NCBI GenBank assembly: GCA_003157015.1
Contig: PMIJ01000199.1
Span: 1 to 38,737 of the forward strand
DNA length: 38,737 nt
Origin: Bacteroidales bacterium
GTDB lineage: Bacteria; Bacteroidota; Bacteroidia; Bacteroidales; VadinHA17
Direction: 5' to 3'
The notes beneath the pieces were generated by a model that searched no databases, was not told the origin of the DNA, and worked only from the letters and a program-made list of their open reading frames with translations. The position numbers were made by a program, and so were the translations under genes. Shown piece by piece: positions 1 through 38,737 of this stretch. Each line of letters starts with the position of its first letter. The first letter of the stretch is position 1.

Positions 1-205
1 CATTTTTTTAAGATTTATTACGATACAAAATTGCACCCTAATTCATATGGATTTCATAAAAAGCCAGCCGGAAAGCATTAAGATTTTATAAATAAGAGGA
101 AAATGTCAAAAACAAAAGGGACATGTTAAAGCATATCCTTCCATGTTTTTTTATATGAGATCATTTGCCCACACTATGGCATGGATTCATATGCGACCTT
201 GTCTT

Positions 206-2212
206 TTATTCTATTTTTATCGGAAAAATAACGATAGGTATACCGAATTTGAAAAATCTCTTCTGTATAGAGAATATTGTGTGATTGTGTAGCAATTTAG
301 AGAGATAAAAGGTTTTAGAGAAGACAAGTTGTCCTCCAAAAAATGCGGCACCTGATAACCTGGGTCTTAATTTCTTAACAATCCTGTATATTTCATTAAC
401 AGGGTCCGTACCGATTGTCCAGATACTCTTTCCGTACAATCCAAACTGATTGGCAACATTAACATACTTTTCACCGTCCTCTTTTACCTGATCTTTAAAA
501 TGTTCAAGTTCAATAGTTCCCCTGTAAATCTTCGAATTAATAATGCCAATCCTAACAAAAACAATGTTGCTGTAAACACCTTTAAAGTTTTCAAGAATTC
601 GTAAAAATGTATATAACCCTGTACCGCCAAAGCCGCTTACAAGAATTATTGCAGTTTTGCCTTCTTTATTAAACTTTATTTTTTTCAGGCTCCTGTCTTC
701 ACACGGACGTTGTCCGATCAGCTTTTCTATTTCCATGTATGCGCTTAATCTGAGCTTCTGAAGTTTTCTTGCTGTTTTAAAATAGTGACGTTTAATATTA
801 ATAGCTAACAAGATTAACATACCTGTAATGAGTAAGGTAACCCAGCCACCTTGTCCGAATTTCAGAATAATCACAGAAACCAGGATGAAGGAAGTAAGTA
901 TCAGACCTATGCCATTTATAGCAATTTTTCGCTTCCATGGAACCTGTTTTCCTCTCATCTCCCACCAGTGCTTCACCATACCTACCTGAGAGATAGTAAA
1001 GGTGATGAATACGTTAATACTATAGAGAACGACAAGTAACGCCACAGAACCTTTAGACAAAACCATAATAATAAGAGATCCGGTTCCCATCAATAAAACC
1101 CCATTCATTGTTACCAGGCGATCGCTTAGCGAGGCAAATCTCTTAGGTAACCAGTGATCGATTGCCATATTGGCCATTATTCTCGGACCGTCAATAAATC
1201 CGGTTTGGGCAGCAACAAACAATAATGCAGCTTCTGAGATAAGAGTGATCAGCACAAAACTTCTTGACCAGAACGGGCCCCATCCGGTTGTCAGATTATC
1301 AAATAATACTGCATTTAATGTTTTATGCGTATCGAGTTGCACATTGAAGAGCATGTAGCAAATCATAAGACCCAGCACCATAAAAGAAAGCGAGATCACC
1401 ATCAAAAACATAGTCTTCCTGGCTGTGGCAACTTTAGGTTCTCTCAAAATCGGCATACCATTGCTCACTGCCTCAATTCCGGTATAAGTTCCGGCTCCCA
1501 TGCTGTAAGCCCTGAGAATTATAAAAAAAGTGGCGAAAAATCCAAACTGGCTTACTGTTGCATGAATCTGATGCGAAGTTTGTGTTGCGACAGCGGTAAA
1601 ATTAGAGGAATGAATAAAAATACCATATAAAATGGCAAAAACATGTGTAACAATGAAAATCACAAATATAGGGGTAAGCGAAAGAACCGATTCTTTCACT
1701 CCCCTTAAATTCAAAAGAATCAGAAAACAAACACCCATAAGGGCGAAAGGAAGTTTATATGGCTGTAATCCGGCGGGAAAATAACTAAAAATAGCATCGG
1801 CTCCACTCGAAACAGAAAGCGTAATTGTGAGTACATAATCGATTATAAGTGCAGAGCCGGACACCATTCCGGTTGTGGGTGACAATAATTTACTTCCAAC
1901 AAGATATCCGCCGCCACCATGAGGGAAAAGCCTGACTATCTGGTTGTAACTGGAACTTATTATGACGATCGTAAATACGGTTCCGAGAGCTACAAATATC
2001 GCCAGAGCCGGATGTCCCTGCAAATTTCTGAATGCCTCTTCCGGCCCGTAACAGGAGGATGAAATACCGTCGGCTCCCAGACCAATCCATGCGAAGAATG
2101 CAACTAAAGTCAGCTTATGAAATAATCCTTTGTCCTGGATCGCCTTAGCCCTGCCAATAAACGTATTCTTTAGTTTTTCATTAAATGTAAATCCTTCAGT
2201 TGAATTAGCCAT
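206..2212 (-). CDS. KimA-like APC-superfamily permease (probable K+ or amino-acid importer)
   Basis: The 668-aa protein has about 12 hydrophobic helices (residues ~35-475) followed by a soluble C-terminal domain (~510-668). The N-terminal core reads like the KimA/YdaO branch of the APC superfamily: a GLGADGISSSCYG stretch in helix 1, HGGGGYLVG before helix 3, and SSGADAIFSYFP. A TGIEAVSNG stretch near residue 245 is also shared. KimA of Bacillus is a high-affinity proton-coupled potassium importer with a cytosolic domain of similar size, so K+ uptake is the best guess. Amino-acid transport cannot be excluded, because the whole superfamily shares this fold. The gene stands alone on the minus strand, divergent from the phosphate genes. 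The ATG is preceded by a clear Shine-Dalgarno sequence, which is uncommon in this phylum. The family call is confident; the substrate is not. Confidence 0.8.
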   Translation of the reverse strand: MANSTEGFTFNEKLKNTFIGRAKAIQDKGLFHKLTLVAFFAWIGLGADGISSSCYGPEEAFRNLQGHPALAIFVALGTVFTIVIISSSYNQIVRLFPHGGGGYLVGSKLLSPTTGMVSGSALIIDYVLTITLSVSSGADAIFSYFPAGLQPYKLPFALMGVCFLILLNLRGVKESVLSLTPIFVIFIVTHVFAILYGIFIHSSNFTAVATQTSHQIHATVSQFGFFATFFIILRAYSMGAGTYTGIEAVSNGMPILREPKVATARKTMFLMVISLSFMVLGLMICYMLFNVQLDTHKTLNAVLFDNLTTGWGPFWSRSFVLITLISEAALLFVAAQTGFIDGPRIMANMAIDHWLPKRFASLSDRLVTMNGVLLMGTGSLIIMVLSKGSVALLVVLYSINVFITFTISQVGMVKHWWEMRGKQVPWKRKIAINGIGLILTSFILVSVIILKFGQGGWVTLLITGMLILLAINIKRHYFKTARKLQKLRLSAYMEIEKLIGQRPCEDRSLKKIKFNKEGKTAIILVSGFGGTGLYTFLRILENFKGVYSNIVFVRIGIINSKIYRGTIELEHFKDQVKEDGEKYVNVANQFGLYGKSIWTIGTDPVNEIYRIVKKLRPRLSGAAFFGGQLVFSKTFYLSKLLHNHTIFSIQKRFFKFGIPIVIFPIKIE

Positions 2213-2215
2213 ATA

Positions 2216-2221
2216 CCTCCT
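2216..2221 (-). promoter_or_regulatory. Strong Shine-Dalgarno site of the KimA-like gene
   Basis: On the minus strand AGGAGG lies three bases (TAT) before the ATG at 2212. It is a full anti-16S match and fixes this start. Most other starts in the window show no such site, as expected for Bacteroidota. Confidence 0.7.
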
Positions 2222-2441
2222 GTCTATTGACTTATTAACATTTTAACATTTTACCTGGCTAAAGGTTTTTTCAGACTAAACCTAACAGTTAATAAAACGC
2301 GCGAAATTAATCTAAAATCCACAAGGAAATTATAAAGATCATAAAAAAAAATAAAAAAATTGTAAAGTATGCAGAAACAGGTGATTCTGACCGATGAATT
2401 AACGATAGCCAGGTATAACAGACTTTTTGGAATAATATTTT

Positions 2442-2449
2442 TATATTTG
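2442..2449 (+). promoter_or_regulatory. Candidate -7 promoter box of the phosphate genes
   Basis: TATATTTG matches the Bacteroidota -7 consensus TAnnTTTG at every fixed position and would give a leader of about 20 bases before the DUF47 start at 2476. No convincing TTTG -33 box was found at the usual spacing, so this rests on the -7 match and its position. Confidence 0.45.
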
Positions 2450-2475
2450 TTTGAATAACTTAATTATCGTACAAA

Positions 2476-3126
2476 ATGCCGGTTTTTACAAGAACAACTA
2501 GGAATCTGATAATCAAGATCGATGAATTTTTTGATGATATAGATCTCGGGCTGCTGGTTTTCAGAGAGGGAATTAAAGCATACCTCGAAAAAGATATGGA
2601 GGCCTTTCTCAGGCATCTTCAGAAAGTCGACTGGCTTGAAAACAATGCTGACAGGCTTCAGCGAGAGATAGAAAACGAGATGATTACTCATTCGATTCTG
2701 CCTCAGCACAGACAGGAAGTCAGCACACTTATTGATGAACTCGATGAAATCATTGATGCTCTGAAAAGCTCTTTGAATGAAATAAACATTGAATTGCCTG
2801 ATATTCCAACCTCTATTAATAAAAACCTTATAAGTCTTGCCGAAACTTCAATTAATGCTGCTGAAGAACTTATTCCTGCTGCCAGAGCTTATTTTAAAGC
2901 CCCATATACTGTCAGGGAAAAGCTGCTGAAAGTCTATTACTTTGAAAGTGAAACTGATAAACTTTCCTTAATGACCAAAAAAATTATTTTTCAGGATATG
3001 AAAGAGCTTGATCTGGCACATAAAGCACATTTAAGATATATAATACACCATATTGAAAATGTTTCCGATCTGGCCCAGAAAGCAGCCGATCTGCTCTCGG
3101 GAATGGCGATTAAGATTGTGATGTAG
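2476..3126 (+). CDS. DUF47 (PhoU-like) phosphate transport accessory protein
   Basis: The 216-aa, largely helical and charged protein starts MPVFTRTTRNLIIKIDEFFDDID and resembles the DUF47 family (also called TIGR00153), distant relatives of PhoU that fold as helical bundles. These proteins are typically encoded just upstream of a Pit-type phosphate permease, as here, and are thought to modulate that permease from the cytoplasm. Length matches the family (about 205-225 aa). No signal peptide or membrane helix is present. The Pit gene follows on the same strand after a 202-base gap filled with short tandem repeats, so co-transcription is likely but the spacing is unusually long for a functional pair. 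The family assignment is strong; the exact regulatory role is inferred. Confidence 0.88.
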   Translation: MPVFTRTTRNLIIKIDEFFDDIDLGLLVFREGIKAYLEKDMEAFLRHLQKVDWLENNADRLQREIENEMITHSILPQHRQEVSTLIDELDEIIDALKSSLNEINIELPDIPTSINKNLISLAETSINAAEELIPAARAYFKAPYTVREKLLKVYYFESETDKLSLMTKKIIFQDMKELDLAHKAHLRYIIHHIENVSDLAQKAADLLSGMAIKIVM

Positions 3127-3129
3127 GTT

Positions 3130-3280
3130 GGGTACTGGGTACTGGGTACTGGGTACTGGGTACTGGGTACTGGGTACTCGTTGCTGGTTGCTGGTTAGTC
3201 AATTAGAAGACAAAAGACAAGAGATAAAAGTAACTTGTAAATGCAAGAAGCATGAAATAAGGAACTAGCAACGAGCAACA
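3130..3280. repeat. Heptamer tandem array with inverted partner
   Basis: Seven perfect copies of GGGTACT fill 3130-3178. After one extra base come two copies of GTTGCTG (3180-3193) and a degenerate third. AGCAACG and AGCAACA (3267-3280) repeat the second motif in inverted orientation, so 3178-3190 can pair with 3263-3275 over 13 positions with a single G-T wobble. The element fills most of the gap between the DUF47 and Pit genes. A long stem here could attenuate Pit expression, but it may simply be a mobile or slippage-grown repeat. Confidence 0.9.
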
Positions 3281-3328
3281 TATTTAAGCGTATTGGATTT
3301 TGGATTAATTGAAATAAATTAAGAGTGA

Positions 3329-4573
3329 ATGATTCTGTTTTTCCTAACAAGCGGTCTCTTCCTTGGATGGTCACTGGGAGCTAATGATGCTTCACATATT
3401 TTTGGCTCGGCAGTTGGATCAAAAATGGTGACATTCAGGAAGGCTGCTATAATAGCATCCGTATTTTTTATTCTTGGTGCAGTTATTCAGGGTTCCGGCA
3501 CATCACATACTCTTGGCAAACTGGGCGCAGTAAATGCAATCGGAGGTTCCTTCACACTTGCACTGGCAGCTTCAGTTACAATTTATATGATGACAAAGTT
3601 CGCGCTTCCGATATCCACAACACAGGCTATTGTTGGTGCAATTATCGGATGGAACTTTTTTACCGGAAACCAGACAGATAGCGCAACTTTGGAAAAAATA
3701 GTAATTTCATGGATCGCCGGACCTGTGATTGGAGCAATCTTCGCAGTTATACTTTATATTTCAGTTAAAAAAATTAAAAATTCTTCAAGAATTCACCTCA
3801 TAAGATTTGAATCATACATAAAAACCGGACTGATTGTAGTCGGAGCATTCGGGGCCTATAGCCTTGGTGCAAACAACATTGCCAATGTTATGGGAGTATT
3901 TGTACCTGCTTTCCATCTCAGGGATATTGATCTTTGGATTTTTACACTTAATTCAAGTCAGCAATTGCTGCTTCTCGGAGGACTTGCTGTTGCCTCAGGA
4001 ATTATTACTTATTCGTGGAAGGTTATGGAAACCATAGGAAGCAATATTCTTGAACTATCATCTGAAGCTGCCCTGGTGGTTGTCCTGGCTCAATCTCTTG
4101 TACTTTTTATTTTTTCATCAACAGGCCTCTCTAATCTATTCGTAAAAACAGGTCTCCCTCCCATTCCCATGGTTCCCGTTTCAAGCTCACAGGTAATTGT
4201 CGGTTGTATTTTGGGAATCGGTTTATACAAAGGTGCCCGAAATATCAATTTTAAGGTTCTGGGAGAAATTGGTCTGGGCTGGATCATTTCCCCTCTTGCA
4301 TCAGGTTTGCTGACATTCATATTGCTCTTCTTTATGAAGAATATTTTCGGGATAAATGTCGGATCGAAAGCAGGTGAACCAGTTGGTGCATCTGTTCCGG
4401 CAGTCAAATTATCAGAGTACGGGCAAGTAGATGTTTCTGGCATTATCAGATACCTGCTTCTTGGTCTTTTAATCTTTGGAACAATAGCTATTGTCTTTTA
4501 TATTCTGCTCGAGAATAAAAAAAGAAGGGAAATGCAAAGATCGGAAGAGAAGTTCTGGAGGAATATGAAGTGA
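3329..4573 (+). CDS. pit: Pit-family inorganic phosphate transporter
   Basis: The 414-aa polytopic membrane protein has the duplicated signature of the PiT family (Pfam PHO4). GANDASHIFGSAVGSKM lies near residue 17 and its second copy LGANNIANVMGVF near residue 180. About ten helices are visible, with a long hydrophilic loop around residues 340-365. PiT proteins carry phosphate (as metal-phosphate or with H+/Na+) across the inner membrane at low affinity. The upstream DUF47 gene is its usual partner. The C-terminus is short, basic and cytosolic. The stop codon lies two bases from an inverted repeat shared with the convergent DPP III gene, which probably ends both transcripts. The coupling ion cannot be told from the sequence. 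Confidence 0.92.
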   Translation: MILFFLTSGLFLGWSLGANDASHIFGSAVGSKMVTFRKAAIIASVFFILGAVIQGSGTSHTLGKLGAVNAIGGSFTLALAASVTIYMMTKFALPISTTQAIVGAIIGWNFFTGNQTDSATLEKIVISWIAGPVIGAIFAVILYISVKKIKNSSRIHLIRFESYIKTGLIVVGAFGAYSLGANNIANVMGVFVPAFHLRDIDLWIFTLNSSQQLLLLGGLAVASGIITYSWKVMETIGSNILELSSEAALVVVLAQSLVLFIFSSTGLSNLFVKTGLPPIPMVPVSSSQVIVGCILGIGLYKGARNINFKVLGEIGLGWIISPLASGLLTFILLFFMKNIFGINVGSKAGEPVGASVPAVKLSEYGQVDVSGIIRYLLLGLLIFGTIAIVFYILLENKKRREMQRSEEKFWRNMK

Positions 4574-4574
4574 T

Positions 4575-4612
4575 CTTTGTGAAACTCTGTGGATCCACAA
4601 AGAGCCACAGAG
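4575..4612. terminator. Inverted CTTTGTG/CTCTGTG element at a convergent junction
   Basis: CTTTGTG and CTCTGTGG are followed after two bases by CCACAAAG and CCACAGAG, so the 38 bases fold into a hairpin with few mismatches on either strand. It sits between the stops of pit (4573) and DPP III (4622), which suits a bidirectional terminator. It belongs to the same repeat family as 6637-6738 and 23453-23556. Confidence 0.6.
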
Positions 4613-4621
4613 AATTGTTTA

Positions 4622-6580
4622 TTATAAAAAGGAGTATTCCTTCCCATAATACAGCATCTGACCAAGGTAATCAGTTTCATATTCGACCTTCACATCAGTT
4701 ATTTCACCCTCACCATCAAAAACAGGTATTAGCCGTGGATTGACAAATCCGGTGTACGGTGCCAGATTTAGTTTTTCATATCTTGCAAGTATCTCGGCAT
4801 GAAGATCCTGGTCAATTTTTACTCCCCAATTTTCTATTATCCTTCTGCCTGATTCATAATCACCTTCAGACTTAATCCGTTGAATCTCTTTAAGCATCTC
4901 CACGAATAAATTTCTGAGCTGCGAATAATTGTTAATCCGTACGTAGCTTTTCCCTCCTCGTTTGAATATTTCAACGATATTCGAGGCTCTGCCCTGCTCA
5001 TATACCCAATGAGAAATGGCAGCTCTGTTTCGCATATGTGCCTCTTCAATATACTTGCCAGGTTTTATCCTTACTATCTGTGTCAGTAAACCATTCCGGA
5101 GATATGCATCGTATGACGCTTTAGCAGCATCCTCATCAGGCAGCAGCCCAAGATCAAGCAGCTTCTTATCCATTATATAATAAAGAGCAAAAAGATCCGC
5201 TCTGGCTTCTTCAAGCGGAGAAGCATAATTCTTAAGGGCATGGACATCTGTGCCTTCCGCAAGTTTTCCACTGGCATGCCCTACACATTCGTGAAGATCG
5301 GTATGCAATGCGTCGGCCAAAGATCCGTATTTCTTTATACGATCAAATTCAGCCTGATCTGCTGCAAATTCTTCAAGGAAACCATTACCCAGCGAGGTGA
5401 TATCTTGAGCATGCGTAATATTTGCCAGCGATACTGATTTTGATCCAACCTCTTTCCTTATCCAGTCAGAATTCGGAAGATTAATCCCAAGAGGTGAGGC
5501 AGGATAACAAATGCCTCCAAGCATAGCAATATTAATAACTTTAGCAGCGACACCTGTCACTTTTTCCTTTCTGTATTGATGCTGGATCGGAGAATTATCC
5601 TCAAACCACTGGGCATTTGCTGTTATTATCCTGGTTCTCTTTGTTGCTTCAAGATCGGTATAATTAACTATAGCTTCCCATGTTGCCTTCATCCCCAAAG
5701 GGTCACTGTATGTTTCGATAAAACCATTGTTGTAATCAATTTCAGGTTCGTTATCCTGAGCCCAAAGAACGTTGAATTCGTCCCATATTTTCAGATCCCC
5801 TGACTTATAGAATTCAATAAGGAGACCTATCTCTTTTCCCTGAATATCTGAATCTGAAACGATTATGGCTTTTTCCAGCCATTTAATAATCTGATCGATT
5901 ACTGATCCGTAACGGCCTCCTGATCTATAGACTTCTTCAACAATCTTACCATTTTTTTTCACAACTTTTGAGTTAAGTCCAAGTGCTACAGGACGAGGAT
6001 CCCTTGGATCAATTTTCCCGGCATAAAAAGCTTCAACTTCCTTCTGATTCACTCCTTCATACAGGTTTATAGCCGATTCAATAATCAGATCAGCTCCTTT
6101 TTTCTGCTCAACTTTTCGTCCAAAAAGCTTTTTATCAAATATAACAGGTGTAAGAATGGATATCAGATCAGTTCCTGTTTGTCCACTTGCAAGAGGCAGA
6201 TTCTTCTGCTCAATATCCAAAATAAGATGGGCAAAATATTTTTTAGTGAAGACCGGTATCATTTTATCATTTGAATAATGATGATGAATTCCATTTGAAA
6301 ACAGAACTTTCTTTGAGTAAACCAGGAATGCTTTATATTCATCGGTTAATCTGTCTCCTGAATAATATTCCAGTATTGACTCGATTGTTTTTCTGATTTT
6401 CATATTAAATCTGAAATTCTGATCCCACAGGATGTCTCTTCCGCAAAGAGCTGCCTGACTCAGATAATAAATGAGTTCTTTCTGTCGAAGGGGAAGCGAT
6501 TCGAAGCCCGGAAGATTATACCTGAGTACCCTGATATCATCAAACTGCTCTACAAAATATTCAAAATCATCAAATTCCAT
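4622..6580 (-). CDS. Dipeptidyl peptidase III-type zinc exopeptidase (M49)
   Basis: The 652-aa protein carries the M49 zinc motifs: HECVGH at residues 430-435 (the HECxGH form typical of Bacteroidota) and EEARAD at 457-462, whose second Glu (458) should be the third zinc ligand. M49 enzymes release dipeptides from the N-terminus of short peptides. The length is close to Bacteroides DPP III, but the protein starts directly MEFDDFEYFVEQFDD with no signal peptide or lipobox. It is therefore predicted to be cytoplasmic and to work on imported peptides. The gene is monocistronic: convergent with pit, and divergent from the alkD-like gene across a repeat-filled gap. Zinc site and family are seen directly; the cytoplasmic location is inferred from the start. 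Confidence 0.92.
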   Translation of the reverse strand: MEFDDFEYFVEQFDDIRVLRYNLPGFESLPLRQKELIYYLSQAALCGRDILWDQNFRFNMKIRKTIESILEYYSGDRLTDEYKAFLVYSKKVLFSNGIHHHYSNDKMIPVFTKKYFAHLILDIEQKNLPLASGQTGTDLISILTPVIFDKKLFGRKVEQKKGADLIIESAINLYEGVNQKEVEAFYAGKIDPRDPRPVALGLNSKVVKKNGKIVEEVYRSGGRYGSVIDQIIKWLEKAIIVSDSDIQGKEIGLLIEFYKSGDLKIWDEFNVLWAQDNEPEIDYNNGFIETYSDPLGMKATWEAIVNYTDLEATKRTRIITANAQWFEDNSPIQHQYRKEKVTGVAAKVINIAMLGGICYPASPLGINLPNSDWIRKEVGSKSVSLANITHAQDITSLGNGFLEEFAADQAEFDRIKKYGSLADALHTDLHECVGHASGKLAEGTDVHALKNYASPLEEARADLFALYYIMDKKLLDLGLLPDEDAAKASYDAYLRNGLLTQIVRIKPGKYIEEAHMRNRAAISHWVYEQGRASNIVEIFKRGGKSYVRINNYSQLRNLFVEMLKEIQRIKSEGDYESGRRIIENWGVKIDQDLHAEILARYEKLNLAPYTGFVNPRLIPVFDGEGEITDVKVEYETDYLGQMLYYGKEYSFL

Positions 6581-6636
6581 AATTGCTAACCTATTTATTA
6601 ATAAATCGCTAAATTATTAAAAAGTCAAATATTTAA

Positions 6637-6738
6637 TTCCTTTGTGACCCTTAGTGGTAACCTTTGAATACCTTAGTGTTAAAAAAAATAATATCTACAA
6701 AGGAGCACAAAGTATAGCACAAAGGAACACTAAGGATA
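6637..6738. repeat. Inverted array of CTTTGTG/CTTAGTG units
   Basis: The left half reads as spaced CTTTGTG, CTTAGTG, CTTTGAA and CTTAGTG units about 10-12 bases apart. The right half (from about 6695) carries the complementary ACAAAGG, CACAAAG, CACAAAGG and CACTAAGG units. The element lies in the divergent gap between DPP III and the AlkD-like gene, directly before the latter's -7 box. It is the same family as the elements at 4575 and 23453. Confidence 0.75.
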
Positions 6739-6746
6739 TTTTAAAA

Positions 6747-6754
6747 TATATTTG
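6747..6754 (+). promoter_or_regulatory. Candidate -7 promoter box of the AlkD-like gene
   Basis: TATATTTG matches TAnnTTTG fully and would give a leader of about 30 bases before the ATG at 6789. It abuts the inverted repeat array, so the array may affect this promoter. Confidence 0.45.
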
Positions 6755-6788
6755 ATAAACTTTATATAATAAAATTACATACATCGCA

Positions 6789-7496
6789 ATGTCGGATATT
6801 GTATACAAAATAAGAGAGGAATTGATTCAAAATGCAGATGAAAAGACAAAGTCATCAGGCGAAAGGTTCTTTAAAGAGGAGGTCAAACTATATGGGCTTA
6901 AATCTGCCGATGTAAGCAGGATAAGCAAAGAACATTACAAAAACATAACAGATAAAAGCAAGTCACATATTTTCTCACTTTGTAATGAGTTATGGAAGTC
7001 GGGTTTTATGGAGGAATCATTTGTAGCATGCAACTGGTCCTATAATATACATAACCAATCAGAGCCGTCTGATTTTGACATATTTGCAGAATGGGTAAAC
7101 ATTTATGTTGGAAACTGGGCGTCATGCGATACTTTTTGCAACCATACGGTGGGCACCTTTATGGAAATGTATCCTGAATATATTACAGGATTGCATAAGT
7201 GGGCAAAATCAGACAACCGATGGGTAAAGCGTGCATCAGCGGTGTCTCTCATAATACCTGCCAGAAAAGGAAAGTTCCTTGATGACATTTTCATTATAGC
7301 AGATATCCTGCATTCCGATAAAGATGATATGGTTCAAAAAGGCTATGGATGGATGCTCAAGGCTGCAAGCGAAGCTCATCTGCAGGAGGTATTCAATTAT
7401 GTTATGGATAAAAAAGCTACAATGCCCAGAACTTCACTCAGATACGCCATCGAGAAGATGCCGCCGGAATTAAAAGCTATGGCAATGGCAAAATAG
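6789..7496 (+). CDS. AlkD-like DNA alkylation repair protein
   Basis: The 235-aa helical protein resembles the AlkC/AlkD DNA glycosylase superfamily built of HEAT-like repeats. Typical stretches include the central NWVKRASAVSL-like block (DNRWVKRASAVSLIIPARKGKF, around residues 140-161) and the late MVQKGYGWMLKAASE and RTSLRYAIEKMP segments. Such enzymes remove bulky or cationic N3/N7-alkyl purines from DNA without base flipping. There is no signal peptide, so it is cytoplasmic. The gene has its own likely promoter and is followed 42 bases later by ggt, which also has its own -7 box, so the two need not be co-transcribed. Individual catalytic residues were not assigned, so the repair substrate is not predicted. 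Confidence 0.85.
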   Translation: MSDIVYKIREELIQNADEKTKSSGERFFKEEVKLYGLKSADVSRISKEHYKNITDKSKSHIFSLCNELWKSGFMEESFVACNWSYNIHNQSEPSDFDIFAEWVNIYVGNWASCDTFCNHTVGTFMEMYPEYITGLHKWAKSDNRWVKRASAVSLIIPARKGKFLDDIFIIADILHSDKDDMVQKGYGWMLKAASEAHLQEVFNYVMDKKATMPRTSLRYAIEKMPPELKAMAMAK

Positions 7497-7510
7497 TAAT
7501 CCCGGTTTTT

Positions 7511-7518
7511 TAACTTTG
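7511..7518 (+). promoter_or_regulatory. Candidate -7 promoter box of ggt
   Basis: TAACTTTG matches TAnnTTTG fully and lies about 20 bases before the ggt start at 7539, giving a very short leader. It falls in the gap after the AlkD-like gene. Confidence 0.5.
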
Positions 7519-7538
7519 CAGTATAAATAGATTTTGGA

Positions 7539-9227
7539 ATGAGAAGAATTGTTTGTGTTGCATTTGCCATTCTGGCAAATGTTGTTGCTTTTTCACAGGA
7601 CAGGATTACCGGTCACGACTTTGCCACAAGATCTGAGGTAATTGCATGCAATGGGATGGTTGCAACCAGCCAGCCTCTGGCGACCCAGGCTGCACTTGAT
7701 ATTCTGAAAAAAGGCGGAACTGCTATTGATGCTGCCATAGCTGCTGATGCAGTTCTTGGAGTTGTTGAACCCACCGGAGCAGGCATTGGAGGAGACATTT
7801 TTGCAATAATATGGAGCGCTGACAAAGGTAAATTATATGGTTTAAACGGAAGCGGAAGGTCACCACGTTCTCTGAAACTTGATTATTTCAAGCAAAACAG
7901 ATATGAATTTATTCCATCATATGGTCCTCTTCCGGTTTCAGTTCCCGGATGCGTCGATGGATGGTTCGAAATGCACGATATGTTCGGTCGCATGCCTATG
8001 AAAGATATCCTTCAACCTGCAATTACCTATGCCAGGTATGGATTTCCGGTCACAGAGGTCATTGCGTTTGCTCTTAAACAGGGAACCGACATATTAAAAC
8101 AATATCCGAACATAAAAGAAGTTTATATGCCATCTGGAAAGACTCCCACAAAAGGTCAGATATTCAGAAATCCGCTCTTAGCTAATACCCTTGAAAAAAT
8201 TGTAAGGGGAGGAAGATATGAATTTTACAAAGGTTCTATAGCAAAGGATATTGCTGCATTTATGAAGCAGCAGGGAGGATTTCTCTCTTACGATGATATG
8301 TTTCGTCATCATTCCGAATGGGTAGAGCCAATCAGTACTACATACAGGGGCTACGAGGTATGGGAACTCCCTCCGAACGGCCAGGGAATTGCTGCACTCC
8401 AGATGTTGAATATACTTGAAGGCTTTGATATTTCTGCAATGGGCTTTGGTTCAGCTGAATACATTCATGTTTTCACTGAAGCAAAAAAACTTGCTTTCGA
8501 AGATCGTGCCAAATATTATGCTGATCCTTTATTCAGTAAAATACCGGTTTCCCAGCTTCTTTCCAAAAAATATGCTGCCGAAAGGCGAAAACTTATAGAT
8601 AAGGATAAGGCAGCTAAGATTTATGATCCTGGAATAATTGAAGGTGGCAATACAATATACCTTACTGTTGCTGATAAATATGGCAATATGGTTTCACTTA
8701 TCCAGAGCAATTACCGTGGCATGGGATCGGGTATGTGTCCAACCGGACTTGGCTTTGTTCTGCAGGACAGGGGTGAAATGTTCAGCCTCGAAGAGGGCCA
8801 TAACAACATGTATGCACCGGGGAAAAGACCTTTTCATACAATTATTCCGGCATTTATCACTAAAAACAAGAAGCCCTGGATCAGCTTCGGTGTGATGGGT
8901 GGTGATATGCAACCTCAGGGTCACGTCCAGATCGTAGTTAATCTCATTGATTTTAAGATGAATCTGCAGGAAGCTGGTGATGCACCCAGGATGCACCACA
9001 TAGGTTCGTCAGAACCAACCGGCCAGCAAATGACGAATGGTGGCATTTTGCTACTTGAGAGCGGGTTCCGTACTGAAGTCATTCAAAAACTGATGTCAAT
9101 GGGGCATGTAATACAATGGGATCTGGGTGGTTATGGCGGTTATCAGGCAATCATGTGGGACGATAAGAACAAAGTATGGTTTGGAGCTTCGGAATCGAGG
9201 AAAGACGGGCAGGCTTCGGGGTACTGA
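7539..9227 (+). CDS. ggt: Gamma-glutamyltransferase, secreted
   Basis: The 562-aa precursor starts with a signal peptide (MRRIVCVAFAILANVVAFSQ) and is then collinear with gamma-glutamyltransferases. It has the early MVATSQPLATQAALDILKKGG and AIDAAIAADAVLGVVEPTGAGIGG blocks. The TIYLTVADKYGNMVSL segment marks the autoprocessing site, with Thr372 as the predicted new N-terminal nucleophile. Cleavage would give a large subunit of about 350 residues and a small one of 191. The enzyme hydrolyses or transfers the gamma-glutamyl group of glutathione and related peptides in the periplasm, feeding amino-acid scavenging. The next gene is convergent, with a CCCCC-type inverted repeat between them. The family is certain; whether hydrolysis or transpeptidation dominates is not visible. 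Confidence 0.95.
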   Translation: MRRIVCVAFAILANVVAFSQDRITGHDFATRSEVIACNGMVATSQPLATQAALDILKKGGTAIDAAIAADAVLGVVEPTGAGIGGDIFAIIWSADKGKLYGLNGSGRSPRSLKLDYFKQNRYEFIPSYGPLPVSVPGCVDGWFEMHDMFGRMPMKDILQPAITYARYGFPVTEVIAFALKQGTDILKQYPNIKEVYMPSGKTPTKGQIFRNPLLANTLEKIVRGGRYEFYKGSIAKDIAAFMKQQGGFLSYDDMFRHHSEWVEPISTTYRGYEVWELPPNGQGIAALQMLNILEGFDISAMGFGSAEYIHVFTEAKKLAFEDRAKYYADPLFSKIPVSQLLSKKYAAERRKLIDKDKAAKIYDPGIIEGGNTIYLTVADKYGNMVSLIQSNYRGMGSGMCPTGLGFVLQDRGEMFSLEEGHNNMYAPGKRPFHTIIPAFITKNKKPWISFGVMGGDMQPQGHVQIVVNLIDFKMNLQEAGDAPRMHHIGSSEPTGQQMTNGGILLLESGFRTEVIQKLMSMGHVIQWDLGGYGGYQAIMWDDKNKVWFGASESRKDGQASGY

Positions 9228-9232
9228 TTTTC

Positions 9233-9311
9233 ACCCCCTACCTCCCCATTTGGGGGCTCTCGCCTATCGTAATTAAGGTTTAAAGTCCCCCATTTGGCGG
9301 ATTTAGGGGGT
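9233..9311. terminator. CCCCC/GGGGG inverted repeat between ggt and the Ehr-like operon
   Basis: Outer arms ACCCCCTA (9233-9240) and TAGGGGGT (9304-9311) are perfectly complementary. Inside lie CCCCATTTGGGG (9244-9255) and a CCCCCATTTGGCGG copy (9287-9300). The right arm overlaps the stop codon of the minus-strand gene. The position at a convergent junction suggests a shared terminator. A related element is the palindrome at 29210-29225. Confidence 0.6.
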
Positions 9312-10061
9312 AATCCCAATTAAATCCATCACTCCATTAATGAATGTCAGAGGGTGAACAGGATTTCCCGGTATGTATAAATCGATATTATTTTGTTCAA
9401 TAAAACTTCTGTCAATGGCGGGACTCCCTTCAAAAATACCTCCACTGATAGCATCTGTTCCGGCAAGAATAATAATTTTAGGGGAAGGAACTGCGTTATA
9501 GGTAATCTCCAGGGCTTCAGCCATATTCCGCGAAAGCGGGCCTGTAATAACAATACCGTCAGCATGACGGGGTGAAGCAACAAATTCAATTCCATACCTC
9601 CCCATATCAAAATTCACATTCCCGCATGCATTCAGCTCTAGCTCAGTACTGTTATCTCCTCCCGCCGAAACCTGTCGTAGTTTCAATGCGCTTTTAAAAA
9701 GTTTTCTTATCTCTTTCCTGACTATTGTTTCTTCAAGTCGTACAGGATTTTCAGAACCAGGTTTTATTACAAGCGTTTCCCTTAAATTTGAAGTTATCCT
9801 GTAATCATTTGTGAACCTGATTTTTTCAGGCAGCAGGAATGAACATTCTTTACAAAAAGTACATCTCCCCAAATCAATGGATCCCGATCTGTTGTCAATA
9901 GCCATTACAGGGCAGATGGCAGATACATTTTCAATTTCTTGTATTGTCATGTCTCCTGAAATGACCGGACGTCCTCTGAACAAACCGGACACAGGTTGTG
10001 TACGCAGATTCTTAATATATTGTCTGCCATGACTTTTCAGAACTTTTATCTCTTTCAGCAT
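9303..10061 (-). CDS. ehrS: Ehr-type small subunit: one-cluster ferredoxin fused to a NuoB/HyfI-like domain with a degenerate N2 site
   Basis: The 252-aa protein has two parts. Residues ~30-85 form a ferredoxin domain with CTFCKEC (67, 70, 73) plus C50 before a Pro, enough for exactly one [4Fe-4S] cluster; the second cluster's ligands are replaced. Residues ~130-250 match the small subunit of group 4 hydrogenases and complex I (NuoB), with SPRHADGIVITGP and AISGGIF. Of the four N2-cluster cysteines only C146 remains: the others read Leu143 (LNAC), Asp203 (GTDAISGG) and Asn233 (IPGNP instead of IPGCP). The open frame reaches 10172, but that extension overlaps the preceding gene; ATG 10061 follows it after 22 bases. 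It is the last gene of the operon. Electron transfer by the classical route to an N2 site looks impossible, so the role is open. The symbol follows Ehr naming and is tentative. Confidence 0.8.
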   Translation of the reverse strand: MLKEIKVLKSHGRQYIKNLRTQPVSGLFRGRPVISGDMTIQEIENVSAICPVMAIDNRSGSIDLGRCTFCKECSFLLPEKIRFTNDYRITSNLRETLVIKPGSENPVRLEETIVRKEIRKLFKSALKLRQVSAGGDNSTELELNACGNVNFDMGRYGIEFVASPRHADGIVITGPLSRNMAEALEITYNAVPSPKIIILAGTDAISGGIFEGSPAIDRSFIEQNNIDLYIPGNPVHPLTFINGVMDLIGITP

Positions 10062-10083
10062 TATAGAAATGTTCAATAAAATT

Positions 10084-11610
10084 TTATAAATCGTTTCCGC
10101 AATAAGACAGGTTAAAACTCTTATTGCATATCGGGAAGTCAGATATTTCCTGATTACGTACAGCCAATGCAAGAACCATCCAGTTATGAATCGAAGGATC
10201 CTTCACTTTATAATGTAAAATGTTGCCATCATTGTCACTAACGGCTGTATGACAAATTTCTCCCCTCCATCCTTCCACTATTGAGATCCCAACGCTGTTT
10301 TGTTTTAACTCATAATTATAAACAGGCTTAATAATTTTTTTTTCTTTTTGTCGCCAGATCTCAATAAGCCCACCTAAGATTTTCACCGATTCACGTACCT
10401 CAAGATTGCGTTGCATGCCACGAGCAAATACATCACCTGTTTCAAGTGTTACCTGTTGAACCGGATAGGTCCTGTAGAATTGAAAGGGATGTGTTACCCG
10501 AATGTCGCGTGGAATATCACAGGTGCGTGCAGCCATTCCTACAGCACCTGTCATCAGGGCTTGTTGCTTTGTTACTTTTCCGATATCCTCAAACCTAGCA
10601 AGAAGGCTTGGCAAGGAATATATACACTCAGTCACTTCACAAAATCGCCGGTCGACATCTTTAATCACTCTCAGCATTTCTTCTGCAACATCATTACTAA
10701 GGGGAAAATTACTTCCTCCCGGACGCACTAAACCTTTGCCAAAGCGGTTGCCACACCATAACTGAGTTGTATTTATTATTAATGTTCTGAGAGCCTCACT
10801 TACAACTTGTCCAAGTTGGTAAGCAACATCACCGCATAATGCAGCAGTGTCTCCAATATGGACAGCAATCCTTTCCAATTCCAAAGCAATACATCGTTCA
10901 ATCTGCAATTTCTCGCTGACTTCAACGGCAGCTAATGACTCAATAAGTTGTGAATGAGCCAGAGCGTGTCCGATTGAAGTATCTCCGGCAATACTTTCTG
11001 AAAGGATACATCTTTGTAGTGAATCTTTTCTTTCGATGAATAATTTCTCAATTCCACGATGCTGATACCCAAGTTGAATTTCGAGATGCAATACTTTTTC
11101 ACCATTACAGATAAACCTGAAATGGCCCGGTTCAATAATACCTGCATGTACAGGGCCCACTCCCACCTCATGCAACTCTTCACTCTCAATCGAATAGAAA
11201 GGATAATTCTCAATGGTCTTTGATTTATCAAAGCGGTCATACGAATATCTTACCGGTTTCAACCATGGATGATCATTAAATTCTACACCAAAATTTTCAT
11301 GAATCTCGCGTTCAAATATCTGAAGTTGAGGGCAAACCGTAGTTAATGATTTTAATTCAGGTTTATTCATGTTCTGTTCATGTGAGAACACAGCAATACT
11401 TTTATTATTGTCGTCAGCTATATAACAATAAAACTTCAGAATACCGGATATTACTACTCCATAATAAACCACGCAATGTTTCGCTTCATTTTTCAGAAGA
11501 AGACTTACCTGTTCATAAAAAAGATCATATTTTAAAACGGGTATTTCTTTAAGGTCAAGCGGAAATGAATTATTTTTTACTTCTGAATATAATTTTTGAT
11601 TCATTATCAT
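10084..11610 (-). CDS. ehrL: Ehr-type large subunit (NuoCD/HycE-like) without Ni-Fe ligands
   Basis: The 508-aa protein combines a NuoC-like domain (~1-125, ending IFEREIHENFGVEFNDHPWL) with a NuoD/HycE-like domain (~148-508, opening VGVGPVHAGIIEPGHF). In true [NiFe] enzymes four cysteines hold the metal site. Here the first pair (RVCGICG-type) aligns without gaps to SIAGDTS, putting Ala208 and Thr211 at the cysteine positions. The C-terminal DPCxxC motif reads NLSYCGND, with Ser502 and Gly505 at the cysteine positions. No Ni-Fe centre can therefore form. The absence of any C-terminal maturation peptide (the protein ends four residues after C504) and of hyp genes nearby fits. It sits in the operon between the ehrD-like and ehrS-like genes with gaps of 2 and 22 bases. 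Best described as Ehr-type, function unknown; not a hydrogenase. Confidence 0.85.
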   Translation of the reverse strand: MIMNQKLYSEVKNNSFPLDLKEIPVLKYDLFYEQVSLLLKNEAKHCVVYYGVVISGILKFYCYIADDNNKSIAVFSHEQNMNKPELKSLTTVCPQLQIFEREIHENFGVEFNDHPWLKPVRYSYDRFDKSKTIENYPFYSIESEELHEVGVGPVHAGIIEPGHFRFICNGEKVLHLEIQLGYQHRGIEKLFIERKDSLQRCILSESIAGDTSIGHALAHSQLIESLAAVEVSEKLQIERCIALELERIAVHIGDTAALCGDVAYQLGQVVSEALRTLIINTTQLWCGNRFGKGLVRPGGSNFPLSNDVAEEMLRVIKDVDRRFCEVTECIYSLPSLLARFEDIGKVTKQQALMTGAVGMAARTCDIPRDIRVTHPFQFYRTYPVQQVTLETGDVFARGMQRNLEVRESVKILGGLIEIWRQKEKKIIKPVYNYELKQNSVGISIVEGWRGEICHTAVSDNDGNILHYKVKDPSIHNWMVLALAVRNQEISDFPICNKSFNLSYCGNDL

Positions 11611-11612
11611 TC

Positions 11613-13040
11613 CTATTTGGGTAATAAGCCAAAACTTTGATTTATAAGATCAACCAAAAAAGGTGGTTGATAAAAACACATAATAATAACTATTCCAAGA
11701 AGGACAAACTGGCTGACTGATTCAACTGGATTAACCTTATCAGGTACTTTCGAATCACCTTCATTCCTCGAATTGGAAAAGAGAATATGCATAATCCTTG
11801 TACTCATGGCATAGATCACAAAACATAGCAGAATAATTGCAATAACCAGAACAAACCATTTATCATTTAATACCAATCCTTTAAATATCATGAACTCTGA
11901 TATAAACAATCCCGAAGGAGGAATGGCAAGGATGCAGACCATTCCAAGCAAAAGGACTAAAGCGCCAGCCGGATATAGTTCCATATATTTACCGCATTCA
12001 TCCAGTTTGAAAGTGTGAAGTACCCTGGACAATTGGCCCATCTGATAAAAAAGGCTTGATTTTGTAAGTGAATGCAGGACAAGCAAAAGCAACGCTGCAT
12101 AATAACCGTATCCCCCTACACCTACTGCAATAGCCACCAATCCCATATTTTCGAGACTTGAATAAGCAAGCATCCGTTTAAGATGTTTTGCTTTAAGCAT
12201 ATAACCTGCAGCCACTAACAACGACAATAATCCTGAAAGAATAAGGACACTATTCATAAAAGGCAAAATAGTCGATGAAGCGAACAATGTATATACTCGG
12301 AAAATTGCCAGGAATCCTACATTCATCAAAGTAGTGGAAATCAAAGCGCTTATTGGAGGTGGAGCCACTGAATGAGCATCAATAGTTACCGTATGCATGG
12401 GAAAAAGTCCCATTTTTGTACTAAAGCCGATTAAAACAAATACAAATGCGATTTTGAGATACAGGGGATTAGCCAGATTAATAATATTGATCAATGAAGC
12501 AAATGAAAGGTTTGCAGCATCATCGCGACCATATATAAATCCTAAAAATAAAATACCCAGATAAGCCATAGCAATTCCCGTCGAACAGATAAAAACATAT
12601 TTCCAGGTCGCCTCCAGAGCCATCTCGGTCCGGTCGTGATAAATAAGTGCTGCAACAGCTAATGTAGTGGCCTCCACAAAGATCCATAGAACAGTCATCC
12701 CATTTGCCAGGTATGCGCCTGTCATAAAAGTCATAAGAGCAATGAGTGCTGAATGGTAAATGTCATATTTTTTTGTGTCATCTTTTGAAGCATAAATAAA
12801 ACCATGATAAACAGTGGGAATTGTTAAAAATGATAAAACGGAGAGTAATAAAACGCCCAGACTATTAAATGTGAAATAGCCAAGTTCAGTTTTGTTCAAA
12901 TTAGTCCAACAATGAAGTGTAAGCCAGATATGTAGTAATACAAAGCTAATGGTCATGATTTTAGTAATAGTTTTGTTTTTAAACAAAACTATAGCTATGA
13001 TCATTATTGATGATATTATAAAAAACAATAAAAGTGTCAT
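11613..13040 (-). CDS. ehrD: Ehr-type antiporter-like membrane subunit (HyfF/NuoN-like)
   Basis: The 475-aa protein has about 14 membrane helices and belongs to the proton-conducting (NuoL/M/N, MrpA/D) family. The charged residues that drive ion movement are kept: Glu123 in WIFVEATTLA (helix 5) and Lys209 in GFSTKMGLFPMHTV (helix 7), followed by DAHSVAPPPISALIS. The helix 8 position often held by Lys is Asn240 (TTLMNVGF). The closest pattern is HyfF, the second antiporter-like subunit of hydrogenase 4. It starts 3 bases after the stop of the ehrC-like gene, so it is clearly part of the operon. Predicted role: one ion channel of the membrane arm, H+ or Na+ undetermined. Confidence 0.83.
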   Translation of the reverse strand: MTLLLFFIISSIMIIAIVLFKNKTITKIMTISFVLLHIWLTLHCWTNLNKTELGYFTFNSLGVLLLSVLSFLTIPTVYHGFIYASKDDTKKYDIYHSALIALMTFMTGAYLANGMTVLWIFVEATTLAVAALIYHDRTEMALEATWKYVFICSTGIAMAYLGILFLGFIYGRDDAANLSFASLINIINLANPLYLKIAFVFVLIGFSTKMGLFPMHTVTIDAHSVAPPPISALISTTLMNVGFLAIFRVYTLFASSTILPFMNSVLILSGLLSLLVAAGYMLKAKHLKRMLAYSSLENMGLVAIAVGVGGYGYYAALLLLVLHSLTKSSLFYQMGQLSRVLHTFKLDECGKYMELYPAGALVLLLGMVCILAIPPSGLFISEFMIFKGLVLNDKWFVLVIAIILLCFVIYAMSTRIMHILFSNSRNEGDSKVPDKVNPVESVSQFVLLGIVIIMCFYQPPFLVDLINQSFGLLPK

Positions 13041-13043
13041 CTA

Positions 13044-13658
13044 TTAATCTTTTAACATGGTAAGCTGGTTAGTATGAGGTTTGAGTCGTAATCCGAAAAA
13101 TCCAAGAATTAAAACTCCCACAAAAATGTCAAGCAATATTCCAACATTTATCATCATTGGCATTTTATTCCCGATTGCGAGCGAAAATATAAAAACTGCA
13201 TTTTCAATAATTAAGAAACCTATAAGATGAGAAATTATCAGTTTATGCGTTACTATGATCAGTAGACCGGTAAACAGAGTAAAAAGAGCTATGGTCATGT
13301 AAATAGCATTAACAAAGGAGTTTACCAGGGAATTCGCCAGAATAACACTTATAAGTAATGCAAAAATTGATAAGATAAGTGAATAAAATCCGGGCATTGC
13401 TAAATGATGAACTTTTGTTATACCTGAACGGTAGATGATCCTTGTCAATAAATATGGAATCAAAATAGCTTTAAAAACCAACGATTCGAAAGCAATAAAA
13501 ATCAGGTTCGCAGTATTGACCTCTTTTAGTTCAAATATAGCAATACCGCACAGTAATAATCCTTGCAGTCCTACCAGCCTTGTATAAACTATTAGCCTTT
13601 CGGCAGAGGCAAAGTAAACCAGAGTCACTGCGAACAAAACTATCAGGTAATTTACCAT
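13044..13658 (-). CDS. ehrC: Ehr-type HyfE-like membrane subunit
   Basis: The 204-aa, very hydrophobic protein has about six helices and matches HyfE in size, in position between the NuoH-like and second antiporter-like genes, and in its C-terminal half, which is NuoK-like (LIIVTHKLIISHLIGFLIIENAVFIFSLAIG, including the buried Glu in IIENAVF). HyfE and NuoK-type subunits bridge the antiporter-like subunits and the NuoH-like subunit. Sequence conservation in this family is low, so context carries much of the weight. It lies 9 bases after the ehrB-like gene and 3 bases before the ehrD-like one. Confidence 0.75.
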   Translation of the reverse strand: MVNYLIVLFAVTLVYFASAERLIVYTRLVGLQGLLLCGIAIFELKEVNTANLIFIAFESLVFKAILIPYLLTRIIYRSGITKVHHLAMPGFYSLILSIFALLISVILANSLVNSFVNAIYMTIALFTLFTGLLIIVTHKLIISHLIGFLIIENAVFIFSLAIGNKMPMMINVGILLDIFVGVLILGFFGLRLKPHTNQLTMLKD

Positions 13659-13667
13659 TCTATAATT

Positions 13668-14582
13668 CTATATTTTATCAGTCAATATTAAGATTATCAC
13701 AAAAGCTATCCATCCGATTGAAGATATAGTCAAAATGAATTTAGGATTTAGATTCATTTTATTCCGTGCCCTAAAAGATTCTATAAGACCAATGATTATT
13801 GCAAATATTATCTGAACTGCCATGAATAGAACAATCTGTAAAAAGATGTTCCATCCGGCAGGAACAATAACATTACACATCAAAGCACCATAAATTGAAA
13901 ACTTCAAATACGAACCTATATGAATCAATGCTTTGTCGAAACCGCTGTTGTCAAGGATCATCACTTCATGGATCATTGTGAGTTCCAGATGTGTTTTTGG
14001 GTCATCAACAGGAATCCTGCAGTTTTCAACCATTGCAATCTGAATAAATAAATAGAATCCTATAATACTGTATATCAATACATAATTATTCCCTGTAACA
14101 AAAAAATGACTAAAAATATCCGAGAAAGATGTATAACCGGTAAACATGGCAAATGTGGCCAGCAGGATAAAAAACGCCGGTTCCACCAGCATGGAGAAAA
14201 ATGCTTCACGATTCGCTCCCATTCCCTCAAAACTGCTACCGGTATCGAGAGCGGCAATAATTGCAAAAAACTTACCGAATCCAAGAAGGTAAGAGAAAAA
14301 CACAAAATCACCTTCAAAAGATATTGGAGCAGCCTGATTAGCAAAAGGTATTACCAGCAATGCACAAAAAATGCATGACAACGATATAGCAGGCGCTAAT
14401 TGAAATATTAATCCTGTTGTATTGCTGAAAACACTGCCTTTCCTTAGAAGAACACCAATTTCTTTAATCGGCTGAAGTATGCCCGAACCTTTTCTCCCTG
14501 AAGTAATGCTTTTTGTCCTTACTATTATTCCGGGAAAGAAAAAAGCTGAAACTAAAATTAAAATAAATCCTATCAATGTCAA
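13668..14582 (-). CDS. ehrB: Ehr-type NuoH/HyfC-like membrane subunit, TTG start
   Basis: The 304-aa protein has about eight helices and the signatures of the NuoH/HyfC family. GRKGSGILQPIKE follows helix 1 (around residue 29), FEGMGANREA is at 118-127, and the acidic loop ENCRIPVDDPKTHLEL is at 186-201. In complex I this subunit contacts the NuoB/NuoD module and links redox chemistry to ion movement, and its acidic loop is kept here although the redox module is altered. No ATG is available near the N-terminus. The frame opens with TTG at 14582, overlapping the TGA of the upstream gene as TTGA, which implies translational coupling. Family confident; the start is likely but unusual. Confidence 0.82.
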   Translation of the reverse strand: MTLIGFILILVSAFFFPGIIVRTKSITSGRKGSGILQPIKEIGVLLRKGSVFSNTTGLIFQLAPAISLSCIFCALLVIPFANQAAPISFEGDFVFFSYLLGFGKFFAIIAALDTGSSFEGMGANREAFFSMLVEPAFFILLATFAMFTGYTSFSDIFSHFFVTGNNYVLIYSIIGFYLFIQIAMVENCRIPVDDPKTHLELTMIHEVMILDNSGFDKALIHIGSYLKFSIYGALMCNVIVPAGWNIFLQIVLFMAVQIIFAIIIGLIESFRARNKMNLNPKFILTISSIGWIAFVIILILTDKI

Positions 14583-16573
14583 ATGATGTTAAAGTAGGTC
14601 AATAAAAATACAAGTAACATATAAACAAACGCATATAAAATATAATGTTGAATCTGTCCGGTCTGCATTACTGCAATCTTTTTTAAGAGGTTCGAAAACC
14701 AATTAACAGGCTTGTCAATCAGCATCTTTTTAAAAATATCATCGCTATGCGACTCAAAAGTTCTCTTATCAGGAAATATTTCATCTTCCAGAATGTCTCT
14801 CATTATCTTTTTTGTCTGAAGCACAGGTTTTGCTATATGATTATAGTTATAGGCATAGGATGTGGCCGTATATTGTTGTTTAGATGTGCCGGCTGAATAG
14901 CCGCAACCCCACGTGGGTCCATAAGAAATTTGTCGCGACTTAAGATGATAATGCCTGTAAACCAGTAAAATAACAACTGTAATGATAAATACACCACTAA
15001 GAAGACTTATTTGGGTGAGGTTATTGAGAGAGGCGCCTGCAATAAGAGTTATATCGGGAAGTTTGAATACCCGGGATATTATATCAAATACAGGTCTGAC
15101 AAATAGAACCGATGCCAATCCTATAGTAACAATAAAAGTAATGGTAATATATTGAGGGGAAATCATATCATTACTGACTTCTTTTGCCATTTTTGCTTTT
15201 TCCGAACGTGATTCCCCAAGGAATACAATTCCAAAAGCTTTTGTAAAACAGAATATTGCCAGTCCGCCAATAAGAGCCAGCCCGACAATAGTCCCCAGAA
15301 TTATAATAGATTGAAATAAGTTGGCAACATACAGGCTTTTAAACATGCCTATATAGATCAGATATTCTGAAATAAAACCGTTGAACGGAGGCAAGCCGCA
15401 GATAGCCAGAGAACCTATCAGGAACAGGATTGCAGTGTATGGCATACTCTTCATTAAGCCACCCATTTGTTCAATGTTTCGCGTATGCATTGCATGATAT
15501 ACTGATCCGGCATTAAAAAAGAGAAGTGATTTAAACAAGGAATGATTCAAAACATGAAGCAAACCCCCGCTAAAGCCCAGTAAACTCAAAGGGGTATTGT
15601 TAGTCGCCAGACCAATTACCCCTAATCCTATTCCGATTCCTATGATACCTATATTCTCAATGCTATGGTATGCTAACAAACGTTTAAGATCGTGCTGCAC
15701 AATAGCCATCATAACACCAAGAATTCCTGATATCAATGAGATAATGAGAATTGAAATACCTATCATAAGCAGATCGTTTTGAACTGATATCAAAACTCTC
15801 AGAATACCATAAATACCCATTTTTATCATTACGCCCGACATCACCCCCGATACATGCGACGGGGCCGCAGGATGTGCCTCTGGTAACCATGTGTGCAAAG
15901 GAATAAACCCCGCCTTTATGCCAAAACCAATAAAAAACAGGATAAAAAGTAAAAAATTTGAGTGGTTAGAAAAATAAAGTCTAAGAGCATCAAAACTCAT
16001 TTGCCCGGTAGCTTTGCCGACCAATAAAAAAGCAATCAACAGAAAAAACATGCCTACATGCATCTGTATCAGGTAACTTATACCTGTTTTCAATATGGTT
16101 CGATCCTCTGCTTCAAAAATAACAAGCAGAAATGATGATAGGGCCATGATTTCCCAAACGATGAGAAATGTCAGACCATCACGGATCATCACCACCATTA
16201 TCATCGACAGATAAAGCCATAAGTATGAAAAAAAATGTATTGAAAAGGATAGGGAATTTTTGTTTTGATAATATGGCCTGAGGTATCCTTTTGCATAGAG
16301 TAAACCAACTAAAACAGTTATATTAATTACAGCTATAAAAAATGCGGAAAGCCTGTCGATTACCAGAATAAGACTATTTCGGAAAGCTGGCAATTCAAGA
16401 TCTATTTTCAGTACCTGGCAGTTTCCTGAAAAAACTTTAAAACACCATGCTGAGCTTAAAACGATAGCACCGGTAAGCAGAAACAAAGTATAGTAGTACT
16501 TATAAGACTTGGGTATAAAAAAAACCAGAAATGTCAGGAATAAAATGGTAAGAAACAGTATAGCATTCATCAT
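14579..16573 (-). CDS. ehrA: Ehr-type large antiporter-like membrane subunit (HyfB/NuoL-like)
   Basis: The 664-aa protein is the first gene of the operon, with about 16 helices. Key residues of proton-pumping antiporter-like subunits are present: Glu141 in LIVWEIMALSS, Lys220 in GFGIKAGFIPLHTWLPEAHP, and Lys251 in VMIKMGIYG. The C-terminal part (TWGCGYSAGTSKQQYTATSY, around residue 545) is the hallmark of HyfB/HycC-type subunits rather than NuoL. Predicted role: ion channel of the membrane arm. Two adjacent ATG codons (16573, 16570) could serve as start. The upstream gap of 221 bases holds a 9-bp inverted repeat that may regulate the operon. The kept charges argue that the membrane arm is still functional. 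Confidence 0.85.
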   Translation of the reverse strand: MMNAILFLTILFLTFLVFFIPKSYKYYYTLFLLTGAIVLSSAWCFKVFSGNCQVLKIDLELPAFRNSLILVIDRLSAFFIAVINITVLVGLLYAKGYLRPYYQNKNSLSFSIHFFSYLWLYLSMIMVVMIRDGLTFLIVWEIMALSSFLLVIFEAEDRTILKTGISYLIQMHVGMFFLLIAFLLVGKATGQMSFDALRLYFSNHSNFLLFILFFIGFGIKAGFIPLHTWLPEAHPAAPSHVSGVMSGVMIKMGIYGILRVLISVQNDLLMIGISILIISLISGILGVMMAIVQHDLKRLLAYHSIENIGIIGIGIGLGVIGLATNNTPLSLLGFSGGLLHVLNHSLFKSLLFFNAGSVYHAMHTRNIEQMGGLMKSMPYTAILFLIGSLAICGLPPFNGFISEYLIYIGMFKSLYVANLFQSIIILGTIVGLALIGGLAIFCFTKAFGIVFLGESRSEKAKMAKEVSNDMISPQYITITFIVTIGLASVLFVRPVFDIISRVFKLPDITLIAGASLNNLTQISLLSGVFIITVVILLVYRHYHLKSRQISYGPTWGCGYSAGTSKQQYTATSYAYNYNHIAKPVLQTKKIMRDILEDEIFPDKRTFESHSDDIFKKMLIDKPVNWFSNLLKKIAVMQTGQIQHYILYAFVYMLLVFLLTYFNII

Positions 16574-16605
16574 GAGTGGTAAATAACGTAAACTCTCAAT
16601 GTTTT

Positions 16606-16642
16606 TATATTGTCAATAAATATCTTGATCCAAGACAATATA
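16606..16642. promoter_or_regulatory. Inverted repeat upstream of the Ehr-like operon
   Basis: TATATTGTC (16606-16614) and GACAATATA (16634-16642) are perfect complements with a 19-base spacer that itself holds the small palindrome CTTG-ATC-CAAG (16624-16634). It lies 33 bases before the first operon gene in transcription direction and is a plausible operator. No regulator was identified. Confidence 0.4.
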
Positions 16643-16794
16643 TTTAAGAATTGTAATTCATTCAGAAAGAATTATTTACAATATGTTTTTTAACACGAGA
16701 GGAATTTTATGACCACAAAAATAGAAAATAATCTTTCTCTTTATACATATGGCAATAAATTCGTCTAAAAATCCGACATGTCCGCAAAAAGTAT

Positions 16795-17514
16795 TTATTT
16801 GAGTGATGGTCCGGAAAGACGTGAAGGATCATGCCGATTCCTGCTTTTTATGCAATAGATAAAATGATTGTCCTTATAGACAGTTTCGATCAAACCAAAA
16901 TATATTAAATCAGCTAAAATATTCTCAGCAGTGCTTTTAGGCAGAAATGCCATTCTGCAGAACTTTGAGATTGAGATTGATGAATTTAATTCCAGATATT
17001 CCATAAGTTTTTTTACCTTATCGCTGTATTCGATTAATATACCCCTGTTGTGAGTTTTGTTTTTCCAGACTTTCAGATGAACTGCCGTTGCGAGTATGTT
17101 TTCATCTTTTACCCTTATATAAGCCAGCCATTTACCTGGTTCGGGCTGAGCAAAAAATGGATAGTTTGCGCCCTTGGGAATTATTACTTCAAGCACTGTT
17201 TTACCATCGACAATCCATCGCTTTGACTTGAAAGTAACCTCGGGCTTGCAGTACATTCCTGCAGCAGCCTGAACCATGTAAAATTCTTCATCAGAGTGTA
17301 TCCCGGAAATGTTGCCATTATCTTTGACGCCTATAAGCAGGGTACCGCCGTCGGTATTGGAGAAAGCCACCAGTGTCTTGGCAATTTTCCTGGAATCTGA
17401 AATTTCAAATTTGAAATCCAACTCCTGGTTCTCCCCTTCCTGTATTAACCTTTTTATATATGATTGCGGTAATGGCGTAACCACATTTGCTGCTCCTGTA
17501 TTATATCTTGCCAT
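16795..17514 (-). CDS. AlbA_2-domain (Schlafen-type) protein with C-terminal winged helix
   Basis: The 239-aa protein has an AlbA_2 (formerly AAA_4) domain at about residues 20-130, recognisable from GENQELDFKFEISDSRKIAKTLVAFSNTDGGTLLIGVKDNGNISG. A region at ~150-225 with winged-helix character follows (SISKFCRMAFLPKSTAENILADLIYFGLIE). Such proteins are usually treated as putative DNA-binding transcription regulators, and the AlbA_2 fold is also related to Schlafen nuclease cores. The gene is divergent from the STAND NTPase gene across about 210 bases, so it may regulate or assist it; this is inference from position. It runs in the same direction as the Ehr-like operon, 221 bases upstream of it, and so could also act on that operon. 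Confidence 0.75.
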   Translation of the reverse strand: MARYNTGAANVVTPLPQSYIKRLIQEGENQELDFKFEISDSRKIAKTLVAFSNTDGGTLLIGVKDNGNISGIHSDEEFYMVQAAAGMYCKPEVTFKSKRWIVDGKTVLEVIIPKGANYPFFAQPEPGKWLAYIRVKDENILATAVHLKVWKNKTHNRGILIEYSDKVKKLMEYLELNSSISISKFCRMAFLPKSTAENILADLIYFGLIETVYKDNHFIYCIKSRNRHDPSRLSGPSLK

Positions 17515-17724
17515 TTTTATTAAAATGAATTAATCTGTTAGCAAATGTGAATTCAAAGTAATAAGAAGACAATATTACGAATTCCTTAAATAATAAATAA
17601 GCTGGATGCCTTATAATCTTCAGGATTAATAAGCAAACTAATAGCAGTCTGATCATTGTACTTCTCATTTATTTTCATTAATTATGCTCATACTTTATTT
17701 AAGGTTGTCCCTATACTATTTTCC

Positions 17725-20700
17725 ATGAAATCACCATTCAAATTCCTTGATTCTTATACAAAAGAAGACCGCGAAATATTTTTCGGACGTGAAAAGGAAA
17801 TAGAAGAATTGTACCGGCGTCTTTTTGAAAGCAGAATATTACTGGTCTATGGAGAATCAGGAACTGGCAAATCTTCCCTAATCAATTGCGGATTAATTAA
17901 TAAACTCCAGGACAAACAATACCTCCCCGTCTATATTCGCCGCTCCGACAATATACTTGAGAGTCTGTCGGTAGCTATGCAGATTCTGCTTAAAGAATCT
18001 TCTCCCCGTCAATTACTTACAGCTCTTCTGTTCAAAAAAGCAGTGAGAGAGATTTCAGATGATACACAGAGAGAATTAATATTCATTTTTGACCAGTTTG
18101 AAGAATTATTTATTTTCGGAACAAAAGAAGAAAAACAGAGTCTTGTTCAGGTTCTGAAAGTCCTGACCGAATCAGATCTGACTTGCAGATTTATGTTCAT
18201 TTTACGTGAGGAGTATTTTTCAAATGTGGCAGAGTTTGAGAAACATATTCCTAATTTTCTGTCTAACAGGATGCGAATTGAGAAAATGGATAGAACAAAC
18301 GCTATAGTGACTATACAGGGATCATGCAGTGTTAATGACATTCAGTTTGAGGAAGGATTTGCGGAAAACCTTCTTAAAAAACTCAATCCCGACAGCCCTG
18401 GAATAGAGCTCACCTGGCTGCAGATTTTTCTTGACAGGATCTTTAACATGGCTGTTTATGATGAAAAGCCTGATAAAATCAGTAATAAGCCTCTTGTTTT
18501 CACAATAGCTTTAGTCGAAAAAACAGGTGATGTCACTGATTTACTGGGTAGTTTTCTCGATGAACAGATCTCATTATCAGCCAAACCCGAAACGTCACTG
18601 GCGATATTGAAATCCTTCGTCTCATATAAAGGTACCAAACGTATGCTTAATCTGGCTGAAGTTAAAGATTATGCAAATACTCTTGGGGAATATGTCAAAG
18701 AGAAAGATGTACTTGAAATAATAAGATCCCTCGTCAATTTAAGAATATTGCACGATAAGAATGAGAAGGGGCTTTATGAACTACGGCATGATTCTCTGGC
18801 TGCAAAGATCTTTGAAAAGATATCTTCTGCCGAAATCGAAATTCTTGAGGTCCGGCAGTTTATCGAAAGTGCATATTACTTCTGGAAGAAACACGGAGTA
18901 TTGCTCTCTGAAGATGATCTTAAATATATTGACCCATTCGGAAAAAGGTTATCGCTTTCTGATGAACTCACATCTCTAATAGAATTAAGCAAAGAGAAAT
19001 TTAGAAAGACAAAATCCAGAAGAAGGAATATCCTGGTTTCGGGAGGAATAATAATTATTTTTTTGCTTTCCGTCTTTTCAGGCTGGGCATTAAAAGAACG
19101 TAACAGGGCAGAAATTCTAAAAACAAAGGCATTAGCAGAAAAATATAATCTGCTGGCATCAAATATTGCCATTCACGATCCGACAAAAGGTTTAAGAGTT
19201 GCTGAATATGCTTATTCCCTCGATACAGCTAACCAGGGTATTCTGACCAATATTAAAAGAATCTATTCAGATAATGTCCTGTATACCTTAATTGCTAAAC
19301 AGGACAATGCATTTGCAAAACAGGAAGACGCAATTCATGCTTTAACATTCTCTCCTGATAGTAAATTTATTCTTACCGGATCAGGAGATGGTACGGCAAG
19401 ACTTTGGGACCTGAATGGTAAAATGATTAAAGTGTTTATTGGCCATTCAGGATTTGTTAATTCGGTCGCCTTCTCCCCCAACGGTCAGACAATTCTTACG
19501 GGTTCATCTGATCGCTCTGCCCGTCTCTGGGATATTAGTGGGAAGGCAATTGTGGATTTTAAAGGGCATGGCATGGCTGTTAATTCTGTAGCTTTTTCTC
19601 CAGATGGTAAAGAAATTCTTACAGGATCAAACGACAGAACTGCCCGTCTTTGGGATCTGAAAGGTAATGTAATTCAGGTATTTAAAGGACATAACTCCTC
19701 AATATTTGCTGTTGCTTTTTCAAATGATGGTCAACATATTGTTACCGGGTCGTCTGATTCAACTGCCAGACTTTGGAATATCAAAGGGAAACAATTAAAA
19801 GTCTTAAGCAAAAATCTTGATGTTGTCACCACAGTTGCATTTTCACCTGACGGACAAAAAATACTTGTAGGATCGAATGATAAAACAGTAAAACTTCTTG
19901 ATCTGGATGGAAATCTCAAAAGGATATTCACTGGATATCCTGGAGAAGTAAATGACGTGGTTTTTTCTCCGGATGGGAAAAAAATACTGGTTGGTGCAAG
20001 CGCTGGTTTTGCTATGCTTTTGGATCTGAATGGAAATGAGATAAGAGAATTCAAAGGGCATTCTTTACTGATAAAAGCAGTTGCTTTTTCACCTGATGGT
20101 ACTAAAATAGCAACAGGTTCAGCTGATTGCACGGCAAAACTCTGGGATTTGAGCGAAAATATATCGCAGGTATATAATGGGCATACCGGGAAAATTACTT
20201 CAGTTAAATTCTCAAGTGACGGCAAAGAATTTCTTACCAGCTCTTCCGATCGAACAGCCCGGCTATGGGATCTCAGCGGAAATACAATTAAAATTTTCAA
20301 AGGACATAGAAATGGCATTAATGATGTTGCATTTTCACCCGATGGTAAAAAAGTATTGACAGGGTCTGATGATGGTACAGCAAGGCTCTGGGATCTGCAG
20401 GGAAATGTAATAAAGATATTCTCGGGTCATAATATGGGCATAATGAGTGTTGCTTTTTCTCCCGATGGTCAGAAAATACTCACAGGGTCAAGTGATGCAA
20501 CTGCCCGTCTTTGGAATATAAGCGGGCAAACACTTATGATTTTCAGAGGACATAATACATCTGTCAATTCAGTCGCATTTTCACCTGATGGTAAAACAAT
20601 CCTGACCGGAGGAAGCGATTATTCTGCCCGGCTTTGGGATCTCAATGGAAATGTTCTGACAATATTAAAAGGACAATTGAGCAGGATTAATTCTGTAGTA

Positions 20701-21852
20701 TTCTCTCCCGACGGGCAAAGCTTCTTAACCGGATCATTTGGATCAGATCCTTCTGCCAGGCTTTGGGATCTAAAAGGAAATTTATTAGAAGTTTTTAATG
20801 GACATACAACTTCAATATTCTCAGTTGCTTTTTCGCCCGATGGAAAAAAAATTCTTGCAGGATCAGCTGACCAGACTGCTATTCTTTGGAACATTCGGGG
20901 AAATATTGATCAGGTTTTCTCAGGAGACAAATCCTATGTAAGATCTGTTGTTTTTTCTCCTGACGGACAACATATTCTAATAGGGCTGGACAATGGCAAT
21001 GTACGGTTGTATCCGGTAAAAATGCCTTTTCAGAGTTTTTACAAAAAAGATAAATATGAAAAACTGAATTCATTTGATAAACTATTATATAATATAACTG
21101 ATATCAATAAAATAAAAAATTCTGAAAATGAAAGCGCAATTCTGCAAGCTTCTGATTATTACGTAAATGAAGCTATACAGAGTGGCAGTAGTGAAAAAAA
21201 CAAGTACTTGAATAATGCAATAGATTTGTATAACAAGCTACTAAAAGAAGATCCTGGTAAAAAAGAATACCTGTTCAATCTTTTAAGGACAAGCATTTAT
21301 AGTTACATAACAAACCCGACTGATCAGACTAAGAAAGAAATAGAAAAACTAAATGAACAAGTTTTAGATTTCACTTCCCTTGAAGATCTTACTCTATCTG
21401 CCTATACTTACCTTTTAATCTGTTTCAAGAATGATAAGACAATTGACCAGCTAAATATTCCCGAATGCTTCATGGGTATTTGCAGAAAATTATTGAATCA
21501 CCCTGAGCTGACTGAGGTTGGGAGGAAGGATGTTAGCCGTTGGTGTTCATATATTGCACCCGATTTTATTCAGAAAAAAGAATTCCCTCAAGCCCTTCAG
21601 GTAATTCAAATATCTCAACTTTCAGACAGTACCAATAAAGAGATGCAGGCTATTCTTCCAATAGTTTATATATTTAACAATCAATATGATAAAGCAGAAT
21701 TAATAATTAAAGAATTTAGAAATAAATCACTGATTGGTATCGATTATTTCAAAACGTATAAGGATGTCTATAATTATGTCATCAATTTATTTGAGGAACA
21801 AGCTATTACTCATCCTGATTTTGCAAAGGCAAGAGCCCTGTTAAAGGATTAA
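17725..21852 (+). CDS. STAND-type NTPase with one membrane helix, 14 WD40 blades and a helical C-terminus
   Basis: The 1375-aa protein (from ATG 17725; the frame can be extended to a TTG at 17656 but without support) has four parts. Residues ~1-310 are a novel-STAND/AAA-like NTPase with Walker A GESGTGKSS (43-51) and Walker B FIFDQFEEL (Asp123). A helical arm follows to ~430. One hydrophobic helix (~437-456) comes after the basic KTKSRRR. About 14 WD40 repeats of ~41 residues (~537-1100) make two seven-bladed propellers. The last ~270 residues are helical and TPR-like. STAND proteins are signal-sensing switches that oligomerise on ligand binding and include many antiphage and cell-death receptors. 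The positive charge before the helix suggests NTPase inside and propellers in the periplasm. No toxic effector domain was recognised. The domain call is strong; the function is unknown. Confidence 0.85.
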   Translation: MKSPFKFLDSYTKEDREIFFGREKEIEELYRRLFESRILLVYGESGTGKSSLINCGLINKLQDKQYLPVYIRRSDNILESLSVAMQILLKESSPRQLLTALLFKKAVREISDDTQRELIFIFDQFEELFIFGTKEEKQSLVQVLKVLTESDLTCRFMFILREEYFSNVAEFEKHIPNFLSNRMRIEKMDRTNAIVTIQGSCSVNDIQFEEGFAENLLKKLNPDSPGIELTWLQIFLDRIFNMAVYDEKPDKISNKPLVFTIALVEKTGDVTDLLGSFLDEQISLSAKPETSLAILKSFVSYKGTKRMLNLAEVKDYANTLGEYVKEKDVLEIIRSLVNLRILHDKNEKGLYELRHDSLAAKIFEKISSAEIEILEVRQFIESAYYFWKKHGVLLSEDDLKYIDPFGKRLSLSDELTSLIELSKEKFRKTKSRRRNILVSGGIIIIFLLSVFSGWALKERNRAEILKTKALAEKYNLLASNIAIHDPTKGLRVAEYAYSLDTANQGILTNIKRIYSDNVLYTLIAKQDNAFAKQEDAIHALTFSPDSKFILTGSGDGTARLWDLNGKMIKVFIGHSGFVNSVAFSPNGQTILTGSSDRSARLWDISGKAIVDFKGHGMAVNSVAFSPDGKEILTGSNDRTARLWDLKGNVIQVFKGHNSSIFAVAFSNDGQHIVTGSSDSTARLWNIKGKQLKVLSKNLDVVTTVAFSPDGQKILVGSNDKTVKLLDLDGNLKRIFTGYPGEVNDVVFSPDGKKILVGASAGFAMLLDLNGNEIREFKGHSLLIKAVAFSPDGTKIATGSADCTAKLWDLSENISQVYNGHTGKITSVKFSSDGKEFLTSSSDRTARLWDLSGNTIKIFKGHRNGINDVAFSPDGKKVLTGSDDGTARLWDLQGNVIKIFSGHNMGIMSVAFSPDGQKILTGSSDATARLWNISGQTLMIFRGHNTSVNSVAFSPDGKTILTGGSDYSARLWDLNGNVLTILKGQLSRINSVVFSPDGQSFLTGSFGSDPSARLWDLKGNLLEVFNGHTTSIFSVAFSPDGKKILAGSADQTAILWNIRGNIDQVFSGDKSYVRSVVFSPDGQHILIGLDNGNVRLYPVKMPFQSFYKKDKYEKLNSFDKLLYNITDINKIKNSENESAILQASDYYVNEAIQSGSSEKNKYLNNAIDLYNKLLKEDPGKKEYLFNLLRTSIYSYITNPTDQTKKEIEKLNEQVLDFTSLEDLTLSAYTYLLICFKNDKTIDQLNIPECFMGICRKLLNHPELTEVGRKDVSRWCSYIAPDFIQKKEFPQALQVIQISQLSDSTNKEMQAILPIVYIFNNQYDKAELIIKEFRNKSLIGIDYFKTYKDVYNYVINLFEEQAITHPDFAKARALLKD
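19333..21029 (+). repeat. WD40-coding tandem repeat, about 14 units of ~123 bp
   Basis: Within the STAND gene the block VAFSPDGKxILTGSxDxTARLWDLxGN recurs about every 41 codons. Fourteen units can be counted, matching two complete seven-bladed propellers. Units 5, 6 and 14 lack the standard LWD ending (LLD, LLD, LYP), whereas units 2-4 and 8-13 are close to each other in protein sequence. Such repeats are prone to recombination and to assembly errors. Confidence 0.9.
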
Positions 21853-21892
21853 CGTGTTGCATTTTAAATGTACCACGCACCTGAGATTATTT

Positions 21893-23362
21893 CTATTTCT
21901 TTGGTTCCGGGAGATCAAGTACTTTTGTTGTTCCTCCTGTTTCAAGATTTATTCCGTGAGGTTTGTTGGTTTTCCATGAACCTCCCGTGAAATCGGGAAC
22001 ATCAATTGATTGTGACCTGTTGGCTACTGACCATTCACTTAGTGGTGCGATGGAGCTCCAAAGTGCACCGTCGTACACATTCTGATCAAGGGGCAAACCG
22101 TTTCTCAGACAATCCATCAGGCGCCAGTCCATAATAAAGTCCATCCCACCATGGCCGCCTACCTTTTTAGCCATTTCACCTACTCTCTTTACAATTTCAG
22201 GAGAGTACTTGTCGTAATGTTCTTTCATTTTAGCATCATCGGCCCATTCTTCACCAAGTGCAATATGTTCTTCAGGAAATTTGCGTACCATGCCTTTGGT
22301 TCCCTGAAGAAGATGTATTCTTGAATAAGGGTGATCTGATGATACATCGTGTTGTATCATAATCGTTTTTCCAAGAGTTGTCTTAACAATTGTGGTATTC
22401 ATGTTGCCCCTGAACTTTGAATCCTTCCAGGGAGCATAGAAGGGATCATTTGCTACCAGTTCTTTTTCTTTTGGACCCATTGTGAAATCAAAAGTCGATA
22501 CTGACGAGAGATGTTCCATCTTATCTCCGCAATTAATATTTAATGCCTGGCATACCGGGCCCAATCCATGCGTCGGATAAAGGTTCCCGTTTCTGGTAGC
22601 ATTTTCTTTCAAGCGCCACATATCGGTATAGGCTCCGTCAACTTGTTTATCGTCTTCGGGTTTCTTGAAATTATACCCCATAAGATTATGGATATAAGCG
22701 CCTTCTCCATGTATTATCTCTCCAAACATTCCCTGCCGGGCCATATTAAGTGTTAACAATTCAAAGAAATCATAACAGCAGTTTTCGAGCATCATACAAT
22801 GTTTTCTGGTTCTTTCTGAAGTTTCAACCAGCTGCCATGCTTCATCAATGGTACGTGCAATTGGAACTTCGCATGCAACATGTTTTCCATGCTCCATTGA
22901 ATATACCGAAATAGGAGTATGTAATATCCAGGGTGTGCAGGTATAAATGAGATCGAGATCGGGAAGTTCAACGAGTTTTTTCCAGATATTCTCGTCGCCA
23001 TAAAATTCCTTTGCGGCAGGTCTTCCGATCCCGACAAGATATTTCTGCGATTCTTTCACACATACCTCCCTTTTATCGCCAAGCGCTTTGATTTCAACTC
23101 CTTCTATATATGACAATCGTTCAACCGCATCACTGCCTCTGTCTCCCAATCCGATAATCCCGACGCGCACAACCGGAATTGCAGGGGCTGCATAACCCGA
23201 CATATTAAACTTCTGGCTATGAGCCTTTTTGACAGATTTCATTATTGATGCCAGCTGCGACTCAGATTTTTGCGGGGCACAGCCCGAAATCAAACCACCG
23301 GCCATTGCACCGGCGCCTGCAAATGTTGCAGTTTTCAGGAAAGTACGACGATTGGTTGTCAT
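21893..23362 (-). CDS. GH109-like Gfo/Idh/MocA protein, Tat-exported
   Basis: The 489-aa protein begins with a twin-arginine signal (MTTNRRTFLKTATFAG) ending in LISGC, a lipobox with Cys28. A Rossmann domain with GIIGLGDRG (69-76, NAD-binding) follows. The C-terminal half carries GGHGGMDFIMDWRLMDCLRNGLPLDQ and WSVANRSQSIDVPDF, which strongly resemble family GH109. These enzymes (alpha-N-acetylgalactosaminidase and related activities) use bound NAD+ in a redox-assisted hydrolysis. The Tat signal fits export of a folded protein with its cofactor. It is convergent with the STAND gene, 40 bases apart. The GH109 family is confident; the sugar substrate is unverified. Confidence 0.87.
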   Translation of the reverse strand: MTTNRRTFLKTATFAGAGAMAGGLISGCAPQKSESQLASIMKSVKKAHSQKFNMSGYAAPAIPVVRVGIIGLGDRGSDAVERLSYIEGVEIKALGDKREVCVKESQKYLVGIGRPAAKEFYGDENIWKKLVELPDLDLIYTCTPWILHTPISVYSMEHGKHVACEVPIARTIDEAWQLVETSERTRKHCMMLENCCYDFFELLTLNMARQGMFGEIIHGEGAYIHNLMGYNFKKPEDDKQVDGAYTDMWRLKENATRNGNLYPTHGLGPVCQALNINCGDKMEHLSSVSTFDFTMGPKEKELVANDPFYAPWKDSKFRGNMNTTIVKTTLGKTIMIQHDVSSDHPYSRIHLLQGTKGMVRKFPEEHIALGEEWADDAKMKEHYDKYSPEIVKRVGEMAKKVGGHGGMDFIMDWRLMDCLRNGLPLDQNVYDGALWSSIAPLSEWSVANRSQSIDVPDFTGGSWKTNKPHGINLETGGTTKVLDLPEPKK

Positions 23363-23452
23363 AATATATTTATTTTCTGATTAAATCAATAAAATTAATT
23401 ACCCGCAAATTAGTATTTTATTCAGTAAGAAATACTCCAGAAGGAGAAATAA

Positions 23453-23556
23453 AACTCTATGTAACTCTGTGCTACCTCTGTAGTTCTCTGTGTAACAAAA
23501 CAATAAGAACTGACAAAGAGTTTCACATAGAAGACACAGAGAACGCAGAGACAAAG
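23453..23556. repeat. Inverted array of CTCTGTG units
   Basis: The left half (23454-23496) has CTCTATG, CTCTGTG, CTCTGTA and CTCTGTG at 10-11 base steps. The right half (23512-23556) carries GACAAAGAG, CACATAG, CACAGAG and CGCAGAG, the complementary type. It lies between the YdeI-like stop and the GH109 start and is the most regular member of the family seen at 4575 and 6637. Confidence 0.75.
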
Positions 23557-23562
23557 CGATGT

Positions 23563-24123
23563 CTAAAACCCAGGTTTAATATTCTTTTTTGACCGGTCAA
23601 CAATTTTAACTATTCTGGATTTTCGAGTCTCATCTCTTTTTGCATCATTCAACCAGAACACATACAACCGACGACTTGACGGTGGAAAATTCATGAAATT
23701 ATTGTAAGATATATCATTATTTTTCAAAGCAATCAAAAGATCATCCGGAACAATCAGATTCTCATCTTTCTTTGTATTGTAGATCAGAGAAGGTTTTTTA
23801 ATCGCTTCTTCATATACCAGCAACCCTGCAGGTTTCATCCGACCTTCTTTAATCAGGTTCCTGACCTTGCTCATATTTAATTCCGACCATCTGCTGGCAG
23901 TCCGTCGGGGAGAGAACCACTGAATGTAATAATCCTCATTTACTCTTTTTATCTTCCCGTCAATCCATCCGAAACAGAGCGCTTCCTCTACGGCTTCATC
24001 ATAAGGAATGCGGTGTTTTCCCGATGGCTTTTTATAGTATATAAGCCAGATTCCTTGAACTGTAGTATGGTTTTCTTCCAGCCACTTTCGCCATTCCTCT
24101 CGTGTCTTCACATACAGTTCCAT
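23563..24123 (-). CDS. YdeI/OmpD-associated (OmdA) family protein
   Basis: The 186-aa protein shows the typical core of this family: TREEWRKWLEENH near the N-terminus, then IWLIYYKKPSGKHRIPYDEAVEEALCFGWIDG, and the later IQWFSPRRTASRWSELN. Members are cytoplasmic and poorly characterised; some are linked to bacteriocin or antimicrobial-peptide resistance. The C-terminal half (NFPPSSRRLYVFWLNDAKRDETRKSRI) also fits. The gene is divergent from murB with only 50 bases between the starts, so the promoters must overlap. The biological role is not established. Confidence 0.85.
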   Translation of the reverse strand: MELYVKTREEWRKWLEENHTTVQGIWLIYYKKPSGKHRIPYDEAVEEALCFGWIDGKIKRVNEDYYIQWFSPRRTASRWSELNMSKVRNLIKEGRMKPAGLLVYEEAIKKPSLIYNTKKDENLIVPDDLLIALKNNDISYNNFMNFPPSSRRLYVFWLNDAKRDETRKSRIVKIVDRSKKNIKPGF

Positions 24124-24173
24124 AACTTTTTTAAGGAAAGGTAAATTAAATTATTTTTATAGAAAATATCTCT

Positions 24174-25199
24174 ATGATGATTTATAAAAATGTATCGTTG
24201 AAAAAGTACAATACTTTTGGTCTTGATTACAAGGCTGATTGCATGATTCATTTAGAAAATGAACAGGAAGCGATTGAATTCTTCAACGGAAATGTTGTGT
24301 GGAATAAACCGTTTCTGGTACTGGGGAGCGGCAGCAACATTCTCTTTACCAGCAATTTTAAAGGTACAATCCTGTACCCTGAAATATCGGGAATAAAAAT
24401 AGAAGACAAGGATTTGAATAAAGGTGAAGTGATAGTCTCTGCCGGTGCCGGAATAAACTGGGATGATTTTGTTGCCTGGACTGTGGACAATGGGTTTGGT
24501 GGTCTTGAAAATCTTTCTTTGATACCGGGCAAAGTTGGAGCAACACCTGTTCAAAATATCGGAGCATATGGTGTGGAAGTTAAAGATCAGATAGTCAGTG
24601 TAAGAACTTTGATTGTTAATGATGGCTCTATTCGGGTTTTCGAAAACAATGAATGTGAATTTGGTTACAGGAACAGCATCTTCAAAAGGCGTGAAAAAGG
24701 AAGGTATCTTGTTACCAGAGTATATTACAGACTGGCGATAAATCCTCAGATGAATCTCATATATGATTCTCTGAAAGAGGAAGTAAATAAAATTGGAACA
24801 GAGACCCTGCAAAATACCAGACAGGCGGTTATCAATATCAGAAGAAATAAACTTCCTGATCCTGAAATAATTGGCAATGCAGGAAGTTTTTTCAAGAATC
24901 CGGTTGTAAATAAGTCTGTGGCAGGTAGCCTTAAAAATAGATATCCCGATTTGCCTGTTTACCCAGATCAGGAAGGTTATATAAAACTTGCATCAGGCTG
25001 GCTTATAGATCGGTGCGGGTGGAAAGGGAAAAGAAGAGGAGATGCCGGTGTTCATGAAAAGCAGGCACTGGTTCTGGTAAACTATGGGAAAGCCACCGGA
25101 AAGGAAATATTAGACCTGTCTGAGGAAATAAAGGAATCTGTCAGAGACAAATTTGGCATTGACCTGGAAAGAGAGGTTGAGGTGGTCGGAGCTATTTAA
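24174..25199 (+). CDS. murB: UDP-N-acetylenolpyruvoylglucosamine reductase
   Basis: MurB makes UDP-N-acetylmuramate from the enolpyruvyl intermediate using NADPH and bound FAD, an early cytoplasmic step of peptidoglycan synthesis. The 341-aa protein has the FAD-binding block LGSGSNIL (50-57) and IPGKVGATPVQNIGAYG (117-133). YRNSIFK (165-171) and GNAGSFFKNP (234-243, catalytic Ser238) follow. Length and the retained C-terminal domain match the E. coli type I enzyme. Two ATG codons are adjacent, and the first (24174) is used here. It overlaps the 3' end of the convergent mltG by 8 bases. The assignment is essentially certain. Confidence 0.96.
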   Translation: MMIYKNVSLKKYNTFGLDYKADCMIHLENEQEAIEFFNGNVVWNKPFLVLGSGSNILFTSNFKGTILYPEISGIKIEDKDLNKGEVIVSAGAGINWDDFVAWTVDNGFGGLENLSLIPGKVGATPVQNIGAYGVEVKDQIVSVRTLIVNDGSIRVFENNECEFGYRNSIFKRREKGRYLVTRVYYRLAINPQMNLIYDSLKEEVNKIGTETLQNTRQAVINIRRNKLPDPEIIGNAGSFFKNPVVNKSVAGSLKNRYPDLPVYPDQEGYIKLASGWLIDRCGWKGKRRGDAGVHEKQALVLVNYGKATGKEILDLSEEIKESVRDKFGIDLEREVEVVGAI

Positions 25200-26229
25200 A
25201 AATCTTCCTCTTATCCAGTTCTTTTTGATATAATAAAGCATACTTGTTATGCTCCGAAAGAGTTCTGGAGAAGTTATGGTATCCTGAAAAGTCAGCCTTT
25301 GCAGCAAAAAACAGATAATCGTGGTTTTCGGCGTTCAGAACTGCATCAATGCCCTCAATAGTAGGGCATCCTATCGGACCGGGAGGAAAACCGGAATGTT
25401 TGTAAGTATTATATGGGGAATCAACCAGCAGATACTTTTTTAAAACACGTGTAATTGTAAAATCATTCAGAGCAAATTTAATTGTCGGGCATGACTGCAA
25501 AGGAATCCCTCTCTTCAGTCTGTTAATGTAAACACCAGCAATCCGGGGTTTTTCATCACGCTTAACAACTTCATCATCAATTATTGACGCCAGAATTGAC
25601 ACTTCAACCGGAGTCAGCCCTTTATCCTTTGCTTTAGAAAGTCGTGAATCATTCCAGAATAATTTATATTCCTTAAGCATCCTTGTATACAATCCTCTGG
25701 CATCGGTATTCCAATAAAATTCATAAGTATTGGGAAGAAAAATTGAAATGATGTTTTCCTTTTTGAAACCATCACTCGAATAGTTTGAATCATCAGAGAA
25801 AAAACTTATAATCCGGGTTGAATCAGGTTCCAATTGCCTTCCGAATTTTCCTGCAATGTCATTCAATGTCCTTACATTACTAAAAGTAATATCAACAGGT
25901 GATTGTTTTCCTGATCTCAGCAAATTTATCAAACTGTTATAAGTGAAGCTCTGGTCGATTATATATCTCCCCGGTTTAACTGCCATTGGATATTTTTTCT
26001 TTTTGGCAAACCAGTCAAGAACTTTCAGGCTTTTTATTGTCAGTTTTGATTCAAGCGTATCCATCACCTGATCGTAAGATGCACCGGTAGTAATGAGTAT
26101 AACCTGATTTTTCTTTTCTGTGGATATGTTTATTCCGAACAGGTTTCTGTAAAGAAAAATGCTGAAAATTAAAGCAACAAATAGTATTCCGCTTAAATAA
26201 TAGATGGTTTTCTTATGTTTCATGGTCAT
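25192..26229 (-). CDS. mltG: Endolytic murein transglycosylase MltG (YceG-like)
   Basis: The 345-aa protein has one N-terminal membrane helix (~9-27) and a periplasmic YceG domain. The active-site block ASIIDDEVVKRDEKPRIAGVYINRLKRGIPLQSCPT keeps the catalytic Glu220, equivalent to E. coli Glu218, and the NRL signature; the first acidic residue of the usual EKET is Asp. MltG cuts nascent glycan strands and is thought to end their elongation. The C-terminal PIGCPTIEGIDAVLN and YLFFAAK segments are also typical. The gene is tail-to-tail with murB, overlapping it by 8 bases, so its transcript could be antisense to the murB 3' end. Confidence 0.94.
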   Translation of the reverse strand: MTMKHKKTIYYLSGILFVALIFSIFLYRNLFGINISTEKKNQVILITTGASYDQVMDTLESKLTIKSLKVLDWFAKKKKYPMAVKPGRYIIDQSFTYNSLINLLRSGKQSPVDITFSNVRTLNDIAGKFGRQLEPDSTRIISFFSDDSNYSSDGFKKENIISIFLPNTYEFYWNTDARGLYTRMLKEYKLFWNDSRLSKAKDKGLTPVEVSILASIIDDEVVKRDEKPRIAGVYINRLKRGIPLQSCPTIKFALNDFTITRVLKKYLLVDSPYNTYKHSGFPPGPIGCPTIEGIDAVLNAENHDYLFFAAKADFSGYHNFSRTLSEHNKYALLYQKELDKRKIFK

Positions 26230-26275
26230 TCACATTAGGCACAAATTTAAAGATATTGTTGAAAGTAAAAAAACC

Positions 26276-26321
26276 GTCTTGCGGTCTAGCGGTCCTGTAG
26301 TCTTGAAGTCATAAAGTCTCC
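26276..26321. repeat. Degenerate octamer tandem repeat (GTCTTGnn)
   Basis: Five 8-base units begin with GTC: GTCTTGCG, GTCTAGCG, GTCCTGTA, GTCTTGAA, GTCATAAA, then a partial GTCTCC. The period is exact although the units vary. The array lies in the divergent gap between mltG and the TauE-like gene, 20 bases before the latter's -7 box. Confidence 0.7.
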
Positions 26322-26340
26322 AAGGTTCAGATATAATTAA

Positions 26341-26348
26341 TATTTTTG
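26341..26348 (+). promoter_or_regulatory. Candidate -7 promoter box of the TauE-like gene
   Basis: TATTTTTG matches TAnnTTTG fully. A start at the ATG 26351 would leave almost no leader and leads only to a short frame, while 26376 gives about 20 bases, supporting the latter start. Confidence 0.45.
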
Positions 26349-26375
26349 CAATGGAAATTAAAAAACTAACATTAA

Positions 26376-26750
26376 ATGAAAATGTCAACAACGATGCTTC
26401 TGATCCTTATTGTGATAGGGATCATAACCGGGGTAATGGCAGGAATGCTGGGAATAGGCGGTGCAATAATAATGATTCCGGCGCTTGTTTTTTTACTGGG
26501 AATAAGCCAACAGAGTGCTCAGGGAACCAGCCTTGCTGTGATGTTACCTCCTGTCGGGATAATTGCTGCCTACAATTATTATAAGGCAGGTCATGTAAAT
26601 ATAAAATTCGCAATTATCCTTGCTGTTTGTTTCCTGGTAGGTTCTTATTTCGGTTCTAAACTGGCATTGAATCTTCCGCAGTCTGTACTTAAGAAAATCT
26701 TTGGAGTTCTTCTCCTTCTCGTTGCTGCAAGGATGCTGTTATCGAAATAG
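26376..26750 (+). CDS. Half-size TauE/SafE (TSUP) family membrane protein
   Basis: The 124-aa protein has four hydrophobic helices and the signature of the TauE/SafE family (GIITGVMAGMLGIGGAIIMIPALVFLLGISQQSAQGTSLAVMLP). Full-size members have two such halves with seven to nine helices and export sulfite, sulfoacetate or similar anions. This one covers only a single half, ends cleanly (AARMLLSK, then stop) and is not followed by a remnant of the other half, so it probably works as a dimer rather than being broken. Start ATG 26376 or the in-frame 26382. The substrate is unknown. Confidence 0.85.
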   Translation: MKMSTTMLLILIVIGIITGVMAGMLGIGGAIIMIPALVFLLGISQQSAQGTSLAVMLPPVGIIAAYNYYKAGHVNIKFAIILAVCFLVGSYFGSKLALNLPQSVLKKIFGVLLLLVAARMLLSK

Positions 26751-26755
26751 TAATG

Positions 26756-26771
26756 ACATGCCATGGCATGT
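26756..26771. terminator. 16-bp perfect palindrome at a convergent junction
   Basis: ACATGCCATGGCATGT is perfectly self-complementary, followed by CCCTAC. It lies between the stops of the TauE-like gene (26750) and the outer-membrane barrel gene (26800). It resembles the hairpin at 30157-30180 in sequence (GACAT...ATGTCCCT), so both may be copies of one small repeat acting as a terminator. Confidence 0.5.
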
Positions 26772-26799
26772 CCCTACATTCAGATTTTATCAGGTTTTT

Positions 26800-27435
26800 T
26801 CAAAACATTATACCAACACTAAACGAGAAGGCATTTGGTCTGTCATCAAGATTATATTTGGTGCCGACAAGGTTTTGGATCTGGTTCTGGTACTTTTTAA
26901 GGCTGCCTTCATACCTCAAATCAAAAGTAAGAAAATTTAACAGATCAAAGCCCAATCCTGCCTGGTAGCCAAATGTCATTCTATTGTAATTATTTTTAAA
27001 ATCAGGATTACTTATAAGATCCTTTGGTGAATTAATAAGAAGAGAACCTGACGGACCTGCATTTATGCGAAGCGGACCAAGTTTAAAGCCAAGCATAACA
27101 GGGATATCAAGCTTGTTAAAGTTCTGTTTAGCAACGGTCGCCAAAGTTGTCTGAACATTCGTTACAGTATATGAATCGGTTCTGGTTGAAAACAGAAGCT
27201 CAGGCTGAATATAAAAACCAAAAAGTGTAACGCGCATAAATAATCCTCCGTGAAATCCATAGTTTGCTGTACTTATGCCACTAACAGTAAAGGAGGTTGT
27301 CCCCGATGTAATTGTTTTAGTTGTCGGCATAGATAAAGAAGTAGTGCTGACTCCAGCCTTCAGACCAAAGTTGATCTGGGAGAACGCAGGCAATGAAAGC
27401 AGAATTACAAATACTATTGCAATTAATTTTTTCAT
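26800..27435 (-). CDS. Outer-membrane beta-barrel protein (OMP_b-brl_2 type)
   Basis: The 211-aa precursor has a signal peptide (MKKLIAIVFVILLSLPAFSQ). It begins INFGLKAGVSTTSLS and continues with alternating amphipathic strands: GFHGGLFMRVTLFGFYIQPELLFS, KLDIPVMLGFKLGPLRINAGPSGS, FGYQAGLGFDLLNFLTFDLRYEGSLK. This is the pattern of the small PorT-like or OMP_b-brl_2 barrels abundant in Bacteroidota, which are predicted to form 8-stranded barrels. The final FSFSVGIMF fits a barrel-terminal strand ending in Phe. It is monocistronic, between a palindromic terminator and a divergent deacetylase gene. The function is unknown beyond outer-membrane location. Confidence 0.85.
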   Translation of the reverse strand: MKKLIAIVFVILLSLPAFSQINFGLKAGVSTTSLSMPTTKTITSGTTSFTVSGISTANYGFHGGLFMRVTLFGFYIQPELLFSTRTDSYTVTNVQTTLATVAKQNFNKLDIPVMLGFKLGPLRINAGPSGSLLINSPKDLISNPDFKNNYNRMTFGYQAGLGFDLLNFLTFDLRYEGSLKKYQNQIQNLVGTKYNLDDRPNAFSFSVGIMF

Positions 27436-27692
27436 GGTTACAAATTTTAAGTTTATTAATTCAACTAGTTAGCAATTATCATAGAAGTAAAGAAACAGAG
27501 CACATATTATAACGCAGATAATGACAAAAAGGTTTCACATGGCTCATTTTTTTGCAGAGGATGAATATTTTATCTGTTACGACTACCAAATTATATTATG
27601 AAATTATAATAAATAATTACCTTAGTAAATTCAAAACCGGGATAAGGGAACAAATTATATATACAACTCAAAAACCATTAATAACTTTTAAT

Positions 27693-28580
27693 ATGAAATC
27701 AATTATATTAATTCAAATCGCATTGATGATGGCTCTGGTTCCAAATTTACAGGCCCAGCAAAAGAACGAACAGAAACTTCATGTAATAATAATAGGTGCT
27801 CATCCTGATGATGCTGACGGAGCAGGAGGTGTTGCCTATAAGTGGGCACAGCTTGGTAATGATGTTTTAATGGTTTCCCTTACTAACGGGGATGCCGGGC
27901 ATCAGTCGATCCCCGCAGAAAAACTTGCAAAAATTCGCCGCGAAGAGGCAAGAAAGGCAGGGGAAGTAATTGGAGTGAGATACATTACACTTGATAATCA
28001 TGACGGACAGTTAATGCCTACTTATGAAAACAGGTTGCAGGTAATAAAACTCATCAGGGAACAAAAGGCTGATATTGTTATTTTTCCGCGGCCATACGAT
28101 TACCATCCCGATCACAGGTATACCGGTGTACTCGTTCTTGACGCAGCATATATGGTCACTGTTCCAACGATTCTGCCTGAGGTTCCCTTTCTCAAGAAAA
28201 ATCCCATGTTTCTATTTATGAGCGATGGATTTCAGCATCCTGAACCGTTTAAAGCCGACATTGCGATTGATATAGATGACGTCATTGAAAAGAAAATGGA
28301 TATGTATCATCAGCATAAATCGCAGATGTATGAGTGGCTGCCATTCAATCAGGGTATTCTTGATCAGGTTCCTGCATCTGATGCCGATCGCAGGGCATGG
28401 CTTGGAAAAACCAGGAAAGGCGAATTCGACGCTACTCCGTATCGGCAGAAATTGATTGAGATCTATGGCCCTGAAAGAGGAGCAAAAATAAAATACTGCG
28501 AAGCTTTTGAGGATTCCGGTTACGGAGCCAAGCTTACGAAAGAAAACATGGCTTACTATTTTCCTTTCCTAAAAAAGTAA
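27693..28580 (+). CDS. Secreted PIG-L/LmbE-family deacetylase
   Basis: The 295-aa precursor starts with a signal peptide (MKSIILIQIALMMALVPNLQAQ), and this ATG is preferred over the longer frame from 27552, whose extra 47 residues precede the signal. The zinc-binding motifs of the PIG-L family are clear: GAHPDDADG near residue 30 and PYDYHPDHRY near residue 138. Family members remove N-acetyl groups from GlcNAc-containing lipids, mycothiol precursors or glycans. Export to the periplasm suggests a role in glycan breakdown or modification. A DUF4251 lipoprotein gene follows 61 bases downstream on the same strand. The substrate cannot be told from the sequence. Confidence 0.9.
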   Translation: MKSIILIQIALMMALVPNLQAQQKNEQKLHVIIIGAHPDDADGAGGVAYKWAQLGNDVLMVSLTNGDAGHQSIPAEKLAKIRREEARKAGEVIGVRYITLDNHDGQLMPTYENRLQVIKLIREQKADIVIFPRPYDYHPDHRYTGVLVLDAAYMVTVPTILPEVPFLKKNPMFLFMSDGFQHPEPFKADIAIDIDDVIEKKMDMYHQHKSQMYEWLPFNQGILDQVPASDADRRAWLGKTRKGEFDATPYRQKLIEIYGPERGAKIKYCEAFEDSGYGAKLTKENMAYYFPFLKK

Positions 28581-28641
28581 TAAGTAAGTTAAGTCTGGAA
28601 TGTGGCATGATATTTGAATTGTATTCAATAAAGTATATGCC

Positions 28642-29190
28642 ATGAAAAAGCTTTTTACAATATTTTTTTCTCTATTGGTGATGTCCTCCTGTTCGACCAC
28701 CAAAGAGGCAAATTCTTCCAGAGCTGAAGCCAGGAAGGAGAAAAAGCTTCTGAATCAGGAATTGGTCAAGAACGCCATCGAATCAAAAAGATATATAATT
28801 AAGTTTGATAAGATGTATGTTAATTACGGAGGAATAAGAATACTTTTTCCAAGAGCTAATTTCCTGATCGTAGATAAAGAAAGAGCTATTCTCAGCACAG
28901 CCTATCAGGGCAGACAATATGATATAAAACCTATTGCTGCTATAAACATTCGTGGTAAATCTCTGGATTATGCGGTAACAGATAATTTATCAAAAGGCTC
29001 ATATGATATAAAGATGAAGGTAAATAATACCGGTTCAAATACATTTGATGTTTATATAAAAGTGAGCAAGAATGGTACCTGCACCATATCGGTTTCAAGT
29101 CTTAAAATTGATAACGTAAACTACTCAGGCTACCTTGTGCCGATACCTGATACAACTAATCCTGCAACAGAGGTGGGGAATCCGATCTGA
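28642..29190 (+). CDS. DUF4251 lipoprotein
   Basis: The 182-aa precursor has a lipoprotein signal (MKKLFTIFFSLLVMSSC, lipobox Cys17). A short charged helix (AEARKEKKLLNQELVKNAIESKRYIIKFDKMY) follows, then a mostly beta C-terminal domain of the Bacteroidota-specific DUF4251 family (NYGGIRILF, YDIKMKVNN, CTISVSSLKIDNVNYSGYLVP). These are membrane-anchored exported proteins of unknown function. The gene is co-directional with the PIG-L deacetylase and convergent with the Zn-ribbon gene, with a CCCCCC/GGGGGG palindrome between them. Confidence 0.83.
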   Translation: MKKLFTIFFSLLVMSSCSTTKEANSSRAEARKEKKLLNQELVKNAIESKRYIIKFDKMYVNYGGIRILFPRANFLIVDKERAILSTAYQGRQYDIKPIAAINIRGKSLDYAVTDNLSKGSYDIKMKVNNTGSNTFDVYIKVSKNGTCTISVSSLKIDNVNYSGYLVPIPDTTNPATEVGNPI

Positions 29191-29209
29191 AGATATTTTT
29201 ACTCGCTAT

Positions 29210-29225
29210 CCCCCCAATTGGGGGG
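29210..29225. terminator. CCCCCC-AATT-GGGGGG palindrome
   Basis: A 16-base perfect palindrome lies between the stops of the DUF4251 gene (29190) and the Zn-ribbon gene (29239). It could end transcription from both sides. It is related to the element at 9233-9311. Confidence 0.5.
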
Positions 29226-29238
29226 CAAAGGGAATTAA

Positions 29239-29604
29239 TTATTGATATTCAATATATTGACTATTCTGGTTTAATTCAAGGAAATCGTCTCCGGTTTCTC
29301 GATAGCCGTATTCAAAGCAATAATGATATTTATAACCCTGCGATGTTTCAATCATATGGGTAAAAAAACTGAAGTTATACCCCAGGGCAAAAAGAGCATC
29401 TTTATGAACTTTCACTTTACCTTCGGAATAAAGATCTGAAAGAATTCTTCTGTTCTTTCTCAGCAATCCATGAACATTCCTGACAAAATTGTTTGAGTCG
29501 CGATTCAGCCTGTTATTGTAGTTATTCCGGCACTGATCAGAACAGAATTTTTTATCAGTACGGCCTCTAATCTGGTCACCGCAATCGAGACATTTCTTTT
29601 CCAC
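29239..29604 (-). CDS. Small Zn-ribbon protein of unknown function
   Basis: The 121-aa protein (from GTG 29604) opens EKKCLDCGDQIRGRTDKKFCSDQCRNNYNNR, a compact CxxC-CxxxC zinc ribbon (Cys 5, 8, 21, 25). The remainder has no recognised domain (HGLLRKNRRILSDLYSEGKVKVHKD, ALGYNFSFFTHM). The frame stays open to 29733, but that extension has a hydrophobic, promoter-like composition, has no good start before the ribbon, and would cover the putative promoter shared with ssb. The gene is divergent from ssb. Similar short ribbon proteins occur widely in Bacteroidota as hypotheticals. Nucleic-acid binding is possible but not shown. Confidence 0.7.
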   Translation of the reverse strand: MEKKCLDCGDQIRGRTDKKFCSDQCRNNYNNRLNRDSNNFVRNVHGLLRKNRRILSDLYSEGKVKVHKDALFALGYNFSFFTHMIETSQGYKYHYCFEYGYRETGDDFLELNQNSQYIEYQ

Positions 29605-29620
29605 AGCACTAATGTTTTGA

Positions 29621-29658
29621 TAAAGATACAAAAAAACGTTTTCAAACGAATACAAACG
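29621..29658 (-). promoter_or_regulatory. Candidate promoter and operator of the Zn-ribbon gene
   Basis: On the minus strand TATCTTTA (29621-29628) matches TAnnTTTG at all but the last position. Just upstream of it three CGTTTG/CGTTTT hexamers sit exactly 10 bases apart (29653-29658, 29643-29648, 29633-29638), on one face of the helix. This looks like an operator or an UP-like element next to the ssb promoter region. No binding protein is known from the sequence. Confidence 0.35.
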
Positions 29659-29748
29659 ACTATAAATGATTACTAACCGAATCATTATCAGGCGATGACC
29701 TAAGTTTGCTAAGAAATAATAAATTAATAACAATTAAAACTTAAAGTC

Positions 29749-30117
29749 ATGAACTCACTGAAAAACAGAGTAACGCTGATCGGGAATCTTGGTCAGGATC
29801 CCGAAACAAAAACAACTGAAACAGGGAAAAAAGTAACCCGCTTTACAATGGCCACTAATGATGGCTATAAAAATGCAGATGGCCAGAAGATAAGCGAAAC
29901 AACCTGGCACAATATTGTTGCATGGAACGGGCTGTCTGATATTGCTGAAAAATTTCTTAAGAAAGGCAAGGAAGTTGCAGTCGAAGGACGAATAGTCTAC
30001 CGTAGTTACGAAGATAAGAAAGGTGCGACTAAAAACATTACCGAGATTGTACTTAATGATCTTCTGCTGCTCAGATCAGGAAAGGATCAGGCTAAAGATG
30101 AAGAAGGACAAAGTTGA
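29749..30117 (+). CDS. ssb: Single-stranded DNA-binding protein, short form
   Basis: The 122-aa protein is an OB-fold SSB: MNSLKNRVTLIGNLGQDPETK, then TRFTMATNDGYKNADGQKISETTWHNIVAWNGLSDIAEKFLKKGKEVAVEGRIVYRSYEDKKG. SSB coats single-stranded DNA during replication and repair. The tail is very short and ends KDEEGQS, without the acidic DDxPF-type tip that recruits partner proteins in the main bacterial SSB. It may therefore be a secondary SSB. The gene is divergent from a Zn-ribbon gene and ends at a strong hairpin before the convergent SIS gene. Confidence 0.93.
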   Translation: MNSLKNRVTLIGNLGQDPETKTTETGKKVTRFTMATNDGYKNADGQKISETTWHNIVAWNGLSDIAEKFLKKGKEVAVEGRIVYRSYEDKKGATKNITEIVLNDLLLLRSGKDQAKDEEGQS

Positions 30118-30156
30118 TTATTTCTTTGTGGAAGAAAATGATCGCTGCGTTTCCCC

Positions 30157-30180
30157 AGGGACATACAATGGTATGTCCCT
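30157..30180 (+). terminator. Hairpin terminator after ssb
   Basis: AGGGACATAC and GTATGTCCCT form a perfect 10-bp stem with a 4-base loop, followed by ATTGTTTTTT, the classic intrinsic-terminator form. The right arm and T-run overlap the stop and last codons of the convergent SIS gene. The sequence resembles the palindrome at 26756. Confidence 0.75.
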
Positions 30181-31735
30181 ATTGTTTTTTATTATGTTTT
30201 TCAATTTCCGAAACTGTAGCCATAACTATGGACTGATCAGAAGGCGTCACTTCAAGCAGTTCGAAAAGCTTATGACAGATTTCAATGTATGAAAGAAATA
30301 TATCTTTTCTTATAAGAATCATATCGATGTATCTTATAGCTCTGTCTATCAATTTATTATTACTGGCTCGTAAATATGTCATAACATTTCCTTCATATCT
30401 TCCCATTCGTCCCATTATAAGGGTTGAATGAGTATTCAGGATCATCTTCAATACTAGGTGCTTAAACAAGGGGTTAGAAAAAGGGATCAGAAAGAAATAC
30501 TTTTCATCCTCCATATTAAAATTAATACCCTCTTTGTGGTCAAGAATTTTAAATATGTGTTGTTTTTTTGAATCAAGCTGAGAAGCTCTCCTTGGAAGTG
30601 CGTTCCTGCTGAAATCAAATCCCAATAAACGCTCTCTCGAGGCTATGCCATTAATTTCAGGCCATTCAAGGGTCCTTGGAGATCGCCATAACAGTTTCTC
30701 CCAGGCCTCCACACTCAATTTATATTCAGGCATATACAGATAACAGAGCGAAAGATTCTTTTCCTTTTCGCCGGCATTTTCAAACGGGTATAAGCTGAAT
30801 GTGGGTGACCTCTCTGTAGTATCTGTTATAACAGTTATGCCCAATTCATTATTTGTCTCATAAAGTAAATACTCCTCATTCTCATAGCATTCAGTTTCCA
30901 GGGCAATAAATTTCCGAATGAAGGAGATATCTGCAGAAACCCAGAAGCTGAAAAAGGCATTTATCTCATTTTCAATTGTTTCATTTGATGAATTATAATA
31001 GAAGAGGGCAGTGCCTGCAACAGCAAGAAGGATTGTTGAGGATTGCATTCTCGTACTTCCGGTAATGGCCATTGGTCCCACAGTGAGATTTATCTTTTCA
31101 ATATTTGTATTTTCTATTACCATCCTTGATCGTTCAGCAACTTCACATAGCTGATCATCGGGATTACAATAAAGAAAAAATGGTTTTCTGGTTGAAATCT
31201 CAGCCGCTTTCTCAACAGCGCCAATAACGAACGGGGTTTCTCCTCCTTCAGTAGTTCCTATTAAAAGATCACCATCTTTAAATCCGGCTTCAAGCAGTTG
31301 TCTGGCACCATAGTCAGGAAAGTCTTCGAAGTTTTCAATGGAACGGATCAGGGCAACATCCCCTCCTGCCATAAAACTGAATACCCTGTTCTCAATTTTT
31401 TCACCCCTATGCACCTGACGCCAGAGAGTCTCAATTGTGAGCGACAGTCTTCCTGTAGCCCCGCATCCGCAGAAAAAGACATTATTTCCCGATTTTAAGG
31501 TATCACTGATGATAACTTTCAGATAGCAAATCTCAGATAATTTTTCTGACAAGACTTTTATAGTCGAATCGTCGAGTTCTTTCAGCTTTGCTACTGCCTC
31601 AGGCAGGTTATGCAAAGCAAGATATGAAAGATCTCTAGTAAGGGGATGAGATGATTCTGTTACAAGTTTTCCGAGTTTATACTGAGATGATACGGAAAGA
31701 AATTTTTCCGCTTTAAAATCTGAATCATTCTTCAT
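30179..31735 (-). CDS. SIS-domain protein related to GCKR and MurQ
   Basis: The 518-aa protein contains sugar-isomerase (SIS) folds: FFCGCGATGRLSL (88-100), TTEGGETPFVIGA (161-173) and VGPMAITGSTRMQSST (219-234). The order and wording match the MurQ/GCKR group, which binds or cleaves phosphosugars such as MurNAc-6-phosphate or fructose-6-phosphate. It is much longer than MurQ (~300 aa), and a second half continues to residue 518. The SECPPTF stretch that carries a catalytic Glu of MurQ after the GRL motif is missing (GRLSLTIETLWRQV). A regulatory or sugar-phosphate-sensing role like GCKR is therefore as likely as an etherase. An octamer tandem repeat lies right before its start. Confidence 0.75.
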   Translation of the reverse strand: MKNDSDFKAEKFLSVSSQYKLGKLVTESSHPLTRDLSYLALHNLPEAVAKLKELDDSTIKVLSEKLSEICYLKVIISDTLKSGNNVFFCGCGATGRLSLTIETLWRQVHRGEKIENRVFSFMAGGDVALIRSIENFEDFPDYGARQLLEAGFKDGDLLIGTTEGGETPFVIGAVEKAAEISTRKPFFLYCNPDDQLCEVAERSRMVIENTNIEKINLTVGPMAITGSTRMQSSTILLAVAGTALFYYNSSNETIENEINAFFSFWVSADISFIRKFIALETECYENEEYLLYETNNELGITVITDTTERSPTFSLYPFENAGEKEKNLSLCYLYMPEYKLSVEAWEKLLWRSPRTLEWPEINGIASRERLLGFDFSRNALPRRASQLDSKKQHIFKILDHKEGINFNMEDEKYFFLIPFSNPLFKHLVLKMILNTHSTLIMGRMGRYEGNVMTYLRASNNKLIDRAIRYIDMILIRKDIFLSYIEICHKLFELLEVTPSDQSIVMATVSEIEKHNKKQ

Positions 31736-31738
31736 TAT

Positions 31739-31778
31739 GGTGTTGTGGTGTTATGGTGTTATGGTGTTATGGTGTTAT
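31739..31778. repeat. Octamer tandem repeat (GGTGTTAT)
   Basis: Five 8-base units, the first GGTGTTGT and four perfect GGTGTTAT, lie between the stop of the S9 peptidase gene and the start of the SIS gene, beginning 4 bases from the SIS ATG. Copy-number change here would alter the leader of the SIS transcript without changing its reading frame. Confidence 0.9.
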
Positions 31779-31801
31779 GCCGTTGCGCCATTGAGCCGCT
31801 G

Positions 31802-34123
31802 TTAAAAGTCAAGCAGATCTACATTAGTCCGGTAATCTCCAAGCAGATGTTCAGCAAAATAGTACCACATTAACCTGTCGAAATATGGAGTGTCATTACC
31901 ATAGGCGTGCTTTTGGCCCGGCAGCATCATGAAATCAAAACGTTTATTTGCTTTAATTAGTGCATCTACCACCCTTAGAGTATTCCCTGGATGCACATTA
32001 TCATCTACATCTCCTGTAACGAGCAGCAAATAGCCTTTAAGGTTTTTTGCTATATCCTGATTCTTTTCAACAGTCGCTTTAAAAGATATTTCCACCTCTT
32101 TCTTTTTATTCAGGCTGTCTTTTATTTCACCTTTTTTTGTAACAGGTTTTTCCACCTCGGCAACTCCGTTATGAGTTTCACCCCACCACTGGTTATAGAT
32201 ATTATTATCATGATTACCCGATGATGAGACGGCAACTTTGTAAAAATCAGGATAAGATAGGATCGCAGCAGTTGACATAAATCCTCCGCCTGAATGGCCA
32301 AATATCCCAACCCTGTTTATGTCAATGAATTTATATTTATCTGCAAGTTGTTCGATCCCGTATTTGTCATCGGCAAGAGGATAATCCCTGAGATCGTTGT
32401 AACCGAAAGTATGGTAATAGTTATTTCGCATCGGACTCCCTCCCCTGTGGCCAAAATTTACAACAATAAAACCAAGCTGCGCCAGTGCCACATTTTTGCC
32501 GCCCGTAACAGTAAAGGAATACTGAACCGACTCTGTCTGCGGACCTGGGTAAACATACGAAATTACCGGGTATTTCCTGGTAGAGTCAAAATTAAATGGC
32601 TTGTACATAATACCATACAGGTCAGTAACCCCATCTTTTGCCTTTAAAATAATTGTTTCCGGCATTTTCCATCCGGTTTTAAAGAGCTGTGAAAGATCGG
32701 CCTTTTCAAGTCTGAGTATTATGTTTCCGGTATTATCCCGCAAAACGGCTTCCGGAATTCTGTCAACAGTAGAGTATGTGTCAACAAAATACCTGTTCGA
32801 TTTTGACATGCTGAAAGAATGGTTGGCTCCTTCTTTTGTTATCAGGGTGGTTCCGCCTTTGTCAATAGAAGCTTTATACTTCATGCTGTAATATGGATGC
32901 ACTCCCGTCTCTCTTCCGAACGCCTCAAAATATAGTGTCCTTCCAAGCGTATCAATCCTTTCCACCCTTCCGGTAACAAAGTATCCGTCGGTGATCTGAT
33001 TCTTAAGATTGCCTTTGCCATCATAAAGATACAACTGCCCCCATCCTGTCCTTTCCGACCACCAGATAATGTCATTCCCCTCATTAAGAACCGATAGTCT
33101 TGAATATTCATCATTAAAATAAGGCCAGGTTTCCTCACTGAAGAGAACAGAGAGAGCCCCTGTTTCAGCATTAACAAGACAAACATCCAGTTTCTTCAAA
33201 GGTCTGTCTTTGCGGATAAGAACTAATTTACCAGCATTTTTCTGGGATGTCCATTCAACGTTTACGGTCTGATCCTTCCATTTCTTCAGATCCACATCAA
33301 TGCGTTTTTTAGTAGCCACATCAAAAATTACCAGCTCTGTCTGAGGTACGAATGGCTCTCCTGGCAATGAATACCTATAAGTCTGAAGCTTTGGCCTGGG
33401 TTGTGCAAGAACATCAACAACAAACAGATCTTTCACTTTCCTCTCATCCTGCTTCTCAACATAGAGCTTCCTGGAATTCTTGAACCAGGTTACATTAGCT
33501 TTTACTTTTTTATTTTTGGTTGTGTCTTCTGAATTTGCAGCATAGCTATAATAACGTTCGCCGTCTGTACTAAGCTGCACTTCAATACTATCCTTATCTT
33601 TTGCTTTCATCAGATACAGGTTATGGTTTTTAGCATAAGCAATCCATATACTGTCAGATGAGTACGTTGGCCACTCCGGTTTCTTTTTTTCCTTCCAAAT
33701 GGAATCTTTTATGGTTAGTCTCTGAGATGATATATCAAAATTGAATCTCATTGAATCTACCACAAAAGAAAATTTTGTCGTACTCTTCTTTTCAAATTTT
33801 ATGTCTTTGATCGGAAGATCCAGATCATTATAGGGATGATGAGTCAGCTTATGCAATTCCGCAGCCATGTATTTACTTTCAAACATTGGCTGTTTTGACC
33901 TGTTTGCAGCATTTACGTAGTAGAAATTTTTGCCGGCGGAAGTTTTAAATGAATACCAGAAAATATCTGACTCCTCAATCCAGTTTGCATTGACGGCCAG
34001 ATCACCATATTTTGGAATGAGATTATCTCCCCTGAATTTCTCAGCCGCCTTAAAATCAGCTTTTTGAGCAAACAAAATAACAGAAACTGCCAGAAGAAGC
34101 TGGGTAAAGCATATACGTATCAT
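31802..34123 (-). CDS. Secreted S9-family prolyl-oligopeptidase-type peptidase
   Basis: The 773-aa precursor has a signal peptide (MIRICFTQLLLAVSVILFAQ). An N-terminal beta-propeller (~30-480) with repeated WY/SxDSIWIAYAKN-type blades follows, and then an alpha/beta-hydrolase domain (~500-773). The catalytic triad is Ser611 in GIFGHSGGG, Asp707 in GDVDDNVHP and His739 in GQKHAYG, with spacing almost equal to human DPP IV (630/708/740). The family releases dipeptides from peptide N-termini in the periplasm. The double-Glu motif that fixes the substrate N-terminus in true DPP IV was not found at the expected place, and the nucleophile motif is GHSGGG rather than GWSYGG. A strict DPP IV label is therefore not supported. 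The gene is alone, upstream of the SIS gene. Confidence 0.88.
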   Translation of the reverse strand: MIRICFTQLLLAVSVILFAQKADFKAAEKFRGDNLIPKYGDLAVNANWIEESDIFWYSFKTSAGKNFYYVNAANRSKQPMFESKYMAAELHKLTHHPYNDLDLPIKDIKFEKKSTTKFSFVVDSMRFNFDISSQRLTIKDSIWKEKKKPEWPTYSSDSIWIAYAKNHNLYLMKAKDKDSIEVQLSTDGERYYSYAANSEDTTKNKKVKANVTWFKNSRKLYVEKQDERKVKDLFVVDVLAQPRPKLQTYRYSLPGEPFVPQTELVIFDVATKKRIDVDLKKWKDQTVNVEWTSQKNAGKLVLIRKDRPLKKLDVCLVNAETGALSVLFSEETWPYFNDEYSRLSVLNEGNDIIWWSERTGWGQLYLYDGKGNLKNQITDGYFVTGRVERIDTLGRTLYFEAFGRETGVHPYYSMKYKASIDKGGTTLITKEGANHSFSMSKSNRYFVDTYSTVDRIPEAVLRDNTGNIILRLEKADLSQLFKTGWKMPETIILKAKDGVTDLYGIMYKPFNFDSTRKYPVISYVYPGPQTESVQYSFTVTGGKNVALAQLGFIVVNFGHRGGSPMRNNYYHTFGYNDLRDYPLADDKYGIEQLADKYKFIDINRVGIFGHSGGGFMSTAAILSYPDFYKVAVSSSGNHDNNIYNQWWGETHNGVAEVEKPVTKKGEIKDSLNKKKEVEISFKATVEKNQDIAKNLKGYLLLVTGDVDDNVHPGNTLRVVDALIKANKRFDFMMLPGQKHAYGNDTPYFDRLMWYYFAEHLLGDYRTNVDLLDF

Positions 34124-34320
34124 ATGTATAGAAATTTTGATTCTTTAAAATTGGGCGTGTAATATTATTAAAAATTTCCACTCTATCAGACTGCATAAAT
34201 ATATAAATTTTACATTGACGATTCCTAGAGAGGTATCTTGCAATCTACTGAACTGGCGAAGAACAAATCCTTATAGCCCGGGGAAACCTGGTACAGATGC
34301 CATTTACCTTAATGCATCAT

Positions 34321-34905
34321 TCAAATTCTAATACCTGCTGAACATTCACGTCCTGCATGAAGTGCATTAAGATTGTCTTCAACAACATGATTGCCTTTCT
34401 TTCCGAATAGTTTTTTCAATGCTTTTTCAAGACTTTCAAACGGCATTTCTATAAAAGGTGAAGCGGCTCCCAGAATTACTATGTTTCCTGACCTGGGTGA
34501 TCCGGCTTCTTTCGCAATACCATCCGCATCAATTATTATATGATTCCTGATTTTTTTTATCTCTTCGAGAATTTCATCTAATGGTGGATAATCAGGTATA
34601 TTAATAAATGGATTTGAATTTGTTACCAGCCAGCCATTGTCAGAGAGCCAGGGAAGGTATCGAAGCGATTCCATCGGTTCAACAGATATTATTAGATCAG
34701 CCTTCCCGAAAGGAATAAGGTCAGATGATACCGGTTTATCAGAAAGCCTGAGATGCGATTGAACATCTCCACCTCTCTGACTCATTCCGTGAACTTCAGA
34801 TTGTTTTATGAACAGATCATTGGAAACAGCAGCAAGGCCTATTGTTGCTGCAATTGACAAAATTCCCTGGCCACCAACCCCTGATAATATAATGTCGTTT
34901 TTCAT
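34321..34905 (-). CDS. iorB: Indolepyruvate:ferredoxin oxidoreductase beta subunit
   Basis: The 194-aa protein starts MKNDIILSGVGGQGILSIA with the GVGGQG motif (9-14) of the gamma/beta domain of 2-oxoacid:ferredoxin oxidoreductases. SEVHGMSQRGGDVQSHLR (36-53) and SGNIVILGAASPF follow. With IorA it decarboxylates indolepyruvate and other aryl-pyruvates to the acyl-CoA, reducing ferredoxin. The frame opens at 34986, but that would overlap iorA; ATG 34905 follows the iorA stop by 16 bases. Operon iorA-iorB. Confidence 0.92.
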   Translation of the reverse strand: MKNDIILSGVGGQGILSIAATIGLAAVSNDLFIKQSEVHGMSQRGGDVQSHLRLSDKPVSSDLIPFGKADLIISVEPMESLRYLPWLSDNGWLVTNSNPFINIPDYPPLDEILEEIKKIRNHIIIDADGIAKEAGSPRSGNIVILGAASPFIEMPFESLEKALKKLFGKKGNHVVEDNLNALHAGRECSAGIRI

Positions 34906-34921
34906 AATCCGGATTATAGAA

Positions 34922-36526
34922 TTATTCAATTGAATTTTCTGATCTTTTTCTTCGTATAGCTGTCTGAATACATTCACGTGATGCAATTATTACTGAGACA
35001 CCCTTATAATCAAACTCTTCTTTCATGATTCGCACATTTTCAGTATAATTCTTCCGCAACGGAGTAATGACTCTTATGTGTTCACTTTGAACTCCTATTC
35101 CCGAGCAAATCTGTTCTAACCTGCCTGTGGCATTTGATTTCTGACCCCCGGTCATTCCAGTTGTGGAATTATCAGATATAATGATAGTCACCGGAGAATT
35201 TTTTACAACGGCATCAAGAAGGCCGGTCATTCCCGAATGTGTAAAAGTCGAATCACCAATAACAGCAACTGAAGGGAATAATCCTGCATCTGAAGCTCCG
35301 ATTGCCATAGTTACAGATGCACCCATATCGACACATGAGTTAATAGCACTGTACGGAGGAAGTGCTCCAAGTGTGTAGCAGCCTATATCAGAGAATACAT
35401 GCCCCTGGCCAAATGGTTTTATAGCTTCAGTTAAAGCGCTGAACATATCAGCATGTCCGCAGCCTTCACAAAAAGAAGGCGGCCTCATTTTGACCAGAGA
35501 TGGAACCTCCTGTCCAAAACTAAGCGGAAAACCCATGGCTTTCGCCACTATTGCAGGATTCAGTTCTCCGTCACGAGGAACAGTTCCATCTAGTCTGCCA
35601 CGGATTTTTATGCCTTCGTCAAGTATTCCCCGTAAGGCTTCTTCAACAACAGGCGCCCCTTCCTCCAGGATAAGAACTTCATTGCATCTTCCTGTAATTT
35701 CTTTTATAATTTCTTTTGGAAATGGATATGCTGATATTTTTAACAAAGGAAATTCACCTGCAGATTCTCCCGCGCTTTCTAAGAAGTAGTTATTCGCAAT
35801 ACCACAGGCAATGATTCCTAAGTCGTGTTTATTCCCGCCAGTAAAAATGTTATATTTTGATATCAATGGATCGTATCGTAATGATTCATATGATGATAAA
35901 AGAGTCTTATATCTTTTTCGTGCAATGGCAGGAAGAAGAACAAACTGCAGCGGGTCAGCGGGAAGGAAAAGCTTTTTCTGTGGCAGAGAAGGCCTCAGAT
36001 TAATTGTGGCCCTTGAATGAGCCATACGTGTCGTTATTCTGAAAAGAACCGGAAGCTTATATTTTTCAGATAATTCAAAGGCATCAAAAACCATATCATA
36101 AGCTTCCTGTTGATTTGATGGTTCAAAACACGGCACAAGTGCAAACTTCCCATAAAACCTTGAATCCTGTTCATTCTGTGAAGAGTGCATTGACGGGTCA
36201 TCGGCAGAAACGATTATCAGGCCTCCGTTAACCCCTGTAATAGCTGAATTAATAAACCCGTCGGCAGCCACATTCAGACCAACATGTTTCATGGCAACCA
36301 TGGCTCTCTTACCTGCATAAGACATTCCAAGAGCAGATTCGATAGCAGTTTTTTCATTCGACGACCACTCTTTGTGAATACCAGGGTAAGAGTTCTCTTC
36401 AGATGATTGAATGTATTCCATGATCTCAGTTGAAGGAGTTCCGGGGTAGGCATACATCCCGCTTAAGCCTGCATCCAGAGCAGCCTGCGCTATCGCTTCA
36501 TCACCCAGTAATAAAACTTTTTCCAT
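34922..36526 (-). CDS. iorA: Indolepyruvate:ferredoxin oxidoreductase alpha subunit, without the ferredoxin domain
   Basis: The 534-aa protein carries the N-terminal pyrimidine-binding domain (AYPGTPSTEI, 26-35), the middle domain, and the TPP-binding domain with CEGCGH (353-358), GDSTF (424-428) and DNSTTGMTGG (452-461). This is the catalytic subunit for oxidative decarboxylation of aryl-pyruvates, cytoplasmic and anaerobic. Classical archaeal IorA is longer and ends with a 2[4Fe-4S] ferredoxin domain (CxxCxxC). This one stops at SRECIQTAIRRKRSENSIE and has no such domain, as if it ended just before. Electrons must leave by another protein. It is followed by iorB after 16 bases. Confidence 0.93.
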   Translation of the reverse strand: MEKVLLLGDEAIAQAALDAGLSGMYAYPGTPSTEIMEYIQSSEENSYPGIHKEWSSNEKTAIESALGMSYAGKRAMVAMKHVGLNVAADGFINSAITGVNGGLIIVSADDPSMHSSQNEQDSRFYGKFALVPCFEPSNQQEAYDMVFDAFELSEKYKLPVLFRITTRMAHSRATINLRPSLPQKKLFLPADPLQFVLLPAIARKRYKTLLSSYESLRYDPLISKYNIFTGGNKHDLGIIACGIANNYFLESAGESAGEFPLLKISAYPFPKEIIKEITGRCNEVLILEEGAPVVEEALRGILDEGIKIRGRLDGTVPRDGELNPAIVAKAMGFPLSFGQEVPSLVKMRPPSFCEGCGHADMFSALTEAIKPFGQGHVFSDIGCYTLGALPPYSAINSCVDMGASVTMAIGASDAGLFPSVAVIGDSTFTHSGMTGLLDAVVKNSPVTIIISDNSTTGMTGGQKSNATGRLEQICSGIGVQSEHIRVITPLRKNYTENVRIMKEEFDYKGVSVIIASRECIQTAIRRKRSENSIE

Positions 36527-36708
36527 ATACTTAAAAATAAACCATCAAAATAAAGCTAATGTTATCCTGTAAATTGATTATAGTGACTTTATACTGTACA
36601 AAAAGATTGATTTACAATAAGTGTGACGATACAAAAATAATTTTTACTGCAGATTAAAATATGTTGGTATTAGGCCTGGTTAATGGTTTACAATACTCAT
36701 GGCTAACT

Positions 36709-37371
36709 TCAGTCTTTAATACATCGGACTGAAAGACCATATTTTTTACTGAAACCTGGACTATTTACATAGCACTTAAGGTAATCCAGAATACGTATCC
36801 AGGCCTGGGACGAAGTAAATTCAGTTGAAGACCACCAGTATCCGAAACTGCCTAAGCCATAGAATTGACCATGATTATTACGGGTTCCACCGGCAGGCCA
36901 TTTAAAGTCATTCCCACCTTCTTTATTCCCTTCTCCTGTCAATCCGCTGGTTCTCATCTTCATTGCCGCAAATACCGGACCACCCATAAAGGTTGTCAAC
37001 TTGATATACTCCTTATCTGAAGGCACATGCCAGCCGTATGGGGCCAATCCTCTTGGATCGATTACAGCGTACCAGTTATAGAGTTTACCATATTTTTTAC
37101 CATTCCTGGGATTGTTCTCTTCATAACACCACGCAGGTTTGCCATCGTTGCCAGATTTTTCCCATTCATCATCAGATCGTGCTTCCGGAATAGTATCCCC
37201 ATTTCTGAAGTGACTCACGGCAATGTTTTCAGACATCCATATCTGTTTGCCGATTTTATCCGTTTTGTAAATGTTCCCGTCGCGGTCTTTTACATCTCCC
37301 GTACAGGAATAAAATATTATTACCGATACAAAAAGTAAAAAGCACACAATCAGTATTTTTTTCCTGTCCAT
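36709..37371 (-). CDS. FISUMP-domain (Fib_succ_major) lipoprotein
   Basis: The 220-aa precursor (ATG 37371; the frame extends to 37443 but the added part is basic and precedes the signal) has a lipoprotein signal ending IIFYSC (Cys23). Its body is the Fibrobacter major-paralogous domain: VKDRDGNIYKTDKIGKQIWMSENI, then GKLYNWYAVIDPRGLAPYGWHVPSDKEYIKL, then SFGYWWSSTEF and GLSVRCIKD. These C-type-lectin-like domains are surface-exposed in many Bacteroidota, function unknown. It is followed upstream by a TonB-type lipoprotein gene in the same direction. Confidence 0.9.
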   Translation of the reverse strand: MDRKKILIVCFLLFVSVIIFYSCTGDVKDRDGNIYKTDKIGKQIWMSENIAVSHFRNGDTIPEARSDDEWEKSGNDGKPAWCYEENNPRNGKKYGKLYNWYAVIDPRGLAPYGWHVPSDKEYIKLTTFMGGPVFAAMKMRTSGLTGEGNKEGGNDFKWPAGGTRNNHGQFYGLGSFGYWWSSTEFTSSQAWIRILDYLKCYVNSPGFSKKYGLSVRCIKD

Positions 37372-37471
37372 AATCTTATTCCATTGATTACTATATTTAT
37401 CCCTTCTGTCCGACTTAATCCTGGCGTATTCTTTAACACTCAACGGATTTCATACAAAAATAACGACTGAA

Positions 37472-38047
37472 TCAGGGTTGTTGTTTTTTATTAAGTATTT
37501 CTGAATTCTTTGAAGGCAGAATATAAATGCCATTAAGATTTTCTCCGGGTTGCAATAAAAACCTGACAGGCACGCTATATGAAACCGCAACAGGTTTACC
37601 TGAAATCATCCCCGGCTTCCAATTTGGCATTGTGCTCATCACTCTGAGGCATTCCTTATCCAGGTCTTCCCTGATACTCCTTAAAACTTTCACATCTCCG
37701 ATTTCACCTGTACTCCGGACAATAAATTTTACAACTACCCGTCCTTCTATTTTATCCGTTACTGCCTGGCGGGGATAAATTATTCTTTTTCTTAGATATT
37801 CATTAAATGCACTTTTGCCACCGGAAAATTCAGGCATGGTTTCGCAAAACATATAAACCGGTCCGTTTGTCTGGTTCGCGGTAGAGTCTATTATAAAATT
37901 ATCGGGAACCGATTTGGTGACCATCGCAGTACTGTCCCTGCTACCTGTATTAATTGCTGATGTTGGTTTTATTGTATTGTAATTCTTGTTTTTACAGGAT
38001 ATTACAACTAGCAGCACAAGAGCAAACAGTTTTATTAATTGTTTCAT
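37472..38047 (-). CDS. Lipoprotein with a TonB C-terminal domain
   Basis: The 191-aa precursor has a lipoprotein signal (MKQLIKLFALVLLVVISC, Cys18), a low-complexity linker and a TonB C-terminal domain at about 75-165. The domain shows FSGGKSAFNEYLRKRIIYPRQAVTDKIEGRVVVKFIVRSTGEIGDVKVLRSI and the closing WKPGMISGKPVAVSYSVPVRF. Ordinary TonB is anchored by an N-terminal membrane helix that meets ExbB/D. A lipid anchor instead means this protein cannot act as a standard energy transducer unless it stays in the inner membrane. Such variants are frequent in Bacteroidota with unknown roles. It lies beside a FISUMP lipoprotein, 101 bases away. Confidence 0.87.
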   Translation of the reverse strand: MKQLIKLFALVLLVVISCKNKNYNTIKPTSAINTGSRDSTAMVTKSVPDNFIIDSTANQTNGPVYMFCETMPEFSGGKSAFNEYLRKRIIYPRQAVTDKIEGRVVVKFIVRSTGEIGDVKVLRSIREDLDKECLRVMSTMPNWKPGMISGKPVAVSYSVPVRFLLQPGENLNGIYILPSKNSEILNKKQQP

Positions 38048-38351
38048 ACTTCCATTTATTGGATGTTTTAATTTATTTCCATACTTAACCAGTTACCGGC
38101 TATTTAATTCCAAAAATTGCCCTGCTTAAATATATCTCATTTATGATGTACAACTGTTATTGAATCATCGGGGTTAACGAATTTTTCATCAAAAATAAAA
38201 ATATTATCAAACTAATTTCTTTATTTCAAAGTTAGATTTATTTTGTTGTATAGATTTTGTTTTTTGAACCAGCTCAAAGATTGTTTCTTAACTTGTTATA
38301 ATCCCCGGAATAAACTCATATTTATTATGGTCTCTTATGTAACTTCTTTTT
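38048..38351. other. 304-base non-coding stretch next to the IS110-type transposase
   Basis: AT-rich, no reading frame and no hairpin that stands out. It must hold the promoter of the TonB-type lipoprotein gene near 38050-38100 and, at its right side, the end of the insertion sequence. IS110-family elements have no clear terminal repeats and carry a structured guide (bridge) RNA in a non-coding end, so such an RNA could lie here. The IS boundary cannot be placed from this window alone. Confidence 0.4.
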
Positions 38352-38737
38352 TCAAGCTGCTTCAAGAAGGCCTATTTTCTTCTTTAGTTGATTGATTTTC
38401 TTTTCTTTATATTTTTGTCGATACTCTTCCAGTGCTTTAGGGTTGAAAGCTTCTTTATTGGTGACCATTTTATAATAGATAATTGCCAGTTTTCTTGCAG
38501 CTGCAACAACGACTTTTGGTGCACCCGCTTTTGTCCGTATCCTTCGGAAGTAGTCTCCCAAAGGACTTTTACTATTGTATAAGCCATTGGCCGCCATACG
38601 GAATGCCTGCCCTGCATGGTGTTTCTTTTTCATAATCTTGCTACTTATCACTTTGCCACCGGATATTCTTGTGTTTGGAGCCAAACCCAACCATGATGTA
38701 AAATGATGTTCGGTTTTCCATTTAGACATATCTTTCC
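38352..38737 (-). CDS. IS110/IS1111-family transposase, C-terminal part (cut by window edge)
   Basis: The visible 127 or so residues continue in frame past the ATG at 38729 to the window end (reading KDMSKWKTEHH), so that ATG is internal and the N-terminal DEDD domain lies outside. The sequence is the Transposase_20 (IS116/IS110/IS902) domain: DMSKWKTEHHFTSWLGLAPNTRISGGKVIS, then HHAGQAFRMAANGLYNSKSPLGDYFRRIRTKAGAPKVVVAAARKLAIIYYKMV. These recombinases insert and excise without target duplication, using a bridge RNA. The intact C-terminus ends KKKIGLLEAA. Whether the element is complete cannot be judged. Confidence 0.88.
   Translation of the reverse strand, partial: KDMSKWKTEHHFTSWLGLAPNTRISGGKVISSKIMKKKHHAGQAFRMAANGLYNSKSPLGDYFRRIRTKAGAPKVVVAAARKLAIIYYKMVTNKEAFNPKALEEYRQKYKEKKINQLKKKIGLLEAA

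Follow-up and report, generated by a model that had tools for sequence, protein, structure and literature searches.

The window analysed here, a stretch of 38,737 nucleotides, carries an operon for an Ehr-type complex whose small subunit retains none of the four cysteines expected to bind cluster N2; two acidic residues are found among these four positions instead. The operon belongs to a clade of N2-less relatives, and we put at about even the chance that it encodes a redox-decoupled ion translocator in which the carboxylate pair likely matches the charge of the lost cluster. Because the four N2 cysteines have been replaced by two acids, the complex would likely move ions without electrons entering its core. 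Ehr complexes without Ni-Fe ligands are already known, as far as the passages of the literature consulted go, and what appears to be new is the variant without N2. This variant touches the long-standing question of how complex I couples electrons to ions: evolution removed N2 cleanly while the membrane arm stays fully equipped, and isolates exist to work on. The N2-less clade thereby separates the electron-dependent features of the superfamily from those that depend on charge or protons, and the two-acid rule described below offers a simple sign by which further retired clusters may be recognised.

Operon and classification

The operon spans positions 9303–16573 of the minus strand and consists of six genes, five of which lie upstream of the small-subunit gene (Table 1). 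The six genes are found together in 48 of 65 long loci, some of the others being cut by the locus ends.

Table 1. Operon genes and ligand positions of the small subunit, in window coordinates
Feature	Position	Strand	Remark
Small subunit, ferredoxin–NuoB fusion	9303..10061 (including stop)	−	252-residue open reading frame
N233, column of the fourth N2 cysteine	9363..9365	−	Asn in 308/319
D203, column of the third N2 cysteine	9453..9455	−	Asp/Glu in 381/391 N2-less sequences
C146	9624..9626	−	Non-ligand column, unconserved: Cys in 11/121 close homologues
T139, column of the second N2 cysteine	9645..9647	−	Cys in 315/391 N2-less relatives
D136, column of the first N2 cysteine (CxxC)	9654..9656	−	Asp/Glu in 389/391 distinct N2-less sequences
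C50, C67, C70, C73, ligand set of the single retained [4Fe-4S] cluster	9843..9914	−	
Large subunit, NuoC/NuoD-like fusion, HycE-like	10084..11610	−	
HyfF-like antiporter-type membrane subunit	11613..13040	−	E123, K209, E382 present
HyfE-like membrane subunit	13044..13658	−	NF008556, 38.9 bits, below the cut-off of 136
HyfC/NuoH-like membrane subunit	13668..14582	−	PF00146
HyfB-like antiporter-type membrane subunit	14579..16573	−	E141, K220, K251, K297, E403 present

The group-4-like core of small, large, NuoH-like and antiporter-like subunits is present, and the large subunit is devoid of the Ni-Fe cysteine motifs: the four Ni-Fe cysteines of HycE align with A208, T211, S502 and G505 of the window protein. 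Judged by these encoded features, the operon specifies an Ehr-type complex, a relative of the group 4 hydrogenases that has no Ni-Fe ligands. A group 4 [NiFe] hydrogenase would carry two Ni-Fe CxxC motifs and the ligands of the proximal [4Fe-4S] cluster, both of which are absent, and a respiratory complex I would possess the tandem N2 cysteines that the NuoB-like half lacks. The likeness to Mrp antiporters consists of a Pfam match to the antiporter-like family alone, and Na+/H+ exchange is putative for this operon.

The operon seems to be dispersed in some genomes, since the small subunit of L034, L089, L097 and L105 stands without a large-subunit gene in the stretch examined (for L034 and L089, this stretch covers about 10 kb on the upstream side). 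In L040, L054, L099 and other N2-less loci, a second HyfB-like gene of full length lies ahead of the operon.

The N2 ligand columns of the small subunit

The small subunit is a fusion of an N-terminal one-cluster ferredoxin domain and a NuoB/HycG-like domain without N2 cysteines (PF01058, the NuoB/hydrogenase small-subunit domain, at residues 140–246 by Pfam). In the HMMER alignments, the CxxC motif of MbhJ (6cfw_J) and HycG (7z0s_G) aligns with D136-N-S-T139 of the window protein, and the relatives with an intact N2 set carry the motif C136-N-x-C139. The ligand columns being D136, T139, D203 and N233, the small subunit of the window is without any of the four N2 cysteines.

An earlier note on this DNA had described three of the four as lost, taking C146 for a retained ligand and Leu143 for the position of a missing one. 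This register, which is off by a few residues, was ruled out by the two HMMER alignments together with the intact relatives, and the column of C146 is rarely occupied by cysteine. The assignment of Asp203 and Asn233 to ligand positions in the same note is borne out by the alignments. Its count of five cysteines in the whole protein (at 50, 67, 70, 73 and 146) is likewise correct, and the motifs SPRHAD and AISGGIF were indeed found unbroken in the translation. The description of three lost cysteines does suit most of the relatives, in which C139 is present (315 of 391 distinct N2-less sequences).

Survey of relatives and the two-acid rule

For each of three protein queries the 120 best matches were taken, to which loci from genomes and contigs were added, including the best 80 of 523 confirmed relatives from a contig scan. 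Rows identical over the aligned columns were merged, by which 433 aligned rows were reduced to 424 distinct sequences. Among the 424 collected, 391 are N2-less, with no or one cysteine at the four positions, and 33 possess all four; rows with two or three N2 cysteines were not found among these sequences. Since the collection was built from the best 120 per query and the best 80 of 523, the ratio of 391 to 33 is shaped by sampling round the window. A survey of cysteine conservation in homologues had been proposed in the earlier note as a check. It shows that the cysteine loss is shared, with the restriction that the 33 intact relatives keep the complete set. The state is hence not peculiar to this protein but common to 391 of the 424 relatives collected, and it corresponds to a single change on the trees.

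Within the family of the window, 39 of 98 genomes, its own included, match at E ≤ 2.1e-80. A sample of 296 genomes of the phylum yielded 12 matches at E ≤ 1e-20, of which ten are intact and two, the window and L021, N2-less. Of the best 80 of 523 loci taken from the contig scan, 79 are N2-less. These 80 are mostly labelled Bacteroidota, with a few Spirochaetes, Brocadiaceae or Phycisphaerae, and the lone intact locus carries the label Gastranaerophilales. Isolates with the N2-less complex are Chryseolinea serpens and two Arcticibacter species.

Exactly two acidic residues are distributed over the four N2 positions in every N2-less sequence (391/391), while acids are found there in none of the 33 intact relatives. 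The pair occupies 136 and 203 in 379 sequences, 136 and 139 in 10, and 139 and 203 in 2; an acid stands at 139 in 12 rows, namely in all those that have none at 136 (2) or at 203 (10), and in no others. Three of the columns are nearly invariant across the clade (D136 in 314/319, D203 in 304/319, N233 in 308/319), so that the pattern goes beyond chance. Column 139 is often Ala, Gly or Val, and N233 is replaced by Tyr, Phe, His or Ser in one clade.

The fold round the N2 site is unchanged in the structure prediction, which would be compatible with an unusual N2 cluster that persists on Asp and Asn and no more than one cysteine. That [4Fe-4S] clusters with a single Asp ligand exist was counted in favour of such a cluster. 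However, 76 of the 391 N2-less sequences, including that of the window, are without a cysteine at all four positions, and Ala, Gly or Val at 139 and Phe or Tyr at 233 cannot, or can hardly, ligate iron. We regard a persisting cluster as very improbable.

Origin and selection

The N2-less state appears to have a single origin on the trees calculated. When the N2 columns were masked, one branch separated all N2-less rows from the others in the FastTree tree (157 of 352 rows, including all 33 intact ones; SH 89), and the same split forms one branch in the quick IQ-TREE tree (91 of 433 rows, chosen to hold the odd rows too and including 28 of the 33 intact ones; SH-aLRT 92). The support of 89 and 92 is good, not overwhelming. 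In the IQ-TREE tree, the letter at column 139 changes 24 times and its acid state 4 times, against 1 acid-state change at 136 and 3 at 203; the acid pattern shifts 3 times in the FastTree tree. Since the sequences are related, the independent support for the two-acid rule comes from these three to four acid moves and not from the full 391 of 391.

The small subunit is under purifying selection, with dN/dS values of 0.07–0.12 against four relatives, and the values for the large subunit are 0.12–0.21. The earlier claim that the loss is selective is supported. With three ligand sets gone (those of N2, of the second ferredoxin cluster and of the Ni-Fe site), one might suspect that the gene is simply decaying. 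This is contradicted by the dN/dS values of both subunits and by the survey of 424 distinct sequences; moreover, the frames are open and conserved across relatives mostly labelled Bacteroidota. Decay is scarcely credible.

The ferredoxin half

The ferredoxin half was read correctly in the earlier note: exactly one cluster set, C50, C67, C70 and C73, is complete, and the ligands of the second cluster are all gone, as the columns 39, 43, 46 and 77, which are Cys in two-cluster relatives, hold Thr, Ile, Val and Leu in the window protein. By the ligand lists of complex I, we take the retained set to correspond to N6b, which adjoins N2. The set is complete in 423 of the 424 distinct sequences, the sole exception being a reading frame cut near the end of its locus (L106), and the 33 intact relatives all carry these same four cysteines. 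The idea that electrons may enter but have no N2 to reach agrees with a ferredoxin cluster set that is present and N2 ligands that are gone. Such strict retention suggests that some electron chemistry still matters, and it counts against a purely non-redox machine. A sensing role of the ferredoxin module is possible.

At least eight cysteines are present in the ferredoxin segment of 30 of the 33 intact relatives (three rows have fewer) and of 49 of the 391 N2-less sequences. From this distribution, N2 was apparently lost before the second ferredoxin cluster in the lineage of the window. The ferredoxin type changes 3 times on both trees (FastTree and IQ-TREE).

Large subunit and membrane arm

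The following counts refer to large subunits of more than 400 residues. The Ni-Fe columns are without cysteine in 83 of 84 N2-less and 8 of 9 intact relatives, the other two having one cysteine each. The arginine of the HRGxE motif (R185) is present throughout, in 84/84 and 9/9, respectively. Two cysteines distinguish the groups: C453 is found in 78/84 N2-less large subunits and C259 in 80/84, and both are found in 0/9 intact ones. As the large subunit has thus changed alongside the small one (C453 in 78/84 against 0/9), a new electron acceptor or a metal site may be located there.

The complex might accordingly still be a redox enzyme, in which the one ferredoxin cluster hands its electrons directly to an acceptor site newly formed in the large subunit. 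Both the ferredoxin set (423/424) and the two cysteines speak for this reading. However, C259 is no special novelty, because E. coli HycE has a cysteine aligned there, and C453 or C259 is absent in 10 of the 84, in one case through a gap. Distance is a further difficulty. The proximal cluster of E. coli formate hydrogenlyase occupies the place of N2, and the steps between clusters stay under 14 A, according to the passages seen of PMC9474812; without an equivalent of N2, the last step would be about doubled. Direct transfer of this kind is quite unlikely.

No variation is seen in the charged residues of the membrane arm: E141, K220, K251, K297 and E403 of HyfB are conserved in 45/45 rows and E123, K209 and E382 of HyfF in 50/50, counted over rows of at least 70% length with L110 set aside. 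These are presumably the known proton-path residues of complex I. The HyfF of the window has Leu at position 319, where 48 of 50 relatives have His.

Proposed mechanism

A [4Fe-4S]2+ cluster with four thiolates has a net charge of −2. Two carboxylates, if both are ionised, would also carry −2 and could stand in for the charge of the oxidised cluster, by which the balance with the conserved HRGxE arginine would be preserved. The acid pair would in this way hold the arm together. From the charge match and the parallel with ovine N7 (see below), the N2 site is read as a charge-matching plug.

In the redox-decoupled translocator that we favour, the ferredoxin cluster would be the last stop for any electrons arriving at it, N2 being absent, and its role would be structural or that of a sensor. 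H+ or Na+ would be moved by the two antiporter-type subunits, with no quinone or proton being reduced at the N2 end. Candidates for the driving force are the ion gradient itself or a ligand bound in the old active site. A more specific proposal, which we advance only tentatively and hold to be rather doubtful, is that a carboxylate pair able to take up and release protons has replaced the last redox cofactor throughout the clade. A redox-driven pump would thereby have become a proton- or ion-driven one, with its quinone or hydrogen end switched off.

Genomic context and a possible metal site

The scanned neighbours of the window operon encode an M49 peptidase, a DNA alkylation repair protein, a gamma-glutamyltranspeptidase, a Schlafen/AlbA_2 protein and an nSTAND–WD40 protein, and none of these five gives a hint of a partner. 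The nSTAND NTPase (17656-21852), a protein of 1398 residues with many WD40 repeats, adjoins the Schlafen/AlbA_2 gene (16795-17514). Other genes shared by the loci were not found, the commonest clusters occurring in 5 of 65 loci only. An HTH + PTS EIIA-like protein is encoded upstream of hyfB in the intact-type loci L128, L130, L131 and L132, and partially in L129 and L133 (PF12728 and PF00359 in L131, PF00359 and a weak helix-turn-helix match in L128, the rest judged by eye); it was not seen at the operon of the window.

A SulP-family transporter (PF00916) is the next same-strand gene in 5 of 74 N2-less loci (L079, L094, L096, L099 and L109) and in 1 of 8 intact ones (L127), three loci with fewer than 900 bases downstream being left out of the count. 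Its first Met lies about 3 to 21 bp past the small-subunit stop in L096, L099 and L109. In the intact-type loci L128 and L130 a SulP gene is located upstream of hyfB. These neighbours are a weak hint at an anion or bicarbonate role, in which bicarbonate is a guess, because SulP proteins carry several anions.

The two acids and N233, joined by C139 in most relatives, could also hold one metal ion (Zn, Fe, Mn or Mg) where N2 once sat. The pocket would then have become a new site with a catalytic or a structural task, perhaps in CO2/bicarbonate chemistry beside SulP. Asp, Asn and Cys are usual metal ligands, and L079 contains a weak carbonic anhydrase-like reading frame besides its SulP gene (PF00484, 23.1 bits, below the cut-off of 25.7). 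Moreover, unassigned density at N2 is described for the Yarrowia R121M complex in the passages seen of PMC8042128, a mononuclear metal being one option of its authors. The site is not fixed, however: the acids shift among 136, 139 and 203, position 139 is often Ala, Gly or Val, and N233 gives way to Tyr, Phe, His or Ser in one clade. SulP does not adjoin the small subunit in 69 of the 74 N2-less loci, nor in the window. A metal site is judged unlikely.

The same genome contains two further complex-I-type gene sets (L112 and L113, at G000:C71 and G000:C125), whose NuoB-like genes encode the tandem and the distal N2 cysteines. The genome can thus build N2 elsewhere.

Comparison with known systems

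The Ehr, or energy-converting hydrogenase-related, complexes were reportedly introduced in a founding paper by Marreiros et al. in 2013. The window resembles them in its group-4-like subunit set and in a large subunit without Ni-Fe ligand motifs; in contrast to the 33 N2-intact relatives, it also lacks the N2-equivalent cysteines. The passages seen of PMC6349859 and PMC10284858 describe Ehr complexes as having no Ni-Fe ligands and an unproven function, and Ehr does not occur as a whole word in PMC8076601. A natural N2-less homologue was not found in the titles, abstract beginnings and passages that made up the literature searched, Marreiros et al. 2013 lying outside this scope.

The E. coli formate hydrogenlyase and hydrogenase-4 are also among the closest known systems. 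HycG and HycE are the best structural matches of the soluble subunits of the window, and its membrane subunits are related to HyfB-F. However, the window complex has neither Ni-Fe nor proximal cluster ligands, and a one-cluster ferredoxin is fused to its small subunit. In DAB2, a NuoL-like subunit is coupled to a soluble part that hydrates CO2 and does not transfer electrons, as stated in the passages seen of PMC13144422. The window differs from DAB2/MpsAB in that its soluble part is NuoB/NuoD-like, and a DabA-like family was not detected by Pfam in the six operon proteins or the five flanking ones.

An experimental counterpart is the NDUFS2-R121M complex I of Yarrowia, which assembles fully and keeps its overall structure although a wild-type-like N2 is missing, and which shows no quinone reductase activity (PMC8042128, in the passages seen, as for the following two points). 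Its quinone site is disordered, and its authors conclude that quinone is not truly reduced by any route independent of N2; the HRGxE arginine is needed for N2 in Yarrowia. A whole complex without a wild-type-like N2 is likewise expected for the window. The R121M complex is a laboratory mutant that keeps the four cysteines and is locally disordered, whereas the state of the window is natural and conserved.

A published parallel for the chemistry is offered by the retired cluster N7 of NDUFS1 in ovine complex I. The cysteines 228, 231, 235 and 263 that form N7 in E. coli NuoG correspond to Asp229, Asp232, Ser236 and Ser264 plus three waters in the ovine enzyme (Table 5 of PMC8357420). There too, four cysteines have given way to two Asp and two other polar residues. 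However, ovine N7 lies off the electron path, while N2 is the final cluster that electrons pass on their way to the quinone (PMC10212512, in the passages seen).
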